A stretch of DNA of 64,000 bases from Salinigranum halophilum (GCF_007004735.1 NZ_SSNL01000004.1:558001-622000); one strand, 5' to 3'. Shown: positions 1 through 64,000, counted from the first letter of the stretch. Notes: generated by a model from the letters alone, not told the origin. Numbers and translations: made by a program.

Positions 1-8
1 ACCGCCGC

Positions 9-446
9 TCAGCCGTCCGTGTCTCCTCGGGTCCCCTCCCACCCGCCCGCGTCGACGACGGCGAACAGCTTCTGCCAGTTCTCGTCGTCCTCGGCCTCGG
101 GGAGCTGGTTGCGGAGCTGCTGGAAGTCCGACGCCGGGACGAGCGTGGCCACCAGGTCGACGATGACCTGTGCGTGATACGCCGCCGTCGACGGGTCGAC
201 CCCCTCGATGGCGGCGACCCGGTCGACGAATTCGTGCCAGTCGAACCGCTGGCTGTGTGTCTCGACGGCCCCGGTCAGGTACCAGTTGATCTCCATCGGG
301 AGCGACGCCGCGAGGTCCTCCGCCCCGCCCGCCGGGATTCGCTGTCCCAGGGTCAAGAGCGTCGCTCGGATGGCGCGGACCGTCTCGCCGGTCCCGGGCA
401 GTTCGAGTCGGTGCTGGACCGTGCCGGTGAACGTATCGAAATTCAT
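9..446 (-). CDS. DUF2267 family protein
   Basis: A 145-residue acidic soluble protein of the DUF2267 family, whose biochemical role is unknown. The family pattern is visible: an N-terminal helix (FDTFTGTVQHRLEL), the central LPMEINWYLTG segment, and RFDWHEFVDRVA followed by a second helical half. This looks like a duplicated helical bundle. There is no signal peptide or membrane segment. The ATG start precedes an AT-containing stretch suitable for a promoter, and the gene ends close to the window edge, so its downstream neighbour is not visible. Family assignment is from motif memory; function is not inferred. Confidence 0.85.
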   Translation of the reverse strand: MNFDTFTGTVQHRLELPGTGETVRAIRATLLTLGQRIPAGGAEDLAASLPMEINWYLTGAVETHSQRFDWHEFVDRVAAIEGVDPSTAAYHAQVIVDLVATLVPASDFQQLRNQLPEAEDDENWQKLFAVVDAGGWEGTRGDTDG

Positions 447-568
447 ACACGGCTAGTTGACATCGAGGCGTCATTAATGTGCGCACGTGTGCCTTACGCA
501 AGAGAGAGAGAGAGCGAGGCGCACGGCGTGACATCGCCGCGGCGTCAGCGGGCGGCGAGAGCGCGTCC

Positions 569-1588
569 TCAGCCGTCGGCCGTCGACGGGTCGCTCCGGA
601 TCGCCCGTCTCCGTTCGGGAATCACGTCGAACGCCTCGTTCGTGTCGCCGAGGACCAACAGCGCGTAGTAGCGCAGGAACGTCTGGACCGGGACGGCGAC
701 GAGCAGGGTGAGGACGAACAGCGCGACGACGAACAGCGCGACGGCGAGGCCGATGAGGACCCACCCCACGACGTGGACGACGCCGAGGAGGGCCCCACCG
801 ACGAGGCCGACGATGGCGAGGGGGATGCCGACGGCGATCGCCCCGACCAGCGTCGCCAGCGCGGTGACGATACCGCCCGCGAGGGCCAACACGAGAGACA
901 TGAACAGGTACGCGAGGTACTGCTTCCACTCGCGCCGCACCGTGGGCCAGAACCGCCGCCACGACGCGAGCACGCCGCGCGCTTCGAGCAGCATCACCGG
1001 GACGACGAACATCGTGGTGAAGCCGTCGAGGATGCCGCTGAGAATCACGACTAAGACGAGGACGGGCACGGCGAGGAACAAGAGGCCGAGCGCGGCGACC
1101 TCCCCACCCAGGAAGACGGGGGCGAACACGGCGACGAGGACGCCGCCGACCACGCCGATGGTGACGACCGAGAGGGCGAGTCGGAACCCGAAGAGGCGGA
1201 GGCCCTTCCGCCAGTGCTCGCGCCAGTACTGCCTGATGCTGACCGCCTCTTCTCGCAGGGACTGGACGAAGACGAACTCCATGACCGACCCCACGAAGAG
1301 AAAGCCGAGGAAGACGAGCGCGATGATGGCGATGATGGCCGCGATGATGGCGACCTCGGGGGTGCCCAGCGACGGGAGTTCGGGACTCGGCGTCGGGCCC
1401 GGCCCCGGGGTGCTGGGTGTCGACGGCGTGCTGCTCCCCGAGAACTGGAACGGGTTGAACCCACCGACGCCGCCGGTGAAAAAGAGGACGACGGCGAGTC
1501 GGAGCCACCGTCCCCGCTCGATGGGCCAGAGGAACTCTCTGGTGGCGTCGATGGCATCTTCGATGTCGTCGAGCGCATAGAGCGTCAT
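569..1588 (-). CDS. haloarchaeal polytopic membrane protein (DUF7544-like)
   Basis: A 339-residue integral membrane protein of unknown function. It begins MTLYALDDIEDAIDATREFL, the usual opening of an uncharacterised haloarchaeal family that recent annotations call DUF7544 (from memory). A first hydrophobic segment follows at about residues 25-40, then a Ser/Pro/Gly-rich loop (TPSTPGPGPTPSPE). Several long hydrophobic stretches then run to about residue 320, and the tail ends in an amphipathic, charged segment. I chose the ATG at 1588 because upstream in-frame sequence is Arg/Pro-rich shadow coding with no family resemblance. The divergent neighbour is a Tat lipoprotein gene with a 167-bp gap between them. 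Confidence 0.8.
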   Translation of the reverse strand: MTLYALDDIEDAIDATREFLWPIERGRWLRLAVVLFFTGGVGGFNPFQFSGSSTPSTPSTPGPGPTPSPELPSLGTPEVAIIAAIIAIIALVFLGFLFVGSVMEFVFVQSLREEAVSIRQYWREHWRKGLRLFGFRLALSVVTIGVVGGVLVAVFAPVFLGGEVAALGLLFLAVPVLVLVVILSGILDGFTTMFVVPVMLLEARGVLASWRRFWPTVRREWKQYLAYLFMSLVLALAGGIVTALATLVGAIAVGIPLAIVGLVGGALLGVVHVVGWVLIGLAVALFVVALFVLTLLVAVPVQTFLRYYALLVLGDTNEAFDVIPERRRAIRSDPSTADG

Positions 1589-1755
1589 CGAGTCGACACC
1601 CCGTCGGGAAGGCATCGGAACTGTTCGGTCGGATGGAGGGGACCACAGTCGGGCATACGCAGTGGAGATGTCACGATAGTGGGATAAAACTGCTTCGTCT
1701 GGCGACGCTCGACGTTTCGGTGTCGTTTTCAGCGGTCGTCCGCAGGGCCTAGGCG

Positions 1756-2403
1756 ATGGACTTCGACACAGGTCGCCGCCGGTTTCTGGAACTCGCCGGA
1801 ACCGGGACCGCACTCTCGCTCGCTGGCTGTAGCGCCCTCCAAGACGACGCCGCGCCGCAGACGACGGCGGAGACCGCCACTGCGGCGGGTTCCGAAGGCG
1901 GCACCCGTCGGGTGACCGTCGCCCTCCAGGCCGACCAGCAGGCACTCCAGCGCCGCCAGCAGGAGATCTCGTCGGAACTCCGCGCGGGCAACCTCACCCG
2001 AAGCGAGGCCCAACAGCAGTACCAGGCGACACAGCAGGAACTGCTCTCGAACGCCGTGGCCTCGTTCACCGACCGCGTCGAGTCGACGGCGTCGCTCTCG
2101 GTCGTCGACAGCGTCGACCAGTTCGGCGTCTTCCTGGTCGAGGGGTCTGCGACCGCGGTCCTCGACACGCTGTCGTTCGGGTCGGTGAACGCGCTGCTCG
2201 CCGCGGAGACGTTCCAGCAGGCACGACAGCAGGCCCAGCGGCAACAACAGCAGGCGCAGGCACAGACCGAACAGTCGAACACCACCACGACTACGACCAC
2301 GAACGCGAACGCGACTGCGACCGATTCGACCGCGACAGAGACAAACGCGACCGATTCGACCGCGACAGAGACAAACGCGACCGACTCGACCGCGTCGAAC
2401 TGA
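1756..2403 (+). CDS. Tat-exported lipoprotein with Thr/Asn repeat tail
   Basis: A 215-residue secreted lipoprotein of unknown function. The N-terminus has a twin-arginine motif (RRRFLELAG) and a lipobox (SLAGC, Cys at about residue 22), so it should be exported folded and lipid-anchored. The mature part is a Gln-rich helical domain (residues about 50-155) with repeated QQ pairs, suggesting a coiled region. It resembles haloarchaeal lipoproteins annotated only as hypothetical. The last 35 residues are a low-complexity tail of ATDSTATETN units, encoded by an exact 30-bp tandem repeat and probably a flexible, possibly glycosylated stalk or end. It stands alone between divergent and co-directional neighbours. 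Confidence 0.85.
   Translation: MDFDTGRRRFLELAGTGTALSLAGCSALQDDAAPQTTAETATAAGSEGGTRRVTVALQADQQALQRRQQEISSELRAGNLTRSEAQQQYQATQQELLSNAVASFTDRVESTASLSVVDSVDQFGVFLVEGSATAVLDTLSFGSVNALLAAETFQQARQQAQRQQQQAQAQTEQSNTTTTTTTNANATATDSTATETNATDSTATETNATDSTASN
2317..2399 (+). repeat. 30-bp tandem repeat inside lipoprotein gene
   Basis: Two identical 30-bp units starting gcgaccgattcgaccgcgac lie head to tail at 2317-2346 and 2347-2376, followed by a third diverged partial copy. They keep the reading frame and encode three ATDSTATETN-like units. The unit is likely prone to copy-number change by slippage. Confidence 0.9.
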
Positions 2404-2645
2404 CGGCCGACGAGGACAGCGGCGCTGTCTCGCTGTCCGTCCGTCTCGCTGGACCGACCCCGCGTCCGTCTCGGTGGCGTCGCCCCGTCGAATGCTGACC
2501 AACCGGGACGACACGCGCCTGCCACCGACGACAGCGGACAGCCACCGCGCCGTCGCGGAACGCACGACCGGGCCGACGACCGCGAGGCGGCACGAACAGT
2601 TATGGTATCCCGTCGACATGAGATGGTGCGCACTGAGATTCAATC

Positions 2646-4142
2646 ATGAACGACATCACCGAGGCGACCATCGACGACATCCACGTCGCGTACGAGGGCG
2701 GCGAACTCACCTGCCGCGAACTCGTCGAAGCGTATCTCGACCGCATCGAGGCCTACGACGAGAACGGTCCCGCACTCAACGCCATCGTCACCGTCAATCC
2801 GAACGCGAGGGCGCGGGCGGACGAACTCGACGCCGCCTTCGACGAGAGCGGCTTCGTGGGCCCGCTTCACGGCATCCCCATCGTCGTCAAAGACCAGGTC
2901 GAGACGGCCGGAATCACGACGACGTTCGGTTCCGAGGCCTTCGCCGATTACGTGCCCACGGAGAACGCGACGCTCGTCACGCGACTCGAGGACGCCGGGG
3001 CAGTCATCCTCGCGAAGACGAACCTCCCCGACTGGGCCACCTCGTGGTTCGGCTACTCGTCGGTCATCGGACGCACCAAGAACCCGTACGACCTCGACCG
3101 CGACCCCGGCGGGTCGTCGAGCGGGACCGGCGCGGCCGTCGCGGCCAACCTCGGCACGGTCGGCATCGGCGAGGACACCGGCGGCTCCATCCGCCTCCCG
3201 GCCGCGTACACCAACCTCTTCGGCATCCGCGTGACGCCGGGGCTGCTCCCGCGGACCGGGATGTCGCCGCTCGTCGTCTCGCAGGACACCCCGGGCCCGA
3301 TGGCGCGCACGGCGAAGGAGTTGGCACAGGTCCTCGACGCGACGGTCGGCTACGACGCGGCCGACGAGTACACCGCGGTGAACGAACTCACTGAGGCCGC
3401 CGGCCACTACACCGACTCGCTCGATGCGAACGCGCTCGCGGGGGCCCGCATCGGTGTCCTCCGTGACCTGTTCGGCGACAGGGACGCCCCCGACAGCGGC
3501 CCCGTCACGCGGAAAGTCGACGAGGCGGTCGAGACGATGGCCGACGCCGGGGCCGAACTGGTCGACCCGGTCTCGATTCCGAACCTCGGCGAGCACTTCG
3601 AGGCCACGCTGCTCTACATCGCCCAGTCCAAGCGCGACCTGAACGAGTTCTTCGCCGCGCGCGAGGACGCCCCCGTCGGCTCGGTGTCGGAACTGTACGA
3701 GTCGGGGCAGTACCACGAGGTCCTCGACCTGTTCATCGGCATCGCCGAGAACGGGCCGGAGGACCCCACGGACGACCCCGGCTACTGGGAGGCCGTCGCC
3801 GCTCAGTCCGCGTTCCAGCGGGCGGTCCTGAACGTCTACGCCGCACACGACCTCGATGTCCTGCTCTGTCCCGACGCCCAGGTCATCCCGCCGACGGCGG
3901 CGGCCATCGAAGCGGGCGAACTCGACACGATGACGTTCCCGACCAACACCATCCTCGCCTCGCAGTCGGGGCTCTGTGCTGTCTCGGTCCCCGCGGGACT
4001 GACCGACGACGGCCACCCGGTCGGAGTCGAACTCATCGGGAAGCCGTACGACGAGTCGACCCTCCTGTCGCTCGCGCACTCGTTCGAGCAGGTCGCGCCC
4101 GCGCGCGTGCCACCGGCGACGACGCCGCCGCTCGACGACTGA
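2646..4142 (+). CDS. amidase signature family enzyme
   Basis: A 498-residue cytoplasmic amidase of the amidase-signature family (GatA/FAAH fold), hydrolysing a carboxamide to acid and ammonia. The Ser-cisSer-Lys triad is intact with family spacing: Lys82 (VVKDQ), Ser157 in GGSSSG and nucleophile Ser181 in DTGGSIR (75 and 24 residues apart, as in FAAH). It is close to full length for the family. It is unlikely to be the tRNA amidotransferase subunit GatA, because no gatC or gatB lies nearby and the C-terminal half is unlike GatA; the substrate is unknown. An AT-containing segment (acagttatggtatccc) about 50 bp upstream could be its promoter. Confidence 0.93.
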   Translation: MNDITEATIDDIHVAYEGGELTCRELVEAYLDRIEAYDENGPALNAIVTVNPNARARADELDAAFDESGFVGPLHGIPIVVKDQVETAGITTTFGSEAFADYVPTENATLVTRLEDAGAVILAKTNLPDWATSWFGYSSVIGRTKNPYDLDRDPGGSSSGTGAAVAANLGTVGIGEDTGGSIRLPAAYTNLFGIRVTPGLLPRTGMSPLVVSQDTPGPMARTAKELAQVLDATVGYDAADEYTAVNELTEAAGHYTDSLDANALAGARIGVLRDLFGDRDAPDSGPVTRKVDEAVETMADAGAELVDPVSIPNLGEHFEATLLYIAQSKRDLNEFFAAREDAPVGSVSELYESGQYHEVLDLFIGIAENGPEDPTDDPGYWEAVAAQSAFQRAVLNVYAAHDLDVLLCPDAQVIPPTAAAIEAGELDTMTFPTNTILASQSGLCAVSVPAGLTDDGHPVGVELIGKPYDESTLLSLAHSFEQVAPARVPPATTPPLDD

Positions 4143-4234
4143 GTCGGGGAGGCGTCCAGGCCTGGGCGCGAGATACCCACGTCGACTGCTCCGACCCGTA
4201 TCTTCATCCGACGGCGGGAACGAACAGCCGGCAC

Positions 4235-5077
4235 ATGGCAGTTCCCACACACACGCTCCCGAGCGGCGACGAACTCCCCGCGGTCGGCCTCGGGACCTGG
4301 AAACTCGACGACGAGACGGCGAAAGAGAGCGTCCACGCGGCGCTGGACGCGGGCTACACGCACGTCGACACCGCCGAGGGCTACCGCAACGAACGCGGTA
4401 TCGGCGAGGCGCTCGCCGAGTCCGAACACGACCGCGACGACGTCTTTCTCACCTCGAAGGTCCTCCCGAAGAACCTCACCTACGACTCGCTCATCGAGGC
4501 GTGTGAGGCCTCGCTCGACCGACTGGGAACGGAGTACCTGGACCTGTACCTCATCCACTGGCCGAACCCGGCCATCTCGCTGCGGGAGTCACTGGACGCG
4601 ATGGCGACGCTGTCGGACCGCGGGCTGGTCCGAAACGTCGGCGTGTCGAACTTCAGCGCCTACCAGCTCAGCTGTGCCCACCACGTCAGCGACGTCCCCA
4701 TCGCGGTGAACCAGGTCGAGTTCCACCCGTGGTTCCAGCGGCCCGACCTCGTCGACTACTGCCGCGACACCGAGACCGTGGTCGAGGCCGCGGCACCGCT
4801 CGCGCGGACCGAGATATTCGCTGACGAGGTGGTACGCGAACTGGCCCAGAAGTACGACACGTCCGCGGCACAGGTCGTCCTCCGGTGGGCGCTCGACCGC
4901 GACGTGGTCGTCCTGCCGAAGTCCTCCTCGCCGGCGCACGTCCGGCAGAACCTGGAACTCGACTGGGAACTGGACGACGCGGACCGAAGCCGCCTCGACG
5001 ACCGCGACCGCGACCAGCCGGTGTACGACACGCCCGCGCGTGACTGGACGGGGGACACGTACGGCATCAACCGGTGA
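4235..5077 (+). CDS. aldo/keto reductase
   Basis: A 280-residue NADPH-dependent aldo/keto reductase reducing an aldehyde or ketone. The catalytic tetrad is complete: Asp45 and Tyr50 in VDTAEGYRNE, Lys75 in TSKVLPK and His108 in LIHWPNP. The C-terminal phosphate-binding loop for NADPH reads VVLPKSSSPAHVRQNLE. The barrel is complete; the fold lacks the longer loops of animal AKR1 members and looks like the prokaryotic AKR5/DkgA group. It follows the amidase after 92 bp in the same orientation, so they may be co-transcribed, but I see no metabolic link. Confidence 0.93.
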   Translation: MAVPTHTLPSGDELPAVGLGTWKLDDETAKESVHAALDAGYTHVDTAEGYRNERGIGEALAESEHDRDDVFLTSKVLPKNLTYDSLIEACEASLDRLGTEYLDLYLIHWPNPAISLRESLDAMATLSDRGLVRNVGVSNFSAYQLSCAHHVSDVPIAVNQVEFHPWFQRPDLVDYCRDTETVVEAAAPLARTEIFADEVVRELAQKYDTSAAQVVLRWALDRDVVVLPKSSSPAHVRQNLELDWELDDADRSRLDDRDRDQPVYDTPARDWTGDTYGINR

Positions 5078-5132
5078 GCGAGAACCAGGACGGGGACTCG
5101 ATGTGGATCGAGTGACGGAAGGCGGGAGACCG

Positions 5133-6308
5133 CTATCCGAACGTCTGACGTGACGGCTCGTCGCGGGCCCGGTCGAGCGTGACGACGAGGACGCTGCCCG
5201 TTGGACTGTCTCCGTCGGTGTCAGTCGGGGTCGTGTCCACGTATTCTTCTCCCTGGCTGTCTTCGACCTGGGTGCGGTCCTCGACGTGGACGGAGCCGTC
5301 GTATATGTCGACGAGTGTGTCGACCAGATAGAGCCCGAGACCGGACCCGGGGCTCTCCAACCCCATCTCGCCGCGGCCGAAGATGACGTCCTTGCGACTG
5401 TCGGGGATACCCGGGCCGTTGTCGGCGATTCGAACCGTCACGGTGTCGGGGTCGACTGTGACTGACACGACGACCTCGGGCGCGTCCGTATCGTTGTGGA
5501 CGACGGCGTTCGTCAGGAGGTTGCCGAAGACGGAGGTGAGGAGTTCAGTCGCTGCGACGTCGATCCCGTGTGGGAGAGCGCTGTCGACAGTGACGACCGC
5601 GTCCTCGTGTGTCGACTGGATTTTTGCGATCTCGGTCTCGAGCAGTCGACCGAGGTCGACGGCGTGGAGGTCGGGGTCGCTATCGGATTCGAGCATCTCG
5701 AGGAAGTCGCCGACGGTCTGGGCGATTCCGTTGATGTGCTGTCCGGAATTGATGATGAACTCGAGGTACTCCTCGCCCGCCGGGTCGACGTGGTCGTGAA
5801 GGCGGTCACCCCAGCCGATGATGACCGAGACGTCGTTCTTGATGTCGTGCCGGACGATGCGGTTCAACAGCGCGAGTTCCTCGTTTCGGCGGGCAAGTTC
5901 CCGTTCGCGACGTTCGCGCTCGACGGCGTACTGGAGTGTCCGTCTGAGGAGTTTCGGCGTGAGGTCCGACTTGATGACGTAGTCTTGGGCCCCACGTTCG
6001 ACGGCCTCGATTCCGACGCGTTCGTCATCGAGACCAGTGAGCACGACGACCGGTTCATCGCCGGAGGCGTCGAGCATCGCCGCAAGGGTTTCCAGCCCCG
6101 AACTGTCCGGGAGTTCGAGGTCGAGCAAGACGAGATCGACCTCCTCACCAGCTGTGGCAAGGGCCCCGTCCAAGCGTTCGACCCGGTGGAGTTCGGGCCT
6201 CCCCTCGAGGCCGGGCCAGTGTTCCTCTCGGAGGTACTCCTCGATGAGGCGTGCGTCGCTTTCGTTGTCCTCGACGAGCAGGATTCGTTCGGGTGCCACG
6301 TCAGTCAT
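5133..6308 (-). CDS. receiver-histidine kinase (REC-HisKA-HATPase)
   Basis: A 391-residue cytoplasmic hybrid with an N-terminal receiver (residues 8-125, phospho-acceptor Asp63 in LLDLELPDSSGL). A short coiled linker leads to a histidine kinase core with H-box His154 (RIVRHDIKND). N-box (NLLTNAVVHN), G1 (DNGPGIP) and G2 (GSGLGLYLV) ATP-binding motifs follow. The receiver-first order suggests that phosphorylation of Asp63 controls the kinase, or that it takes phosphate from the upstream kinase. Its start overlaps the end of the upstream receiver gene by 8 bp, making it the last gene of a four-gene signalling operon. It has no sensor domain and no DNA-binding output. Confidence 0.95.
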   Translation of the reverse strand: MTDVAPERILLVEDNESDARLIEEYLREEHWPGLEGRPELHRVERLDGALATAGEEVDLVLLDLELPDSSGLETLAAMLDASGDEPVVVLTGLDDERVGIEAVERGAQDYVIKSDLTPKLLRRTLQYAVERERRERELARRNEELALLNRIVRHDIKNDVSVIIGWGDRLHDHVDPAGEEYLEFIINSGQHINGIAQTVGDFLEMLESDSDPDLHAVDLGRLLETEIAKIQSTHEDAVVTVDSALPHGIDVAATELLTSVFGNLLTNAVVHNDTDAPEVVVSVTVDPDTVTVRIADNGPGIPDSRKDVIFGRGEMGLESPGSGLGLYLVDTLVDIYDGSVHVEDRTQVEDSQGEEYVDTTPTDTDGDSPTGSVLVVTLDRARDEPSRQTFG

Positions 6309-6747
6309 GTGTCGAAGGGGTCACCTCCGGAATCCAGAACCGCATCGTCGCGACGACAGTCTCGATGAACGTGTCCGGGTCGGTTGGCTTCATAACGTAG
6401 GCGTTAGCTCCTGCTTTGTATGCGGCGGCAATATCCTCTGGGTTTTCCGAACTCGACAGGACGACTACGGGCGTGTGGCTCGACGCGCGGTCACGAAGCG
6501 CGTCGAGGACCTCGAGTCCGGACCGGCCCGGGAGGTTCAGGTCGAGCAATACGAGGTCGAGGTCGAAGTCGACGGGGCGACGGTCGGCGGCGAGCCACTC
6601 GATCGCGTCTGTCCCGTTGGCAATGACCTGAACTGTGACGTCGGTCGGCGCAGCCGCGACGCCCTCCTCAATGAGGTGGACGTCGCCGGGGTTGTCCTCG
6701 AAGACGAGGAGGCACGCCCCGTCTGCTGGCAGCACGCAGTCGGTCAC
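6301..6747 (-). CDS. stand-alone response regulator receiver (Rcp1-like)
   Basis: A 148-residue single-domain response regulator. The acidic pocket (FEDNPGD near residue 17), phospho-acceptor Asp69 (LLDLNLPGRSG), Ser/Thr switch (VVLSSSENPED) and Lys (YVMKPTDPDTF) are all present, and no output domain follows. The longer-than-usual loop between beta-2 and beta-3 resembles cyanobacterial Rcp1, the partner of phytochrome kinases. This fits the upstream kinase, whose core is phytochrome-like. A GTG start overlaps the kinase stop (GTGA), and the 3' end overlaps the next gene by 8 bp, so these genes should be translationally coupled. It probably shuttles phosphate between the two kinases. Confidence 0.93.
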   Translation of the reverse strand: MTDCVLPADGACLLVFEDNPGDVHLIEEGVAAAPTDVTVQVIANGTDAIEWLAADRRPVDFDLDLVLLDLNLPGRSGLEVLDALRDRASSHTPVVVLSSSENPEDIAAAYKAGANAYVMKPTDPDTFIETVVATMRFWIPEVTPSTHD

Positions 6748-9700
6748 GGCGCTCGCTTCCGCTGGAGCCTGACTCGGAACGTCGACCCACGGCCGGGAGT
6801 GGATTCAGCTCGGATCGTCCCACCGTGGTGGTCGACGATTTTTCGACAGACCGAGAGGCCGATACCGGTACCGGCGAACTCCTCACGGGTGTGGAGTCGC
6901 CTGAACACCTCGAAGACGTCGTCAAGTCTGTCGGGGTCAATGCCGATTCCGTTGTCCGTGACGGCGTACTCCACGACGTCGCCGTCGTGGTCGACGGAGA
7001 CGGCGACACGGGCGTCGTCTTCGCTGTACTTGATAGCGTTCTCGACGAGGTTCTGGAACAGTTGGACGAGTTGGCTCTCGTCGCCGGCGACAGCACCTGC
7101 AGACGAGGGGAAGCTGACGGTCGCGTTCGACTCGTCGATCATCAACTCGAGGTTTCTCCCGACCTGCTCGAACACGGTGGCCATCTCGACCGGCTCGAAC
7201 GCGGCATCGCTCGTCGTCACCCGCGAGTAGGCCAATAGTGCCTGAATCATCTCTCGCATCCGGTCGGCGCCATCCACGGCGAAGTCGATGAACGTCTCTG
7301 CGTCGGCGTCGAGTTCGTCGCGGTAGCGCCGTTCGATCAGTGTGAGGTAACTCGAGACGGTCCGAAGCGGCTCCTGAAGGTCGTGGGATGCCGCGTAGGC
7401 GAACTGTTCGAGCTCCTCGTTCGATCGTTCGAGCTGGGCACGCGTCTCGTAGAGGAGTCGCTCGTGCTCTGCGCGATTCAGTGCCTCCTCGACAGTCGCC
7501 GCGAGAATCGTGAGCAGTTCTCTGTCGGTCGCAGAGATGGCGCGGCTCACAGTCGACGCACTGACCAGCACGCCGTGGCCGCCAAGGGGCACGATCATCT
7601 CCGACTGCAACAGCGTCTCGTCGTTGTACCGACCGTCGACCGACTGGAGGTCGTCGTAGACGAGCGGCTCGTTCCGCGCGAACGACTCCCAGGCCAGCGC
7701 CTCGTTCCGCACGAACGTCGGCTGGTCGCCGACCACCTCCGCCGCCGCGTCGGTCATCACTGCGGGGGCGAGCGAGTTCGTCGGCTCGTCGTGCCACCAG
7801 ACGCCTGTTATCGGGAGTTCGAGGACCGACTGTGCGCTCTCGATGGCGATGCGGGCAATCTCGTCCGCGTCGCCGGTCGTCAGGAGTCGCTGGGCGGTCT
7901 CGTTGAGGCGCCGGAGCTTCGTCTCTACCGCGTCACCGGCGAGTTCGTACCCGACCCACTGGACGAGCAGGTCGGCGAACGCCCGCTCCGTCTCGTCGAA
8001 CGGGTGTGTCCGGTTGTCGTGGTCAGCGAAGCAGAGCGTTCCATACACGTCCCCGTCGACGACGACCGTCCCACCGAGATAACAGCCGAGACCGAACGCC
8101 TCGTATGCCGGGTCGTCTTCCCACCCCTCGTCGGCGGCGCTTCGGACGTGGAAGACGCCGCCGGTCTCGACCGTCCGGCGACAGTACGTCTCACTCAGTG
8201 GGACTGACGTGCCGGGCTGGAGGTCCGGATGGTCACCCCACGCCTCGACGACGTGTTGGCGGTCGTCGTCGACACGGGTCAGGAAGCCGTGGTCGACACC
8301 CAGTCGGTCACAGCCGAGGCGGAGCACCGACGCCAGTTTCGTCCCGAAGTCGCGGTCGGCGTCGGCAGCGACCGCGGTGACCTCCCGGAGTGACTGCTCG
8401 CTCTCTCGGAGCGACTGTTCTAGACGCTTTCGCTCGGTTATGTCCCGGGCGAACCCAACCCACTGTGCGACGCGGTTCTCCGCGTCGAAAATCGGGAACG
8501 TGAGGTTCGAGAGGTACCGGAGGTCGCCTTTGGTGTCGTAGATGCGGTAGTCGTCTTGTATCTCCGCTGGTGGGTCGTTCTCGTCGGCCCACTGTGCCAT
8601 CCGGGTCGTCATCTCGAGTTGTTCGCGTCGATCGTCGGGGTGGACACACGAGAAATACGCCGTCAGGTCGTCGTAGAGTTCCTGTTTGGAGAGGCCGGTC
8701 GTCTCCGCAATCGTGTCGTTGACGTAGAGTACCTCGGTCATGTCCGCCGTCCCGAGCCAGATACCCGTCTGACTGGAGTTGACAATCTGCATCAGCGAGT
8801 CGAGAAACTCGGCACGGGTACTGTCGGCGAGGGTCGCCCGCTCGACGGCCCGGTCGAGCTGTTCTTTCAGCTCGCGGATGTCCTGTTCGCGTCGGTAGCG
8901 TTCGGTGACGTCGCGATTCGTACAGATGAGTTTGCCGTCGTCGAGCAACGAGAGTGCGATCTCCTGTCGGACGGGACTGCCGTCGCGTTTCCTGCCGATT
9001 GTCTCACCGCGCCACTCGCCCGCACACTCGATCTCCGGGAAGACCTCGCGTTCGATCCGCTCGATCTCGTCATCGTCGTACAGCCGTCGCCAAGTGCTGC
9101 CGATGAGCTCCTCGGCCTCGTACTCAAAGATGCCGGCGTGTGCCTGATTCATGTAGATGTACTCGTCGTCGGTGTCGAGGACCGAGATGCCGTCCATCGC
9201 CGCCTCCATCGCCGCCGACTGCATCTCAAGCGCCTCCTCACGGCGCCTGAGTTCGGTGACGTCGGTCGCAACACCCAGGACGGCCGGGTCGGTCGACCCG
9301 ACGGGGTCGTACGGGATTTTAGTCGTCTCGTAGACGCGTCGTTCGCCATCGGCGGTCGTCAACGGCTCCTCGGCGATGTGTTTCGGCTCGCCGGATTCGA
9401 TGACCGCACGGTCGTCAGCACGGAATCGCTCGACCTCTGTCCGCGAGCTGGCGAAGTCGGCATCGGTCGATCCTTCCAACTCGGCAACGGTGGTGCCGTA
9501 GGCTGCGGCCGTCGCCTCGTTTGCGAGGAGGAACGTCCCCCCGGCGTCCTTGACGAACACCAACTGCGGCAGGATATCGATTATCTGACGGAGACGGTCC
9601 CGACCGGCACGCACCTCCCTGCGGTCTCGCTGTCGACCCAGTTCCTTGCCGACCCACTGTGCGACCAGTCGAACAAACGTCTCTTCGCTCTCGGAGAACG

Positions 9701-10538
9701 GAGTCGCTCGGGGTTGACGGCTGGAGAAGTTGACCGTTCCGTACCGTTCACCGTCGAGGACGACGGGTGCGCCGAGGTAGGCTTCGAGCCCGAACTCACG
9801 GTACGCCGGGTGTCGCTGGACCTCCACGCCCGCGTTGTGGAAACCAACCACCTCGTCCGACTCGACGACAGACGCACAGAAGGTCTCAGTCAACTCGAAC
9901 GTATCTCCGGTCCCGATTGCGGTGTCGGGAGTCCCGGCTGGCGTGACGACGTGACCGACGGTGTACACCGGCGGCTCGATTTCAGCGAGGATACCGACGT
10001 CAAGTCCGAGGTGTGACGCCCCGAGTTCCAAGACGGCTCGCAGTTGGGCTTCGAACGGCCGCGTCGAGTCGGTCGCGATGTCGTGAAACGCGCGGAGTGC
10101 CCGGTTACGCCCGAAAGCGCGCGTTTGACCGTCGTTGGTGTCGGCCGAAGCTGAGCGTGTGTCGGCCGCTCTCGGCGTGGTCCCACCGGTCGACCACTCG
10201 TCGAACCAGAGCGTCGTCCCGTCGGGGCCGGGGTACACCCGGACCGCGTGGCACGCGGCTCGCGCGTTGTCGACCCTGTCGATCAGAGCCGGCGCACCCG
10301 CGTCGACTGCACGACGGAGCGGGTCGCTCACGGTGAGGTCGGCGAGCCACGGGGCCACCTCCCAGATAACGGTTCCCAGGAGGTCGTCAGCATCGCGGTC
10401 AAAGAGGGCCGCAGCCTGTGGACTACAAGACGTTATCCGCCAGTCGGTGTCGAGACCACAGATTGAGCCGTCGATGCGTCCGAACACGTCGTCGGGAACG
10501 CGCGCCGATTCGGTTGGGTCGTGCGATCCCGAACTCAT
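6744..10538 (-). CDS. large PAS/GAF sensor histidine kinase
   Basis: A 1264-residue soluble sensor kinase. Reading from the N-terminus: PAS (about 15-115); GAF (about 150-320, ending in FGLEAYLGAPVVLDGERYGTVNF); three PAS domains (about 325-780, each ended by a DVTE/DITER motif); two GAF domains (about 790-1030); then HisKA with H-box YAASHDLQEPLR and HATPase with NLVENAIKY, DNGIGID and GTGIGLSV. The H-box and flanks are of the phytochrome/cyanobacterial type. There are no membrane segments, so it senses cytoplasmic signals, redox state or light; no chromophore Cys or haem ligand is evident by eye. It overlaps the upstream regulator by 4 bp and the downstream receiver by 4 bp. Confidence 0.95.
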   Translation of the reverse strand: MSSGSHDPTESARVPDDVFGRIDGSICGLDTDWRITSCSPQAAALFDRDADDLLGTVIWEVAPWLADLTVSDPLRRAVDAGAPALIDRVDNARAACHAVRVYPGPDGTTLWFDEWSTGGTTPRAADTRSASADTNDGQTRAFGRNRALRAFHDIATDSTRPFEAQLRAVLELGASHLGLDVGILAEIEPPVYTVGHVVTPAGTPDTAIGTGDTFELTETFCASVVESDEVVGFHNAGVEVQRHPAYREFGLEAYLGAPVVLDGERYGTVNFSSRQPRATPFSESEETFVRLVAQWVGKELGRQRDRREVRAGRDRLRQIIDILPQLVFVKDAGGTFLLANEATAAAYGTTVAELEGSTDADFASSRTEVERFRADDRAVIESGEPKHIAEEPLTTADGERRVYETTKIPYDPVGSTDPAVLGVATDVTELRRREEALEMQSAAMEAAMDGISVLDTDDEYIYMNQAHAGIFEYEAEELIGSTWRRLYDDDEIERIEREVFPEIECAGEWRGETIGRKRDGSPVRQEIALSLLDDGKLICTNRDVTERYRREQDIRELKEQLDRAVERATLADSTRAEFLDSLMQIVNSSQTGIWLGTADMTEVLYVNDTIAETTGLSKQELYDDLTAYFSCVHPDDRREQLEMTTRMAQWADENDPPAEIQDDYRIYDTKGDLRYLSNLTFPIFDAENRVAQWVGFARDITERKRLEQSLRESEQSLREVTAVAADADRDFGTKLASVLRLGCDRLGVDHGFLTRVDDDRQHVVEAWGDHPDLQPGTSVPLSETYCRRTVETGGVFHVRSAADEGWEDDPAYEAFGLGCYLGGTVVVDGDVYGTLCFADHDNRTHPFDETERAFADLLVQWVGYELAGDAVETKLRRLNETAQRLLTTGDADEIARIAIESAQSVLELPITGVWWHDEPTNSLAPAVMTDAAAEVVGDQPTFVRNEALAWESFARNEPLVYDDLQSVDGRYNDETLLQSEMIVPLGGHGVLVSASTVSRAISATDRELLTILAATVEEALNRAEHERLLYETRAQLERSNEELEQFAYAASHDLQEPLRTVSSYLTLIERRYRDELDADAETFIDFAVDGADRMREMIQALLAYSRVTTSDAAFEPVEMATVFEQVGRNLELMIDESNATVSFPSSAGAVAGDESQLVQLFQNLVENAIKYSEDDARVAVSVDHDGDVVEYAVTDNGIGIDPDRLDDVFEVFRRLHTREEFAGTGIGLSVCRKIVDHHGGTIRAESTPGRGSTFRVRLQRKRAP

Positions 10539-11440
10539 CTGTCTCCCCCGGCACCGAGCGGTGCGGGACGCCGAGGGTCGGTCTTGTCGACGGACTCGGT
10601 CTCGTCGAGTCGGTCGCTGAGCGATTCGAACCGCTCTCGGAGGCGTCCGTACGCGTCGCTCGCCTCGAGGGCGACACGCGAGTGCTCAGCCTCGAGCGCG
10701 TGCAGTTTCGATTCGAGTGCACGGTACTGTCTGACCACCCGGCCGGCTTCGTTTCGCTCGAAGAGGTCAGCAACGACTGCCCGGAGGTCGGCCTCGTGAA
10801 TCGGTTTCGAGATGTACGCGTCGAAGTCCAGGTCGACGACGTCGAACGAGGGCTCGACGGACGTCAGCAGTGCGACCCGACAGTCGTAGTGCTGAGCGCG
10901 GATCCAGTTGAGTACCTCGTCGCCGGAGGTCCCCGGCATCCGGCGGTCTAAGACGACGATGTCGACGTCGTCGTCGAGCACCCGGAGCGCTTCGTCACCG
11001 TCGTGAGCGGTCCTGACAGTGTAGTCGTCCTCGAGCCAAATCGCGTGCATCTGTGCGAGCCGCCTGTTGTCCTCCGCGACGAGTACGACCTGCTCGTCGG
11101 CATCGGCTGCGAGGTACGTCTCACCCCACTCGGCGAGGGCGTCGATTACCTCGGCCAGCGCGTGGCCCCGTTCGGTCAATGAGTACGCAACGCGCAGTGG
11201 CCGGCGACTCACCTCGGTTCGTTCGACAACCTGGTACGTCTGGAGTTCGACGAGGGCGTCTGTCAGTACCTTCGCCGAGATACCGTCGAGTCGGTCCTCC
11301 AAGTCGCTGAATCCGATTCCGTCCCCCGCAGCGAGCGTCCGGACGACGTGTGGGTGCCACTTTTTCGAAAGCAGCGCAGCGCTCTCACCGAGGTACTCCC
11401 CTGGGTCTGCATCTGGCGAACACGTTCGGGGATGATTCAT
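10535..11440 (-). CDS. HxlR-type wHTH fused to receiver and HalX domain
   Basis: A 301-residue regulator with an unusual order. An HxlR-type winged helix (residues about 15-110; LLSKKWHPHVVRTLAAGD and the wing RPLRVAYSLTERG) comes first. Next is a receiver (118-230; phospho-acceptor Asp165 in VVLDRRMPGTSGDE, switch Lys in YISKPIHEADL). A C-terminal HalX helical domain follows, with a coiled segment to residue 290. HalX normally ends receivers without DNA binding, so here the DNA-binding output is at the N-terminus. I chose the ATG at 11440 because upstream in-frame sequence lacks coding character. It is the first gene of the operon and faces the TasA-like locus across a 325-bp divergent region. 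Confidence 0.92.
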   Translation of the reverse strand: MNHPRTCSPDADPGEYLGESAALLSKKWHPHVVRTLAAGDGIGFSDLEDRLDGISAKVLTDALVELQTYQVVERTEVSRRPLRVAYSLTERGHALAEVIDALAEWGETYLAADADEQVVLVAEDNRRLAQMHAIWLEDDYTVRTAHDGDEALRVLDDDVDIVVLDRRMPGTSGDEVLNWIRAQHYDCRVALLTSVEPSFDVVDLDFDAYISKPIHEADLRAVVADLFERNEAGRVVRQYRALESKLHALEAEHSRVALEASDAYGRLRERFESLSDRLDETESVDKTDPRRPAPLGAGGDR

Positions 11441-11765
11441 GATAGCTATGACATCTCTCTGGCTATAATCCTTCTGTAGTGAGAGAATGACACTATAACA
11501 TGAATGTCTGAACATCGTTGGACGCCCGACAGACGGCTGAAATGGTACGCGTTGCCCGCCGCGGTCGGTCCGGAGCCTCGTGTCACTCCGGCGCTGTCCG
11601 TGCCGCGCACGCGCGGAGGCGAGGATCCAATGATTCGACGCCACTGATTGGGGCGGACGCAGTCCAATCACAGCAAGAACCCCCGCACTAACCTGTCGGT
11701 AAGCGACCCGCAAACAAATCAGTAAGCAGACACTTATTGCTCGGGCGAGGAACCGTTCGGTCGTA
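11441..11765. promoter_or_regulatory. divergent promoter region, signalling operon / TasA-like locus
   Basis: A 325-bp gene-free region with starts on both sides. Near the left end are an 8-bp palindrome ATAGCTAT (11442-11449) and AT-rich sequence (ggctataatcc) suited to the leftward promoter. In the right half, an inverted repeat TGATTGG-N12-CCAATCA lies at 11645-11651 and 11664-11670, with a related CCAATGATT just upstream. An AT-rich acacttattg lies about 30 bp before the rightward ATG and could be its TATA box. No small reading frame stands out. Confidence 0.6.
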
Positions 11766-12341
11766 ATGATACGAATCACTCACGCAGTCCTCATGGCAGG
11801 ACTCGTCCTCGTCGCCACGACCGCAGTCGGCGCGAGTGCGTTCACCTCCGCGAGTATCGACCGCGAGGCGAACGCGAACGTTGTCGCAGACCAGAACGGG
11901 TTGCTCTCGCTCACCGACGGTAACTCCGGCGACCTCATCTTCGAAGACGACTCTGGGCAGCTCGCCATGGATCTCACCGCCGGGTCGGCGAAAGGCGCGA
12001 ACACCGACGCGCTGTTCGTCTTCGGTGACCGCCAGTCACCGAGTACCACACAGGCGTTCACGCTCACGAACAACGACGCCACGACACACGACATCACGGT
12101 CTCGTACGACGGTACCGACGACAACAGCGCGGCGAACCTCAAGTTCGAAATCTACGACGCGGAGGGCTCGTCCGTTGGGACTGTCGACGAGGAGGGTACG
12201 ACTGCGACCATCAGCGCCCCAGCTAGCGCCACGTACTACGTGGTCGTGGTGCTCGACACCGGCCACGGTCAAGCGGGCGTTCTGCAGGAGGACACAGACC
12301 TCTCGGGGACGCTCAGCTTCACCATCGACGACGAGAACTGA
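11766..12341 (+). CDS. TasA/camelysin-like secreted protein, putative fibre subunit
   Basis: A 191-residue secreted protein. The signal segment (residues 1-24) ends GASA, followed by FTSASIDREANANVVAD and GLLSL. The mature part is a beta-rich single domain with alternating hydrophobic residues and few charged clusters, ending in strand LSGTLSFTIDD. This resembles archaeal DUF1102 and the TasA/camelysin fold, whose members form biofilm fibres by donor-strand exchange in Bacillus and in Pyrobaculum bundling pili. The dedicated signal peptidase encoded next supports this, as SipW processes TasA in Bacillus. It is inferred to be the main subunit because it is first in the locus and has no Tat signal. 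Fibre formation is not shown by the sequence. Confidence 0.7.
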   Translation: MIRITHAVLMAGLVLVATTAVGASAFTSASIDREANANVVADQNGLLSLTDGNSGDLIFEDDSGQLAMDLTAGSAKGANTDALFVFGDRQSPSTTQAFTLTNNDATTHDITVSYDGTDDNSAANLKFEIYDAEGSSVGTVDEEGTTATISAPASATYYVVVVLDTGHGQAGVLQEDTDLSGTLSFTIDDEN

Positions 12342-12435
12342 CACCGACTGACGAGCGGTCGGACCGACCACACAACCATCGCCGACCGACCGCGCGGCGC
12401 GGCCACCACCACACGACCGCCCTGCACGACTGTCA

Positions 12436-12458
12436 CCGACCGGCCCAGTATCGGTCGG
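12436..12458 (+). other. stem-loop between fibre-subunit gene and signal peptidase
   Basis: CCGACCG at 12436-12442 pairs with CGGTCGG at 12452-12458 across a 9-nt loop (7-bp perfect stem). A second near-perfect palindrome, GGTCGGACCGACC, sits at 12357-12369 just after the upstream stop codon. No T-run follows, so these may be mRNA stabilisers or partial attenuators in the 175-bp gap rather than a simple terminator. Confidence 0.5.
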
Positions 12459-12516
12459 CCGGCCACCACGGTCTGTCGGGCAGACCATCCAGAGGCACCC
12501 ACCGCTTGAGACACCG

Positions 12517-13596
12517 ATGATCCGATCCGTTCTGCTCGCCGTCGTACTCCTCTCCGTCGCGCTGGCGCTAGCCGCACCGGTAGTTTCGCCAGTCCATCTG
12601 TCGTACGTCACCTCCGACAGTATGGCGCCGACGTTAGAGCCCACCGACGGGTACGTGCTGGTCCCCGCAGGCACTATCGAACCGGGCGACATCGTCACCT
12701 ACGACTCCCCGGAGCGAGCAGGACTGGTGACCCACCGGGTGGCCGCTGTGACCGCCGTCGGCCTCGTCACACGGGGCGACGCCAACCCCTCGACCGACCA
12801 GGCGGCGGGCTACCCGCCGGTTCAGCGGGACGACGTCGTCGGCGCGGTACTGACGCTCGGTGGCGAGCCAGTCGTCGTCCCGCGGCTCGGTGCGGGAATC
12901 GCCCTCGTAGAGGCGTACTGGTACCTGGTCGTTGGAGTGCTGGTCGGGCTCGGACTCATCGACGTCACGCGGACGTCCAGCTCCAGACGACGGATGCGAG
13001 CGGTGGTCGTCCGTGGTCGAGACGTCGTGTTCCCCGCAGCTATCGTCGCCGTCCTCGTCGGCGTCGCGCTCGTCTCGATGGCTGCGGTCGGCCAGACGCA
13101 GACGTATCAAGTCGTCGAGACCGAGACGGCAGGCCCCAGCCAGCTGACCGTCGGCCAGATACACACCGAGACGGTCAACCTCCAATTGGCGAGGACGTCG
13201 ATGACGCACGTCGTGTACGACACAGAGGGCATGGAGTTCGTTTCCGTCGCGTCGACCGACGCGGCGTCGGCACCCCGTCCTGCTTCCGGTGACCCCGCCG
13301 GCCGGATTTGGGACCGGTTCTACAGTACCTCAAGCCGGACGGTGACGGTCAGCGTCCCACCGCAAGAGGCGCTCGGTACCCATCGAACGCGGCTCAGCGT
13401 CTCCCCGTACCCGGCGACGCTCCCTTACGGCGTGGTGGCTGCGCTGCACGAGGTCCACCCACTCGTCGCCGCACTGTCGACCGTGCTGGTCGTCGTCGGC
13501 TCGTTCTCCGCCCTCTACTGGCTGCTGGTTGACACCGCGACCCCACTCCGGGGAAGTCGGAGCCGTCGGTTGCACCATCTCGGGAGGCGGCGATGA
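12517..13596 (+). CDS. signal peptidase I, ER/SipW type, with C-terminal extension
   Basis: A 359-residue membrane serine protease of family S26. An N-terminal membrane anchor (residues 4-24) precedes the catalytic region, with nucleophile Ser35 in TSDSMAPTL, His73 in VTHRV and Asp88 in TRGDAN. His in place of Lys marks the archaeal/ER/SipW subtype. Two more hydrophobic segments (about 132-148 and 172-190) flank a short cytoplasmic linker. An ectodomain of about 110 residues follows, then a final membrane segment (about 315-340) and a basic tail. Housekeeping archaeal enzymes lack such an ectodomain, suggesting a dedicated substrate, probably the flanking TasA-like proteins. It overlaps the next gene by 4 bp (ATGA). 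Confidence 0.88.
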   Translation: MIRSVLLAVVLLSVALALAAPVVSPVHLSYVTSDSMAPTLEPTDGYVLVPAGTIEPGDIVTYDSPERAGLVTHRVAAVTAVGLVTRGDANPSTDQAAGYPPVQRDDVVGAVLTLGGEPVVVPRLGAGIALVEAYWYLVVGVLVGLGLIDVTRTSSSRRRMRAVVVRGRDVVFPAAIVAVLVGVALVSMAAVGQTQTYQVVETETAGPSQLTVGQIHTETVNLQLARTSMTHVVYDTEGMEFVSVASTDAASAPRPASGDPAGRIWDRFYSTSSRTVTVSVPPQEALGTHRTRLSVSPYPATLPYGVVAALHEVHPLVAALSTVLVVVGSFSALYWLLVDTATPLRGSRSRRLHHLGRRR

Positions 13597-14405
13597 GGCG
13601 CAGGCGGCGCTGGCAGCCGCGTGGTCACCGTCTGCCGTGGCTGAGGGTGCTCCTCGTGGTGTGCGTACTCGTATCGGCAGTAGGGGCCGTCTCGATCGGG
13701 CCGAGCACGGCGTTCACGAGCGCCACGCTCGCTCGGGGGTCGGCCGCGCCCGTCACCGGCGACGCCACCGGCTTGCTCGGACTCGACGTCTCCCCGAGCG
13801 TGTCGGCGGGCACCGAGAGTCGACTCGTGACCGTCACGAACCGGTTCAGCAAGTCGGTGACGGCCGTCGTCACACTCGACGGTGGTAGCGGGACGCTTTC
13901 GAACGCTCGTGGCCTGCTCGCACCTGGCGCGTCGATGGTCACGACGGTGACGCTGGGGTGTGGCACGCCGCCCGACAGCGTCACGTTCAGCGTCGCCACG
14001 ACGGCCAAGACGGAGCTCCGCGCCGCGGCGAAGCGGTCGACCACCGTCGACGCCAGTGGCTGTACGCGCGCGTCCGCTTCGTTCGCGAGCATCAGCGTCG
14101 TCGACCAGAGCGACCAGCGCCCGCCGCGGAAGGCGCGGTACACGGTCCAGTACGTTGTCGACGCGCGCGAGACGACGTTCGAGCGCGTCACTGTCGAGTT
14201 CGACAACCGCGACCGCAACGAGGTCGAGATGCGCTCGTCGACGGCGCCGAACGACGTCGTCCAGTTCGCGAGCGGTGGCAACCGGAAGGGAGAGACGTAC
14301 GTCATCACGATTCGACTGTTCGACGCGGACGGCGAGGTCGGGACCGCGCGGATCGAGGTGACCGACAGTGCCGACGGCGACGGGACGGTGTACGCGGCAC
14401 CGTGA
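13593..14405 (+). CDS. second TasA-like secreted protein
   Basis: A 270-residue exported protein translationally coupled to the signal peptidase. A basic N-terminus (MRRRRRW) and hydrophobic segment (about 17-36) lead into AFTSATLARGSAAPVTGDATGL, matching the first TasA-like protein at FTSA, Arg, V-x-D and GLL-x-L. That shared stretch is the expected mature N-terminus or donor strand. The rest is beta-rich, with two cysteines (LGCGTPP and DASGCT) that could form a disulfide, and a second domain from about residue 165 ending DGEVGTARIEVTD. The extra domain suggests an anchor, tip or minor subunit rather than the bulk fibre protein. I rely on the shared motif and gene order; family naming is tentative. 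Confidence 0.65.
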   Translation: MRRRRRWQPRGHRLPWLRVLLVVCVLVSAVGAVSIGPSTAFTSATLARGSAAPVTGDATGLLGLDVSPSVSAGTESRLVTVTNRFSKSVTAVVTLDGGSGTLSNARGLLAPGASMVTTVTLGCGTPPDSVTFSVATTAKTELRAAAKRSTTVDASGCTRASASFASISVVDQSDQRPPRKARYTVQYVVDARETTFERVTVEFDNRDRNEVEMRSSTAPNDVVQFASGGNRKGETYVITIRLFDADGEVGTARIEVTDSADGDGTVYAAP

Positions 14406-14575
14406 CGCTGGCTGTCGACAGATGAGACCGCAACGCGGGACCGCTCGCTCGCAGACAGGTCAGCCCACGCCTGTGTCGAGGCTCCACACGGTGGCAGCCC
14501 GCTCGCGTGTACGCCGTGGCCACAGCCGACTTTCCTCGCGGTAAGTCGGGAGCGAAGGTCAGGGTTAGCGCGTGC

Positions 14576-14590
14576 TTTTGCGGTAGCAAA
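14576..14590. promoter_or_regulatory. short inverted repeat upstream of DUF5305-like gene
   Basis: TTTGC-GGTA-GCAAA, 5-bp perfect arms, lies 49 bp before the GTG start and is the only AT-containing dyad in the 233-bp gap. It could be an operator or part of a promoter. Weak evidence. Confidence 0.3.
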
Positions 14591-14638
14591 CCAACGCCAG
14601 TCCATGCAGAACCGTTCAGCCGCCGAGGGGGAGACGAG

Positions 14639-15721
14639 GTGAACGGCTCACTCTCACTCCGCGCGCGGTACCTCTGTGTGAAGTACGGTCGCGTCGTCAT
14701 CGTGTCGCTGGTCGTCGTCAGTCTTCTCAGCTTCGCAGCGGCGGCGACTGTGGCCACAGCCACGCCGGAGCCGGAACGAGTGACGGTCCAGACAGATATC
14801 CAGAGCGTCCAGTCGTCGCTCACGGCGGGCGCGGTCGTGACCGGCAATACCACGCTCTACGACTCGGGGGCAGTCGTCGCTGACCAGCCGGTCTATCTCC
14901 TGGCGGCGACGCCGAACCTCACGGTGTCAGGGATGACGCGGGTCCCCGACGACCGGCCCGTCACGATCTCCCAGGAGCTCACGCTCGAAATCGCTGCGAC
15001 TCGGGACGGTGAGGCCTTCTGGACGGAGCGACGAACACTGGCCGCAACGACTCGTGAGGTGAGAAAGGGGACCGCTCGGACCACGGCGACGGTCGACGTC
15101 GAACGGCTCAGTCGTGGGCGGTTGGCCACTGTACGCGCGGAGGCGGGGCAGGTTGGAACCGTCACCGCGAGGGTCGTCTTCGACGTGCACTACGACACGG
15201 GAACCTACGCCGGCCGGCTTAACGCGAGCGCTCCGCTCGTCGTTACCGACCACGCCTACGAGTTCGAGACGCCTCGGACGACGGCACGGAACCACTCGAC
15301 ACCCGTGACTCACTGGGTCGAGCCGTCGGCTGGCAGGACCGAGGGCGGCACGGGAGGATGGTTACAGTCGCCCGGCCGTCCGGCTTGGCTCGGCGGCATG
15401 GGCGCAGTGGCGCTCGGCGCTGGCGCGGCCGTCGTCGCCGTTCGCCGCAGCGTCGGTGACGCCGACTCCCTCAACCGAGAGTACGAACGGCTGCGCTATA
15501 CTGAGTGGATCTCGCGGGGACGCATCCCTGCTCACGGGGCCACGGTCTACGTTCACATCGAGAGCCTCGTCGAGCTCGTCGACGTCGCGATTGATTCGGA
15601 GAAGCGAGTGATTCACGACGCCCAACAGAACCGCTATGCCGTCATCGACGGAACCGTCATGTACGAGTTCCGTGACGACGACGCGGAGACGAGTGACACA
15701 GGTGTCGATTCGCATCGCTGA
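14639..15721 (+). CDS. DUF5305-like bitopic membrane protein
   Basis: A 360-residue protein with an N-terminal membrane segment (VVIVSLVVVSLLSFAAAAT, about residues 16-38). An extracytoplasmic beta-rich domain of about 200 residues carries several N-x-S/T sequons. A second membrane segment (WLGGMGAVALGAGAAVVAV) and a cytoplasmic tail of about 95 residues (ERLRYTEWISRGRIP, ESLVELVDVAIDSEKRVIHD, AVIDGTVMYEF) follow. This matches archaeal DUF5305 proteins, which tend to sit beside S26 peptidases. I prefer the GTG at 14639, preceded by a purine-rich gggggagacgag, because upstream in-frame sequence is not family-like. It may be an assembly or anchoring factor of the TasA-like locus. Confidence 0.75.
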   Translation: MNGSLSLRARYLCVKYGRVVIVSLVVVSLLSFAAAATVATATPEPERVTVQTDIQSVQSSLTAGAVVTGNTTLYDSGAVVADQPVYLLAATPNLTVSGMTRVPDDRPVTISQELTLEIAATRDGEAFWTERRTLAATTREVRKGTARTTATVDVERLSRGRLATVRAEAGQVGTVTARVVFDVHYDTGTYAGRLNASAPLVVTDHAYEFETPRTTARNHSTPVTHWVEPSAGRTEGGTGGWLQSPGRPAWLGGMGAVALGAGAAVVAVRRSVGDADSLNREYERLRYTEWISRGRIPAHGATVYVHIESLVELVDVAIDSEKRVIHDAQQNRYAVIDGTVMYEFRDDDAETSDTGVDSHR

Positions 15722-15734
15722 CCGAGCGAACAGG

Positions 15735-16826
15735 TCACTCCGAGAGACTGACTGGCGTCTCTCGTTCGGCCGATTCGTAGACCGCGTCCAAGACGCGCAT
15801 GTCGACCAGCGCGTGCCCGCCGTCGGGGTGAAAGGGCGTTGCCGTCAGGAGGTGGTGTCCGAAGTACGCGAACTCCGCTTCGAGCTGGTGGACCGGGTCG
15901 AACTCGAGGGCGGCCTCCATCCCCCCGCGGACGACCGTGACCGCTCTGGCTTCCCGTTCGTAGAAGGCCGGGTCGAGGACGAGTTTCCCCTCGGTCCCGG
16001 TGAGTTCGAGTCGGCTCGCGTGCTGTGCGTTCTGGCTCACGGTACAGTGCGCCTGCACCCCGTCGGGGAACTGCAGGTCGAACGAGGCGTGCTCGTCGAC
16101 CCCGCCGAACGCCTCGTGGACCGAGCGGGTGTGACCGGTCACCTGTTCGGGGTCGGCGTCGAGGACGAACCGCGTGGTGTTGAGCGGATACACCCCGAGG
16201 TCCATCAGCGCACACCCGCCCGAGAGCGCCGGGTCCAGCCGCCACTGGTCCGTCGACTCGCTCAGTTCGCCGAGCATCACCTGTGACATGGAGGCGTGGA
16301 CGTGGACGACGTCGCCGATGAACCCCTCGTCGAGCAGCTCTTTCACGCGACGGACCGCGGGGTCCGTCTGCATCCGATAGCCGACCATGAGTGGGACGTC
16401 CGCGGCCTCACACGTGGCGACCAGCCGCTCGGCCCGCTCCAGCGTCGCCTCCAGCGGTTTCTCACAGAGGACCGCCTTCCCCTGTTCGGCCGCGGCCTCG
16501 ACATACTCGAGGTGGGTCGCGTTCGGCGTCGCGACGTACACCGCGTCGTACTCGTCCGCGACGTCGCCGTCGGTGAACGCCTCCGGGGTGACGCCGGTGA
16601 GGTCGTGCTCGGTGGCCAACTGCTCGACTGCGTCGTCGTCGACATCGGTCACCACCGTCGCCTCCGTGAACGCCGAGCGCTGGATACCCGGGAGCGCCCA
16701 GCCACGTGTGAACCAGCCGAGACCGACGACCGCGACGCGGACGGGGTCCTCTACGGTCGCGGGGTCGCGCGTTTGCCAGTCGCGACGGGTGAAGTCGTCG
16801 AAGAAGTCGTCGAGGTGTGCGTCCAT
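15735..16826 (-). CDS. gfo6: Gfo/Idh/MocA oxidoreductase, D-xylose 1-dehydrogenase-like
   Basis: A 363-residue NAD(P)-dependent sugar dehydrogenase. A Rossmann domain begins VAVVGLGWFTRG near residue 33, the EKP motif with catalytic Lys is present (AVLCEKPLEA), and the C-terminal beta-sheet domain carries GGCALMDLGVYPLN. The N-terminal FFDDFTRRDWQ segment resembles haloarchaeal xylose dehydrogenases (Haloarcula Gfo6, Haloferax XacA), which oxidise D-xylose to xylonolactone with NADP. I chose the ATG at 16826, since upstream in-frame sequence is Arg/Pro-rich. It is not next to other xylose genes (no xylonate dehydratase in the window), so galactose or another aldose is also possible. It ends 13 bp from the convergent DUF5305-like gene. 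Confidence 0.85.
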   Translation of the reverse strand: MDAHLDDFFDDFTRRDWQTRDPATVEDPVRVAVVGLGWFTRGWALPGIQRSAFTEATVVTDVDDDAVEQLATEHDLTGVTPEAFTDGDVADEYDAVYVATPNATHLEYVEAAAEQGKAVLCEKPLEATLERAERLVATCEAADVPLMVGYRMQTDPAVRRVKELLDEGFIGDVVHVHASMSQVMLGELSESTDQWRLDPALSGGCALMDLGVYPLNTTRFVLDADPEQVTGHTRSVHEAFGGVDEHASFDLQFPDGVQAHCTVSQNAQHASRLELTGTEGKLVLDPAFYEREARAVTVVRGGMEAALEFDPVHQLEAEFAYFGHHLLTATPFHPDGGHALVDMRVLDAVYESAERETPVSLSE

Positions 16827-17090
16827 CGTGACCGACTGTCTCGGGGGAGGCCAATAGTTCCGCCGACGCGGCCCGACATCAACCCTCGCCCGAACCGAAG
16901 ACGCCCCGGCAGGGGACGGGGAACGAACGGGGCTCGTGCGGACGCTTCGTCCCACCCCACGGAGCGGTGCGCGCAGGACAGTTATCGGGCGTGAACTGGT
17001 CGAAAAATGGGTCGAAAAGGTCTGAGGCGCACGATTATTCGGCACGCACCCACCAAGGGCTTAAGCCCGCTCGGCCCTTCGTTTCAACTG

Positions 17091-18935
17091 ATGAGTTCTC
17101 CCCACAGAGCCGACGCTGACCGACGGGATTCGGTGTCGTACGAGACGGTCGACCTCGGCGTGCTGGTGATCGGTGCGGGTGCAGCGGGAGCGCGAGCGGC
17201 CATCGAACTGGTCGAACAGGGGGTCGACCCCGAGGAGGTGCTGGTCATCGGGAAGCGGAGCCACGGCGACGCACACACCACGTGGGCGCGCGGCGGCATC
17301 AACGGGGCACTCGGGACGCACGACTCCGAAGACGACTGGACCGTCCACGCGGCGGACACCATCAACGAGGGCCACCACCTCAACGACCCGGCGAAGGTCG
17401 AGACGGTCACGAAGCGGATGCCCGGCCTCCTGCGCGAACTCGACGAGTGGGGGATGCCCTACAGCCGCACCGCGGCGGGCGACATCGACCAGCGCTACTT
17501 CGGCGCGCAGTCGTTCCGGCGGACGGCCTTCGCGGGCGACCACACCGGCGAGTCACTCTTGAACACGCTCGTCGAGCGGGCCCAGTCGCTGGCCATCCCC
17601 TACCGCGAGAACGTCTACATCACGCGACTGCTCGAATCCGACGGGCGTATCCACGGCGCGGCTGGCTTCGACATGGACACGGGCGAGTTCGTCCTCTTCG
17701 AGGCCGAGACGGTCGTCCTCGCCGCCGGGGGGTACACGAGCCTCTACGACCGCCACTCCTCGCGGGACGACGAGAACACCGGCGACGGGCCCGCGCTCGC
17801 GTACCAGGCCGGTGCCCGGCTGATGGATATGGAGTTCGTCCAGTTCCACCCGACGGGGATGGTCGGCGCTCGCTACGGTGCGGAGTGGGATGGCCGCCTC
17901 GTCACGGAGGCCGTCCGCGGTGAGGGTGGTCGGCTGTTCAACGACGAGGTCTCCGAGAGTGAAACGCGTGGTGGCTCGGGAGAACGGCGTTCTCCCGGCG
18001 GCGAGCGGTTCATGGAGCGGTACTCGCCGGACCAGATGGAACTCGACGCACGGGACGTGGTCGCTCGAGCCATCGCCCAGGAGATCAGCGAGGGCCGCGG
18101 TACCGACGCGGGTGGTGTCTTCCTCGACATCTCACACCGCGACCGGTCGTTCATCCGAGCGCGACTCCCCCGGATGTACGAGCGCTTCGCCGACCTGGGC
18201 GTGGACCTGGCCGAAGACCCCGTGGAGGTCGCACCGACCGCCCACTACGGGATGGGTGGCGTCGTCGTCGACGAGACGGGCGAGACGGACATCTCGGGGC
18301 TGTACGCCATCGGCGAGACGATGGCAGGGGTCCACGGGGCCAACCGGCTGGGCGGGAACTCCCTCGCAGAGACCATCGCCTTCGGAGCGGTCACCGGTGA
18401 GGCGATCGCCGAGCGCCTCGACCAGCGCGACCGAGCGGCGAGTGACACCGTCGCGGACCACGCACGCGTCCACCTCGCCGCACTGCGCCGACTCGCAGAC
18501 AGCGACGGGACGTACGACCCCGAGGCGCTCATGGACGACCTCCGGGCGGTGCTGTGGGACCACGCGGGCATCCTCCGCGACCAAGAGACGCTCCAGGAGG
18601 GGCTCGAACAGGTGCGCGCGATTCGTCGCCGTGCGGCAGACCTCTCGGTCGGCGGGCTCACCAGCCGCTCGTTCGAGTTCGCGATGAACCTCACCTTCGC
18701 GCTCGACGTCGCCGAGGCCATCCTTCGCGGGGCCGCGATGCGGACGGAGTCGCGTGGGGCACACGCCCGGACCGACTACCCCGACGAACACGACGAGTGG
18801 CAGCGCAACATCGTCGTGAGCCGGGGCTCGCTCGGGTCGATGCGACTCGACACCGCGCCGGTCCCCGAGCCGAGCGACGCGGTCCAGGCCGCGCTCGACG
18901 CGGGCTTCGAGCTGGACTACCACCAGCTCGAGTGA
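17091..18935 (+). CDS. fumarate reductase/succinate dehydrogenase-type flavoprotein
   Basis: A 614-residue FAD protein of the SDH/FRD/NadB superfamily. It has GAGAAGARAAIEL for the FAD ADP moiety and His62 in AHTTWARGG, which aligns with the covalent-FAD histidine of SdhA (HTVSAQGG). QFHPTGM, NRLGGNSLAE and a C-terminal GAHARTDYP with the substrate Arg also match. NadB lacks the covalent His, so this is closer to SdhA/FrdA/TfrA. No iron-sulfur or membrane-anchor subunit lies nearby, so it is either a soluble fumarate reductase or works with a distant partner. The ATG at 17091 follows a ttaagccc element. A MoaD/SAMP-like gene follows after 64 bp. Confidence 0.85.
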   Translation: MSSPHRADADRRDSVSYETVDLGVLVIGAGAAGARAAIELVEQGVDPEEVLVIGKRSHGDAHTTWARGGINGALGTHDSEDDWTVHAADTINEGHHLNDPAKVETVTKRMPGLLRELDEWGMPYSRTAAGDIDQRYFGAQSFRRTAFAGDHTGESLLNTLVERAQSLAIPYRENVYITRLLESDGRIHGAAGFDMDTGEFVLFEAETVVLAAGGYTSLYDRHSSRDDENTGDGPALAYQAGARLMDMEFVQFHPTGMVGARYGAEWDGRLVTEAVRGEGGRLFNDEVSESETRGGSGERRSPGGERFMERYSPDQMELDARDVVARAIAQEISEGRGTDAGGVFLDISHRDRSFIRARLPRMYERFADLGVDLAEDPVEVAPTAHYGMGGVVVDETGETDISGLYAIGETMAGVHGANRLGGNSLAETIAFGAVTGEAIAERLDQRDRAASDTVADHARVHLAALRRLADSDGTYDPEALMDDLRAVLWDHAGILRDQETLQEGLEQVRAIRRRAADLSVGGLTSRSFEFAMNLTFALDVAEAILRGAAMRTESRGAHARTDYPDEHDEWQRNIVVSRGSLGSMRLDTAPVPEPSDAVQAALDAGFELDYHQLE

Positions 18936-18999
18936 CCCGCCACGACGGGCTCGTGCGACACCCCGGACGTTATCCCCGTGTGTGCAGTGGCTGCTACGT

Positions 19000-19260
19000 A
19001 TGGAACTCACCGTGTACGGCCCGCTTCGGGCGGCGACGGGCGAGAAGACCGTGCGGGTCGACGCGGCCGGCGAGACGGTTCGCGACGTACTCGACGCGTT
19101 CGTCGACGCGTACCCCCGTGCCGGCGCGCATCTGACCGACGACGAGGGGGCGTTGCGACCGAGCGTCCGCGTGGTGGTCGACGCGGAACGGGTCGGTCTC
19201 GACGAGTCGGTCGCCGGAGTCGCGTCGATGCAGCTGTTCCCGGCGATGCGCGGCGGCTAA
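19000..19260 (+). CDS. ubiquitin-like MoaD/SAMP family protein
   Basis: An 86-residue beta-grasp protein ending in the Gly-Gly tail (LFPAMRGG) that is adenylated by an E1-like UbaA. It may be a sulfur carrier for molybdopterin or tRNA thiolation, or a SAMP-type protein modifier. Length and the MELTVYGPLRAATGEK opening resemble Haloferax SAMP1/SAMP3. The start is the ATG at 19000; in-frame upstream codons overlap the promoter. It follows the flavoprotein gene in the same orientation. Its TAA overlaps the TAG of the convergent formamidase-like gene, so the two transcripts overlap at their 3' ends. Which SAMP class it belongs to cannot be told by eye. Confidence 0.88.
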   Translation: MELTVYGPLRAATGEKTVRVDAAGETVRDVLDAFVDAYPRAGAHLTDDEGALRPSVRVVVDAERVGLDESVAGVASMQLFPAMRGG

Positions 19261-20561
19261 CGGCCGTACTGTGCCCGGACGACGTCGGCGAGGCCGACGT
19301 CTTCGAGCACCGCCATCGGGGCGAGCATCGACAGCTGGACGACGCCCGGGAGGCGGGCGATCTCGACGCCGCCGGTGAAGGTACAGCGCGAGCGGACCTC
19401 CCCTTCGCTCATCCCGAACAGCTCACACGCCCGGTCGAAGGCGTTCTGTGTCGCGTCGTTGATGGTCGCCCCCGAACCGATGAACTGTATCGGTCCGGCG
19501 TCGTGGAGGTGGTCGACGCCGTACTCGGCGGCGAGGGCCTCGCCGACGGACCGCTCCTCGTCCGTGTAGGGCTTCGCGATGTGGGGCAGGTCCTCCTCGT
19601 TCGGGAGGAGCAACGGGCCCGGCAGGTCGAGTCCTTTGATGACCTCGACCTCGAGTTCCGTCCTGCCGCTCACGTCCGTCGTGTGCAAGGAGAGCTCGCC
19701 GTCGCCCTGGTTCGCGTGGAGGTCGCCGACGTAGAGGCCGGCCCCCTCGACGCGGACGGGGCAGATGAGCGTCGCCCCCGGGCGGACGTCGTTCGAGTCG
19801 AGATGCCCGTCCGTCCGGGCTTCGAGCGCTTCTTCGTCGGGCAGGCCCCAGTCGTGGCCGGCACCGATGAGGAACTGCCCGAAGTCGCCGGCGTTGTGCG
19901 AGTCGGGGAGTTCGACCGCGGGCGTCGTCCCGATGTTGCCGATGAACGGCCGCAGGCGACCGAGCGCGCCGGGCATCTCGTCGGGTTCGTACAGGAGAAT
20001 GGGATGCTGACGCGAGTTCTCCGGGAGCGCCATCGCCTCCTCGGCCCGCTCGGCCAGGTCGTGTGCCCCCTCGTGGCCGACGGTGATGCCGACGGTCCGG
20101 TCGTCGTCGAAGACGACGGTGTAGCCGTACTCGAAGCCGAACGACGAGGCGTTCGCCCCGCACTCCGCACAGCGAATCGCGCCCTCGCCCGTCCCCTCGA
20201 CGACCGACTCGGGCCACGGTGTCCCACACTCCGGACACTGGTGGTCGACGAAGGGGTCGTCGCCGAACGCCCCCTCTCGCTCGGCCATGCTCCCGGTGCT
20301 GGTGGCGATACTGGTCACCTCGACGTCCTTGATACGGACGACGAGCGCGTCGCCGGGCGCTGCGTTCTCGACGGCGATGGGCCGCGTCACCTCGTGACCC
20401 CCGCGGAACTCCGGCGTGATCATCGGCCCCCAACACCCTGCGGGCGTGTGCGTTCGGACGGTCCCGCCGTCGCGGACGGTTCCAGCCCACTCCTGTTCGG
20501 GACCGACGAGCCCCAGCGTGAACTCGTCGACGTCGAGGACGTCTGAAATCTGTTGGGACAT
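19257..20561 (-). CDS. acetamidase/formamidase family protein with zinc-knuckle insertion
   Basis: A 434-residue protein of the FmdA_AmdA family, which releases ammonia from formamide or acetamide. The family signatures HTPAGCWGPMITPE, PGDALVVRIKDVEV, VGDLHANQGDGELS and the C-terminal GGVEIARLPGVVQLSMLAP are visible. An oddity is a CPECGTPWP...CAECG insertion at about residues 135-165, four cysteines likely to bind zinc and not part of the core family. The TAG stop overlaps the TAA of the convergent ubiquitin-like gene. The start is the second of two closely spaced candidates. The physiological substrate is unknown. Confidence 0.88.
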   Translation of the reverse strand: MSQQISDVLDVDEFTLGLVGPEQEWAGTVRDGGTVRTHTPAGCWGPMITPEFRGGHEVTRPIAVENAAPGDALVVRIKDVEVTSIATSTGSMAEREGAFGDDPFVDHQCPECGTPWPESVVEGTGEGAIRCAECGANASSFGFEYGYTVVFDDDRTVGITVGHEGAHDLAERAEEAMALPENSRQHPILLYEPDEMPGALGRLRPFIGNIGTTPAVELPDSHNAGDFGQFLIGAGHDWGLPDEEALEARTDGHLDSNDVRPGATLICPVRVEGAGLYVGDLHANQGDGELSLHTTDVSGRTELEVEVIKGLDLPGPLLLPNEEDLPHIAKPYTDEERSVGEALAAEYGVDHLHDAGPIQFIGSGATINDATQNAFDRACELFGMSEGEVRSRCTFTGGVEIARLPGVVQLSMLAPMAVLEDVGLADVVRAQYGR

Positions 20562-20710
20562 ACGTCTCACTCTTCGCCTGTAGTGTGTTAGCTATTGTGT
20601 CCGAGGAGGCCGTCCCCGACACACCCCGTCGTCGCCGCCGACAGCCGTTCACCCACTCATGCTAACTGGTAGCAACCATCAAGTCAATCCGTGTCGTAGT
20701 TCCCTGTCGT

Positions 20711-20953
20711 ATGCGCCTCGTACACTCGGGGGAGTCGTCCGCGGCGTCCGACTCTCTCACCGGCTCCGCAGCACAGGCGGGCGAGCGGCTCCTGCAGGCC
20801 GGCGCCGGGCTCGGCATCGCGCTCTACGCCGGTGGGCTCGTCCTGGGTGCCGTCGACCTCGCGACGCTGGGCGTCGTCATCGGCGTCAGCGGCGCTATCG
20901 GAAACCTCCTGCTCGGGGCGTTCCGGCGCTCCGTCGGGGACACCACGAGCTGA
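20711..20953 (+). CDS. small two-helix membrane protein
   Basis: An 80-residue protein of unknown function. A polar Ser-rich N-terminus leads to two hydrophobic helices (about residues 32-48 and 50-70; LGIALYAGGLVLGAV and LGVVIGVSGAIGNLLLGAF) and a short basic end. Codon use is typical of the window (strong GC3), supporting translation despite the size. A gtagttccctgtcgt stretch precedes the start. It stands alone between the divergent formamidase-like gene and the AT-rich island. Confidence 0.6.
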   Translation: MRLVHSGESSAASDSLTGSAAQAGERLLQAGAGLGIALYAGGLVLGAVDLATLGVVIGVSGAIGNLLLGAFRRSVGDTTS

Positions 20954-21112
20954 AACGGGCTGGAGTCACGTCCGGAACCGGGTCGACGGGACACAGCGAG
21001 TCGGCGGCCCGAGCGCGGGAATCACTCGTCGGACTCCGTCCACGACCGGAGTCGTGAGGTTCCTTCGCGCGTCCCTGTGAGCGTTTGCGTACGGCGTCCG
21101 ACAGTCGGCAGC

Positions 21113-21244
21113 GTGAGTGCCCCGACAGCGCTGCTGGACGTCGTCACCGAGGAGGCGACGGCGTTCACCGACGGTCTCGGGCGTGTCGTCGCCCGACGAA
21201 CGGTCGAGAGCCACCACAGAGCCGATTCTGGATGGTATATTTAG
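21113..21244 (+). CDS. possible small or truncated gene entering AT-rich island
   Basis: A GTG-initiated frame of 43 codons, with normal GC3 coding character for its first 39 residues (LLDVVTEEATAFTDGLGR, amphipathic helix). It stops within a few codons of the abrupt change to AT-rich DNA at about 21230. It could be a genuine micro-protein, or the surviving start of a gene cut by the island. No family is recognised. Confidence 0.3.
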   Translation: MSAPTALLDVVTEEATAFTDGLGRVVARRTVESHHRADSGWYI

Positions 21245-21480
21245 ATAGAATTAATTAGACTAAATAGATGATATCGGTTCGGACATATCTCTCGGAGAAA
21301 GTTGCAGTTACTAGCAGTTATATAGCGTACAGCACAAATGTCGGATGTATATCTATCGGTGACGGGTACGAACACGCAAAATATTTCGGCGCACTGCTCG
21401 CGGCTGGACCGGTCATAATCAGACTGGCGTACCCGTGTATGGAGAACGGCAGTGCGTTCTTGTCTCCAACTATTTTAGTG
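21228..21480. other. AT-rich island
   Basis: About 250 bp is strikingly AT-rich compared with everything around it (runs such as tatatttagatagaattaat and gttatatagcgtacagcac). It holds several stop codons in each frame and no credible gene. It lies between the small-gene region and the 3' end of the aldolase gene. It has no terminal repeats or transposase remnant that I can see. It is likely a scar of foreign DNA or a remnant of an integrated element. Confidence 0.55.
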
Positions 21481-21482
21481 TA

Positions 21483-22166
21483 TCACGGGTTCTTCGTCGA
21501 CACCTCGGACGCGAATCCCCGCGACACCGAGCGGTGGTCTCGGGCGACCGAGAGGAGTTCGGACGCACGCCGTTCGACCTCGGCGAAGTCTTCTGTCTCG
21601 ACTGCGGCCGTGGGCGCGATCGCGCTCCCGATGCCGAGTGCCACCGCACCGGCCTCGAAGAACGCGGGGGCGTTCTCGCGGCTGACACCGCCCGTGGGGA
21701 CGAGCGGAATCTGCGAGAGCGGCCCGCTCAGCGACGCGACGAACCCCGGCCCCAGCGAACTCGCCGGGAAGACCTTACACATCGTCGCCCCCGCCTCGTA
21801 CGCGGAGAGCGCCTCGGTCGGCGTCGCGACGCCCGTCAGCACCGGCACGCCGTAGCGGTTCCCGGTCCGGACGACGCCCTCGTCGAACGTCGGGGTGACC
21901 AGGAACTCCGCGCCGGAGGCGATTGCGGTCTGTGCCGTCTCCGAGTCGAGGACGGTCCCGGCCCCGACCGAGACCGCTTGGTCCTCACACGAGGCCGATA
22001 CGGCTTCGAGCGTGTGCTGGAACCCCTCGGTGTTCGCCGTGATTTCGACGGCGCGGACCCCGCCCCGTGTCAGTGCTGCTGTCGTCCGGAGCGAGGTCGA
22101 CTCGTCGAACCCACGCAGGATGGCGACGACCCCCGTCTCGCGGATACGCCGTGCTGCTTCGGTCAT
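21483..22166 (-). CDS. KDPG/KDPGal aldolase
   Basis: A 227-residue class I aldolase of the bacterial Eda/DgoA family. It cleaves 2-keto-3-deoxy-6-phospho-gluconate or -galactonate to pyruvate and glyceraldehyde-3-phosphate. The Schiff-base Lys131 sits in ATMCKVFPASSLGP, catalytic Glu41 in AVEITANT, and the phosphate-binding loop is VPTGGVSRENA. The ATG at 22166 is preferred over the GTG one codon upstream. It is divergent from the KDG kinase gene, which supplies its substrate. With dgoD nearby, the galactose branch (KDPGal) is the more likely physiological role, as described for Haloferax volcanii galactose degradation. The preference is inferred, not read from active-site residues. Confidence 0.92.
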   Translation of the reverse strand: MTEAARRIRETGVVAILRGFDESTSLRTTAALTRGGVRAVEITANTEGFQHTLEAVSASCEDQAVSVGAGTVLDSETAQTAIASGAEFLVTPTFDEGVVRTGNRYGVPVLTGVATPTEALSAYEAGATMCKVFPASSLGPGFVASLSGPLSQIPLVPTGGVSRENAPAFFEAGAVALGIGSAIAPTAAVETEDFAEVERRASELLSVARDHRSVSRGFASEVSTKNP

Positions 22167-22189
22167 CACGGAATCCTTCGCAACCCAGC

Positions 22190-22199
22190 GGATTAATCC
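22190..22199. promoter_or_regulatory. palindrome/TATA-like element for the aldolase gene
   Basis: GGATTAATCC is a perfect 10-bp palindrome about 25 bp upstream of the leftward ATG. It is at the right distance to be the TATA element of a leaderless mRNA, and it could also bind a regulator. Confidence 0.45.
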
Positions 22200-22253
22200 T
22201 CCCCTTCGACGCGACGGGTCGGCCCCTGGCGCGGCATCGGTAGGCTCTTGCCG

Positions 22254-22283
22254 GGGTGCGGAGACCTGCGCAGTACCGCACCC
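22254..22283. promoter_or_regulatory. 8-bp inverted repeat abutting the KDG kinase start
   Basis: GGGTGCGG (22254-22261) and CCGCACCC (22276-22283) form perfect 8-bp arms around 14 nt, ending one base before the ATG. It could be a repressor operator or an mRNA hairpin that occludes initiation. Confidence 0.5.
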
Positions 22284-23237
22284 ATGCCAGCATTAGCCAC
22301 CTTCGGAGAGACGATGGTCCGACTGTCACCACCCGCCGGCGAACGGCTCGAGACCGCTCGGAACCTGGCGTTCCGAACCGCGGGCGCAGAGAGCAACGTC
22401 GCGGTCGCCGCGGCCCGACTCGGCGTCGAGTCGACGTGGCTCTCGAAACTGCCGGACTCACCGCTCGGCCGCCGCGTCACCGGCGACCTCAGACGTCACG
22501 GCGTCGAGCCGAACGTCACGCGTTCGGCGGACGGACGACAGGGGACGTACTACCTCGAGTTCGGCGGCGAACCGCGGGGGACCGACGTCATCTACGACCG
22601 CGAGCGAGCGGCCATCACGACGGCTACCGTCGACGACGTCGACCTCGAGGCGATTCGTGACGCGGAGGTCTTCTACACGAGCGGCATCACCCCGGCGCTC
22701 TCGGAGACGCTCCGGGAGACGACCGCGGCGCTCCTCGCGGAGGCCACCGCGGCCGGCACGCGGACGGCGTTCGACCTGAACTACCGGTCGAAGCTCTGGA
22801 CGCCCGACGAGGCCAGCGCGTGCTTCGAGGAGCTCCTGCCGGACGTCGACCTCCTCGTCACCGCCGAGCGCGACGCCCGGGGAGTCCTCGGTCGCGAGGG
22901 CGACGACGAAGCGGTCGCCCGCGACCTGCGGCGAGCGTTCGACATCGACGTCGTGGTGCTCACGCGCGGGTCCGACGGCGCGCTCGCAGTCGACGCGACG
23001 GACACCTATCGGCAACCAGCGTACGACGCCGACACCCTCGACCCGATCGGGACGGGTGACGCGTTCGTCGGGGCGTTCTTGGCAGGCCGGCTTCGCGGAG
23101 CGTCGGTCCCCCGGGCGCTGAACGACGCGGCGGCGACCGCCGCGGTCAAACGGACGCTCTCTGGCGACCTGGCTGTCGTCACCCCCGAAGAAGTCGAGGC
23201 GGTACTCGACGGAGCGGCCGCGGACATCTCGCGGTAG
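22284..23237 (+). CDS. kdgK: 2-keto-3-deoxy-gluconate/galactonate kinase (PfkB family)
   Basis: A 317-residue ribokinase-family kinase phosphorylating KDG or KDGal at C6 with ATP. PfkB signatures are clear: the N-terminal [12 protein letters not shown] and [14 protein letters not shown], and the C-terminal [16 protein letters not shown] with the catalytic Asp in the G-T-G-D anion hole. [19 protein letters not shown] in the lid region is typical of KDG kinases. The ATG at 22284 starts the conserved domain; the in-frame extension upstream covers the inverted repeat and is probably untranslated. It lies between the divergent aldolase and convergent SDR genes, supplying the middle step of the pathway. 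Confidence 0.93.
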
Positions 23238-23288
23238 TCCGCGACGAGTCGATGCAGCGGCGGCGACTGGACTCGCTGCCGTGTGTCG

Positions 23289-24149
23289 TCAGTCCGCGCG
23301 CTGTGTCGGCCGCTCGCGCTCGTCGTCGGTGCGAATCCCGTCGGCGTACTCCACGAACGTGTGGTCTTGCATCACCGCCGAGCGCCCGCCGTCGACGAGG
23401 AGGCTGGCCCCGGTGATGAACGCCGCGTCGTCGCTCGCGAGGAACGCGACGGTGCCGGCGACGTCGTCGGGGGTGCCGATCCGGCCGAGCGGGTGGAGCC
23501 GTTCGACGCGCTGGCGCTCGTCCGCCGGGAGTTCGTCTCTCGTCCGCTCGACCTCGACCCAGCCGGGGTTGACGGTGTTGACGCGGATGCCGTGTGGGCC
23601 GAGTTCGAGCGCCATCGCGCGGGTCATGCCGTTGATGCCCGCCTTCACCGCGTTGTACGGGAACAGGCTCGGCATCGTCGAGAACGCGTGGTTCGAGGAC
23701 ATGTTGACGATGGCCCCACCCTCGGACATGTACTCGGCCGCGTGCTTCGCACAGAGCCAGAAGGAGCGGAAGTCCGTCTCGAGGACGAACTCCCAGTCGT
23801 CCATCGTCGCCGCCGCGGCCGTCGTCTCGGTCTGGACGCCCGCGTTGTTCACCAAGACGTCGATGCCCCCGTAGACGTCGGCCGTCGCCCGGACCAGCGC
23901 GTCGATATCGTCGGGGTCGCGCATGTCGGCCCGGACGAAGTGCGCGTCGCCGCCCGTCCCCATCGACGTCGCGCGCGCGGTGAGGTCGCTGGCGACCGCC
24001 TCGCCCTCGTCGACGGACCGCCCCGTGACCACGACGTTCGCGCCCTCCTCGACGAACCGCCGCGCGACCGCCGCACCGATACCTCGGGTCGACCCCGTGA
24101 CGAGTGCGGTCCGGCCGGCGAAGCGTCTCGAGGCCCTGGTGTCACTCAT
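23289..24149 (-). CDS. SDR-family sugar dehydrogenase
   Basis: A 286-residue NAD(P)-dependent short-chain dehydrogenase. Visible are GSTRGIG for the cofactor, NNAG, and the catalytic Ser152, Tyr165 and Lys169 (YNAVKAG). It ends in a charged tail. It is the last gene of the long minus-strand sugar operon, 6 bp after the GH5-like gene, so oxidation of the liberated aldose (galactose to galactonolactone) is a plausible role. SDRs in such clusters can instead be KDG or fuconate dehydrogenases, so the substrate is unproven. The start is the only ATG near the domain. Confidence 0.88.
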   Translation of the reverse strand: MSDTRASRRFAGRTALVTGSTRGIGAAVARRFVEEGANVVVTGRSVDEGEAVASDLTARATSMGTGGDAHFVRADMRDPDDIDALVRATADVYGGIDVLVNNAGVQTETTAAAATMDDWEFVLETDFRSFWLCAKHAAEYMSEGGAIVNMSSNHAFSTMPSLFPYNAVKAGINGMTRAMALELGPHGIRVNTVNPGWVEVERTRDELPADERQRVERLHPLGRIGTPDDVAGTVAFLASDDAAFITGASLLVDGGRSAVMQDHTFVEYADGIRTDDERERPTQRAD

Positions 24150-24155
24150 CCTGTG

Positions 24156-25307
24156 TCACCCGTGGTACGGCCCCGGTCGGTCGTCGTGCGGTGGTTCACC
24201 GTCGACATCGGTGTCGAGCGCGCCGCTGTCGACGCCCGGTGCGCGTTCGACGAGCGTTTCCATGGCGGGCGGGCGCTCGTCTCGGACGACGTACCGCTGG
24301 AACGTCTCGTACTCGTCTCGTCTGTAGGGCGTGCCGTCGTCGTGGACGAGGTCGTGGAACCACGTGTCGGTGTCCTCGTCCTCGATGGCCTCGGCGATGG
24401 AGGTCTGTGCCGTACTCCACGGGAGGTGTGTCTGGAGTTTGCCGTTGACGAAGCCCCAGGTGTAACAGCCGATTCCCTCCCGCTTGAAGTACGGGAGATG
24501 CGTCTCGGCCAGGTTGTCGCGCGTCCGGGCGAGCCACTCCGTACAGAGCAGCGGCCGGCCCCACGCTTCGGTGAGCGAGTCGACGCGGTGGGTGGTGAAC
24601 GCGAAGTCGCTGTAGTCGTGGAAGGAGACGATGTCGGCCTCCTCGCTCCCGATGCGGTTCTGTTCGGAGCGGTTGGGGTCCCAGTTCACCCCCGCCGTGA
24701 TGGGGTGGATGGGGTCGGCCTCGCGCGCCCACGTGAACGACTCGCGCAAGAGCGGATTCGACTGTTCGTCCATCTTGCTGTTGCCGGGTTCGTTGTAGGT
24801 GTCCCAGCAGAAGACGCGCTCGTCGCCGCGGAAGCGGCGGATGACGTCGCGGACGTACGCCGCGAGGTCCGTCCAGGTCGAGCGGTCGACGACGCGCTCG
24901 TGACCCGGACTCGGCGTCCACTGGCTGTTGTGTGTCCCCGGGATGGGCGCTTTCTGCGGGCCGAGATACGGCTCGTCGCCCGAGAAGCCGACGTCGTCGA
25001 AGAGGACGAACATCGTCGAGATGCCGTGGCTGTCGGCGACCTCCAGGAAGCGGTCCATGCGCCGTTCGAGCCCCTCGGGGTCGTCCTTCCAGACGAGATA
25101 CTGCAAGAAGACACGGACGGAGTTCATCCCCCAGTCCGCGGCCCAGCCGAGTTCCCTGTCGATGGTCTCGGGGTCGAACGTCTCAGCCTGCCACATCTCG
25201 GTCGGATTGACCGCCGTGGAGGGGAGGTAGTTACAGCCGACGGGCCACTCTTTCTCTCGATACCAGTCCCACGCCTGTGCTTCGGTCCATCTGTCGCGTT
25301 CGGTCAT
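24156..25307 (-). CDS. cytoplasmic GH5-like glycoside hydrolase
   Basis: A 383-residue TIM-barrel glycosidase of clan A. Acid/base Glu173 in DTYNEPGN and nucleophile Glu257 in LLCTEWLAR are in the expected order, and aromatic residues for sugar stacking line the start (WPVGCNYLPSTAVNPTEMW). There is no signal peptide, Tat motif or membrane segment, so it acts on imported oligosaccharides rather than on polymers outside the cell. It is followed 6 bp later by the SDR gene and lies 83 bp after dgoD in the same orientation. Related proteins are annotated 1,4-beta-xylanase or cellulase without proof. The specific linkage cannot be told from sequence alone. Confidence 0.85.
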   Translation of the reverse strand: MTERDRWTEAQAWDWYREKEWPVGCNYLPSTAVNPTEMWQAETFDPETIDRELGWAADWGMNSVRVFLQYLVWKDDPEGLERRMDRFLEVADSHGISTMFVLFDDVGFSGDEPYLGPQKAPIPGTHNSQWTPSPGHERVVDRSTWTDLAAYVRDVIRRFRGDERVFCWDTYNEPGNSKMDEQSNPLLRESFTWAREADPIHPITAGVNWDPNRSEQNRIGSEEADIVSFHDYSDFAFTTHRVDSLTEAWGRPLLCTEWLARTRDNLAETHLPYFKREGIGCYTWGFVNGKLQTHLPWSTAQTSIAEAIEDEDTDTWFHDLVHDDGTPYRRDEYETFQRYVVRDERPPAMETLVERAPGVDSGALDTDVDGEPPHDDRPGPYHG

Positions 25308-25390
25308 GTGTCGTGTGTCGTGTGTCGTGTTCGGTGTCGGTCAGCGTACGATGCGCGTGTTCGGTGCCGGTCGGCGTGCGGGTCGGGTCG

Positions 25391-26542
25391 TCACCACTCG
25401 GCGACGCTCCCGTCGTCGTGCCGCCAGACGGGGTTGTGCCAGTCGACGTCGCCGGCCCGCTCTTCGACGACGTCCTCGTCGATGTCGACCCCGAGACCCG
25501 GTCCGTCCGGGAGGTCGACGTAGCCGTCGCGGTAGTCGAAGACGCCGGGTTCGACGAGGTAGTCCAGCACGTCGGAGCCCTCGTTGTAGTGGATGCCGAG
25601 GCTCTGCTCCTGGATGAGTGCGTTCTGACAGACCGCGTCGACCTGCAGGCAGGACGCCAGCGCGATGGGGCCGAGCGGACAGTGCGGCGCGAGCGCCACG
25701 TCGTACGCCTCGGCCATGTCGGCGATTTTCTTCACCTCGGTGATGCCGCCCGCGTGCGAGAGGTCGGGTTGGATGACGTCGACCGCGCCCTGTTCGAACA
25801 CCCGCTTGAAGTCCCATCGCGAGTACATCCGTTCGCCCGTCGCGATGGGTGTCGACGTGTGTGCGGCGATGTCGGTCAGGGCCTCGTTGTGTTCGGGGAG
25901 GACCGGCTCCTCGACGAACATCGGGTCCGAGGGCTCGAGCTTCGAGGCCAGCCGCTTGGCCATCGATTTGGCGACCCGGCCGTGGAAGTCGACGCCGATG
26001 TCGACGTCGGAGCCGACGCGCTCGCGCACCTCGCGGATGCGGTCGACGGCTGCCTCCACGGCTGCGGGGCTCTCGACGCGGCGGAACTCCGGGGTGGCGT
26101 TCATCTTCAGCGCGGAGAAGCCCTGGTCGACCTTCTCCGCCGCGGCGTCGCCGACGTCCGCGGGGCGGTCGCCGCCGACCCACTGGTAGACCCGCATCTT
26201 CGCCCGGACGGGCCCGCCGAGCAGGTCGTAGACGGGGGCATCGAACGCCTTCCCACGCAGGTCCCAGAGCGCCTGGTCGATGCCGGCGATGGCACTCATC
26301 AACACCGGGCCGCCCCGGTAGAACCCCCCGCGGTACATCGCTTGCCAGTGGTCCGAAACGGGGTGTGGGTCCTCGCCGAGGAGGTACGTCTCCATCAGCT
26401 CTTCGACGGCTCCGCGGACGGTGTGGGCGCGCCCCTCGACGACGGGTTCGCCCCAGCCGACGCGGCCGTCGCTCGTCTCGACGCGGAGGAACAGCCATCG
26501 CGGCGGGACCTCGTACAGGTCGTAGTCGGTGATTCGTGGCAT
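25391..26542 (-). CDS. dgoD: D-galactonate dehydratase
   Basis: A 383-residue enolase-superfamily enzyme that dehydrates D-galactonate to 2-keto-3-deoxy-galactonate. It tracks E. coli DgoD closely throughout: YRGGP(V/I)LMSAIAGIDQALWD, VDFHGRV, EEPVL, GERM(Y/F)SR-DFKRV, QPDLSHAGGITE, APHCPLGPIALA, EQS(L/M)GIHYN and the end WR(H/E)-SVAEW. Metal ligands (Asp, Glu, Glu) and the catalytic His pair in the FHGRV and APHCPLGP segments are kept. This is the bacterial DgoD rather than the archaeal gluconate dehydratase type, suggesting transfer at some stage. It lies 6 bp after the GH2 gene. Confidence 0.96.
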   Translation of the reverse strand: MPRITDYDLYEVPPRWLFLRVETSDGRVGWGEPVVEGRAHTVRGAVEELMETYLLGEDPHPVSDHWQAMYRGGFYRGGPVLMSAIAGIDQALWDLRGKAFDAPVYDLLGGPVRAKMRVYQWVGGDRPADVGDAAAEKVDQGFSALKMNATPEFRRVESPAAVEAAVDRIREVRERVGSDVDIGVDFHGRVAKSMAKRLASKLEPSDPMFVEEPVLPEHNEALTDIAAHTSTPIATGERMYSRWDFKRVFEQGAVDVIQPDLSHAGGITEVKKIADMAEAYDVALAPHCPLGPIALASCLQVDAVCQNALIQEQSLGIHYNEGSDVLDYLVEPGVFDYRDGYVDLPDGPGLGVDIDEDVVEERAGDVDWHNPVWRHDDGSVAEW

Positions 26543-26548
26543 CGGTGC

Positions 26549-29350
26549 TCACTCTGCGGTGGCTTCCCGCGCGGCGAGGTCGGCGACGAGGCGGTCGAAC
26601 AGCACCGTCGCGACCGCGTGGTCGCCGTACTGGGTGCCGAGCGGGAACGTACAGGTACACGCCGTCCCGTCGCCGAGTCGGCGGAAGGCGAGCGGCGAGC
26701 CCCAGTTGGCCATCCAGCCCTCGATGTAGCCGACGTGGACCTCGTCGGAGTCGCGGTGGAGGTCCGTCGCGACGGCGTTCGGGAAGATACCCTCGAAGGC
26801 CCAGCCGAGACGTTTCTCGCCGGTCAGGTCCTCGAGTAGCGGGCTGTTCTGGGCGTACATCGCCGACGCGAGGTTCCAGTTCTCGCCCGGCGGGAGTTCG
26901 TGGTAGCTGAAGAGGTTCGTCCGCGGGTGGAACTCGTCTCTCCCCGGCAAGAGCAGCGCCGACGCGCCGTGTTCGACGAACTCGCCGACGTGGTCGCCGA
27001 CGTGGGTGACGATGGCGACGTCCGCGGCGTCGATGTCGTCGACGACCGTGTACCGGGCACCGCGGAGGCGCTCGGCCAGCGCGTCGTCACCGACGAACAG
27101 CCGGACGTCCTGCGTCGTCGGGAGCGCCCGCGGCGCGACGACGACGTGTTCGCGGTTGGTCGCACTGCCGGCCTCGCCGTCGACGGCCAGGTCGACGGTG
27201 AGCCGCGTCGGCTCGCGACCGGCCTCGGGGACGAACGAGACGGTCCCGAGGTCGGTCGTCCCGAACGGGTCGAGCGTCGTCTCCTCGAGGCCGCTCGCGA
27301 CGACCGTCTCGCCGTCGCGAACAGTCCACTCGACTGCTGCGGCACCGCCGGTGCCGGTGTCGTTCACGACGCTGAGGTCGAACGCGAACGGTTCGCCCGC
27401 CCAGCCGACGTGTGACGCCGGCTCGGCGGTGACACAGAGCGCGTCGTTGATCTCGACGAGCCGGTCGTGGAACACCTTCTCCTCGCGCAGGTAGTCGAGG
27501 ATGCCGTTGAACTCCCACTCGAGGTCGGTCCACTCGGTGACGACGTAGCCCGCAACCTCGTCGCGGCGTCGCAGCTCCTCGATCTGGTCTTTCAGCGAGA
27601 CGAACTCGCGCCACTGCCAGGTCTCGACGGCCTCGCCGAAGTCGTCGAACATCTCGGGCAGTGCGGTGTCCGCGTACCGCTCGTCGAAGCCGGCGGGCGA
27701 CCGTCGGACGCCCGATTCGAGGTGGAGATGGTGGCTGTCGAGGTCGCCGCCGCGGAACTCCTCGGGCACGAGGAAGGGGTGGTAGAACCACGGCGGGTTC
27801 CCGTCGTACACGTCGCGGAGCCGGTCGGTGTCACAGAGACCCCAGGTCCCGAACTCCGAGACGACGATGGGCGTCTCGTGGGGGTCGGTCCACTCGGCCG
27901 CGTAGTTCTCGTGCGGATGCGTGAGGATGTGGTCGAGGTCCGCGGCCCACTCGGCCGACCGGTCCGGGCTCGCGAAGTACCGGTGGTAGTCGTTGATGTC
28001 GGTGGCGACGTGCGCCCAGCCGGAGTTGTCGCAGACGAGCCGCGTCGGGTCCCACGCCTTCGCCTCCTCGTAGAGATGCCCGAGCGTCTCTTGCTTGCCG
28101 GGGTCGTCCCAGACGTACGTCTCCTCGTGGTGGTGGCCGATGCCCCACTCCTCGTTGTAGAGGCTCCACGCGATGACCGATGGGCGGTTGTAGTCGCGCT
28201 CGACGAGGCCGCGCGCCTGCTCGCGCACCTCGTGCTTCGAGCGCTCGGTGTACCGCGCGGGGTTCGCGACCTCCTCCCAGACGAGGATGCCGAGGCGGTC
28301 GGCGGCCTCCACCCAGTCGGGGTGCGCCGGCTTGATGTGCTTGCGCAGGAGGTTGAAGCCGAGCGTCTTTGCCGTTTCTATCTCGCGCTCGAAGAGGTCG
28401 TCTTCGAACGGGCGGTACAGCGTCTTCGGGTAGTAGCCCTGGTCGAGCGCGCCGCGGATGAACAGCGGCTCGCCGTTCAGATACAGCTGCCGCCCCTCGA
28501 AGTCGACCGACCGCATCCCGAAGTAGTCCGCGTACGTGTCGACCGCGTCGGTGCCGTCGACGAGGTCGACGACGACGTCGTACAGGACGGGGTCGTCGGG
28601 ATGCCAGTAGTCGGGGTCGTCGAGTGAGAGCGTCGCGCTCGCGTGCCCCCTGTCCGGGTGCTCCGGTGTCTCGGTGACCGTGACCGGGTCGGCCGCCGCG
28701 ACGACGTCGCCGTCACGCTCGACGTGGACGCGTGCGTCGAGGGCTGTGACCGACTCGACACCGACGACGTCGACGTCGACCGTCGCACTGTCATCGTCGA
28801 GGTCTGGCGTCACGCGGACGCCGTCGACGTGTGTCTGTGGCCGCGTCTCGAGGGTGACGTCCTGCCAGACGCCGCTGACCCGCGTGTACCAGGGGTCACC
28901 CTGCTTCCCGTGGGGAATCTCGTCGATGTTCTCGGGGTCGTCGACCCGGAGCGTCACGACGTTCTCGCCGGGGTCGAGCGCCTCGGTGACGTCGACCTCG
29001 AACGGGAGATACCCACCCCGATTGCCGCCGCACTCGACGCCGTTGACCCACACGGTCGTCTCGTAGTCGACGGCGCCGAACCGGAGGCGTGCCACGTGCG
29101 TCTCGGGGAGGTCGTCGACGGTCACGCGTCGCCGGTACCAGGCGACGCCGGTGTAGTCACGGCACGATTCGAGCTCTTGCCACGCGTGGGGGACGTCGAC
29201 CGACAGACACTCGTCGTCTCGCCAGTCGTCGGTCGCGGTCCACGACTCGTCGCGCCCCCGGTCGTCGGGGTCGAGTCGGAACGTCCAGCTTCCCGCGAGG
29301 GAACGTGACGTCCGCTGTGTCGCTGTCGCCTCTCGTTGTTCGATACTCAT
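26549..29350 (-). CDS. GH2 beta-galactosidase-like glycoside hydrolase
   Basis: A 933-residue family GH2 enzyme. The sugar-binding jelly roll (about 15-170, with WVNG and RVSGVWQDV), an immunoglobulin-like sandwich (about 175-280) and the TIM barrel (about 285-640) are in the usual order. Acid/base Glu400 is in SLYNEEWG and nucleophile Glu499 in VVSEFGTWG. An extra region of about 270 residues follows, with a beta domain and a flavodoxin- or glutaminase-like segment (VFVGDDALAERLRGARYTVVDD). There is no signal peptide, so it hydrolyses imported substrate. With dgoD next, galactosides are the likely substrate, although GH2 also includes mannosidases and glucuronidases. The start ATG follows a TATA-like cattgtatgtag in the 132-bp gap. 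Confidence 0.88.
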   Translation of the reverse strand: MSIEQREATATQRTSRSLAGSWTFRLDPDDRGRDESWTATDDWRDDECLSVDVPHAWQELESCRDYTGVAWYRRRVTVDDLPETHVARLRFGAVDYETTVWVNGVECGGNRGGYLPFEVDVTEALDPGENVVTLRVDDPENIDEIPHGKQGDPWYTRVSGVWQDVTLETRPQTHVDGVRVTPDLDDDSATVDVDVVGVESVTALDARVHVERDGDVVAAADPVTVTETPEHPDRGHASATLSLDDPDYWHPDDPVLYDVVVDLVDGTDAVDTYADYFGMRSVDFEGRQLYLNGEPLFIRGALDQGYYPKTLYRPFEDDLFEREIETAKTLGFNLLRKHIKPAHPDWVEAADRLGILVWEEVANPARYTERSKHEVREQARGLVERDYNRPSVIAWSLYNEEWGIGHHHEETYVWDDPGKQETLGHLYEEAKAWDPTRLVCDNSGWAHVATDINDYHRYFASPDRSAEWAADLDHILTHPHENYAAEWTDPHETPIVVSEFGTWGLCDTDRLRDVYDGNPPWFYHPFLVPEEFRGGDLDSHHLHLESGVRRSPAGFDERYADTALPEMFDDFGEAVETWQWREFVSLKDQIEELRRRDEVAGYVVTEWTDLEWEFNGILDYLREEKVFHDRLVEINDALCVTAEPASHVGWAGEPFAFDLSVVNDTGTGGAAAVEWTVRDGETVVASGLEETTLDPFGTTDLGTVSFVPEAGREPTRLTVDLAVDGEAGSATNREHVVVAPRALPTTQDVRLFVGDDALAERLRGARYTVVDDIDAADVAIVTHVGDHVGEFVEHGASALLLPGRDEFHPRTNLFSYHELPPGENWNLASAMYAQNSPLLEDLTGEKRLGWAFEGIFPNAVATDLHRDSDEVHVGYIEGWMANWGSPLAFRRLGDGTACTCTFPLGTQYGDHAVATVLFDRLVADLAAREATAE

Positions 29351-29482
29351 TGTCTCTCCGTTATTCGTTGCATTCTCGCATTCATTGTATGTAGTTTTCT
29401 ATGCGCATCTCGAGGAGAGCCCGGTCGAGTCCGACCGCGCAGCCTCGTGCAATCGGCCGCGAGGGGCACCCGGGTGCCGCCG

Positions 29483-30250
29483 TCACCGTGTCGCGAAACT
29501 TGGGAGCGCCTCCACCTCCTCGGCCGTCGTGCGGACGATGACCTCGACGTGGTACGTGGCTGTGACGCCCGCGAACAGCAGGAGGAAGCCCACGCTGAGC
29601 CCGACCGTCGCGACGAGCAAGGCGGCGGTCACGAGGAGTAACTGCAGACCCGTCACCGGCGACCCCGCGAGCCACACGTACGACTCGCGGAGCGCGGTCC
29701 GCGGCTCGACGCCACCGGCCATCGACACGAACGTCGGAATCAACAACACCCCGACGTACAGGCCCGCGTACAACGCGACGGCGGTCAGGGCGGTGCCGAC
29801 GAGTCCGCTCGCCAGTCCGGTGAGGACGTACAGCGACGCGATGGCGACGAACGTCACGGGGAGGAACCCCAGCAGCGTCGCCGGGACGAGGTTCGTCCGA
29901 ACCGTCTCAACGACGCGTTCTCGGTCGACGCGTCCGGTCTCCCGGAGCGAGAGCACCACCGCGTACACGCCCAGGCTCGCGGGCCCCACCGTGACGAGCG
30001 GGAGCGAGCAGAGGACCCAGAGGAAACTCGCCGGGACGAGCGCCGTGCTGTGGCGGTAGACGAACTTCAGCGTAGTGACGAACGCGTTCGAGCGCCGGTC
30101 GTCGTGGTCGTCGTCGGCCTGGTCGGTGCGGGTGCCGCGGCGAAACACCGACGTCTCTGGGTCGACGACGCGCCGACTGGAGCGGGGGTCGTCGCGGTCG
30201 CCGTCGGCCCCGACGGCGCGAGACGAGCCCGCGGGGGTGCTCCCGGACAT
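29483..30250 (-). CDS. YesL/DUF624-like membrane protein
   Basis: A 255-residue integral membrane protein with a charged, disordered N-terminal 55 residues. Hydrophobic segments lie at about 72-100, 122-147, 150-175 and 200-235. The opening TLKFVYRHSTALVPASFLWVLCSLPLVTVGPA and the spacing of helices match DUF624/YesL proteins, which accompany CUT1 sugar importers in Bacillus and haloarchaea. Its role is unknown; assistance to the permease is a guess. The ATG overlaps the permease stop by one base (TAATG on the coding strand), so it is translationally coupled to the importer. Confidence 0.8.
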   Translation of the reverse strand: MSGSTPAGSSRAVGADGDRDDPRSSRRVVDPETSVFRRGTRTDQADDDHDDRRSNAFVTTLKFVYRHSTALVPASFLWVLCSLPLVTVGPASLGVYAVVLSLRETGRVDRERVVETVRTNLVPATLLGFLPVTFVAIASLYVLTGLASGLVGTALTAVALYAGLYVGVLLIPTFVSMAGGVEPRTALRESYVWLAGSPVTGLQLLLVTAALLVATVGLSVGFLLLFAGVTATYHVEVIVRTTAEEVEALPSFATR

Positions 30251-31095
30251 TATCCGGTCGTCCCCTGCATCTGCACGGCGTTCACCAGGTGTTCTTGCAG
30301 GATGAGGAAGACGACGAACAGCGGGAGGACCGCGAGGAAGGTCCCCGCCATCTCCGCACCCGGCTGGAACACCTGCGTCGGCTGCATCGTGACGATGCCG
30401 ACGGGCAGGGTGAACTGCTGTTGTCCCTGGAGCACGATGAGCGGCCAGAGGAACTGGTTCCACGTGTAGACGAACGTGTACAGCGACAGCGCAGCGATGG
30501 CCGGCTTCATGAGCGGTAACACGATCTTGTAGTAGATCTGGAACGTCGAGAAGCCGTCGAGCTTCGCAGCCTCGATGACCGAGTCCGGCAGGTCGTTGAA
30601 GAACTGCGTGAACAGGAACACGCCGATGGGCATCGCGCTGAACGGTAAGATGACCGCCAGCGGGTTGTTGATGAGCCCGAAGTCGGTGATGATGGTGTAC
30701 AGCGGCACCATGTTCGCGAACACCGGCACCATGAACGAGGCGACGATGATCGTGAACACGATGCGCTTGCCCGGCCACTCGAGTTTGGTCAGCGAGAACG
30801 CGATCATCGAGTCGAGGATGACCACGAGCACCGTCGTGGTCGCCGCGATGATGAACGTGTTGACCCCCCACTGGATGATCGGTGCGCCCGCGAGGACGGC
30901 CTCGTACCAGCGGGTCGTGAGCTCCGGGGGAATCCAGTAGGGTTGGCTCGTGAACGTGTACTGCTCGGGTTTGATCGAGGTCGACACCATGTACGCATAC
31001 GGCACGAGAAAGAGCGCCGCCGCGCCGTACAGCGCGGCGTAGACGCCGACAGAGCGGACTCGCTGGGACAGACGGTGTGACCCGACGGTGCTCAT
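30250..31095 (-). CDS. CUT1 ABC sugar importer permease (MalG/UgpE type)
   Basis: A 281-residue inner permease with six membrane helices. The cytoplasmic EAA loop reads EAAKLDGFSTFQIYYKIVLPLMKP, the contact site for the ATPase. The N-terminal STSIKPEQY and central FSLTKLEWPGKR segments are typical of MalG-type subunits. It starts within the stop of the MalF-type gene (ATGA overlap) and is coupled to the YesL-like gene. It forms the pore with its neighbour to bring an oligosaccharide into the cell. Confidence 0.94.
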   Translation of the reverse strand: MSTVGSHRLSQRVRSVGVYAALYGAAALFLVPYAYMVSTSIKPEQYTFTSQPYWIPPELTTRWYEAVLAGAPIIQWGVNTFIIAATTTVLVVILDSMIAFSLTKLEWPGKRIVFTIIVASFMVPVFANMVPLYTIITDFGLINNPLAVILPFSAMPIGVFLFTQFFNDLPDSVIEAAKLDGFSTFQIYYKIVLPLMKPAIAALSLYTFVYTWNQFLWPLIVLQGQQQFTLPVGIVTMQPTQVFQPGAEMAGTFLAVLPLFVVFLILQEHLVNAVQMQGTTG

Positions 31096-32015
31096 GCGGT
31101 GTCACCTCCGCTGACGAAGTAGTAGTTCCCCAGCGACACCGCCACCAGGACGAAGAACAGGAAGTAGCCGACAGCGGCCGCGTAGCCGAACTGCCCCTCG
31201 TTGAACGCCATCCGGAAGAGGTACATCACGAGCGTCTGGGTGGATTCACCCGGGCCACCGTTGGTCATGATGTACGCCTGGCCGAACACCTGGAACGACC
31301 AGATGAACTGGACGGTGGTGACGAAGACGATGGCCGACCGCATCTGCGGGACCGTGATGTCTTTGAACGCGCGCCAGGAGCTCGCGCCGTCGATCTTCGC
31401 CGCCTCGTACAGGCGCTCCGGCACGCTCTGGCGGGCCGCGAGCAGGATGACGAAATTGAACCCGACCGTCCACCAGATAGTCGCAATCGCGATCGCGGGC
31501 ATCGCCCAGGTGAACGAGTTCAGCCACGACGGCGGGCTCTCGATGAGGTAGCCGACGTAGTAGTTGATCGCGCCGTACTGGGGGGCGTACAGCTCCGCCC
31601 AGATGAGCGAGACGACCGAGACGGTCAGCACGTACGGGCTGAAGAAGACGGTCCGGAGGAGCCGTTTGCCCTTGACGTCGCGGTTGACGCCAAGCGCCAG
31701 CGCCAGCCCGAGGACGACGAGCGTCGGCACGGTCAGGACGACGAACACGACGGTGGCCCTGACCGACTTCCAGAAGGCCGGGTCGCTCAGCATCCGCGTG
31801 TAGTTCTCGAGGAGGATGAACTCCGATTGGGCGGGGGCGAACGCGTTCCAGTCGAAGAGGCTCATGTAGAAGCCCTTCACGAGCGGATAGAGCAAGAACA
31901 CCGAGAACAGCGCGAGGTACGGCAGCGCGAACAGGATCCCGTCGCGCGTCTCGGCGTCACTGAGGTCTATCGACTGGAGCCTGCTGCCCAACGACAGACG
32001 GTCTTCAGTTGCCAT
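31092..32015 (-). CDS. CUT1 ABC sugar importer permease (MalF/UgpA type)
   Basis: A 307-residue permease. The first helix (LPYLALFSVFLLYPLVKGFYMS) and the periplasmic-side segment with WNAFAPAQSEFILLENYTRML are standard for UgpA/MalF members of this length. The EAA motif is EAAKIDGASSWRAFKDITVPQMRS. It lacks the long P2 loop of E. coli MalF, as expected for the shorter CUT1 class. It is 6 bp after the binding-protein gene and overlaps the second permease by 4 bp. Confidence 0.94.
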   Translation of the reverse strand: MATEDRLSLGSRLQSIDLSDAETRDGILFALPYLALFSVFLLYPLVKGFYMSLFDWNAFAPAQSEFILLENYTRMLSDPAFWKSVRATVVFVVLTVPTLVVLGLALALGVNRDVKGKRLLRTVFFSPYVLTVSVVSLIWAELYAPQYGAINYYVGYLIESPPSWLNSFTWAMPAIAIATIWWTVGFNFVILLAARQSVPERLYEAAKIDGASSWRAFKDITVPQMRSAIVFVTTVQFIWSFQVFGQAYIMTNGGPGESTQTLVMYLFRMAFNEGQFGYAAAVGYFLFFVLVAVSLGNYYFVSGGDTA

Positions 32016-32021
32016 CGACGG

Positions 32022-33341
32022 TCATCCCTGGAGGTTGCTCGTGACCTGCTCCGCGGCGGTCGGGATGGCGTCGGCGGCCGCCGCCTGTCCGGAGTAGATC
32101 TGCTGGATTGCCTTGTTGACCGGCCGCTGGTAGTCCTGGTTGTTCTCCGTACTCGGCATGTAGGCGAGCGAGCCGTTCTGTGCCATCTCGTTGTACGTCG
32201 AGAGAGTCTTCTCCCAGACCGTCGCCGACTGGAGTTCGTCGGACTGCAGGACCGATGACGACGCGGGCAAGTGCCCGGCGTCCGTCCCCCAGGTGAGGCT
32301 GTTCTGCGTGAGCCACTCGGCGACCTCGGCGGCCGCCTGTGCCTTGTCCGTCCCGGCGGGGACGCCGAGCGTGTGGCTGTTGGCCCACGTGAGGTCGGTC
32401 TCCTGCCCGGGACCGACGAACGGCTTGGCCATCCCCCAGTCGAAGTCCTGCTGCTGGAGGACGCCGAAGTACCAGGTGCCGTTGATGGTCATCGCCATGT
32501 CGCCCGACCGGAACGCCTTGGTGCCGCGGTTCTCCGTCGCGTCGGCCTGGTCCCACCCCCAGTCCCCGGTGACGTTGCCGTAGAACTCACCGAGGGCGAC
32601 GCCGTCGGAGCCGCCGAACTCGGCGCTCGTCTTGTCGTCCGAGAGGAACGAGCCGCCGCGACCGCGGAGCCACGCGATGTACTGGCGGACCTGGAATCGG
32701 TTGTAGGGGTCCGGGCTGAACGCCAGGTAGTCCGTCTCGGACTCGACGGCGTTCGCCGCCTCCTGCAGTTCCGCGAACGAGGTCGGCGGGCTCTCGGGGT
32801 CGAGGCCGGCCTCCTCGAAGATGTCCTTGTTGTAGTAGAGGCCGTTCGGGTGCGTGTCGAGCGGGAGGGCGACGCGCGAGCCCTCGTACTGCGTCTGGTC
32901 CCAGATCGAGGAGACGTACGCGTCACCCGCACCGTCCGAGAGCAGGTCCCCCAGCGGCTGCATCGCCTGGACGAACCGCTGCAGTTCGGTCGTGTGGAAC
33001 ACGGCGAGGTCGGGGGCGTTCCCGCCTGTCATCGCGGTGAACAGCTTGTCGTAGTACTCGGCGAACGGCTGGCGCTGCCGTTCGACCTGAATCGAGTCGT
33101 GTTCGGCGTTGAACTGGTCCACCATCGCCTTCATCGCCTCGCCGTCACCACCGGCGAACAGCGTCCAGAACTGGAGGGTGGTCGTTCCGGAGCCGGAACT
33201 CCCGGCGGAGCTGCCGTTCCCACCGCCGCTCCCGGAGCCGCCACCACCGGTACACCCTGCGAGTCCAGCGATGCCCGCTGCACCCGCCGCCTTGATGAAC
33301 GTGCGTCTACCCGTCGAAGAGTCGCTCTGCTTGCGAGCCAT
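32022..33341 (-). CDS. CUT1 ABC sugar-binding lipoprotein
   Basis: A 439-residue extracellular solute-binding protein (family 1). A twin-arginine signal (GRRTFIKAAG) and lipobox (GLAGC) give lipid anchoring after Tat export. A Gly/Ser linker follows, then the binding domain beginning TTTLQFWTLFAGGDGEAMKAMVDQFNAEH. Conserved family segments include PDLAVFHTTELQRF, KDIFEEAGLDPESPPTSFAEL and GDMAMTINGTWYFG. I use the ATG at 33341 rather than the GTG one codon earlier, because a TATA box about 28 bp upstream makes this a leaderless start. It heads an eight-gene minus-strand operon that continues to the SDR gene. Confidence 0.94.
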   Translation of the reverse strand: MARKQSDSSTGRRTFIKAAGAAGIAGLAGCTGGGGSGSGGGNGSSAGSSGSGTTTLQFWTLFAGGDGEAMKAMVDQFNAEHDSIQVERQRQPFAEYYDKLFTAMTGGNAPDLAVFHTTELQRFVQAMQPLGDLLSDGAGDAYVSSIWDQTQYEGSRVALPLDTHPNGLYYNKDIFEEAGLDPESPPTSFAELQEAANAVESETDYLAFSPDPYNRFQVRQYIAWLRGRGGSFLSDDKTSAEFGGSDGVALGEFYGNVTGDWGWDQADATENRGTKAFRSGDMAMTINGTWYFGVLQQQDFDWGMAKPFVGPGQETDLTWANSHTLGVPAGTDKAQAAAEVAEWLTQNSLTWGTDAGHLPASSSVLQSDELQSATVWEKTLSTYNEMAQNGSLAYMPSTENNQDYQRPVNKAIQQIYSGQAAAADAIPTAAEQVTSNLQG

Positions 33342-33361
33342 CACTGACCCACTTTCGAACC

Positions 33362-33374
33362 GCGGTATATAATT
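33362..33374 (-). promoter_or_regulatory. TATA box of the sugar operon
   Basis: On the minus strand this reads caattatatacc, centred about 27 bp before the binding-protein ATG. This is the spacing for an archaeal TATA box with transcription starting at the start codon (leaderless mRNA). Confidence 0.7.
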
Positions 33375-33413
33375 GTTGTTATTGAAAGACGTGCAGACCC
33401 TCCAGCGGACGGG

Positions 33414-33434
33414 GCGCGTCCGCGCTAGACGCGC
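33414..33434. promoter_or_regulatory. inverted repeat midway between divergent promoters
   Basis: GCGCGTC (33414-33420) and GACGCGC (33428-33434) form perfect 7-bp arms with a 7-nt spacer. They lie between the two outward-facing TATA boxes of the importer genes. A candidate operator for the nearby IclR regulator, although GC-rich dyads arise easily here. Confidence 0.45.
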
Positions 33435-33483
33435 GTACGAGGCCGTCTCCGTCGGGTTTCGAACGGGTGATGCGTTCCCAATG

Positions 33484-33496
33484 AAAAATTATATAC
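33484..33496 (+). promoter_or_regulatory. TATA box of the importer ATPase gene
   Basis: aaaaattatatac lies about 38 bp before the ATPase ATG. Together with the opposite box it makes a bidirectional promoter for the ABC importer. Confidence 0.65.
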
Positions 33497-33527
33497 GTTT
33501 CCTCCGGACACGTGCAACCGGTTGACC

Positions 33528-34637
33528 ATGAGCGGAGTCACATTCAGAGATGTCAAGAAGACCTACGGCGACGTCCTCGCCGTCGAGAACGTCGACCTGC
33601 AGATCCGAGACGGGGAGTTCGTCTCGGTGCTCGGTCCCTCGGGGTCGGGGAAGTCCACCGTGCTTCGGATGGTCGCGGGGCTCGAGAGCATCAGTGACGG
33701 TGAGATCTCCATCGGTGACCGCGTCATCAACGACGTCCACCCACGAGACCGCGGCATCGCGATGGTGTTCCAGAACTACGCGCTGTACCCTCACATGACC
33801 GTCAAGGAGAACATGTCCTACGGGCTTCGCCTGACGACGGACCTCTCCGAGGACGAGATCAGCAGCCGGGTCACGGAGGCTGCGCGGATGCTCGAGATCG
33901 AGGGCCACCTGGAGAAGAAGCCGGCGAACCTCTCGGGGGGACAGCAGCAGCGTGTCGCGACGGGCCGAGCCATCGTCCGCGAGCCCGACGTGTTCTTGAT
34001 GGACGAGCCGCTGTCGAACCTCGACGCGAAGCTGAAGATGCACATGCGCACCGAACTCCAGCGCATCCAGGAGGAACTCGACACGACGACCATCTACGTC
34101 ACCCACGACCAAGAGGAGGCGATGACGATGTCGGACCGAATCGTCATCATCGCCAACGGGACGATTCAGCAGGTCGGCACGCCCGACGAGATCTACAACC
34201 ACCCCGCGAACCTGTTCGTCGCCGACTTCATCGGCAGCCCGGCGATGAACCTGTTCGACGTCCGAATCGACGGGACGACGCTCGTCGGCGAGGGGTTCGA
34301 GTACGAACTCTCCGAAGAACTCGCGCGGACGGCGCGAGCGGGCGGGAGCGACCTCGTCCTCGGCATCCGGCCCGAGGACATCCGCATCGCCACGGAGGCC
34401 GGCCCGAACACCGTCGAGACACAGGTCGAAGTCGTCGAACCGGTGGGCTCGGACAACTACGTCTACGTCACCCTCGCCGGGCAGGACTGTACCGTCCGTG
34501 CGGCCGCCGACGTGCGGCCGGCGTCGGGTGACCGCGTCCTCTTGACGTTCGACGAGTCGGCCATCCACCTCTTCGACGCCGAGACGGAGACGAACGTCCA
34601 CGAGGCGGACACGGCCGTCGTCGAACAGCCCGCCTGA
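33528..34637 (+). CDS. CUT1 ABC importer ATPase (MalK/UgpC/MsmX type)
   Basis: A 369-residue ATPase. It carries Walker A GPSGSGKS, Q-loop FQNYALYPHMTV, signature LSGGQQQR, Walker B VFLMDEPLSNLD and H-loop VTHDQEEA. A C-terminal TOBE/OB regulatory domain (about 240-369; VLGIRPEDIRIA) is typical of MalK. The ATG at 33528 is preferred over a TTG two codons upstream. It is divergent from the rest of its importer but shares the promoter region, so expression should be coordinated. It faces the convergent IclR gene with 20 bp between stops. Confidence 0.95.
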   Translation: MSGVTFRDVKKTYGDVLAVENVDLQIRDGEFVSVLGPSGSGKSTVLRMVAGLESISDGEISIGDRVINDVHPRDRGIAMVFQNYALYPHMTVKENMSYGLRLTTDLSEDEISSRVTEAARMLEIEGHLEKKPANLSGGQQQRVATGRAIVREPDVFLMDEPLSNLDAKLKMHMRTELQRIQEELDTTTIYVTHDQEEAMTMSDRIVIIANGTIQQVGTPDEIYNHPANLFVADFIGSPAMNLFDVRIDGTTLVGEGFEYELSEELARTARAGGSDLVLGIRPEDIRIATEAGPNTVETQVEVVEPVGSDNYVYVTLAGQDCTVRAAADVRPASGDRVLLTFDESAIHLFDAETETNVHEADTAVVEQPA

Positions 34638-34657
34638 GCGTCGGTCGCCTGCCAGCC

Positions 34658-35620
34658 CTAGAGGTAGATCGAGTTCACTTCGATGACGTTCGCTGCCCCT
34701 GTCACGAGCTCCGGGAGCGACTGCTCGAAGCGGTCACCCTTCATCCGACTCTGCGGTGCAGTGACGCTGACGGCGCCGTACAGTTCACGGTCACCCATGA
34801 CGACCGGGGCCGCGATACACCGGATGCCCGGTTTCGCCTCCTGGTCGTCGATCGCGTACCCCCGCTCCTGTGTGCGGTCGAGGTCTTCGAACAGCGTCGC
34901 TCTGTCGGTGATCGTGTGTTCGGTGAACGCGGGGAGTCCGTGTTCGTCGACGATGCGTTCGACACGGTCACGTGGGAGTTCCGAGAGGATGGCCTTCCCG
35001 AGGCCGCTACAGTGCAGTGGCTCCCGCAGACCGATTTCGTGGGCGGTGTGAATCGCGTCGGCCCCGCTCGACTTGTACAACAGGACGTTCTGTCCGTGTT
35101 CGAGCACGCTCAAGAGGGCGAGTTCACCGCTCTCGCTGGCGAGTTCGTCGACCTGTTCGGCCGCGATGTCGAAGATACCGGTCTCGTACTTCACCCGTTC
35201 GCCGATGTCGAGGAACTTCAGCCCGTTCTTGTAGACGTCCCCCTGCTTCGTGATGTAGCCCTTCTCCTCGAGCCACGAGAGGTAGTGTGAGACGGTCGCC
35301 TCGGAGCGACCGACGGTCGACGCGATCTGAGCGGGCGTCGCCCTGTCGAGTTCCTTCAGCGCCTCCACGACGGCGAACGCCACGTTGGCGCCCTCCGTCT
35401 CGCGGAGCGAGCGTCGGTACGCGCCATCGTGCTTCTCGACGAGCCCCTCTGCGACCAGCGTCGCGAGGTGACGGTGGACGGCGCTCTTCGACAGCTCCAG
35501 CGCCGATGCGAGTTCGGTGACGCCCGCCCGTTCACGGGCGGTCACCTCGTCCAGCACCCGGAACGTCGTCCGCGCTGTCTTCACCGTCCGTCCCGCCTCG
35601 TCCTCCTGTGTCCCTGCCAT
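34658..35620 (-). CDS. IclR-family regulator with two N-terminal winged helices
   Basis: A 320-residue regulator. A first wHTH occupies about residues 15-72 (TTFRVLDEVTARERAGVTEL and SKSAVHRHLATLVAEGLVEK). A second follows at about 80-135 (VVEALKELDRATPAQIAS and SEATVSHYLSWLEEKGYITK). The IclR effector domain then runs to the end (SGELALLSVLEHGQNVLL, REPLHCSGLGKAILSEL, ERGYAIDDQEAKPGIRCIAAPV). Typical IclR proteins have one wHTH and about 250 residues, so the duplication is unusual. The position beside the importer suggests it controls the sugar island. A TATA (catatata) about 27 bp upstream implies a leaderless mRNA. Confidence 0.92.
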   Translation of the reverse strand: MAGTQEDEAGRTVKTARTTFRVLDEVTARERAGVTELASALELSKSAVHRHLATLVAEGLVEKHDGAYRRSLRETEGANVAFAVVEALKELDRATPAQIASTVGRSEATVSHYLSWLEEKGYITKQGDVYKNGLKFLDIGERVKYETGIFDIAAEQVDELASESGELALLSVLEHGQNVLLYKSSGADAIHTAHEIGLREPLHCSGLGKAILSELPRDRVERIVDEHGLPAFTEHTITDRATLFEDLDRTQERGYAIDDQEAKPGIRCIAAPVVMGDRELYGAVSVTAPQSRMKGDRFEQSLPELVTGAANVIEVNSIYL

Positions 35621-35641
35621 ATCTCCACATACCGAACGTTG

Positions 35642-35656
35642 TCATATATACGTTTT
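35642..35656 (-). promoter_or_regulatory. TATA box of the IclR gene
   Basis: A catatatacg element, centred about 27 bp upstream of the ATG, followed by further A/T runs. The block TATATACGTTT is shared with the ATPase promoter at about 33490. Confidence 0.6.
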
Positions 35657-35787
35657 TATAGCGATAACGCACACAGTGTCGTTCTCTGGTCGAGAACACA
35701 GGATAGATGAAATCCGTCTCCTGGAACAAACAATCACGAACTATCAGGTGAGATTCCGCCGCCACGCTGGCGACGCACGAACGCCGC

Positions 35788-36867
35788 TCACTCGAGGGAC
35801 CGACCGAGTTCGTCGGCCGCGTACAGCGCGTCGACCACAGCCGACGGTGTCGGGTCGCCCGGTTGGTTGTGAATCGAACTCTCGTCGCCGAACGCCCCCT
35901 CGGCGACGGCCTCGACGCGACCCGCAGCGACACCGACGTCGGCGAGCGTCACGGGCAGGCCGAGGTCGTGAGCGAAGCGGGCGACCTCCCGGACCGTTTC
36001 GTCCGGGCGTCTTTCGAGGACGAGTTGTGTGAGCAGGCCGAGACAGACCTTCTCGCCGTGGGTGGCCGTCGTCTCCGTCGCCGCGACGATTCCGTCGTGG
36101 ACGGCGTGTGCAGCCGCGAGCCCGCCGTTCTCGAAACCCAGCCCGGAGAGGAGGACGATCGCTTCGACGGTCTCCTCGAGCGCCTCCGTCACGGTGCCGT
36201 CGCCCGCGGCGTCCACGGCCGCGGGCGCGTGTGTGCGGAGGACATCGTAACACCGCTCGGCCAACGCCACGCCCGCCTGTGAGGGTCGTCCACCCGCGAA
36301 CGTCTGGCCGCCGCTTTTCATCGTCGCTTCGGCCTCGAAGCGCGTCGCGAGCGCGTCGCCGACGCCCGACACGAACCAGCGACGCGGCGCGGAAGCGATG
36401 ACGGCGGTGTCGACGAGCACGAGGTCCGGACGCTCGCGGTGGACGAGTCCGCCAGCGATGTGACCGTCGTCGGTGTACACCACCGAGAGCCCACTCGTCG
36501 GGGCGTCCGTCGAAGCGACCGTCGGGACCGTGACGAGCCCTCCGCCAGTCTGTCCGCGAATCCCCTTCGCGACGTCGATGACCTTCCCCCCGCCCATCCC
36601 GACGACCACGTCAGTCTCCTCGGAGCGGGCCACCTCGGTGAGCCGAGCGATCTCGTCCTCGGTGCACTCACCGCCGAACAGGGCGGTGTGATACGCTGTG
36701 CCTGCGGCCGAGAACGACCGGTCGACGTCCGCGCCGACGACGTCCACGACGACGTCGTCGGTGACGAGAAGCGCACGCCCCCCGAGGTCGTTCACGTGGC
36801 GGCCCAGTTCGTCGAGTGCACCGGGCCCCTGGAGATACCGCGGCGGAGAGACGAACGAGCGTTTCAT
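35788..36867 (-). CDS. gldA: glycerol dehydrogenase family (iron/zinc alcohol dehydrogenase)
   Basis: A 359-residue NAD-dependent metal alcohol dehydrogenase of the GldA/glycerol-1-phosphate dehydrogenase superfamily. The Rossmann region has VVGMGGGKVIDVAKG, and metal ligands fall in GVGDALATRFEAE (Asp), LAAAHAVHDG (His) and THGEKVCLG (His). The opening SFVSPPRYLQGPGALDELGRHV matches GldA. It is not the lipid enzyme EgsA: GKVIDVAK, ASTDAPTSGLSVVYTDDG and length fit glycerol dehydrogenase, which makes dihydroxyacetone. I chose the ATG at 36867. It sits at the end of the sugar island with its own upstream region, and the link to galactoside use is uncertain. Confidence 0.88.
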   Translation of the reverse strand: MKRSFVSPPRYLQGPGALDELGRHVNDLGGRALLVTDDVVVDVVGADVDRSFSAAGTAYHTALFGGECTEDEIARLTEVARSEETDVVVGMGGGKVIDVAKGIRGQTGGGLVTVPTVASTDAPTSGLSVVYTDDGHIAGGLVHRERPDLVLVDTAVIASAPRRWFVSGVGDALATRFEAEATMKSGGQTFAGGRPSQAGVALAERCYDVLRTHAPAAVDAAGDGTVTEALEETVEAIVLLSGLGFENGGLAAAHAVHDGIVAATETTATHGEKVCLGLLTQLVLERRPDETVREVARFAHDLGLPVTLADVGVAAGRVEAVAEGAFGDESSIHNQPGDPTPSAVVDALYAADELGRSLE

Positions 36868-37820
36868 GCGATGAAGGTTAGTCGACGGGGGTATGACTCT
36901 TTTGACACACCACGCGCCGAACCCGGCGTTCCAGATAACAGAACGGAATCGACCTGTTCCAGATGAGAGAACGGGACGTGGGGGGAGTGTCATCGCGAAC
37001 GCGAGAGGGCGAGGCTGCACCGACACCGCTTCACCGACCGGGTTTCCGTTACAGACGTACCAGTGTAATTTCGTCTGTCGGCTCCAGTTCGAACGGTCGG
37101 GCTGTGACGTCGGTTCCCTTCCACGGCCGGGTCTGTGGGCTACTTCGGGGCGACCGTACGAGGTGGTTCGAGCCGTTCGGCAGTGGTCGACGATGGGGGT
37201 TACTGTCGCTAAAGTCATAGAAGTGATTGAATATCTACCGGTGTCGCTCCTCATCTCTATCTCCGCCCCCGACGGCCTGCGACACGACGCGACGCGAATC
37301 GGTGGACGAGTCTTCGACCCGCGCCTCTCAGGAACCGGGCCGACAGGCGGGACCGCTCTCGGATTCGGGAGTTTTCGAGGGACGGCGTAGGCGGGGAGAC
37401 CAGACGGAGTCGGGTGGTTTCGTGGAGCGTGTGGCCTGGATTCGTGCCGCGTTCGAACTGCGTCCGTGAGTCAGTGGCGACGACCGGCGACCCGGCTGGC
37501 AGCGCCGTCCGTCACGTGGCGTGCGACCGAGGCTGTCCTTCTGCCGCCGAGTCGTCCGCGGACACGTCGTCTCCGTCGGGCGCTCGTTCGCGAGACGGCC
37601 ACCCACCCCCTCGGACACACCGGCCGTTAGTGAGCCACGGCCGACGTCGTGGGCGTCCGCCGTGTGCCTGTGTGAGCCCACGGGACAGCGACGAGCCGTC
37701 GTTCCTGATTGTCCGAAAGTTTATCTAATCACTTTTGTATATGTGCAGTGCCAGACGGTCGAATACCGCTGTGTCGTTTCGCGCCGGACCGGGCTCGTCC
37801 GACTCCGTTCGGCGGCCGCC
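36868..37820. other. long region without a recognised gene
   Basis: About 950 bp with several overlapping open frames but none with family resemblance or a typical acidic haloarchaeal composition. Promoter-like AT-rich stretches occur near 37207-37240 (catagaagtgattgaatatc) and near 37718-37748 (tttatctaatcacttttgta), the latter pointing toward the 3' end of the kinase. It may contain the gldA promoter, a non-coding RNA or decayed genes. I see no repeats or tRNA-like cloverleaf. Confidence 0.5.
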
Positions 37821-40109
37821 TCAGTGGGTGTTTCGGGTCTCGTTACGGGTGGTGGTCTCGAGGCCGGTGTCGTCTCCGGTCACCTCGAACCGAGCGCCGC
37901 CGTGTGTGCTTTCGGTCACCGAGACCTCCCAGCCGTGCGCCTCGGCGATCTGTTCGACGATGGCCAGACCGAGCCCCGTCCCGTCGCTGTGTTTGGAGTA
38001 GCCGGCCTCGAACACGGTCGAGCGGTCCGCGCGCGGGATGCCCGGCCCGTCGTCGGCGACGTAGAACCCCTCGCCGTCGACGAGTTCGCCCACGGTGATG
38101 GTCACATCGGTGCCGCCGTGTTCGACGGCGTTGCGGAACAGGTTCTCCAGGAGCGTCGTCAGCCGACTCCGGTCGGCGCTGACGGTCGGCGGACTCTCGA
38201 CCACGAGTCGTGCCTCGGCCGTCTCGACGTGCTGCCAGCAGCGGGGGACGAGGTCACAGAGCGAGACGGGAGCCACCGCCCCGACGGTCTCACCTTCGCG
38301 CGCGAGCGTCAGCAGGTCCGTGATGAGCTGGTCCATCCGGTCGAGCGCCCGCCCGATGGCGGGGAGCGCGTCGCTCTCACACTCAGTACACGCGAGTTCG
38401 AGGTACCCACTCGCGATACTCAGCGGCCCCCGAAGGTCGTGTGAGACGAAGCCGGCGAACTCGTCGAGGCGGTCGCGCTCGCGACGGAGCTCTCGCTCTT
38501 TCCGCTTGCGCTCGGTGATATCCGTTCCGGTGATGAACACGTGCGAGTAGTCCTCGGCCGCGGATTCGGGGACGTACAGGTCGAGCATCTCGTCGTGCCG
38601 TTCGCCGTCGAACGACCGGTAGACGGTGTCGCCTCTGAACCGTCTGTCGCCGTTCGCAATCGCGGCGAACTCCGCAGCCAGCACCTCGTACGCGTCTTCG
38701 GTGAAGACCCGGTCGAGAGAGTCCAGGAGGTCCTGTTTCGACTCGGCCCCGTAGTACTCGACCGCGTTCTGATTCACGTCGATGACGTCGACCGTCGCGA
38801 GGAGCTGTCGAAACTCGTCGGGGTGTGCCAACAGGTACGTCTCCACGTCTTCGACCTCGTCGCGGAGGTCGTCCAGACGGGCTTTGGTCTCGGAGAAGTC
38901 CTCCTCCCAGATGGCGAGCGGGTTGTTCTCGAACAGCGATTCGTACCGCTCTCTGGCCGCGTCGAGGTCTGCTTCGCGCCGCTTGCGCGCCGTGACGTCC
39001 GTCGCGACCCCCGCGAGTTCGACGACCGCACTCGTCTGGTCTCTGATCGGCTGCACCCGGGTGAGGACCCAGCGGAGCCCGTGCGCGGGATGCTGGATGC
39101 GGAACGTCTGCTCGACCGGCCACTCGGCCGAGCCGCACTGCTGTCGGCGCAGTGACTGTCGGAGTTCGGTGCGGTCGTCCGGATGCACGTGTCGGAGCCA
39201 CGTCTCGGGGTCGGCCGCCGCCTCGGCGGCCGAAATCCCGTAGATGTCCTCGATGCCGCTGTTGACGAAGTACGTCTCCGAGTAGTCGGCACTGACGAGG
39301 AAGAACCCGTTCGGGACCACGTCCGCGAACCGCTCGAACCGCTCGCGGAGCCGGTGGAGTTCGCTCGCCTGTGCTTTGCGGTCGCTGATGTCGCTGACGA
39401 CGCAGATGAGTTCGCCGTCGTCGGTCGTCGCGAGGGTGTGGTCCTCGACGAACGTGCTGCCGTCGGCGCGGAGCCCGGTCGTCTCGCCGTGCCAGTATCG
39501 CTCGCGTTCGACGGTCGGGAGGATCTGCTCGCGGGCGACGGGAATCTCCTCGTCGGGGTAGACCAGCTCCCAGTGCTCGCCGAGCAGCTCCGCGGTGTCG
39601 TAGCCGTACAGGTCGGCGTAGGTCTCGTTGACGTAGACGAAGCGGCCGTCGGCGTCGAGGATGCTGATGCCCTCGGTCGCGTTCTCGATGGCCGCGAGAT
39701 GTCGGTCGCGGGCCTGTTCGGCCCGGGTGCGCTCGACTGCGTTGGTGATCCGGTTGGCGAGCAGGGTGTACTGGTCGGTGCCGGTCTCCTTCTGGAGGTA
39801 GTCGGTGACGCCCGCGGAGATGGCGTCGCCGGCCACCTCTTCGCTCCCCTTCCCCGTGTAGAGGATGAACGGGAGGGTCGGATTCGCGTCGCGGACGGTC
39901 TCGAGGAACTCGATGCCGTCCATGCCGGGCATGTCGTAGTCACTGACGACGCAGTCGATGGTCGTCTGCTCGAGCCTGTCGAGCCCCTCGTGTGCGTCCG
40001 TTGCCGTCTCCACCGTGAGCCTGTCGTCTTCACGCGGCAGGTACTCCGCGACGAGCCGTGCGAGCGGGGGCTCGTCGTCGACGACCAGTACCCGAATCGA
40101 ACCCTCCAT
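37821..40109 (-). CDS. receiver-PAS-PAS-PAS histidine kinase
   Basis: A 762-residue soluble kinase. The receiver (residues 5-125, phospho-acceptor Asp57 in VVSDYDMPGMDG) is followed by three PAS domains. The first is at about 135-255, ending VVSDISDRK; the second at about 258-385, ending VATDVTARK; the third at about 395-535, ending TGTDITERK. HisKA has His in FVSHDLRGPLS, and HATPase has NLFRNAVEHGG, DDGPGIP and GTGLGLAI. This receiver-first layout is common in haloarchaeal bacterio-opsin-related kinases. No output regulator is adjacent. Its ATP-binding region closely resembles that of the kinase at the right edge of the window (FYVADDGPGIP). Confidence 0.94.
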   Translation of the reverse strand: MEGSIRVLVVDDEPPLARLVAEYLPREDDRLTVETATDAHEGLDRLEQTTIDCVVSDYDMPGMDGIEFLETVRDANPTLPFILYTGKGSEEVAGDAISAGVTDYLQKETGTDQYTLLANRITNAVERTRAEQARDRHLAAIENATEGISILDADGRFVYVNETYADLYGYDTAELLGEHWELVYPDEEIPVAREQILPTVERERYWHGETTGLRADGSTFVEDHTLATTDDGELICVVSDISDRKAQASELHRLRERFERFADVVPNGFFLVSADYSETYFVNSGIEDIYGISAAEAAADPETWLRHVHPDDRTELRQSLRRQQCGSAEWPVEQTFRIQHPAHGLRWVLTRVQPIRDQTSAVVELAGVATDVTARKRREADLDAARERYESLFENNPLAIWEEDFSETKARLDDLRDEVEDVETYLLAHPDEFRQLLATVDVIDVNQNAVEYYGAESKQDLLDSLDRVFTEDAYEVLAAEFAAIANGDRRFRGDTVYRSFDGERHDEMLDLYVPESAAEDYSHVFITGTDITERKRKERELRRERDRLDEFAGFVSHDLRGPLSIASGYLELACTECESDALPAIGRALDRMDQLITDLLTLAREGETVGAVAPVSLCDLVPRCWQHVETAEARLVVESPPTVSADRSRLTTLLENLFRNAVEHGGTDVTITVGELVDGEGFYVADDGPGIPRADRSTVFEAGYSKHSDGTGLGLAIVEQIAEAHGWEVSVTESTHGGARFEVTGDDTGLETTTRNETRNTH

Positions 40110-40251
40110 TAGTAGCGGGCTTCTCCTCGCGGCATCATATAGTCACCTACGTGCACGCCCGGTGTGTCCACCGTGCGAGCGACGCTGACCGAGAGGTCGA
40201 CGCACGCGACGCGAGCCGGTCGGTGATACCGAGACACGAGTCGAGCGAGCC

Positions 40252-40905
40252 TCACGACTCCGTCGGCGTGAACTGGCCGCCTGCGGTCCGCTCGGGACGG
40301 TCTGTCAGTGCGGCCGACAGCAGGGTGCGTTCGGCCTTTCGCAGGTGTTCGTGTAGCGTCGCTCGACTGATACCTAGCTCCTCGGCCAGTCGCTCGTTCG
40401 TTATCTTCCGTGGCCAGTCGTAGTAACCACGTGCGAGCGCCTCCGTCGTGACCTCGCGCTGTCTATCGGTCAGCGCCGAGTCGCTTCCGGCTCTGAACCG
40501 CTTGAGTTTGCCGAGCGTGACCGTCCCGAACCCCTCGAGGTCGTCGATGATCGCTCTGAGGTCTTCGCGCCGGAAGACGAGCACGTTGTACTCCCGCTGG
40601 CGACCCGAGATGGTGTTCGACCGCCGAAGCGTCCCGTGGTTCCGGTAGATAGCCGAGTACGCCCCACAGGAGGGTTTGGTCACGAGGAGGTTGTCGGCGT
40701 CGAGTCGCTGGACGTGTTTGACGTGGTCGGCCGCCGCCAGCGCCGTCTGGAAGCTGTCGGCGTGCGAACCGGCGCGGAGCACAAACGTCACGAAGCCGTC
40801 CTGTATCTCCTCGATCTCGATCGGCACCGGGCTGTCGACCTCGGCGGTGAGCTCTCGGAGGATACACTCTCGCTGCTGGGTGAAGTGGACCGTCGCGAGG
40901 AACAT
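40252..40905 (-). CDS. Bat-type HTH-10 transcriptional regulator
   Basis: A 217-residue regulator. The N-terminal 150 residues form the sensing domain usual in haloarchaeal Bat-like proteins (IEEIQDGFVTFVLRAG, LLVTKPSCGAYSAIYRNHGTLRRS). The C-terminal HTH-10 domain reads SALTDRQREVTTEALARGYYDWPRKITNERLAEELGISRATLHEHLRKAE. It is divergent from hyuA and separated from it by 156 bp that hold a perfect palindrome, so it is likely the local regulator, sensing a product or substrate of the pathway. The ATG at 40905 is chosen because upstream in-frame codons run across the palindrome. Confidence 0.9.
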   Translation of the reverse strand: MFLATVHFTQQRECILRELTAEVDSPVPIEIEEIQDGFVTFVLRAGSHADSFQTALAAADHVKHVQRLDADNLLVTKPSCGAYSAIYRNHGTLRRSNTISGRQREYNVLVFRREDLRAIIDDLEGFGTVTLGKLKRFRAGSDSALTDRQREVTTEALARGYYDWPRKITNERLAEELGISRATLHEHLRKAERTLLSAALTDRPERTAGGQFTPTES

Positions 40906-41061
40906 GGTGTGGTGTCTACCGGTGAGAAGACAACCCGCGATGAAAAAGCTGTGCGGCCGTCCACACGTCTTCGAACCCCCGCCCACACGTATAATGCGCC
41001 AACAGCTGTTGGGGAAATCCTTACTCATCAATCGCCGCAAACCAACGACGAACGATATCAC
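40906..41061. promoter_or_regulatory. divergent promoter region, HTH-10 regulator / hyuA
   Basis: 156 bp between two outward-facing starts. A cacacgtataatgcg stretch (about 40984-40998) gives a TATA-like box for the rightward operon. The palindrome below lies just downstream of it, where a bound repressor would block transcription. Confidence 0.6.
40999..41012. promoter_or_regulatory. perfect 14-bp palindrome, candidate operator
   Basis: CCAACAGCTGTTGG is its own reverse complement, lies between the TATA-like element and the hyuA start, and is within the regulator-target intergenic region. Confidence 0.65.
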
Positions 41062-43125
41062 ATGACATACAATCTCGGCGTCGACGTCGGCGGGACGTTC
41101 ACCGACGTCATCGTCTTCGACGAATCGACGCACGAACTCACGATCGACAAGGTGCTCTCGACGCCCGCGAACCCCTCGGAGGGGGTGTTACACGGCATCG
41201 AGGAGGCGACGGCGAAGGCGGACACGTCCGTCGCCGAACTCGACCTCGTCTTCCACGGCACGACCGTCGTGACGAACATGCTCTTAGAGGAGACGGGGTC
41301 GCGCGTCGGCCTCATCACGACGGCCGGCCACGAGGACATCCTCCACCTCGCCCGGGCGTGGACGCCCGGGCCGCTGTACGGGTGGATGGGAATGGAGAAG
41401 CCGAACCCGCTCGCGGACCTCGTCGACACGCGTGGCGTCGGCGGCAGCATCGCCTCCCCCTCGGGTGCGGAGACCGAACCACTCGACGAGGACGCGGTCA
41501 GAGCGGCCGTCTCCGACCTCGCAGACGCCGGCGTCGAGTCGCTCACTGTCGCGCTGTTGAACTCGTATCTCAACCCGGCCCACGAAGAGCGCGTCCGCGA
41601 GATCGTCGAGGAGGAAGCACCCTCGCTGCCGGTGTCGATCTCCTCGGAGATCGTCCCCGAGTACGGCGAGTACGAGCGGACGCTGACGACGGTCATCAAC
41701 GACTACGCGCGGCCGACCGTCATCGACTACCTCGACGACCTCGACGCGTCGCTGGCCGACGCCGGGTCGTCGGCGACGATGAACATCGTCCGCTCGGACG
41801 GCGGGCTGATGAGCACCGCGGCCGCGAAGGGTCGCCCGGTCGAACTCGCGCTGTCGGGTCCCAGTGGCGGGGTCGTCGGCGCGGCGACCATCGCCTCGAA
41901 GAAGGGCGTCCCCGACGTCCTGACGCTGGACATGGGCGGCACCTCGACCGACGTCTCGCTCGTCGAGGAGGGCACCCCGGAGACGACACGGCAGACCAAA
42001 GTCGGCTATCGGGAGTTCACCTCTCGGTCGGTCGACGTCAACACGGTCGGGGCCGGCGGCGGGTCGGTCGCCCGGGTGCAGTTGAACGGCTCGCTCCAGG
42101 TGGGGCCCGAGAGCGCCGGTGCGGACCCCGGTCCGGCCTGTTACGGCCAGGGCGGCGAGGAACCGACGGTGACGGACGCGAACGTCGTCCTCGGTCGGAT
42201 TCCGTCGTCAGCCCAACTCGGCGGCCGGATGGAGTTGGATAGAGCGGCTGCCCACGACGCCGTCGCGACTATCGCCGAGGAACGAGGGACGACCGTCGAG
42301 GAGGCCGCACAGGCCATCCTCGACATCGCCAACGAGAACATGCACAGTGCGCTGCGCGTCGTGTCGGTCGAGCGGGGGTACGACCCGCGCGAGTTCGGCC
42401 TCGTCGCGTTCGGCGGGGCTGGCCCCATGCACGCCAACGCGCTCGCCGACGTGATGGGTGCGTACCCGCTCATCATCCCGCCCGGCCCGGGCGTCATGTC
42501 GGCGTTCGGCTTCCTCACCTCGGACATCCAGAACGAGTTCGCCGAGACGTATCTCGAGACCGAGGCGGACGTCGACGGGGGGGACATCTACGACGCGCTT
42601 CGCGCGCTCGAAGCGGAGGCGAGCGACTGGCTCGTCTCCGAAGGCGTCGACGAGGCCGACCACGCCTTCGACTACGTCGCCGACTGCCGCTACTTCCGAC
42701 AGGACATCCAGATGTCGATTCCCGTCGCCATCGAGAACCTCCGCGGGGAGGCCGGCCTCGCGGAGATCAAAGACGACTTCGAGGCCCGACACGACCGGCA
42801 GTTCGGCTTCTCGCTCGACGCCCCGCTCGAAATCGCGAACCTCCGCGTCATCGGGAAGGGGACGCTCCAGGGCGTCACCATCGAAGAACACGAGGCGGCC
42901 GGCACCGACCCGAGCGCGGCCGAACTCGACACCACGGAGGTGTACTTCGACGACGCGTACCACGAGACGCCGGTGTACGACCGCGACCGACTGCGTGCGG
43001 GCAACGAACTCGATGGCCCTGCCGTCATCACGGAGGACGACTCGACCGTCGTCGTCCAGCCGGCACACGTCGCGACGGTCGACCGCTACGGCAACATCGA
43101 GATCAACAGAGGTGAGACCCAATGA
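41062..43125 (+). CDS. hyuA: hydantoinase/oxoprolinase subunit A
   Basis: A 687-residue ATP-binding subunit of the hydantoinase/oxoprolinase family, which opens 5-membered cyclic imides or amides with ATP. The N-terminal GVDVGGTFTDVIVFDE phosphate loop is classic. TLDMGGTSTDVSLVEEG and GAGGGSVARV mark the ATPase core, FGGAGPMHANALAD the second half, and the C-terminal beta domain ends with VVVQPAHVATVDRYG. The ATG at 41062 begins exactly at this fold. It overlaps hyuB by 4 bp (ATGA). The substrate is not set by sequence; hydantoin, N-methylhydantoin or oxoproline are options. Confidence 0.93.
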   Translation: MTYNLGVDVGGTFTDVIVFDESTHELTIDKVLSTPANPSEGVLHGIEEATAKADTSVAELDLVFHGTTVVTNMLLEETGSRVGLITTAGHEDILHLARAWTPGPLYGWMGMEKPNPLADLVDTRGVGGSIASPSGAETEPLDEDAVRAAVSDLADAGVESLTVALLNSYLNPAHEERVREIVEEEAPSLPVSISSEIVPEYGEYERTLTTVINDYARPTVIDYLDDLDASLADAGSSATMNIVRSDGGLMSTAAAKGRPVELALSGPSGGVVGAATIASKKGVPDVLTLDMGGTSTDVSLVEEGTPETTRQTKVGYREFTSRSVDVNTVGAGGGSVARVQLNGSLQVGPESAGADPGPACYGQGGEEPTVTDANVVLGRIPSSAQLGGRMELDRAAAHDAVATIAEERGTTVEEAAQAILDIANENMHSALRVVSVERGYDPREFGLVAFGGAGPMHANALADVMGAYPLIIPPGPGVMSAFGFLTSDIQNEFAETYLETEADVDGGDIYDALRALEAEASDWLVSEGVDEADHAFDYVADCRYFRQDIQMSIPVAIENLRGEAGLAEIKDDFEARHDRQFGFSLDAPLEIANLRVIGKGTLQGVTIEEHEAAGTDPSAAELDTTEVYFDDAYHETPVYDRDRLRAGNELDGPAVITEDDSTVVVQPAHVATVDRYGNIEINRGETQ

Positions 43126-44981
43126 GCGACAGCGACACCCCCGAGTTCGTCGGCGAGCACGACATCGACCAGACCACCCTCGACATCATCGAGAGCACGC
43201 TCTCGAACACGCGGTACGAGATGGACCGGGTGTTGGAGACGACGGCCATCAGTCCCGTCATCCGCGAGCAGTCCGACCAGTTCCCCCTCATCGCCGACGC
43301 CGAGGGACGGATGGTGATGGGGCAGTTCGGGTCGGCCATCGAGACCATCCTCGAGAACTCGTCGTTCGACCGCGCCGACCTCGAAGACGGCGACGTCATC
43401 GCGACGAACGACCCCTACATGTGCGCCGGTGCGGTCTCGCACACCCCGGACATGCTCCTCTTGCGCCCCATCTTCTACGACGGCGACCTCGTCGGCTTCT
43501 CCAGCCAGTGGGGGAACCTGATGGACGTCGGCGGGAAGACGCCCGGGAGCATGCCCGTCCAGGCGCGGACCATCTTCGAGGAGGGGATGCGCCTCCCGCC
43601 GGTCAAACTGTACAAACAGGGTGTAATCGACGAGGAACTCCTCGAGTCGTTCGCGCACAACACGCGCCTCCCCGACCACGCCGAGGCCGACATCAAGGCC
43701 CTGGCCGCGGGGACGAAAGCCGCCGAGACACGCATCTGTGAACTCTGCGACAGGTTCGGCAAGGAGACGTATCTCGAAGCGTGCGACGCGATTCTCGACC
43801 GCACCCGCGACGGGATGATCGACCTCATCCACGAGTTCGTCCCCGAGGGCGAGCGCTACACCTTCGAAGACCACGTCGACGACGACGGCCTGGGCAACGG
43901 GCCCATCAAACTCCACCTCGAAATCTACCGCGAGGGCGACACCGTCTACCTCGACTGGACCGGGACGGACGAACAGGTGCCGGGGACGGTGAACTTCCTC
44001 CTGAACGAGAAGATGTTCAAGATGTTCACCGGGGTGTTCCTCATCATGGCGTTCGACCCGCTGCTCACGTTCAACGACGGCTACTACGACCTCTTCGAGG
44101 TGACGCTCCCCGAGGGGTCGGTGCTCCAGCCGGAGTTCCCGGCGGCGCTCGGCAACCGGTTGCCGCTGATGGCGCGGCAGTTCGACGTGCTCCAGGCGAC
44201 GTTCTCGAAGCTCATCGAAGGCTTCTCCGTCGCCGGCAGCTACGGGACGTCGCCGAACCTCGTCTACGCGGGGACCGACTCGGACGGCAACGACTTCCAG
44301 ATGCTCGAAATCCTCTACGGGGGCATCCCGGCCCGTCCCGGTGGGGACGGCCTCGACGGCCACTCGTGGTGGCCGATGTTCCGGACGGTTCCGGCGGAGT
44401 ACCAGGAGGCGTACTACCCGCTCTCCATCGACGAGTACAGCACGCGCGCGGGCACCGGTGGCGCGGGTGAGTTCCGCGGCGGCCACGGCATCACCAAGGT
44501 CTACACGTTCGAAGAGGACGGTGCCATCACCTTCCAGGACGACCGCGCGCACACGTACCCGTGGGGCGTCGACGGCGGGAAGTACGGGGGGACGAGCGAG
44601 AAACGGCTGCTTCGCGCCGACGGGACCGAGGAGGACCTCCCCTCGAAGGTGGAGAACGTCGCCGTCGCGGCGGGCGACAAACTCGTCTTCAGCACGGCCG
44701 GTGGCGGTGGGCTCGGCGACCCACTCGACAGGGAGCCGACGGTCGTCGCCGGCGAGGTCGAGCGCGGGCTCGTCTCCGCGGCCGCGGCGCGCGCGGAGTA
44801 CGGCGTCGTCGTCGCCGACGACGGCACCGTCGACCAGGCCGCGACCGAGGAGCGACGCGAGGAGATCCGCTCGTCCCGCGGGGAGCCCAGCCAGTTCGAC
44901 TACGGCCCGCTCCCCGACGAGGAGACGCTCGCGGCTCGCATCCGCGAGGAACGAGACACGTTCGAGAACCGGCACAGCTGA
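43122..44981 (+). CDS. hyuB: hydantoinase/oxoprolinase subunit B
   Basis: A 619-residue partner of HyuA. Family blocks are clear: RYEMDRVLETTAISPVIREQSDQFPLI, GDVIATNDPYMCAGAVSHTPDM, FSSQWGNLMDVGGKTPGSMPV and FRGGHGITKVYTF, with the late GTAGGGGLGDPLDRE-like motif. Length matches HyuB of N-methylhydantoinase and of oxoprolinase-type enzymes. It overlaps hyuA and is followed after 29 bp by the isochorismatase-fold amidase, so the three are likely one operon. Confidence 0.93.
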   Translation: MSDSDTPEFVGEHDIDQTTLDIIESTLSNTRYEMDRVLETTAISPVIREQSDQFPLIADAEGRMVMGQFGSAIETILENSSFDRADLEDGDVIATNDPYMCAGAVSHTPDMLLLRPIFYDGDLVGFSSQWGNLMDVGGKTPGSMPVQARTIFEEGMRLPPVKLYKQGVIDEELLESFAHNTRLPDHAEADIKALAAGTKAAETRICELCDRFGKETYLEACDAILDRTRDGMIDLIHEFVPEGERYTFEDHVDDDGLGNGPIKLHLEIYREGDTVYLDWTGTDEQVPGTVNFLLNEKMFKMFTGVFLIMAFDPLLTFNDGYYDLFEVTLPEGSVLQPEFPAALGNRLPLMARQFDVLQATFSKLIEGFSVAGSYGTSPNLVYAGTDSDGNDFQMLEILYGGIPARPGGDGLDGHSWWPMFRTVPAEYQEAYYPLSIDEYSTRAGTGGAGEFRGGHGITKVYTFEEDGAITFQDDRAHTYPWGVDGGKYGGTSEKRLLRADGTEEDLPSKVENVAVAAGDKLVFSTAGGGGLGDPLDREPTVVAGEVERGLVSAAAARAEYGVVVADDGTVDQAATEERREEIRSSRGEPSQFDYGPLPDEETLAARIREERDTFENRHS

Positions 44982-45010
44982 ATCACCCCACGACCTTTCG
45001 CTATCACATC

Positions 45011-45652
45011 ATGGATTGGCCAGACGACATCGATGCGGACTACGACGACGAGGCGTTCGGCGCGAGCGTCGGGCTCGGCGACCGACCCGCGCTCCTCGTC
45101 ATCGACCTGATAAACGCCTTCACCGACCCCGAGACGGACCTCGGGTCGGACGTGGACGACGTGGTCGACCGGACGGCCCGCTTGCTCGACGCGTTTCGAG
45201 ACCGGAATCTGCCGCGGTACTTCACGACCGTCGCGTACGAGGACTCGTACGGCGACGCCGGACAGTTCATCGAGAAGGTCCCCGCGCTCCGGGAGCTCCG
45301 ACTCGGCACCGACGCCGTCGAGGTCGACGACCGTCTCGCCCCCGAGGGCGACGAGCGTGTCGTCCTGAAGAAGTACGCGAGCGCCTTCTTCGGCACCGAC
45401 CTCCAGACGGAGTTGACGACAGACCGCGTGGACACGCTCGTCCTCGCCGGCGTCACGACGAGCGGCTGTATCCGTGCGACGGCCGTCGACAGCCTCCAGC
45501 ACGGCTACCGGACCATCGTGCCCGCCGACGCCGTCGGTGACCGCGCCGAGGGCCCACACCACGCGAACCTCTTCGACATCGACGCGAAGTACGGCGACGT
45601 CGTGACGACGGACGTCGTCCTCGACCACCTCGCGGAGGACGGCGATGACTGA
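45011..45652 (+). CDS. isochorismatase-fold amidase, N-carbamoylsarcosine amidase-like
   Basis: A 213-residue cysteine hydrolase. The triad Asp32 (LLVIDLINAF), Lys120 (VLKKYASAFFGTD) and Cys153 (GVTTSGCIRATAVD) is complete, and spacing is close to that of N-carbamoylsarcosine amidohydrolase. SAFFGTDL is also typical of that enzyme and of maleamate amidohydrolases. Next to hyuAB it would deaminate and decarboxylate the carbamoyl amino acid made by the hydantoinase, as in creatinine breakdown through N-methylhydantoin. This coupling is inferred from context and motif. The ATG at 45011 starts the domain; upstream in-frame codons lie within hyuB. Confidence 0.88.
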   Translation: MDWPDDIDADYDDEAFGASVGLGDRPALLVIDLINAFTDPETDLGSDVDDVVDRTARLLDAFRDRNLPRYFTTVAYEDSYGDAGQFIEKVPALRELRLGTDAVEVDDRLAPEGDERVVLKKYASAFFGTDLQTELTTDRVDTLVLAGVTTSGCIRATAVDSLQHGYRTIVPADAVGDRAEGPHHANLFDIDAKYGDVVTTDVVLDHLAEDGDD

Positions 45653-45727
45653 CCGACGCCGCCAGGAGTCGGTGACGGTGACAGCGGGCGTCGCCACGAC
45701 GTCGCCGCGTCCGCACGGAGGGGCGAG

Positions 45728-46681
45728 ATGACCGACGCCGGCGCGCGACTCCGTGCGCGTCTCGCGAGCGACGACCTCCTCGTCTGTCCGGGGGTCCACG
45801 ACCCGCTGACGGCGGCCGTCGCCGACGTCATCGGGTTCGACACCATCTACATGACCGGCTACGGGACGTCCCTCTCGAAGATCGGCTACCCCGACGCGGG
45901 CTTCATCACGATGCCCGAGATGATCGAGAACGCCGCGAACATCCAGGAGCGAATCGACGTGCCGCTCATCGCCGACGCCGACAACGGCTACGGCAACGCG
46001 ACCAACGTCGTCCGCACGGTTCGAGAGTACATCAAGGCGGGCGTGGGCGGCATCCACATCGAAGACCAGACGTTCCCCAAGCGGTGCGGACACACCAAGG
46101 GCCGGCAGGTGATTCCGCGCGAGGAGGCCGTGGGGAAGATCCAAGCGGCGTCGGACGTCCGCGACGAGCGAGGCGAGGAGTTCGTCCTCATCGCCCGGAC
46201 CGACGCCCGCGGGACCGGTGACGGCTCTCTCGACGAGGCGATCGGCCGGGCGAACGACTTCCTCGATGCCGGCGCGGACGTGGCGTTCGTCGAGGGGCCG
46301 ACCGACGAGGCCGAACTCCAGCGGGTCGGCACCGAGGTCGACGGCCCGCTCGTGTACAACTTCGTCGGCGACCTCGGTTCGTCGCCGTACGTCGAACTCG
46401 ACGCGCTCTCGGGATGGGGCTTCGACGTCGTGTTGTTCCCGATTACGGCGACGCTGTCGACCATCGCGAACGTCCACGAGGACCTCAGCGCGTTCGCCGA
46501 CGACCCCGTCGCGGGGATGCGCCGCATCGACGACAAGTTCAACGGACAGCCGGTCGGGAGCCTCCACGAGTTCTCCGGCTTCCCCGAAGTCGTCGAGTGG
46601 GAGCGGTCGTACCTCCCCGACGAGGAGCAGGACAAGTACGAGGGCTCGCTCGGCGACGAGGTCGACGCCGAAGAGAACTGA
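45728..46681 (+). CDS. isocitrate lyase/PEP mutase family lyase
   Basis: A 317-residue TIM-barrel lyase acting on a C4-dicarboxylic or related 2-hydroxy acid, with Mg2+. GYGTSLSKIGYPDAGFI, the metal-binding DADNGYGNATNVVR, GIHIEDQTFPKRCGH (the K-[KR]-C-G-H loop with catalytic Cys) and IARTDARGT are all present. Such sequences are annotated variously as methylisocitrate lyase, 2,3-dimethylmalate lyase or oxaloacetate decarboxylase. It lies 75 bp after the amidase in the same direction and may handle the carbon skeleton left by the hydantoinase route, an idea from position only. Confidence 0.88.
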   Translation: MTDAGARLRARLASDDLLVCPGVHDPLTAAVADVIGFDTIYMTGYGTSLSKIGYPDAGFITMPEMIENAANIQERIDVPLIADADNGYGNATNVVRTVREYIKAGVGGIHIEDQTFPKRCGHTKGRQVIPREEAVGKIQAASDVRDERGEEFVLIARTDARGTGDGSLDEAIGRANDFLDAGADVAFVEGPTDEAELQRVGTEVDGPLVYNFVGDLGSSPYVELDALSGWGFDVVLFPITATLSTIANVHEDLSAFADDPVAGMRRIDDKFNGQPVGSLHEFSGFPEVVEWERSYLPDEEQDKYEGSLGDEVDAEEN

Positions 46682-46839
46682 CCGACCGTCGCTGGGCCCT
46701 CGCGCCTCGCGTCCTGCGACCGTCTCGAACGCCGCGCTGTGGTGACGAGTGCGTCGACGGCGACCGGCCGATATCGACCCGTGACCGCATCGAACGGACG
46801 GCTGGCCCGGGCCGATTCGACCGCGGATTCCCGGCCGAG

Positions 46840-46933
46840 CGCACATATAAACAGTACTTAAACGGGGGTCGTTCGGGTATCGTACCACGTTTAAGAATAA
46901 TCACTTATTAGGTACGTCTTCGTAAGACAGTCA
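46840..46933 (+). promoter_or_regulatory. AT-rich promoter region of the DUF5658-like gene
   Basis: acatataaacagtacttaaac and ttaagaataatcacttatt form two AT-rich clusters in the 252-bp gap after the lyase gene. The second is placed for a TATA box of the downstream gene. Confidence 0.5.
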
Positions 46934-47389
46934 ATGCCGAGTGAGAGCATCAAGGGCCGCGATATTGGGTTTTCCGGCATCTTCGATGTACAACGTATCA
47001 GGAAACGTATTGTTGGTCGCGGGCGGCTACGCCGGGGACCTGCGACTCATAACTCAGCCGGGGGTGACGGGTGGGGCCTGTCGCGGACGCACTGGTTCCG
47101 TCTCGAGGTCGGACTGTGGCTGGTCGTCTCGCTCGCGTTCGCCCTCGACGGCGTCACCACGACGGTCGGACTGCAGCACGGGTTCGTCGAGTCCAACCCG
47201 CTGCTGCGTGCGGCCTTCGCCGTCTTCGGGAGCTCGGTCATCTGGCCGCTGAAAGCCGGCGCTCTCGCCCTCGCACTCGCGTGCTGGGCCACCCTGCCTC
47301 GCGACGAACGGGTGCTCGTCCCCGTCGTGTTCGGCCTCCCGTGGGCGTTCGCTGTGGGCGCTAATCTCGGGCTGTTGCTCACGCTGTGA
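46934..47389 (+). CDS. DUF5658-like small membrane protein
   Basis: A 151-residue protein whose C-terminal 100 residues hold three hydrophobic helices. The central signature is ALDGVTTTVGLQHGFVESNPLLR, with later WPLKAGALALALACWA, matching haloarchaeal DUF5658. The first 45 residues (basic, RKRIVGRGRLRRG) are unlike the family and less GC-biased, so the true start may be further in. If the first ATG is used, it follows an AT-rich promoter (ttaagaataatcacttatt) by about 25-45 bp. Function unknown. Confidence 0.7.
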   Translation: MPSESIKGRDIGFSGIFDVQRIRKRIVGRGRLRRGPATHNSAGGDGWGLSRTHWFRLEVGLWLVVSLAFALDGVTTTVGLQHGFVESNPLLRAAFAVFGSSVIWPLKAGALALALACWATLPRDERVLVPVVFGLPWAFAVGANLGLLLTL

Positions 47390-47546
47390 GGGTGCTGTTG
47401 CACCGACCGAGACAGCCGACTCTCCCGAGCGTGTGTCACCGACTCGCCCTCGCTTCGCTCACCGGTGTCTCGTTCCTTGCGGAAGGAGACGCCGTGCGAG
47501 CGGCTCAGTTTCGATTCGCCCACTCCAGCGAGAGAACGGGTGAGCT

Positions 47547-48044
47547 TCACTCGGCACGCTTCGTGCGGAGTCGCGTCGCGACGAACACGACACTCGCGAC
47601 GGCCGCAGCGACGACCATCGGTTCGGGGTCGGTGCTCAGATACAACCCCGGCGTCGGCGGGTGGAGGTACGACAGCGGCCAGAAGAGCGGGTACGAGTGT
47701 CCCGAGGCGTTGAGCAAGAGCGCATCGGCGAGGAGATGCGACGCCGCACCGAGACCGAGCAGGGCGGCGACACGCCTTCGTTCGGAACTCGCGACGAGGA
47801 CCACCCCGATGGCGAGCGAGACGAGACTCCCCCCGAGGGTGTGGAGCGCGAACCAGTCGAAGGGTATCCCGAGGACGACTTCGACGAGTTCGCTCGAGAA
47901 CAGCAGGTCGACCTTCGTCAGGTCGGGGACGAACGCCCCGGCCATCGCGACGGTCACGTACGGTGCGGAGAGCCACTCGTAGTGCCACGACAGGAGCGTC
48001 GCGAGTGCGTACGCGATGAGCGCGTGTGCCAGGAGGTCAGGCAT
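47547..48044 (-). CDS. YdjM/DUF457-like membrane hydrolase-family protein
   Basis: A 165-residue integral membrane protein of the LexA-regulated YdjM/DUF457 group, named putative metal-dependent hydrolases. MPDLLAHALIAYALATLLSW, FVPDLTKVDLL, LHTLGGSLVSLAIG and GLGAASHLLADALL carry the family's conserved His and Asp residues near membrane ends (H7, D41, H68, H102 by my count). Its start overlaps the upstream gene by 8 bp, so they are co-transcribed. The biological role is unknown. Confidence 0.83.
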   Translation of the reverse strand: MPDLLAHALIAYALATLLSWHYEWLSAPYVTVAMAGAFVPDLTKVDLLFSSELVEVVLGIPFDWFALHTLGGSLVSLAIGVVLVASSERRRVAALLGLGAASHLLADALLLNASGHSYPLFWPLSYLHPPTPGLYLSTDPEPMVVAAAVASVVFVATRLRTKRAE

Positions 48045-48573
48045 CGTCGTTCGAGCCTCCGACCCCCAGCCGCGTGCGGACGCCGTCGAGCGTGAGTGGC
48101 TCCGTGCGACGAACGAGTGCCCCGGCGTCGAGACGCCAGTGGGTGGCGAGTCGAGTCAGGACCCACAGCCCGCTGACGAACGAGACGACGTAGGTGTAGA
48201 GATAGCCAGCCGGCGGGACGGCGAAGGCCGTCGTCGCCGCGACGGTGTCCTCGTCGACCAGCGTCCCGAAGACGCGGAGTTCGTCGCCCGGTTCGACAGG
48301 CGTCTCGACGTCGGTGATGGTGAGCGTGCGCGCTTCGGTCCCGCGGTACGTGATGCGCATCGTGACGGGGTCGGTGTCGACGACGGGGCCGGCGAGGGTG
48401 ACCGGCCCGCCGACGTACTGGTCGGGCGTGGGCCCGACGACCTGTTCGGTCGGGTACGCCCCGAGCGCTGGCGCGACGCCGTAGCTACCGAACCAGACAC
48501 AGAGACCGAAGAGGGTCGCGAGGAGGAAGGCGACGGCGAGGACTCGGCTGCGCCGAGTGGAGAGGGCGCTCAT
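48037..48573 (-). CDS. hypothetical membrane protein with OB-like ectodomain
   Basis: A 178-residue protein with an N-terminal membrane helix (VLAVAFLLATLFGLCVWFG). An extracytoplasmic beta-rich domain has the pattern VGGPVTLAGPVVDTDPVTMRI, ETPVEPGDELRVFGTLVDEDTVAA. A second helix (GYLYTYVVSFVSGLWVLT) and a basic cytoplasmic tail follow. The ectodomain resembles small OB-fold nucleic-acid/carbohydrate-binding modules, but that is a shape judgement only. The ATG at 48573 is favoured over upstream candidates. It overlaps the YdjM-like gene, hinting at a joint role. Confidence 0.7.
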   Translation of the reverse strand: MSALSTRRSRVLAVAFLLATLFGLCVWFGSYGVAPALGAYPTEQVVGPTPDQYVGGPVTLAGPVVDTDPVTMRITYRGTEARTLTITDVETPVEPGDELRVFGTLVDEDTVAATTAFAVPPAGYLYTYVVSFVSGLWVLTRLATHWRLDAGALVRRTEPLTLDGVRTRLGVGGSNDDA

Positions 48574-48663
48574 CACCCCGAGAAGGTACCGTCGCACGTA
48601 TGAATGATTCGTCCGCGGCCGGTGTTGGTCACGGCCCGTTCGGGTGTCGAGTCGGTGACGGCG

Positions 48664-49215
48664 CTACTCGGGTCGCCACCGTCCCCCGAGCTCCGCCCGT
48701 TCGTAGTCCTTGTACGTTCCGTCGACGAACGTGGTGACCCGGCCGTCCTCTTCGCTCAGCGTGATGGCCCAGAGCACCTGCCGACGGGTCGACGCCTCCA
48801 GTGCACTCAGATGCTTCGTCCCCATCCACTCGGCGGCGACGACGTCCTCACGCTCGCTCTTTTGACTGTTCAGGTTCCGCACGCGGACCATCTGCTCTTG
48901 GACGGTGCCGTCCCCGGAGATGATGACCGCGCCGTCTCGGGTGAACGCGACGTCTCTGGCCGCTTCGATGAACGATTCGGGGTCGTTGGCGACGACCTCA
49001 CACCACTCGACCGGCCACACGTTTCCGCCCAGTGGGTCGGTGTAGTCGCCGAAGTCGATGTCGGCGACGATGAGACAGTAGAGGCTCGGGCCGGTCACGT
49101 ACTTTTCGTCCCACCGCGTGAACTCGAGGCTCAACGTCTCGGCGGCGTACCGGACCAGGTCCATCAGCTCTTGACTGGTCGCGTACTCGGCGCGAAGTGC
49201 ATCGGGGTGGTTCAT
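48664..49215 (-). CDS. DisA-like (diadenylate cyclase fold) protein 1
   Basis: A 183-residue soluble protein that reads like the DisA_N/DacZ domain, which makes c-di-AMP from two ATP. The DGA motif (DGAVIISGDG, residues 94-103) and the SEE-D/T-G-R pattern near the end (ITLSEEDGRVTTFVDG) are present. At residues 132-142, GTKHLSALEAS stands where active enzymes have GTRHRAA, so RHR is KHL here. It may be a divergent or inactive cyclase. It has a close paralogue 11 kb away. No membrane segment is seen. A zinc-ribbon micro-gene lies 48 bp upstream in the same direction. Confidence 0.75.
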   Translation of the reverse strand: MNHPDALRAEYATSQELMDLVRYAAETLSLEFTRWDEKYVTGPSLYCLIVADIDFGDYTDPLGGNVWPVEWCEVVANDPESFIEAARDVAFTRDGAVIISGDGTVQEQMVRVRNLNSQKSEREDVVAAEWMGTKHLSALEASTRRQVLWAITLSEEDGRVTTFVDGTYKDYERAELGGRWRPE

Positions 49216-49263
49216 CCTTCTCTCTCACCTCTCACGGGCACGTCCTGGTCGGACAGGTCAGTA

Positions 49264-49413
49264 TCACGGAATCTCGTACCGGACGAGTCGGGTGGAGCCA
49301 CACCGTGGACACTCGTCCGTAGCGACGTCGACGGTGGTGCCGCACCTGCGACACTCGCAGTGGACGGTCCGGTTGTCCCCCCACGAGAGCAACCGTCGCC
49401 AGGTATGAATCAT
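49264..49413 (-). CDS. 49-residue zinc-ribbon protein
   Basis: A very small protein with C-x-C-x2-C (CECRRC) and a later CPRC, five cysteines that can bind one zinc. It starts ATG ATT CAT ACC TGG and ends ...RYEIP. The basic N-terminus (HTWRRLLSW) suggests nucleic-acid or protein contacts. GC3-biased codon use supports translation. It is placed 48 bp upstream of the DisA-like gene and is likely co-transcribed. Not matched to a named family. Confidence 0.7.
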   Translation of the reverse strand: MIHTWRRLLSWGDNRTVHCECRRCGTTVDVATDECPRCGSTRLVRYEIP

Positions 49414-49778
49414 ATCGTGTACCCTCCATCAGACGGCCGTGGCGCAACCTACGCTCGCGTTCCGGATATATCCCGACCTCGGTTCCCACGTGTTGAACAT
49501 CCGACACCGTGTCGGTGGGCGGCTCCGTCCGGCTTCACGAAGCGTACGTCGGCGCGTCACGACGACGCTGACTTCCACGGAGCGTTCAGGACGCGAGAGC
49601 CGGCGGCTCTCGAAAACGTTGCAAAACTATTATTTAGAATCTCGCTGTCTCGTTCAGTGATGCATCACAGAGCGCCGGTCCACTCCCCCAGATGGGGGCC
49701 GAACCGGACGCCGGAGTCGGTGGACGCCGCATCGCCACCCCGACTCGGAACCGCGAAACCTGCAGGTCGGGGCGGACG
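49414..49778. promoter_or_regulatory. divergent promoter region, zinc-ribbon gene / HAD phosphatase
   Basis: 365 bp without a recognised gene. It holds a hairpin CCGACA-CCG-TGTCGG (49501-49515), an AT-rich aaaactattatttagaatc TATA-like stretch (about 49623-49641), and a perfect 12-bp palindrome (49657-49668) near the expected transcription start for the rightward gene. A longer start for that gene at 49692 is possible but the extension is not HAD-like. Confidence 0.55.
49657..49668. promoter_or_regulatory. perfect 12-bp palindrome, candidate operator
   Basis: GTGATGCATCAC reads the same on both strands and begins about 16 bp after the TATA-like stretch, overlapping the probable transcription start of the HAD gene. 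This is a typical archaeal repressor position. Confidence 0.55.
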
Positions 49779-50570
49779 ATGAGCGCGAACGAGTACGAAG
49801 CGGCCGTCCTCGACCTGGACGGGACGGTCTATCTCGGTGAGAACCTCATCCCGGGCGTCGACGCGGCCATCAGTCGCCTTCGGGACGCGGTCGGTCCCGT
49901 GCGGTTCCTCACGAACAAGGCGATCGATCGCCGCCGAGAGTACAGCGACAAACTGCGCCGCCTCGGAATCGACGCCGACCGGAGCGACGTGGTCAACTCG
50001 GGGTGGGTGACCGCTCAGTACGTCAGCAAGCGGTATCCGGAGTCGGAGGTGTTCGTCATCGGCGAGTCCCCGCTCCTCGCGGAGTTCCGCGACGCCGGCG
50101 TCGAGACCACCACGGACACTCCCGGCGACCTCGTGGTGGCGTCGATGGACCGGGGGTTCGACTACGACGACCTGGATATCGCCCTCCGGAGCCTCGAGCA
50201 GGGGGGCCCATTCTTGGCGACGCACCCGGACCGGACCTGTCCGACCGCGTCCGGTGAGATTCCCGACGCCGCGGGGATGATCGGTGCGGTCGAAGGGGTG
50301 ACCGGCCGAACGGTCGACGAGGTGCTGGGGAAACCGTCGCCGCGGATGATCGAGACGACTCTCGACGACGTCGGCGTCGACCCGGCGGCGTGTCTGGTGG
50401 TAGGCGACCGCATCGAGACCGACATTCTGATGGGCGAACGCGCGGGGATGACCACCGTGTTGGTCCTCTCGGGGGTGACCGACCGGGAGATGATCCTGGG
50501 TGCCGACATCGACCCCGATTACGTCCTCGAGTCGCTCGCGGAGATCGACGACGTCCTTACCGACCGCTGA
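49779..50570 (+). CDS. HAD-superfamily phosphatase (NagD-like, subclass IIA)
   Basis: A 263-residue phosphohydrolase. The nucleophile motif DLDGTVYLGE, motif II (FLTNKAI), the Lys of motif III (LGKPSPRMI) and motif IV (VVGDRIETDILMGERAGM) are intact, and the C2 cap lies between. NagD-type enzymes hydrolyse sugar or nucleotide monophosphates. The start at the ATG before SANEYEAAVLDLDGT is supported by the domain boundary. Nearby phosphonate/phosphate transport genes hint at a phosphorus-scavenging role, but substrate range in this family is broad. Confidence 0.88.
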   Translation: MSANEYEAAVLDLDGTVYLGENLIPGVDAAISRLRDAVGPVRFLTNKAIDRRREYSDKLRRLGIDADRSDVVNSGWVTAQYVSKRYPESEVFVIGESPLLAEFRDAGVETTTDTPGDLVVASMDRGFDYDDLDIALRSLEQGGPFLATHPDRTCPTASGEIPDAAGMIGAVEGVTGRTVDEVLGKPSPRMIETTLDDVGVDPAACLVVGDRIETDILMGERAGMTTVLVLSGVTDREMILGADIDPDYVLESLAEIDDVLTDR

Positions 50571-50710
50571 ACGCGGATTCGCACCGTCGCTCGACGTCTC
50601 CCGGAGAGCCTGCACACAGTCAGTCCGTCAGTCAGTGACCCATGACTGCCGTCGTGACCCCTCGTGTCGCTCTGTGACCAGTGGGCCGCCCGACCAACGG
50701 GGGCATCGTT

Positions 50711-50760
50711 AAGTACCCCCGAGTATATAGTCTACATAGACAAAATAGTAGTACATATTG
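50711..50760 (+). promoter_or_regulatory. AT-rich promoter with short inverted repeat
   Basis: gagtatatagtctacatagacaaaatag contains a TATA element overlapping GTCTA-CA-TAGAC, 5-bp arms, about 75 bp before the DUF4010/MgtC-like gene. It could combine promoter and operator. Confidence 0.5.
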
Positions 50761-50806
50761 GTATGTTCCCGCTCGACCACGCGACGCCGGCCCTCCCTCC
50801 ACGGCG

Positions 50807-52075
50807 ATGACCCAAGTCGGCCCCGAGGTGATCCCGGTCAACACGGACGTGTTCAATCTCTTCGTCGCGGGAGCGCTGGGTATGCTCCTGGGGCTCGAAC
50901 GGGAGTGGTCGAACAAGGCGGCCGGAATCCGAACGTTCACGCTCACCAGTCTCGTAGGCGTCGCGGCCGCGACCCTCGGCCAGACCGTCCTCGTCGTGCT
51001 GGGCGGGCTGTTGGTGCTCGGGCAGGGCCTCCTGCTCGGTGCTCGCGGACTGGTCTCCGACGCCCGTGGCGAGGGCGTTGCGGACGAGTACGGCCTCGCA
51101 CTGACCACCTCGACGTCACTGCTCGTCGCGTACATCGTCGGAATCCTCGTCGGGACGGACCGCGTCCTCGTGGGGGTCGTCATCGCCATCACCTCGTCGT
51201 TCCTGCTCGTGCTCCGTCGGGAACTCCACCAGTTCGCCCACGAACTCTCACACAACGAGGTCCGCGGTGCCGCGGAGTTCGCCATCATCGCGTTCGTTGT
51301 CTACCCGCTCCTCCCGGCGGGGACCTACGGGCCGTGGGACGCGATCGACCCCCAGCTCATCTGGATGCTGGTGATCGCGGTGAGCGGAATCGGCTTCGCC
51401 AACTACGCCATCATGCAGCGCTACGGCGGCCGAGGGATGCTCATCACCGGCTTCTTCGGCGGCCTGGTCAACTCCACCGCCGTCATCGGCGAGATCGCGA
51501 ACCGGGCGAAGGCCAACGACGGCATCGTGACGCTCGCGGTGGCCACGGTGCTCGTGGCCGACGCCGCGATGGCGGTCCGGAACCTTGTGATCGTGGTCGC
51601 GTTCGTCCCCCAGTCGGCGCTCAGCGTCGGCCTCCCGCTCGGGCTCATCGCGCTCGGTGGGGTGGCCATCACCGCCTACGACCGAAACGTGGGCGGCGAC
51701 ATCGACCTCGACCTCGACTCGCCGTTCAGTAGCCGGAACGCCCTGCTGTTCGGGGTGTTGTTCCTCGTCGTGCTCGTCCTCACCGCGGCCGCCCAGCAGA
51801 CGTTCGGGACCGCGGGCTTTCTCGTCACGAGCTTCCTCAGCGGGCTGCTCTCCAGCGGGACGACCACCACCACGGCCGTCTCCCTCGCGAGCACTGGCCA
51901 GATCACCCCTGCCGTCGCCGCACAGGGCGTCTTGGCCGGCACGCTCGCGAGCATTCTCGTCAAGGTCTGGCTCGCCGCGGGTATCAACCGGACTCTGTTC
52001 GTCCCGGTCATCAGCCGGTCGGCGGTGCTCTCGGTTCTCGGGGTGGCCGGCGTCCTCGCGGTCCAGTTCGTGTGA
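50807..52075 (+). CDS. MgtC/DUF4010-family membrane protein
   Basis: A 422-residue polytopic membrane protein. The N-terminal third has the MgtC/SapB signature (GALGMLLGLEREWSNKAAGIRTFTLTSLVG), and the C-terminal two thirds hold the DUF4010 helices, with FGGLVNSTAVIGEIANRAK and SFLSGLLSSGTTTTTAVSLAS. About twelve hydrophobic segments can be counted. The function of this fusion is unknown; MgtC alone affects Mg2+ or ATP-synthase use in bacteria. It is convergent with the phosphonate transporter operon, with 43 bp between the stops. Confidence 0.88.
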   Translation: MTQVGPEVIPVNTDVFNLFVAGALGMLLGLEREWSNKAAGIRTFTLTSLVGVAAATLGQTVLVVLGGLLVLGQGLLLGARGLVSDARGEGVADEYGLALTTSTSLLVAYIVGILVGTDRVLVGVVIAITSSFLLVLRRELHQFAHELSHNEVRGAAEFAIIAFVVYPLLPAGTYGPWDAIDPQLIWMLVIAVSGIGFANYAIMQRYGGRGMLITGFFGGLVNSTAVIGEIANRAKANDGIVTLAVATVLVADAAMAVRNLVIVVAFVPQSALSVGLPLGLIALGGVAITAYDRNVGGDIDLDLDSPFSSRNALLFGVLFLVVLVLTAAAQQTFGTAGFLVTSFLSGLLSSGTTTTTAVSLASTGQITPAVAAQGVLAGTLASILVKVWLAAGINRTLFVPVISRSAVLSVLGVAGVLAVQFV

Positions 52076-52118
52076 GCCGGTATCGTCGCCAGCCGACCAG
52101 TACGGAAGCGAGCCGTCG

Positions 52119-52910
52119 TCAGCGCACCTTGCGCCGCAGGTACGCTGAGACGACCTCGCTGATAATCACGATTCCGAGGATGGCGAGCAGGATTGTGAGC
52201 ACCTGCTGCCACGCGAAGAAGTTGATGGAAGTGTTCAGTTCGACGCCGATCCCGCCCGCACCGACGAACCCGATGATCGTCGACGCGCGGACGTTGATGT
52301 CCCAGCGGTAGGTGGCCACGCCGATGAACGCGGGTTTGATCTGCGGGACGATCCCGTAGATGGCCGCCTCGATGGGGTTCGCACCCGTCGCGGTGATGGC
52401 TTCGACCTGGCCCGGGTCGATCTCCTCAATGGCCTCCGCGATCAGCTTCGAACAGAAGCCGATCGACCGGACCGCAATCGCGAGCGTCCCCGCGAGCGCG
52501 CCGGAGCCGAAGATGATGACGAACACCAGCGCCCAGATGATGACGTTCACCGACCGCGACGCCGAGATGATGAACTTCCCGAGGAGGAACGAATACCGGT
52601 TGGGCGTGGTGTTCTCCGCACCGAGCAGCGACACCGGCACCGACAGCAAGATCGCGAGCGCGGTCCCGAGGATGGCGATGTGGACCGTCTCGATCATCGG
52701 GCCGATGACCTCCCCGGTGTACCCGACGTTCGGGGGATACATCCGGGTGACGAGGTCCATGAACTCCCGCGGTGCGGTCCCGAGGTAGCTGTACTCGATC
52801 TGTAACAGCTGCCAGGAGACCGCCGCGGCGACGAGACCGAGCAGGATCAGGACGTACCGTCCGAACCGCTGTCGCGGCGTTCGCCGCTCCCAGGTCTGGT
52901 AGTCGGTCAT
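52119..52910 (-). CDS. phnE: phosphonate-type ABC permease (second PhnE)
   Basis: A 263-residue permease. PhnE signatures include VSLLGAENTTPN, RSVNVIIWALVFVIIFGSGALAGTLAIAVRSIG, EAIEEIDPGQVEAITATGANPIEAAIYGIVPQIKP and YRWDINVRASTIIGFVGAGGIG. Six helices are visible. It starts in the stop of the first PhnE gene (4-bp overlap) and closes the phnDCEE operon. PhnE proteins import phosphonates, phosphite or phosphate esters; the specific substrate cannot be assigned. Confidence 0.94.
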   Translation of the reverse strand: MTDYQTWERRTPRQRFGRYVLILLGLVAAAVSWQLLQIEYSYLGTAPREFMDLVTRMYPPNVGYTGEVIGPMIETVHIAILGTALAILLSVPVSLLGAENTTPNRYSFLLGKFIISASRSVNVIIWALVFVIIFGSGALAGTLAIAVRSIGFCSKLIAEAIEEIDPGQVEAITATGANPIEAAIYGIVPQIKPAFIGVATYRWDINVRASTIIGFVGAGGIGVELNTSINFFAWQQVLTILLAILGIVIISEVVSAYLRRKVR

Positions 52911-53719
52911 TGGATCCGCCCCCTGACGTAGGTGCTGATGAGTTCACCGATCATGACGATGGCGATGATCGCGAGGACGATGGTCAAGAAGAAGTCGTAG
53001 TCGTACTTGTCGAAGGAGTTCAGGAGCGTCGCGCCGATGCCCCCGGCCCCGACGATCCCCACGATGGTGCTGTGACGGATGTTGATGTCCCACCGATAGA
53101 TGGTCAGCCCGACGATCCGCGGCATCACCTGCGGGACGACGCCGAACAGGAGCGTCTGCACGCGGCTCGCACCGGTGGCCTCGACGGCCTCCATCTGTCC
53201 GGCGTCGATGTCTTCGATCTCTTCGGCCAGCAGCTTCGCGAAGAAGCCGATCGTCTTGTACGACAGCGCGATCACGCCCGCCAGCGCGCCGATTCCCACG
53301 GCTTTGACCGCGATGATGGCGATGATGAGTTCGTGCAGCGCGCGTGAGCCGGTGATAATCCCTCGGCCGGTCCAGTAGACGGGTTTCGGCGCGATGTTTT
53401 CGGCGGCCATGAACGCCACCGGGATCGAGAGGATCACGCCGACGATGGTCGCGACCACCGACATCGCCACGCTCTCGACCAGCCCCTCGATCAGGAGTTC
53501 GTTCTTGAACTGGGTGGTGACCTCCGGCGGCACCATCCCCTCGACCAGCCCGACGGTCGCCCCCCACCCGGCCGTGATCCGCTCCGGGGAGATCCGCATG
53601 TTCCAGGCGCTCCACAGGAGGAACACCGTGATTAGCACGTACACCGTCCACTTCACGTAGTGGTTGTAGAACGCGGTCGGACGCGACCACGACCGACGGG
53701 GTGATTCTTCTGTCGCCAT
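52907..53719 (-). CDS. phnE: phosphonate-type ABC permease (first PhnE)
   Basis: A 270-residue PhnE-type permease. After a hydrophilic N-terminus and a first helix, it has VAFMAAENIAPKPV, GSRALHELIIAIIAVKAVGIGALAGVIALSYKTIG, EEIEDIDAGQMEAVEATGASRVQTLLFGVVPQVMP and YRWDINIRHSTIVGIVGAGGIG. It directly abuts phnC (adjacent stop and start) and overlaps the second permease gene, so a heterodimeric pore is likely. Confidence 0.94.
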   Translation of the reverse strand: MATEESPRRSWSRPTAFYNHYVKWTVYVLITVFLLWSAWNMRISPERITAGWGATVGLVEGMVPPEVTTQFKNELLIEGLVESVAMSVVATIVGVILSIPVAFMAAENIAPKPVYWTGRGIITGSRALHELIIAIIAVKAVGIGALAGVIALSYKTIGFFAKLLAEEIEDIDAGQMEAVEATGASRVQTLLFGVVPQVMPRIVGLTIYRWDINIRHSTIVGIVGAGGIGATLLNSFDKYDYDFFLTIVLAIIAIVMIGELISTYVRGRIQ

Positions 53720-54553
53720 CTATGTTCGCCTGATATCGCCTTCTTCGCTGACCGATTCGCCCGCGCCGGCAGCGCCCGCCGCGACCTTTCCGGTGGGCCC
53801 GGCCCCCTCGGGAATCTCCTCGCCGCGGTAGATCTGTCCGCGGGCGGTCTCGTCGAGTTCCTCGGGGTCGCCCTCGAACACCTTCTGCCCGTCGCGGAGT
53901 CCGACGACGCGGTCGGCGTACTCCACCGCGAGGTCGACCTCGTGGATGTTGATCAAGACGGGGATGTCGTCCTCGGCGGCGATCTCGGTCAGGAGGTCCA
54001 TGACCGCCCGGGAGGTTTCGGGGTCGAGGCTGCTGGTCGGCTCGTCGACGAGCAGGATCTTCGGGCGCTGGAGGATGGCCCGCGCGATGCCGACTCGCTG
54101 GCGCTGCCCGCCGGAGAGTTCGTCCGCGCGGTTGTTCTCGTGACCTTCGAGGCCGACGCGTTCTAAGACCTCGTAGGCCCGCTCGATGTCCTCGCCCATG
54201 AACTTCCGACGGAAGGCGTCCCAGGTGCTGACGTAGCCGAGCCGTCCCGAGAGGACGTTCTCCATCACGGTCAGCCGCTCGACGAGGTTGTACTCCTGGA
54301 AGATCATCCCCATGTCCCGACGGGCGTTCCGGAGTTTCTTCCCCGAGAGGCCGGTGATCTCCAGCCCGTCGAGTTCGACGCTGCCACCGGTGGGCTCGGT
54401 GAGCCGGTTCACACACCGGATGAACGTACTCTTTCCGGCGCCGCTCGGGCCGATCATCGATACGGTTTCGTTGCCTGTCACATCGAGCGAGACACCTCTC
54501 AGCGCCTCGTCACCCGATGGATACGTCTTCTGTAGGTCTGTTACTGAGAGCAT
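53720..54553 (-). CDS. phnC: phosphonate-type ABC ATPase
   Basis: A 277-residue ATPase with Walker A GPSGAGKS, signature LSGGQRQR, Walker [13 protein letters not shown] and [30 protein letters not shown] and [24 protein letters not shown] are PhnC-like. A Gly/Ala-rich tail of about 35 residues ([20 protein letters not shown]) extends past the usual end and is probably disordered. It lies 48 bp after phnD. Confidence 0.95.
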
Positions 54554-54601
54554 CGTGTGGCTGTGGAATCTGCGTCTTGTAAAAACCGCGACCGACGGCC
54601 G

Positions 54602-55828
54602 TTACTCCGAGAGGTTGCCGGTCTCGTACTCGACTTCCAGCGACTCTTGGATCTGGAGGATGATGTCCCAGACCGTCGCGTAGTCGATCTCGACCCAGGT
54701 GCCGCGGCCCTCGAACTCCTCGGCGATCGAGGTGTCCTGGTAGTCGTAGTCGAGGAACGCCGCCCGGACGCCCTCCTGGATGTCGGGGTGGAGGGTGTTG
54801 ACGTACGAGAACGCCGTCGTCGGGAACGGCTCGGAGGCGTACACGGCCTTGATCTGCGAGGGGTCGAGCTGGTCGTCGCGTGCGACCCGGGCGATACAGG
54901 TCGAACAGACCGGAGCGGCCTCGTAGTCGCCGTTGGCGACGCCGAGTGAGCTCTGCTGGTGGCCGCCGGAGTAGCTCACCTCGTAGTCCTCACCGGGGAC
55001 GACGCCCTCGTTCGCGAACAGCGCGCGTGGCGCGAGGTTCCCGGAGTTCGACGAGGGGTCCGCGTGGGCGACGTTCTGCATCGGGTCGCCGGCGAGGTCT
55101 TCGAGCGAGCCGATGTCGGGGTTGTCGACCTGTGTGATCAAGAACAGACGGTATCCGAACGAGCCGTTCTCGCCGGAGCCGTCGATCTGCACCGAGAAGG
55201 GCACGGCGTTGCCGATGTTCACCGCGTACGGCACCGCCCCCGTCGAGAACCCGGCGAGGTGCAGCCGTTCGGACCGCATCGCCTCGACCTGTGCGGCGTA
55301 CGAGTCCAAGCTGGCGTAGTTGACCTCCTTGCCGGTCTCTTCGGCGATGTTGTCGAGCAGCGGCCGGAGCGTGTCCTCGTAGACCGTCGGGTCCTCCGTC
55401 GGCGTCAGGGAGAACTCCAGTGTGTCGGGGTCGAGCCACTCGCTCTCGTCGTCCGGCGTCTCCGCGACCGGCTGGCCGTACCGCGGCTCGTCGCGGGGGT
55501 TCTCCTGGAGCCGTTCGAGGTCGCTCAGCGACCCGGTCTCGAAACCAGTCTCCAACAGCGTGCTCAGGAGCTGTGGGAACTCGGGGCTCGCCGGGTCGAA
55601 CTCGGGATACGTCGAGGGGTCGGTGTGGGCGGGCATCTCCTCGCCCCCACTGCTGTCGCCCCCGCTACTGCCCCCACCGCTGCCACCGCCGCTGTCGCCG
55701 CCACTGCTCGTTCCCTCGCTCCCGCCGCCCCCACTACTGTCGCCGCCACCACCACTGCAACCGGCGATACTCGCGAGGGTCACCGCGCTCACGCCACTCA
55801 CGAACTTGCGTCGGTCTATTTTGCGCAT
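54602..55828 (-). CDS. phnD: phosphonate/phosphite-binding Tat lipoprotein
   Basis: A 408-residue binding protein. Twin Arg (IDRRKFVSGVSAV) and lipobox (SIAGC) are followed by a 60-residue Gly/Ser linker. The PhnD-type domain begins LEFSLTPTEDPTVYEDTLRPLLDNIAEETGKEVNYAS. The ligand-binding helix start SSNSGNLAPRALF and GHQQSSLGVANGDYEAAPVCSTCIARV are typical of PhnD/SsuA-type type II folds. I take the ATG at 55828, just below a tatatatcgattaatag promoter. It is the first gene of the phnDCEE operon, and no C-P lyase or phosphonatase gene is present in the window. Confidence 0.93.
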   Translation of the reverse strand: MRKIDRRKFVSGVSAVTLASIAGCSGGGGDSSGGGGSEGTSSGGDSGGGSGGGSSGGDSSGGEEMPAHTDPSTYPEFDPASPEFPQLLSTLLETGFETGSLSDLERLQENPRDEPRYGQPVAETPDDESEWLDPDTLEFSLTPTEDPTVYEDTLRPLLDNIAEETGKEVNYASLDSYAAQVEAMRSERLHLAGFSTGAVPYAVNIGNAVPFSVQIDGSGENGSFGYRLFLITQVDNPDIGSLEDLAGDPMQNVAHADPSSNSGNLAPRALFANEGVVPGEDYEVSYSGGHQQSSLGVANGDYEAAPVCSTCIARVARDDQLDPSQIKAVYASEPFPTTAFSYVNTLHPDIQEGVRAAFLDYDYQDTSIAEEFEGRGTWVEIDYATVWDIILQIQESLEVEYETGNLSE

Positions 55829-55935
55829 TATATATCGATTAATAGGGTATGACTTAGTATTTTTCGTACTGAGTCCTCCCACGTTATATCGATACGTATA
55901 TACTAATACGCTGCCGGCGAGTGCGTGCACACCAG
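55829..55935. promoter_or_regulatory. divergent AT-rich promoter, phnD / HAD phosphatase
   Basis: This 107-bp gap is AT-rich. tatatatcgattaatag lies immediately before the phnD ATG and cgttatatcg/cgtatatactaatac before the rightward gene. Short phnD leaders suggest leaderless transcription. No clear long palindrome. Confidence 0.6.
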
Positions 55936-56610
55936 ATGTTCTCGACGACGTCCCCGCTCGCGATCGACATCGATGGCACGATGACCAGGCCCGACGGCGG
56001 CGTCGAACCGCGGCTCTTCGAGCGCCTCCGTGAGTGGGACGCGCCGGTCGTCATCGCCACGGGGAAGTCCTTCGCCTACCCGGTGGCGCTGTGTACGTTC
56101 ATCGGTATCCCCGCTCGCGTCATCGCGGAGAACGGTGGGGTCGTCTACGTCGACGACGACCTCACTATCGAGGGCGACGCGGCCGCGGCCCGGCGGGTCG
56201 CCGAGCGGCTCCGTGCGGACGGCCACCCCGGTGGGTGGCCCGACCCCGATATGCACAACCGATGGCGGGAGACGGAGCTGTCGGTGAGTCGGTCGGTTCC
56301 CGAGGCGTACCTCCGGACGGTGGCGGCCGAACACGGACAGACCGTGGTCGACTCGGGCTACTCGTACCACGTCAAATCCCCGGCGGTGAACAAGGCGACC
56401 GGGCTCCGACGCGCCGCCGACCTCCTGGACGTCGACCCCGCATCGTTCGTCGCCATCGGTGACTCCGCGAACGATGCAGAACTGTTCGACGCCGTGGGCC
56501 GGTCGTACGCCGTCGCGAACGCCGACGAGACCGCTCGCGCACGCGCGGACGTCGTGACCGAACGCGCCTTCTCCGACGGCCTCCTCGAAGCGCTCGACAG
56601 CCTCACGTGA
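55936..56610 (+). CDS. phosphoglycolate phosphatase-like HAD hydrolase (Cof/IIB)
   Basis: A 224-residue HAD phosphatase of the archaeal Pgp type (as in Thermoplasma acidophilum phosphoglycolate phosphatase), releasing phosphate from small phosphoesters. Motifs are I AIDIDGTMTRPDG, II VIATGKS, III HVKSPAVNKATGLR and IV IGDSANDAELFDAVG. I prefer ATG at 55936 to the GTG five codons earlier. It is divergent from phnD and lies beside the other phosphorus genes, consistent with phosphoester salvage. Confidence 0.88.
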   Translation: MFSTTSPLAIDIDGTMTRPDGGVEPRLFERLREWDAPVVIATGKSFAYPVALCTFIGIPARVIAENGGVVYVDDDLTIEGDAAAARRVAERLRADGHPGGWPDPDMHNRWRETELSVSRSVPEAYLRTVAAEHGQTVVDSGYSYHVKSPAVNKATGLRRAADLLDVDPASFVAIGDSANDAELFDAVGRSYAVANADETARARADVVTERAFSDGLLEALDSLT

Positions 56611-56632
56611 CCGTGGCTCGTTTCTCCGACCC

Positions 56633-57433
56633 GTGATCGAGTTCCCCCGACTTCGTCGCCCCGAGTACACCGGCGCGAATCGATGTCACGCCTGCACCGT
56701 CGTGAACGCCGCCTTCCTCCTCGTCGCCGTGGGTGTCGTGGGACGCTGGAGGCCGGTTCTCGCCATCGCCGTCGGCGTCGTGGGGACGGCAGCCATCGCC
56801 CTGCGTGGCTACGTCGTGCCGTTCACGCCGCGCTTCGCGCCCGCACTCGTCGCGCCACTCCCGGGCGAGTTCTTCGACCACACCGCGCCTGCGGTGTCCG
56901 AGGCCCTCTCCGACGTCGCAGACGACGTCACAGACCCGGAGGCCGTCCTCCGAACGCTGGCCGAGGCGGGCGTCGTGTCCGTCGACGGCGACCACCTGGG
57001 CCTTCGCCCGGGGTTCGAGGCGGCCTGGCGCGAACGGATGGACGCTCTCGCCGCGGCCCCCGATGACCGGCTCGCTGCGACGGCCCGTGACGCCATCCCG
57101 GCAATCGCGTCAGCACGGGTCGAACGGACCGGGGCGGAGCGGTTTCTGGTGGTGACCGGTGAGGCGGGGGGAGCCAGCTGGATTCGCCGCCCAGTCGCCC
57201 TCGCGGAGGTCGCCGCGGTCGAAGCACTCCGTGACACCGAGTTCCCGGCGACACACCTGGCGGCCGCCGCGAACGCGCTGTGTGCGTTTCTCGACACGTG
57301 TCCCGCCTGTGGCGACGAACTCGTCGAGGGGCGGCTCGACGACTGCTGTGGTCACGCGCTCGACGGCACCGAGCGCACGCGGCACGGCCTGGCCTGTGAG
57401 CCCTGTGGGGTCGTGTTCAGCCGCTTCGAGTGA
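56633..57433 (+). CDS. hypothetical protein with membrane helices and zinc ribbon
   Basis: A 266-residue protein of unknown function. An N-terminal pair of membrane helices (AAFLLVAVGVVGRWRPVLAIAVGVVG) is followed by a helical soluble domain. A C-terminal zinc-ribbon-like module has CPAC, GRLDDCCGHA and CEPCGVVFSRFE. A further CHAC pair precedes the first helix. Start is the GTG at 56633, 22 bp after the phosphatase stop; the two are probably co-transcribed. Haloarchaeal homologues are likely hypothetical as well. Confidence 0.7.
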   Translation: MIEFPRLRRPEYTGANRCHACTVVNAAFLLVAVGVVGRWRPVLAIAVGVVGTAAIALRGYVVPFTPRFAPALVAPLPGEFFDHTAPAVSEALSDVADDVTDPEAVLRTLAEAGVVSVDGDHLGLRPGFEAAWRERMDALAAAPDDRLAATARDAIPAIASARVERTGAERFLVVTGEAGGASWIRRPVALAEVAAVEALRDTEFPATHLAAAANALCAFLDTCPACGDELVEGRLDDCCGHALDGTERTRHGLACEPCGVVFSRFE

Positions 57434-57782
57434 GTGACCCACGACTGACGTCGTGGGCCTTCTCGGGGCGTCTCTGTGGGCCGGTCAGGAGACGAAGCTC
57501 TCGTCGTGCGTTCGGCTCGGGGGTGGTGGTGTCCGGTCTTCGGCTCGACTCGAGGCGAGCACACAGCACCCGCGAGAGCCGAGACGATACAGAATCGAAC
57601 GCATCCGCGCGACTTCAGGCGCAGAAGGAGGTCGAGTGGCCGGTTCCGACACCCCTGTCTGGCAGCGCTCGCTTTGGCAAGCTACTTGGGCGAGCAGGGT
57701 TTATAACTGGTATGTGTTTTCCGACAACTATCGACACCCGGTTCGTTCTTCCCGGGCAGGTGTGCTTCAGTCCGGGTGAATC
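57434..57782. other. gene-free spacer with terminator-like hairpin and promoter
   Basis: 349 bp. It begins with a perfect hairpin (next entry). The middle is GC-rich without a convincing frame. The last 90 bp contain gcagggtttataactggtat, an AT-rich TATA-like element pointing to the repeat-protein gene. Confidence 0.5.
57438..57457 (+). terminator. hairpin after the zinc-ribbon membrane protein gene
   Basis: CCCACGAC-TGAC-GTCGTGGG, an 8-bp perfect stem with a 4-nt loop, starting 4 bp after the stop codon. No T-run follows, so termination or mRNA 3'-end protection is a guess. Confidence 0.5.
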
Positions 57783-58556
57783 GTGAATCCGAGCCGTGTC
57801 GACTCCATCGTCGACCTAGCCTACGGGCTGTTGATTGCGGTCTCGGTCGGCCTCATCGTCGTTGCCGGGAACGCCGTCGGGCTCGCGTTCGGGTTCGGGG
57901 TACTGATCTCTTACGTCCTCCACGTCGTCTGGAAGATGGCGCGTTTCGACCCGAACTGGATGACGACGGCCGTCAAGGAAACCGTCGAGGAGACCGTCAA
58001 CGAGACGGTGAGTGAGACGGTTGAGAAGACGGTCGACGAGACGGTCGACGAGAAGGTCGGCGAAACCGTCGAGAAGGCGGTCGGAGAGACGGTCGAGAAG
58101 ACGGTCGGCGAAACCGTGGAAAAGACGGTCGGAGAGACGGTCGAGAAGACGGTCGACGAGAAAGTCGGGGAGACGGTCGAAAAGACGGTCGGAGAAACCG
58201 TCGAGAAGACGGTCGGGGAGACGGTTGAGAAGACGGTCGACGAGAAAGTCGGCGAGACGGTGGAGAAGACAGTCGGAGAAACCGTCGAGAAGACGGTCGG
58301 GGAGACGGTTGAGAAGACGGTCGACGAGAAAGTCGGCGAGACGGTGGAGAAGACAGTCGAAGAGACGGTCGAAAAGACAGTGGGGGAAACCGTCGAGAAG
58401 GCAGTCGACGAGAAGGTTGGCGAGACGGTGGAGAAGACGGTCGACGAAAAGGTCGGCGAAAGCGTCGAGAAGACTCTGGAGGAGCAGGCGGCGACTGAGG
58501 CGACAGACAGCGAGGCGGACGACGCCGCCGAGGACGACGAGCCAGAGGACCGATGA
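57783..58556 (+). CDS. membrane-anchored tetrad-repeat protein, coupled to PiT permease
   Basis: A 257-residue protein. Residues 1-60 hold two hydrophobic segments (LAYGLLIAVSVGLIVVAGNA and LAFGFGVLISYVLHVVW). From about residue 62 to 235 it is an almost pure four-residue repeat [TK]-V-x-[EK], often grouped as ETVEKTVG. The tail is acidic. Valine at every fourth position would give one hydrophobic stripe if helical, suggesting a long amphipathic rod or multimer at the membrane; this is inference. The start is a GTG. Its stop overlaps the permease start (ATGA), so the two are made together. No family recognised. Confidence 0.8.
   Translation: MNPSRVDSIVDLAYGLLIAVSVGLIVVAGNAVGLAFGFGVLISYVLHVVWKMARFDPNWMTTAVKETVEETVNETVSETVEKTVDETVDEKVGETVEKAVGETVEKTVGETVEKTVGETVEKTVDEKVGETVEKTVGETVEKTVGETVEKTVDEKVGETVEKTVGETVEKTVGETVEKTVDEKVGETVEKTVEETVEKTVGETVEKAVDEKVGETVEKTVDEKVGESVEKTLEEQAATEATDSEADDAAEDDEPEDR
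57966..58490 (+). repeat. internal tandem repeat (tetrads; 84-bp higher-order units)
   Basis: The DNA repeats in 12- and 24-bp steps, with a higher-order unit of 84 bp encoding VDEK-VG-ETVEKT and two more ETVEKT blocks. Adjacent units share long identical runs including third positions, implying recent duplication or unequal recombination. Confidence 0.85.
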
Positions 58557-59731
58557 GCAGCGTACTCCTCGTCGCCGGTGTCCTCGTCTCGATGTTCGTC
58601 GCGTACAACATCGGTGGGTCGACCACGGGCCCGGCGTTCGGACCGGCCGTCGGTGCCGATGCCATCTCCAAGCCCGTCGCCGCGGGACTGATGGGCGTGT
58701 TCTTCTTCATCGGTGCGTGGACGCTCGGCCGAAACGTCGTGACGAAACTCGGCTCCGAACTGGTCGTCGACACGGGAGTCTTCACGCTCGAAGCCTCCAT
58801 CGCGGTGCTGTTTTTCATCGGAATCGCCCTGCTCGTCGGCAACGTCTTCGGTGTGCCTGCCTCGACGTCTATGACTGCGGTGGGTGCCATCGCCGGCCTC
58901 GGGTTGGCCGGTGACGTGCTGGATCTGGCCGTGATGGGAGAGATCGTCATCTGGTGGGTCGTCTCCCCCATCATCGGCTTTTGGGTCTCGTTGATCATCG
59001 GCCGGTACTTCTACGCCCGACTGAACGAGAAAGTCGCGATAGAACGCAGTCCGGGACCGCTGTTCGACATCGACCGGTCCGGGTTCGTCCCCATCCCGCG
59101 AGTCCACCAGACGACCAACCGCCGAGAGCTCGTCGGGACGTTCACCGTGGTCGCGATCGGCTGTCTGATGGCCTTCTCCTCGGGGACCTCGAACATCGCT
59201 AACGCCGTTGCACCACTGGTCGGCAGTGGCGAACTGGCGATGAATCCGGCCATCATCTTCGGTGGAATCGCCGTCACTATCGGGGCGTTCACCATCGCCC
59301 GACGGACCCTGGAGACGATGGGCAGTGACATTACGGAGCTCCCCCTGACCGCGGCCATCGTCGTCGCGACAGTCTCCTCGGCGCTGGTCGTCTTCCTCTC
59401 GGCGATCGGTATCCCCGCAAGCTTCGTCATCATCGCTACGGTGTCTATCGTCGGGCTGGGATGGGGTCGGGCGACCCGGCCGATGACCGTCCCCGAAGTC
59501 GTCGCCGGCGACGAGGGACCCCCGGTCACGGTCGACGCCCTGGCGGCCGACGAGGAGGGCGAGACGCTCGCCCCCATCGGCGCGGAGGACGCCGAGGACA
59601 TCCCCAGCCCGGGGGCACTGTTCAACCCCGTGACGACCGCCCGGGTCGTCATGATGCAGAACGTCGTGCCGGTCATCGCGACGGTCGGGGCCTATCTCAC
59701 GTTCCGATTCGTCCCGATATTCGGGTTCTGA
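58553..59731 (+). CDS. PiT-family inorganic anion (phosphate/sulfate) permease
   Basis: A 392-residue polytopic permease. The inverted halves each carry the family signature: SMFVAYNIGGSTTGPAFGPAVGA near the N-terminus and FSSGTSNIANAVAPLVGSGE in the second half. VFGVPASTSMTAVGAIAGLGLA is also conserved. PiT members import phosphate with H+ or Na+; the Bacillus CysP branch imports sulfate, and sequence alone does not decide. A hydrophilic segment of about 60 residues (PVTVDALAADEEGETLAPIGAEDAEDIP) separates the last helices. It starts within the stop of the repeat-protein gene. PiT genes in archaea often sit with a PhoU-like partner, which is absent here. Confidence 0.9.
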   Translation: MSSVLLVAGVLVSMFVAYNIGGSTTGPAFGPAVGADAISKPVAAGLMGVFFFIGAWTLGRNVVTKLGSELVVDTGVFTLEASIAVLFFIGIALLVGNVFGVPASTSMTAVGAIAGLGLAGDVLDLAVMGEIVIWWVVSPIIGFWVSLIIGRYFYARLNEKVAIERSPGPLFDIDRSGFVPIPRVHQTTNRRELVGTFTVVAIGCLMAFSSGTSNIANAVAPLVGSGELAMNPAIIFGGIAVTIGAFTIARRTLETMGSDITELPLTAAIVVATVSSALVVFLSAIGIPASFVIIATVSIVGLGWGRATRPMTVPEVVAGDEGPPVTVDALAADEEGETLAPIGAEDAEDIPSPGALFNPVTTARVVMMQNVVPVIATVGAYLTFRFVPIFGF

Positions 59732-59814
59732 ACGGCAGCGGCTGGCTCGCTCGCGGCATCTCGAGCCGAGACAGCGTTTAACCAACCGCACATCCTACCA
59801 GAACATGTGTCAGC

Positions 59815-60372
59815 ATGGAAGAACTCGAACGCGTTTTGAGCAGGTACGCGACCAGCCAGGAGCTGATGGATCAGATCCGGTACACTGCCGAGTCGTTGAG
59901 CATGGAATTCGACCAGTGGGACAAACAGCACGTGAGTGGCCCGAGTCTGTACTTGCTGATCGTCGCCGAGATCAATTTCGATGCGTACACCGACCCGATG
60001 GGAGACAACAGGTGGCCAGTCGAGCGGTGTCGGGTCGTCACCGAGTCGCCCGACAAGTTCACCGAAGTCGCCCGAGACGTGACGCTACGCCGAGACGGCG
60101 CCGTCGTCGTGACCGGGGACGGAACGATACAAGAGCAGATGGTTCGGGTTCGCAGCCCCAGTCGGGAGTATCTCAACTCGGTCGGCAAACTCGAATACGC
60201 TGATTGGATGGGTGCCAAACACATGAGCGCGCTCGAAACGTCACTCCGTGAGGAAGTGCTGTGGGTCGTCACACTCAGCGAAGAGAACGGGCGCGTCACG
60301 ACGTTTCTCGACGGGACGTACCAAGACTATCCCCGTGAGGCGATCGGTGGCCGGTGGCGGCCCGAAGAGTAG
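59815..60372 (+). CDS. DisA-like (diadenylate cyclase fold) protein 2
   Basis: A 185-residue paralogue of the DisA-like protein at 48.7 kb. The two share YATSQELMD, SGPSLY-LIVA, DGAV-(I/V)-GDG, QEQMVRVR and GGRWRPE across the whole length. The DGA motif is at 94-96, and residues 133-143 read GAKHMSALETS instead of GTRHRAA, so the nucleotide-contacting Arg pair is lost or replaced. This may be a sensing or divergent member of the DacZ family. It has its own promoter-like gttta just upstream and no zinc-ribbon partner. Confidence 0.75.
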   Translation: MEELERVLSRYATSQELMDQIRYTAESLSMEFDQWDKQHVSGPSLYLLIVAEINFDAYTDPMGDNRWPVERCRVVTESPDKFTEVARDVTLRRDGAVVVTGDGTIQEQMVRVRSPSREYLNSVGKLEYADWMGAKHMSALETSLREEVLWVVTLSEENGRVTTFLDGTYQDYPREAIGGRWRPEE

Positions 60373-60451
60373 TCACCGGCCACGACGTGGCACGGATGAC
60401 CAGTTCGGGTTCTCCGCGGTTCGCTGTCCTGCGGACGTCTTTTCACCGGTC

Positions 60452-60871
60452 CTATCGAACGACGATTACGGGCACGGGGGACCGGCGGAACACTTTCTGT
60501 GTGACGTTTCCGACGACCAGTCGGTCGACCAACGAGCCGCTGTGGCTCCCGATGACGACCGCGTCGAAGTCGTCGGCCCGGTCCAAGATTGCCCGCGACG
60601 GCTCCCCCAGTTGAACCTCGGTGGTGACCTCGATGCCGTGCTCGGCGGCGAGTTCGCGGGCGTCATCGAACACCTCCTTCGCGCGCTCGGTGGCGGCTTC
60701 GCCGATGTCGTCCTCGAGCGCGAGTCCCGTGGCGACTCCCCCCCACAGTGACGGTTCGCCGACGACGTTCAACACGGTAATCTCTGCGTCAGGATGGTTC
60801 TCGAGGGCGTACGCGAGCGCTCGCTGAGCCATCTCCGAGTCGTCCATCGGAACGAGAATTCGTGAAATCAT
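60452..60871 (-). CDS. universal stress protein (UspA family)
   Basis: A 139-residue single-domain Usp. The strand ILVPMDDSEMAQRALAYAL, the VVIGSHSGSLVDRLVVGNVTQKVFRRSPVPVIVV ATP-binding loop (G-2x-G-9x-G-type) and size are standard. ATP-binding Usp subtypes have this loop intact. It is convergent with the DisA-like gene (79 bp between stops). Stress role is a family generality. Confidence 0.94.
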   Translation of the reverse strand: MISRILVPMDDSEMAQRALAYALENHPDAEITVLNVVGEPSLWGGVATGLALEDDIGEAATERAKEVFDDARELAAEHGIEVTTEVQLGEPSRAILDRADDFDAVVIGSHSGSLVDRLVVGNVTQKVFRRSPVPVIVVR

Positions 60872-61145
60872 GAGCTAGCTACGGACGCGGAGTGAGCGGC
60901 ATCGTCCTGCGCCGGACGGCACAGGACTCTCGAATGTCGGGTCCACCGAGCGCCGTTCGGATGGCGTCTCGTTTAGCAGGGAGAGTACCTCCGAAGGCCG
61001 TTCGGCATCACTCCGTTCCGGTCTGACCCTACACCGTGGTACGATATGTCAATACTTGAAGCTACGGAATGGGGACGCCGCCCCGCCAACCAGACCGTGG
61101 CGTGTGTCGTGGCTCTCTCGTCGGAGAGGCCGAGCGGCGACGAGT

Positions 61146-64000
61146 TCAGCCAGCGAACGCGAACTCGAACCGGACACCGTCGGACGCGCTCTCCGTGAGG
61201 TCGACGGCCCAGCCGTGTGCGTCGGCGAGGTCCGCCACGATGGACAAGCCGAACCCCGTCCCGTCGGTGCGCGACGTGTAGCCGTACTCGAAGACCTCCT
61301 CGCGTTGCTCCGGCGGGATGCCGGGGCCGTCGTCTGCCACGTAAAAGCCCGCGCGGTCCGTCAGGGGCCCCAGCGTCACGGTCACGTCGTCACCACCGTG
61401 CTCGACCGCGTTGCGGAAGAGGTTCTCGAACAGTTCGGTGAGGAGGCTCTCGTCACCGTCGACCGTCGGCAACTCCGCGTCGACGTGCAACACCGCGCGC
61501 GCGGTCTCGACGTACTGCCACGCGTCGTGAGCGACGTCACACAGCCTGCACGCCGACGTGTCCTCGAGTTCGGTGCCGGCCTTCGACAGCGTCAGCAGGT
61601 CGTCGACGAGTACCTCCATCCGGTCGAGCGCCGATGCCGTCTTCTCGAAGTACGCCGGACTGTTCGTCTCTTCGGCGAGTTCCAAGTAGCCGCTCGCCAC
61701 GCCGAGTGGGTTCCGCAGGTCGTGCGAGACGATGCTCGCGAACTTCTCGAGGCGCTCGTTCTGTGCTTCGAGCGCCCGCTCCCGGTCGCGCAGCAGCGCC
61801 GTCCGCTCCGCACGGGCCAGCGCGCCGGCGAGCGCTTCGGCGAGGAGTTCCAAGACGGTCGTGTCGATGTCGTCGAACTCGGCCGCGTCGAGTTCGGAGA
61901 CGCCGAGCACGCCGTGATTCCCGAGTGGGATCATCAGCGGCGTCTCTCGCGTCGACGGCTCGACCGCCCCACCGTCCGGGGACGTCCGTTCTGGGGCTGG
62001 CCCGACGGTGGGCGCGTTGCGAGCGAACGTCGAGAGCGGCTCGGCGTCGGCGGCTCGTTCGTACGTCGTCACGTCACCCGCTGTATCGGCGGATTCGCCT
62101 CGAGAGCCGTCCGTGGGTCGTCGAGCGGAGCCCTGTCGCTGGAGGCGACAGTACTCCACCCCCACGACGTCGATCGCCGCGTCGACGCCCATTCGGGCGG
62201 CTTCGGCGGCGTCAGCCACGTCGATCAGTTGGCTCGTGTACTCCTGGAGCTGTTCGAGCTTGCGCCGGTGTTTCTCGAACGAGGTGACGTCGGCGGTGAT
62301 GCCGGCGACCTGGGCGACCGCGCCGGTGTCGTCTCGAATCGGGGAGAGACGCGAGCGGAGCCACCGCGTCCCCCGCTCGGGGTGTCGGAGACGGAACTGC
62401 TGGATCTGCGGCCAGGTTGCCTCGCCCGTCGCCTGTGCCTCGACGTCCGCTTCGAGTGCCTCGACGTCGTCCGGGTGGACCCTGTTGAGCCACGCATCGG
62501 GATTCCGACGCAGTTCGTGTTCGGAGACGCCGTAGAGGTCCTCGGCAGCCGAGTTCACGAACAGCACCGCCGAGTAGTCCGGCGGGACGAGAAAGAGCCC
62601 CTGGTCGACGTTCTCGGTGAACGTCTCGAACTGCTGTCGCGCCCGTCGCAGTTCCCGTTCCTGCCGTTTCTGCGCGGTGATGTCTTGGAACACGCCGCGC
62701 AGAACGCGGGCCCCGTCGCCGTCACCCACCGGCTTGCCCCACGCGCGAACGTCTCTGCGGTCGCCGTCGGCGCGGACGATTCTGAGGTCGTGTTCGTACG
62801 ACTCGCCCGTGTCGAGCGCTCGCTCGACAGCAGCGGTGATCTGCTCTCTGTCGTCGGGGTGATAGAACTCGATGCCGTCGGCCAGCGTCGGCTCGTAGCC
62901 TGGGTCGACCCCGTGGATCCGTCGGACGCCGTCGGACCAGTAGAGCTCTTCGGCCCCCGGGTCGTACTCCCAGATGCCAATCTCCGCGATGTCCTGCACG
63001 CGCTCGAAGAGGAAACTCTGCCGCTCGAGTTCGGTCCGCCGCCGCCCGCGGGCGAGTTCCGTGCTGATCAGTTCGGCGACGAGTTCCACGAGCGTGCGGC
63101 CGAACCCGTCGAACGGTTCGTCTCGGGCGCGTGGACTGGAGAAGTTGAGTGTGCCGAACCGGTCGCCCTCGACGGTGAGGGGAACGCCGATGTACGCCTC
63201 CAGTTCGAACTGCTGGTACGCCGGATGCGACTCCTTGCCGGCGTCGAACGCGTCGACGAACGAGCAGACGGCGTTCTGGTCGAGCACCTCGTGACAGTAC
63301 GTCGCGGATAGGTCGAACCGGTCGCCGGGTTCGATCGGGGCCGCCGGCGCGTACGCGTGCTCGACCCGGTACGTGTCGTCGTCGACCCCCGCGACCAGGC
63401 CGATGTCGAGGTTCAGCGCCTCACACCCGATCTCGAGGAGCGACTCGATGCGCTCGTCACTCGAGCGGGACTCGTCGGCGACGACCGTCTGCACCTCTCG
63501 GAGTCGGTCGCGCTCGTGTTCGAGCTGCTGTTGGACTGCGTGTTGGTCGGTGACGTCTCGCGCGACGACCACCACCTCCTGGGCGTCGCCGCTTGCGAGC
63601 GGCGTCAACCGGACGTCGAACCACTGGCGGTCGAACGGTGTGTCGAGGCCGAGCCGGAGGTCGAAGTCGGACACGCCGGTCACGTCGCTGTCACTCTCCA
63701 TCTCGCTGAACGTCTCTTCGACCGCGTGGGTGAACGCCTCGGCGTCGGCCGTGGAGACCATCCCCTCGACGAGGCCGGCCAGCGACTCGCCTTCGATGCG
63801 CCCTGCCCTGCGTCGACCGAGGGCCTGTGCGGCGGCGGCGTTCGCGAACTGCACGGTGAGCGCGTCGTCGACGACGAACACCGCGTCGTGGACGCTCTGG
63901 AGCACGGTCTCGTGTCGCTCGAGTTCACGCTGGTGCTCGCGTTCGTCGGTGACCTCCCGGGAGAAGACGGTGAGGCCGTCCGTGTCGGGAAAGACGCGGA
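61146..64000 (-). CDS. PAS/GAF sensor histidine kinase, 5' end beyond window
   Basis: A partial kinase of at least 951 residues; the frame stays open to the right edge. In the readable part: the end of a PAS domain (REVTDEREHQ), a PAS (about 30-160 of the visible part), a GAF with FELEAYIGVPLTVEGDRFGTLNFSS, two PAS domains ending in DITAQK and DVTSFEK, and a GAF-like region (about 630-770). HisKA then has His in IVSHDLRNPLG, and HATPase has NLFRNAVEHGG, DDGPGIP and GTGFGLSI. The GAF type and HATPase resemble those of the other kinases here, suggesting domain shuffling between them. Sensory input cannot be defined without the 5' end. Confidence 0.93.
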   Translation of the reverse strand, partial: RVFPDTDGLTVFSREVTDEREHQRELERHETVLQSVHDAVFVVDDALTVQFANAAAAQALGRRRAGRIEGESLAGLVEGMVSTADAEAFTHAVEETFSEMESDSDVTGVSDFDLRLGLDTPFDRQWFDVRLTPLASGDAQEVVVVARDVTDQHAVQQQLEHERDRLREVQTVVADESRSSDERIESLLEIGCEALNLDIGLVAGVDDDTYRVEHAYAPAAPIEPGDRFDLSATYCHEVLDQNAVCSFVDAFDAGKESHPAYQQFELEAYIGVPLTVEGDRFGTLNFSSPRARDEPFDGFGRTLVELVAELISTELARGRRRTELERQSFLFERVQDIAEIGIWEYDPGAEELYWSDGVRRIHGVDPGYEPTLADGIEFYHPDDREQITAAVERALDTGESYEHDLRIVRADGDRRDVRAWGKPVGDGDGARVLRGVFQDITAQKRQERELRRARQQFETFTENVDQGLFLVPPDYSAVLFVNSAAEDLYGVSEHELRRNPDAWLNRVHPDDVEALEADVEAQATGEATWPQIQQFRLRHPERGTRWLRSRLSPIRDDTGAVAQVAGITADVTSFEKHRRKLEQLQEYTSQLIDVADAAEAARMGVDAAIDVVGVEYCRLQRQGSARRPTDGSRGESADTAGDVTTYERAADAEPLSTFARNAPTVGPAPERTSPDGGAVEPSTRETPLMIPLGNHGVLGVSELDAAEFDDIDTTVLELLAEALAGALARAERTALLRDRERALEAQNERLEKFASIVSHDLRNPLGVASGYLELAEETNSPAYFEKTASALDRMEVLVDDLLTLSKAGTELEDTSACRLCDVAHDAWQYVETARAVLHVDAELPTVDGDESLLTELFENLFRNAVEHGGDDVTVTLGPLTDRAGFYVADDGPGIPPEQREEVFEYGYTSRTDGTGFGLSIVADLADAHGWAVDLTESASDGVRFEFAFAG

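Follow-up and report, generated by a model that had tools for sequence, protein, structure and literature searches.

Composition of the Locus

The window, i.e., the whole analyzed stretch of 64,000 nucleotides from Salinigranum halophilum (GCF_007004735.1, NZ_SSNL01000004.1:558001-622000), carries four genes on the + strand at positions 11766-15721. According to the translation of the window ORFs, they encode a first secreted protein (P1), a signal peptidase, a second secreted protein (P3) and a DUF5305 protein. The features are as follows (basis in brackets):

11766..12341, + strand: P1, candidate major fibre subunit, 191 aa (translation, orthologues, AF2 model)
11766..11837, + strand: Sec-type signal peptide of P1 (residues 1-24) ahead of the conserved AFTSA motif (sequence comparison)
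11838..11897, + strand: P1 candidate donor strand, residues 25-44, AFTSASIDREANANVVADQN (conserved, disordered in the model, common to P3)
12517..13596, + strand: ER/SipW (Sec11)-type signal peptidase, 359 aa, carrying an ectodomain and additional TM segments (TIGR02228, SEC11C)
13102..13452, + strand: peptidase ectodomain, approximately residues 196-312, between two TM segments (sequence, alignment; function putative)
13593..14405, + strand: P3, TapA-like initiator/tip-adhesin candidate, 270 aa (translation, AF2 model)
13710..13763, + strand: residues 40-57 of P3, AFTSATLARGSAAPVTGD, candidate donor tail and homologue of the P1 tail (hhalign; disordered in the model)
13773..14057, + strand: P3 N-domain, complete Ig fold, residues 61-155 (VIA-align)
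14070..14399, + strand: P3 C-terminal FN3/Ig-like domain (AF2 model, VIA-align, orthologue domains)
14507..15721, + strand: DUF5305 bitopic membrane protein, 404-aa ORF (Pfam, orthologue alignment)

The surrounding genes are different in kind: a histidine kinase and a response regulator lie divergently upstream, and a Gfo/Idh/MocA oxidoreductase and an FAD flavoprotein lie downstream.

Conservation of the Gene Order

The order P1, peptidase, P3 and DUF5305 on one strand was found in 21 independent haloarchaeal loci besides the window, when family profiles were run on 32 loci (the 21 are L013-L023, L065, L066 and L068-L075; L063 and L064, which repeat L016 and L023, were not counted). The arrangement is not accidental, since both order and strand recur in these loci. 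The taxa include Halorientalis, Halonotius, Haloquadratum, Haloferax mucosum and Halomarina; the peptidase is frameshifted in L019, and L067 is only a partial locus. Haloferax mucosum is closely related to Haloferax volcanii, a genetically tractable species. The P3 start overlaps the peptidase stop by 4 nt (ATGA), and this overlap recurs in most of the four-gene loci.

A strong P1 orthologue (E <=1.7e-35) is present in 14 of approximately 195 haloarchaeal genomes, the genome of the window included, with at least six families represented. The wider P1 superfamily occurs in 95 of the 195 genomes and DUF5305 in 125. The peptidase profile was run over 99 genomes. Of 84 places with a related peptidase, at least 73 have a DUF5305 gene no more than 10 kb away; the chance expectation is about 0.4% for each within 5 kb.

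Signal Peptidase and DUF5305 Protein

The peptidase passes the NCBIfam model TIGR02228 (57 vs a cut-off of 51.85), and human SEC11C is matched by the peptidase family profile with E 2e-11. Residues S35, H73, D88 and D94 are invariant in an alignment with 15 relatives. Judged by its sequence, the enzyme is of the ER/SipW type, with Sec11 homology and a Ser-His-Asp active site instead of Ser-Lys. Kinship of its ectodomain, or of the DUF5305 ectodomain, with the subunits is not supported by hhalign: the comparison of the peptidase with P3 aligned only 20 columns (53%), and that of the DUF5305 protein with the peptidase gave 2%.

The fourth protein matches Pfam DUF5305 (PF17231) at 116.3 vs 29 bits and has a conserved cytosolic tail (EWIS..LVDVAIDS.KRVIHD). 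By orthologue alignment, the gene probably starts at GTG 14642, which gives a protein of 359 aa. The first-pass annotation, made before any database search, is thus borne out in its gene inventory: the four genes stand in the order that it gave, the peptidase is of the SipW/ER type with an ectodomain, the bitopic protein belongs to DUF5305, and the co-occurrence across haloarchaea that it proposed to map does recur. Neither refuting condition that the annotation had set came true: the four genes recur together, and the P1 model matches donor-strand archaeal fibres.

P1: A Candidate Fibre Subunit

The signal peptide of P1 is free of a twin arginine according to motif reading. We infer the exact cleavage site from the sequence. 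In the candidate donor strand, R33 and D42 are invariant. From residue 46 on, the AF2 model of P1 (32 sequences, single chain; pLDDT 78) is entirely beta; residues 1-41 are unordered. Foldseek with this model returned the Sulfolobus thread and the Pyrobaculum bundling pilus as the best two matches (prob 1.00). VIA-align placed AbpA first (Z 9.4, 131 residues, 3.7 A) and the thread second (Z 9.1); the tafi pilus of Natrinema sp. J7-2 (9p0a_C) was matched with Z 8.0 over 135 residues at 3.8 A, and beyond the leading matches Z fell to about 7 and lower. Values of 8-9 are moderate for a beta-sandwich. The modelled fold of P1 is of the jelly-roll/AbpA-like kind.

A profile of the globular domain, built only from P1s of the four-gene type, recovers most Tat-type subunits in the haloarchaeal sample, with E values from 1e-10 to 1e-25 (best shuffled decoy, E 0.09). 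The solved tafi pilin is not matched by this profile and is linked to P1 through the tail and the structure only. Neither P1 nor P3 passes a named family in Pfam or NCBIfam, and the TasA and camelysin families are absent from their matches in these databases at E up to 10.

P3: A Candidate Initiator and Tip Adhesin

P3 is related to P1 (hhalign probability 98.1%, E 7e-14), the similarity lying mostly in the signal peptide and tail; without these, the probability is 74%. The end of the signal peptide, the AFTSA motif and a tail with the R(x8)D spacing are common to both proteins. In the AF2 model of P3 (21 sequences, single chain; pLDDT 81.5), residues 40-57 are unordered. The closest structures to the N-domain, as found by VIA-align, are N-domains of PapD-family fimbrial chaperones (Z 10-11, rmsd 2.0-2.5 A, 92-96 residues).

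The C-terminal part varies among orthologues: two malectins and CBM35 in L075, laminin-G in L023, lamin-tail in L015, and in some P3s an unnamed domain or nothing at all. Carbohydrate-binding or other adhesive domains are observed as C-terminal modules of P3 relatives.

P1 and P3 are not equivalent, since P1 is predicted to be jelly-roll/AbpA-like and P3 to be Ig/PapD-like with a second domain. The expectation that both secreted proteins would have a fibre-subunit fold therefore holds for P1, whose model matches AbpA, the thread and the tafi pilins, and fails for P3. P3 was also considered as a second shaft subunit; this was rejected, as its fold differs and its C-terminal modules are exchanged among orthologues. 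TapA is a complete V-set Ig protein that gives its N-terminus to TasA (PMC10151520). By prediction, P3 answers to the same description, combining a complete Ig domain with a subunit-like N-terminal donor segment, and it is read here, on the basis of the model, as a TapA-like initiator or tip adhesin, an assignment new to this analysis. Another role could be performed by P3, because PapD-like Ig folds are common.

Proposed Assembly of the Fibre

The four-gene operon very probably builds a surface fibre, using its own signal peptidase and an exchangeable adhesive end protein. More specifically, the operon is, with a probability of about 0.7, dedicated to a thin fimbria assembled by donor strands, which would form a Sec-exported branch of the haloarchaeal tafi/AbpA-fold superfamily. 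P1 and P3 would leave the cell via Sec, as their signal peptides suggest, and the operon's own peptidase could remove the signal peptide of each by cutting at the conserved "AFT" site, which would release the N-terminal tails. Donor-strand exchange is the assembly principle of the AbpA, thread and TasA fibres. In the same manner, the P1 tail with its R33...D42 motif could enter the groove of the next P1 and so give a polymer; such strand exchange is suggested because the fold is of a fibre type and the conserved tail is disordered. Since P3 combines a P1-like tail with a closed Ig domain, it would donate a strand and accept none, and could thus start or cap the fibre in the manner of TapA with TasA, displaying its C-terminal module at the end. 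The weakest step of the scheme is the last one, in which the DUF5305 protein and the peptidase ectodomain, at the membrane, may anchor the fibre or act as a gate for it during growth.

A more elaborate version can be offered only tentatively and is rather doubtful: the peptidase, through its ectodomain and together with DUF5305, would double as the assembly platform of the Sec-dependent fimbria, and the TapA-like initiator would be fused to an exchangeable adhesive head. If so, a single protein would both start the fibre and set its binding target.

Relation to the Haloarchaeal Tat-Fimbriae

Haloarchaeal Tat-fimbriae (tafi) were reportedly described by Galeva et al. in 2025 (iScience 28:111793). 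NCBIfam carries haloarchaeal fimbrial models named TafA, TafC, TafE and TafF, and PDB entry 9p0a is the solved tafi pilus of Natrinema sp. J7-2. The 2025 publication of tafi is cited in PMC12687288. Clusters of the DUF5305 type may already be mentioned in the tafi publication.

The window locus resembles tafi in the homologous subunit superfamily, the AFTxA-type processing site, the predicted subunit fold, the SipW-type peptidase with an ectodomain, and a TafC/P3-like protein with an adhesive C-terminal module. It differs in the Sec-type signal of P1, a separate peptidase clade, the fixed four-gene order, and scores far below all Taf cut-offs. In NCBIfam, P1 reaches 16.8 of 155 for TafE and 11 of 190 for TafA, P3 reaches 25.1 of 410 for TafC, and the fourth protein has no TafF match. 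The reference taf cluster (L027, genome G013) passes TafA, TafC and TafE; it contains a TafF-like protein (299 bits, below the cut-off of 420) with no DUF5305 nearby, so that the window locus has DUF5305 where the reference cluster has TafF.

With signal peptide types assigned from sequence motifs, the twin arginine is found in 0 of 22 P1s of the four-gene loci; outside these loci, RR was parsed in 16 of 17 superfamily members, and the 17th (L052) starts with MQRRKFLIG. The genome of the window holds both types, that is, the locus described here and a twin-arginine locus (G000:C8, L032) that likewise has a peptidase and a DUF5305 of its own. The split has exceptions: in L023 and L065, a P1 of the Sec type is paired with a P3 whose signal is Tat-like (RRAFL-type).

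One alternative is plausible, though not favored: the locus would be merely a divergent tafi locus, with the same fibre and assembly, Tat replaced by Sec, and functionally nothing distinct. Besides the same fold, the homologous subunit and peptidase and the mixed pairs of L023 and L065, it draws on the P3 of Haloferax mucosum, which matches TafC at 68 bits and has laminin-G in common with it, a module also carried by the TafC of the reference cluster. Against it stand the separate clades formed by the peptidases of four-gene and Tat-type loci (support 100/100), the lack of the twin arginine in every P1 of these loci, the replacement of TafF by DUF5305, the single compact gene order and the presence of both types in one genome.

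The locus is placed outside tafi because the Tat signal and the Taf models fail, though fold and layout are common. Less studied than the recently described tafi, it is a separate relative of them and not a wholly new type of system, and it would work in the way of the tafi, AbpA and TasA fibres. The suggestion of the first-pass annotation that the surface system may be undescribed keeps its value for the Sec signal, the peptidase clade, the missed cut-offs and the DUF5305 gene in the place of TafF; it was overstated, since a homologous haloarchaeal system has been published and structurally solved.

Other Fibre Systems and Alternative Roles

The proposed Sec-dependent fimbria can also be compared with other systems. 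AbpA of Pyrobaculum calidifontis (PDB 7ueg) is the best predicted match to the P1 fold, and donor-strand assembly is likely in common; it differs in coming from another archaeal phylum and in giving no match in the PDB sequence search. AbpA is said to have been published as TasA-like. The Sulfolobus thread (Saci_0406, PDB 7pnb) is similar in predicted fold, Sec export and processing by a type I signal peptidase, the last two as given in the part of PMC9715654 consulted; in that part, a dedicated peptidase, P3 and DUF5305 are not reported for the thread.

In Bacillus, SipW processes TasA. The tapA-sipW-tasA operon and the window locus both have a dedicated ER-type peptidase, a stop/start overlap of the peptidase gene and the gene of an Ig-type accessory protein, and an aromatic residue directly after the cleavage site. 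The overlap of tapA and sipW is documented in PMC10151520. The peptidase ectodomain, the adhesive modules of P3 and the extra DUF5305 distinguish the window locus. Another difference concerns TasA itself: it is absent among the best 50 VIA-align matches listed for P1, where AbpA is present, and neither TasA nor TapA is among the sequence and structure matches listed for the two proteins, which excludes nothing. The proposed TasA link thus survives in an indirect form, via AbpA. The tip adhesins of chaperone-usher pili, e.g., FimH, offer an analogy only: they are two-part end proteins with a pilus-joining part and a variable binding module, and the window locus has neither chaperone nor usher genes.

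It is unlikely that P1 and P3 are monomeric secreted or S-layer-associated adhesins with a private peptidase and DUF5305 as a membrane receptor. Jelly-roll and Ig folds are common and the P3 modules look adhesive, which would suit such a role; yet the P1 fold is nearest to four polymerising archaeal systems, and its conserved disordered tail is of the strand-exchange kind. Still less probable is a product other than fimbriae, either tubes of the cannula kind or a network of extracellular matrix: cannula-type subunits are the third and fifth structural matches to P1 (Z 8.6 and 7.2), but they cover 113-117 residues vs 131-133 for AbpA and the thread, and its sequence relatives in haloarchaea bear the annotation of tafi fimbriae. 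A type IV pilin-like locus can practically be dismissed, as the Pilin_N match of P1 (18.2 bits) is below the cut-off of 25.2, the peptidase is of type I (Sec11/SipW) and not PibD, an assembly ATPase gene is absent among the four conserved genes, and the all-beta model of P1 has no long N-terminal helix.

Neighboring Candidate Regulators

Two genes upstream of the operon could control its expression:

10535..11611, - strand: HxlR-receiver-HalX response regulator, divergent, candidate regulator, start uncertain (Pfam)
6744..10538, - strand: PAS/GAF multi-sensor histidine kinase, candidate partner (Pfam)

These genes overlap by 4 nt, and the kinase/HxlR-type regulator pair may turn the fimbria on. 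An HxlR-receiver-HalX regulator adjoins several orthologous loci, and related kinases are near several too. Because genomes that lack a strong P1 can also have the regulator, the linkage is suggestive only, and so is the idea of the regulator as a fixed fifth part of the locus.

Significance

Haloarchaeal fibres of the TasA/AbpA fold would fall into two branches, one of the Tat type (tafi) and one of the Sec type, the latter with a minimal set of four genes, and one genome is shown to hold loci of both branches. DUF5305, a family of unknown function, likely gains a role in a fibre system. P3 becomes a candidate TapA-like initiator with interchangeable adhesive heads. The export route, the private processing and the identity of the end module are open to dissection in Haloferax mucosum, which carries the orthologous locus L023.

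Divergent from the putative fimbria operon and upstream of it, the window carries genes for a multi-sensor kinase with PAS/GAF domains and for a response regulator of HxlR-receiver-HalX architecture (6744-11611, minus strand; 4 nt overlap). Relatives of this pair occur near the orthologous loci L013, L015, L023 (repeated as L064) and L065, and elsewhere too.

A second fimbria locus, of the twin-arginine type, is present in the same genome (L032; G000:C8:55000-71000):
3578-8152: TafE/TafA-like subunit, peptidase with ectodomain and DUF5305 protein; on the opposite strand, a TafC-like gene

In two loci, L023 of Haloferax mucosum (7092-8276) and L065 (8329-9159), P3 has a twin-arginine signal and accompanies a P1 of Sec type; P1 and P3 of one locus seem to use separate export routes here.

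In the C-terminal third of the window's DUF5305 protein (14642-15721), the cytosolic tail (EWIS.G, LVDVAIDS.KRVIHD) appears better conserved than the ectodomain, which suggests an unrecognised cytoplasmic role, e.g., in signal transmission or in contacts with the export apparatus. The DUF5305 ORF of L068 (4310-8128) reaches 1272 aa, in which Pfam recognises nothing beyond DUF5305; it could be a fusion or an extended tail.

The P3 orthologue of L075 (6626-8578, 650 aa) carries one CBM35 besides two malectin modules, an indication that the putative fibre end binds sugars.
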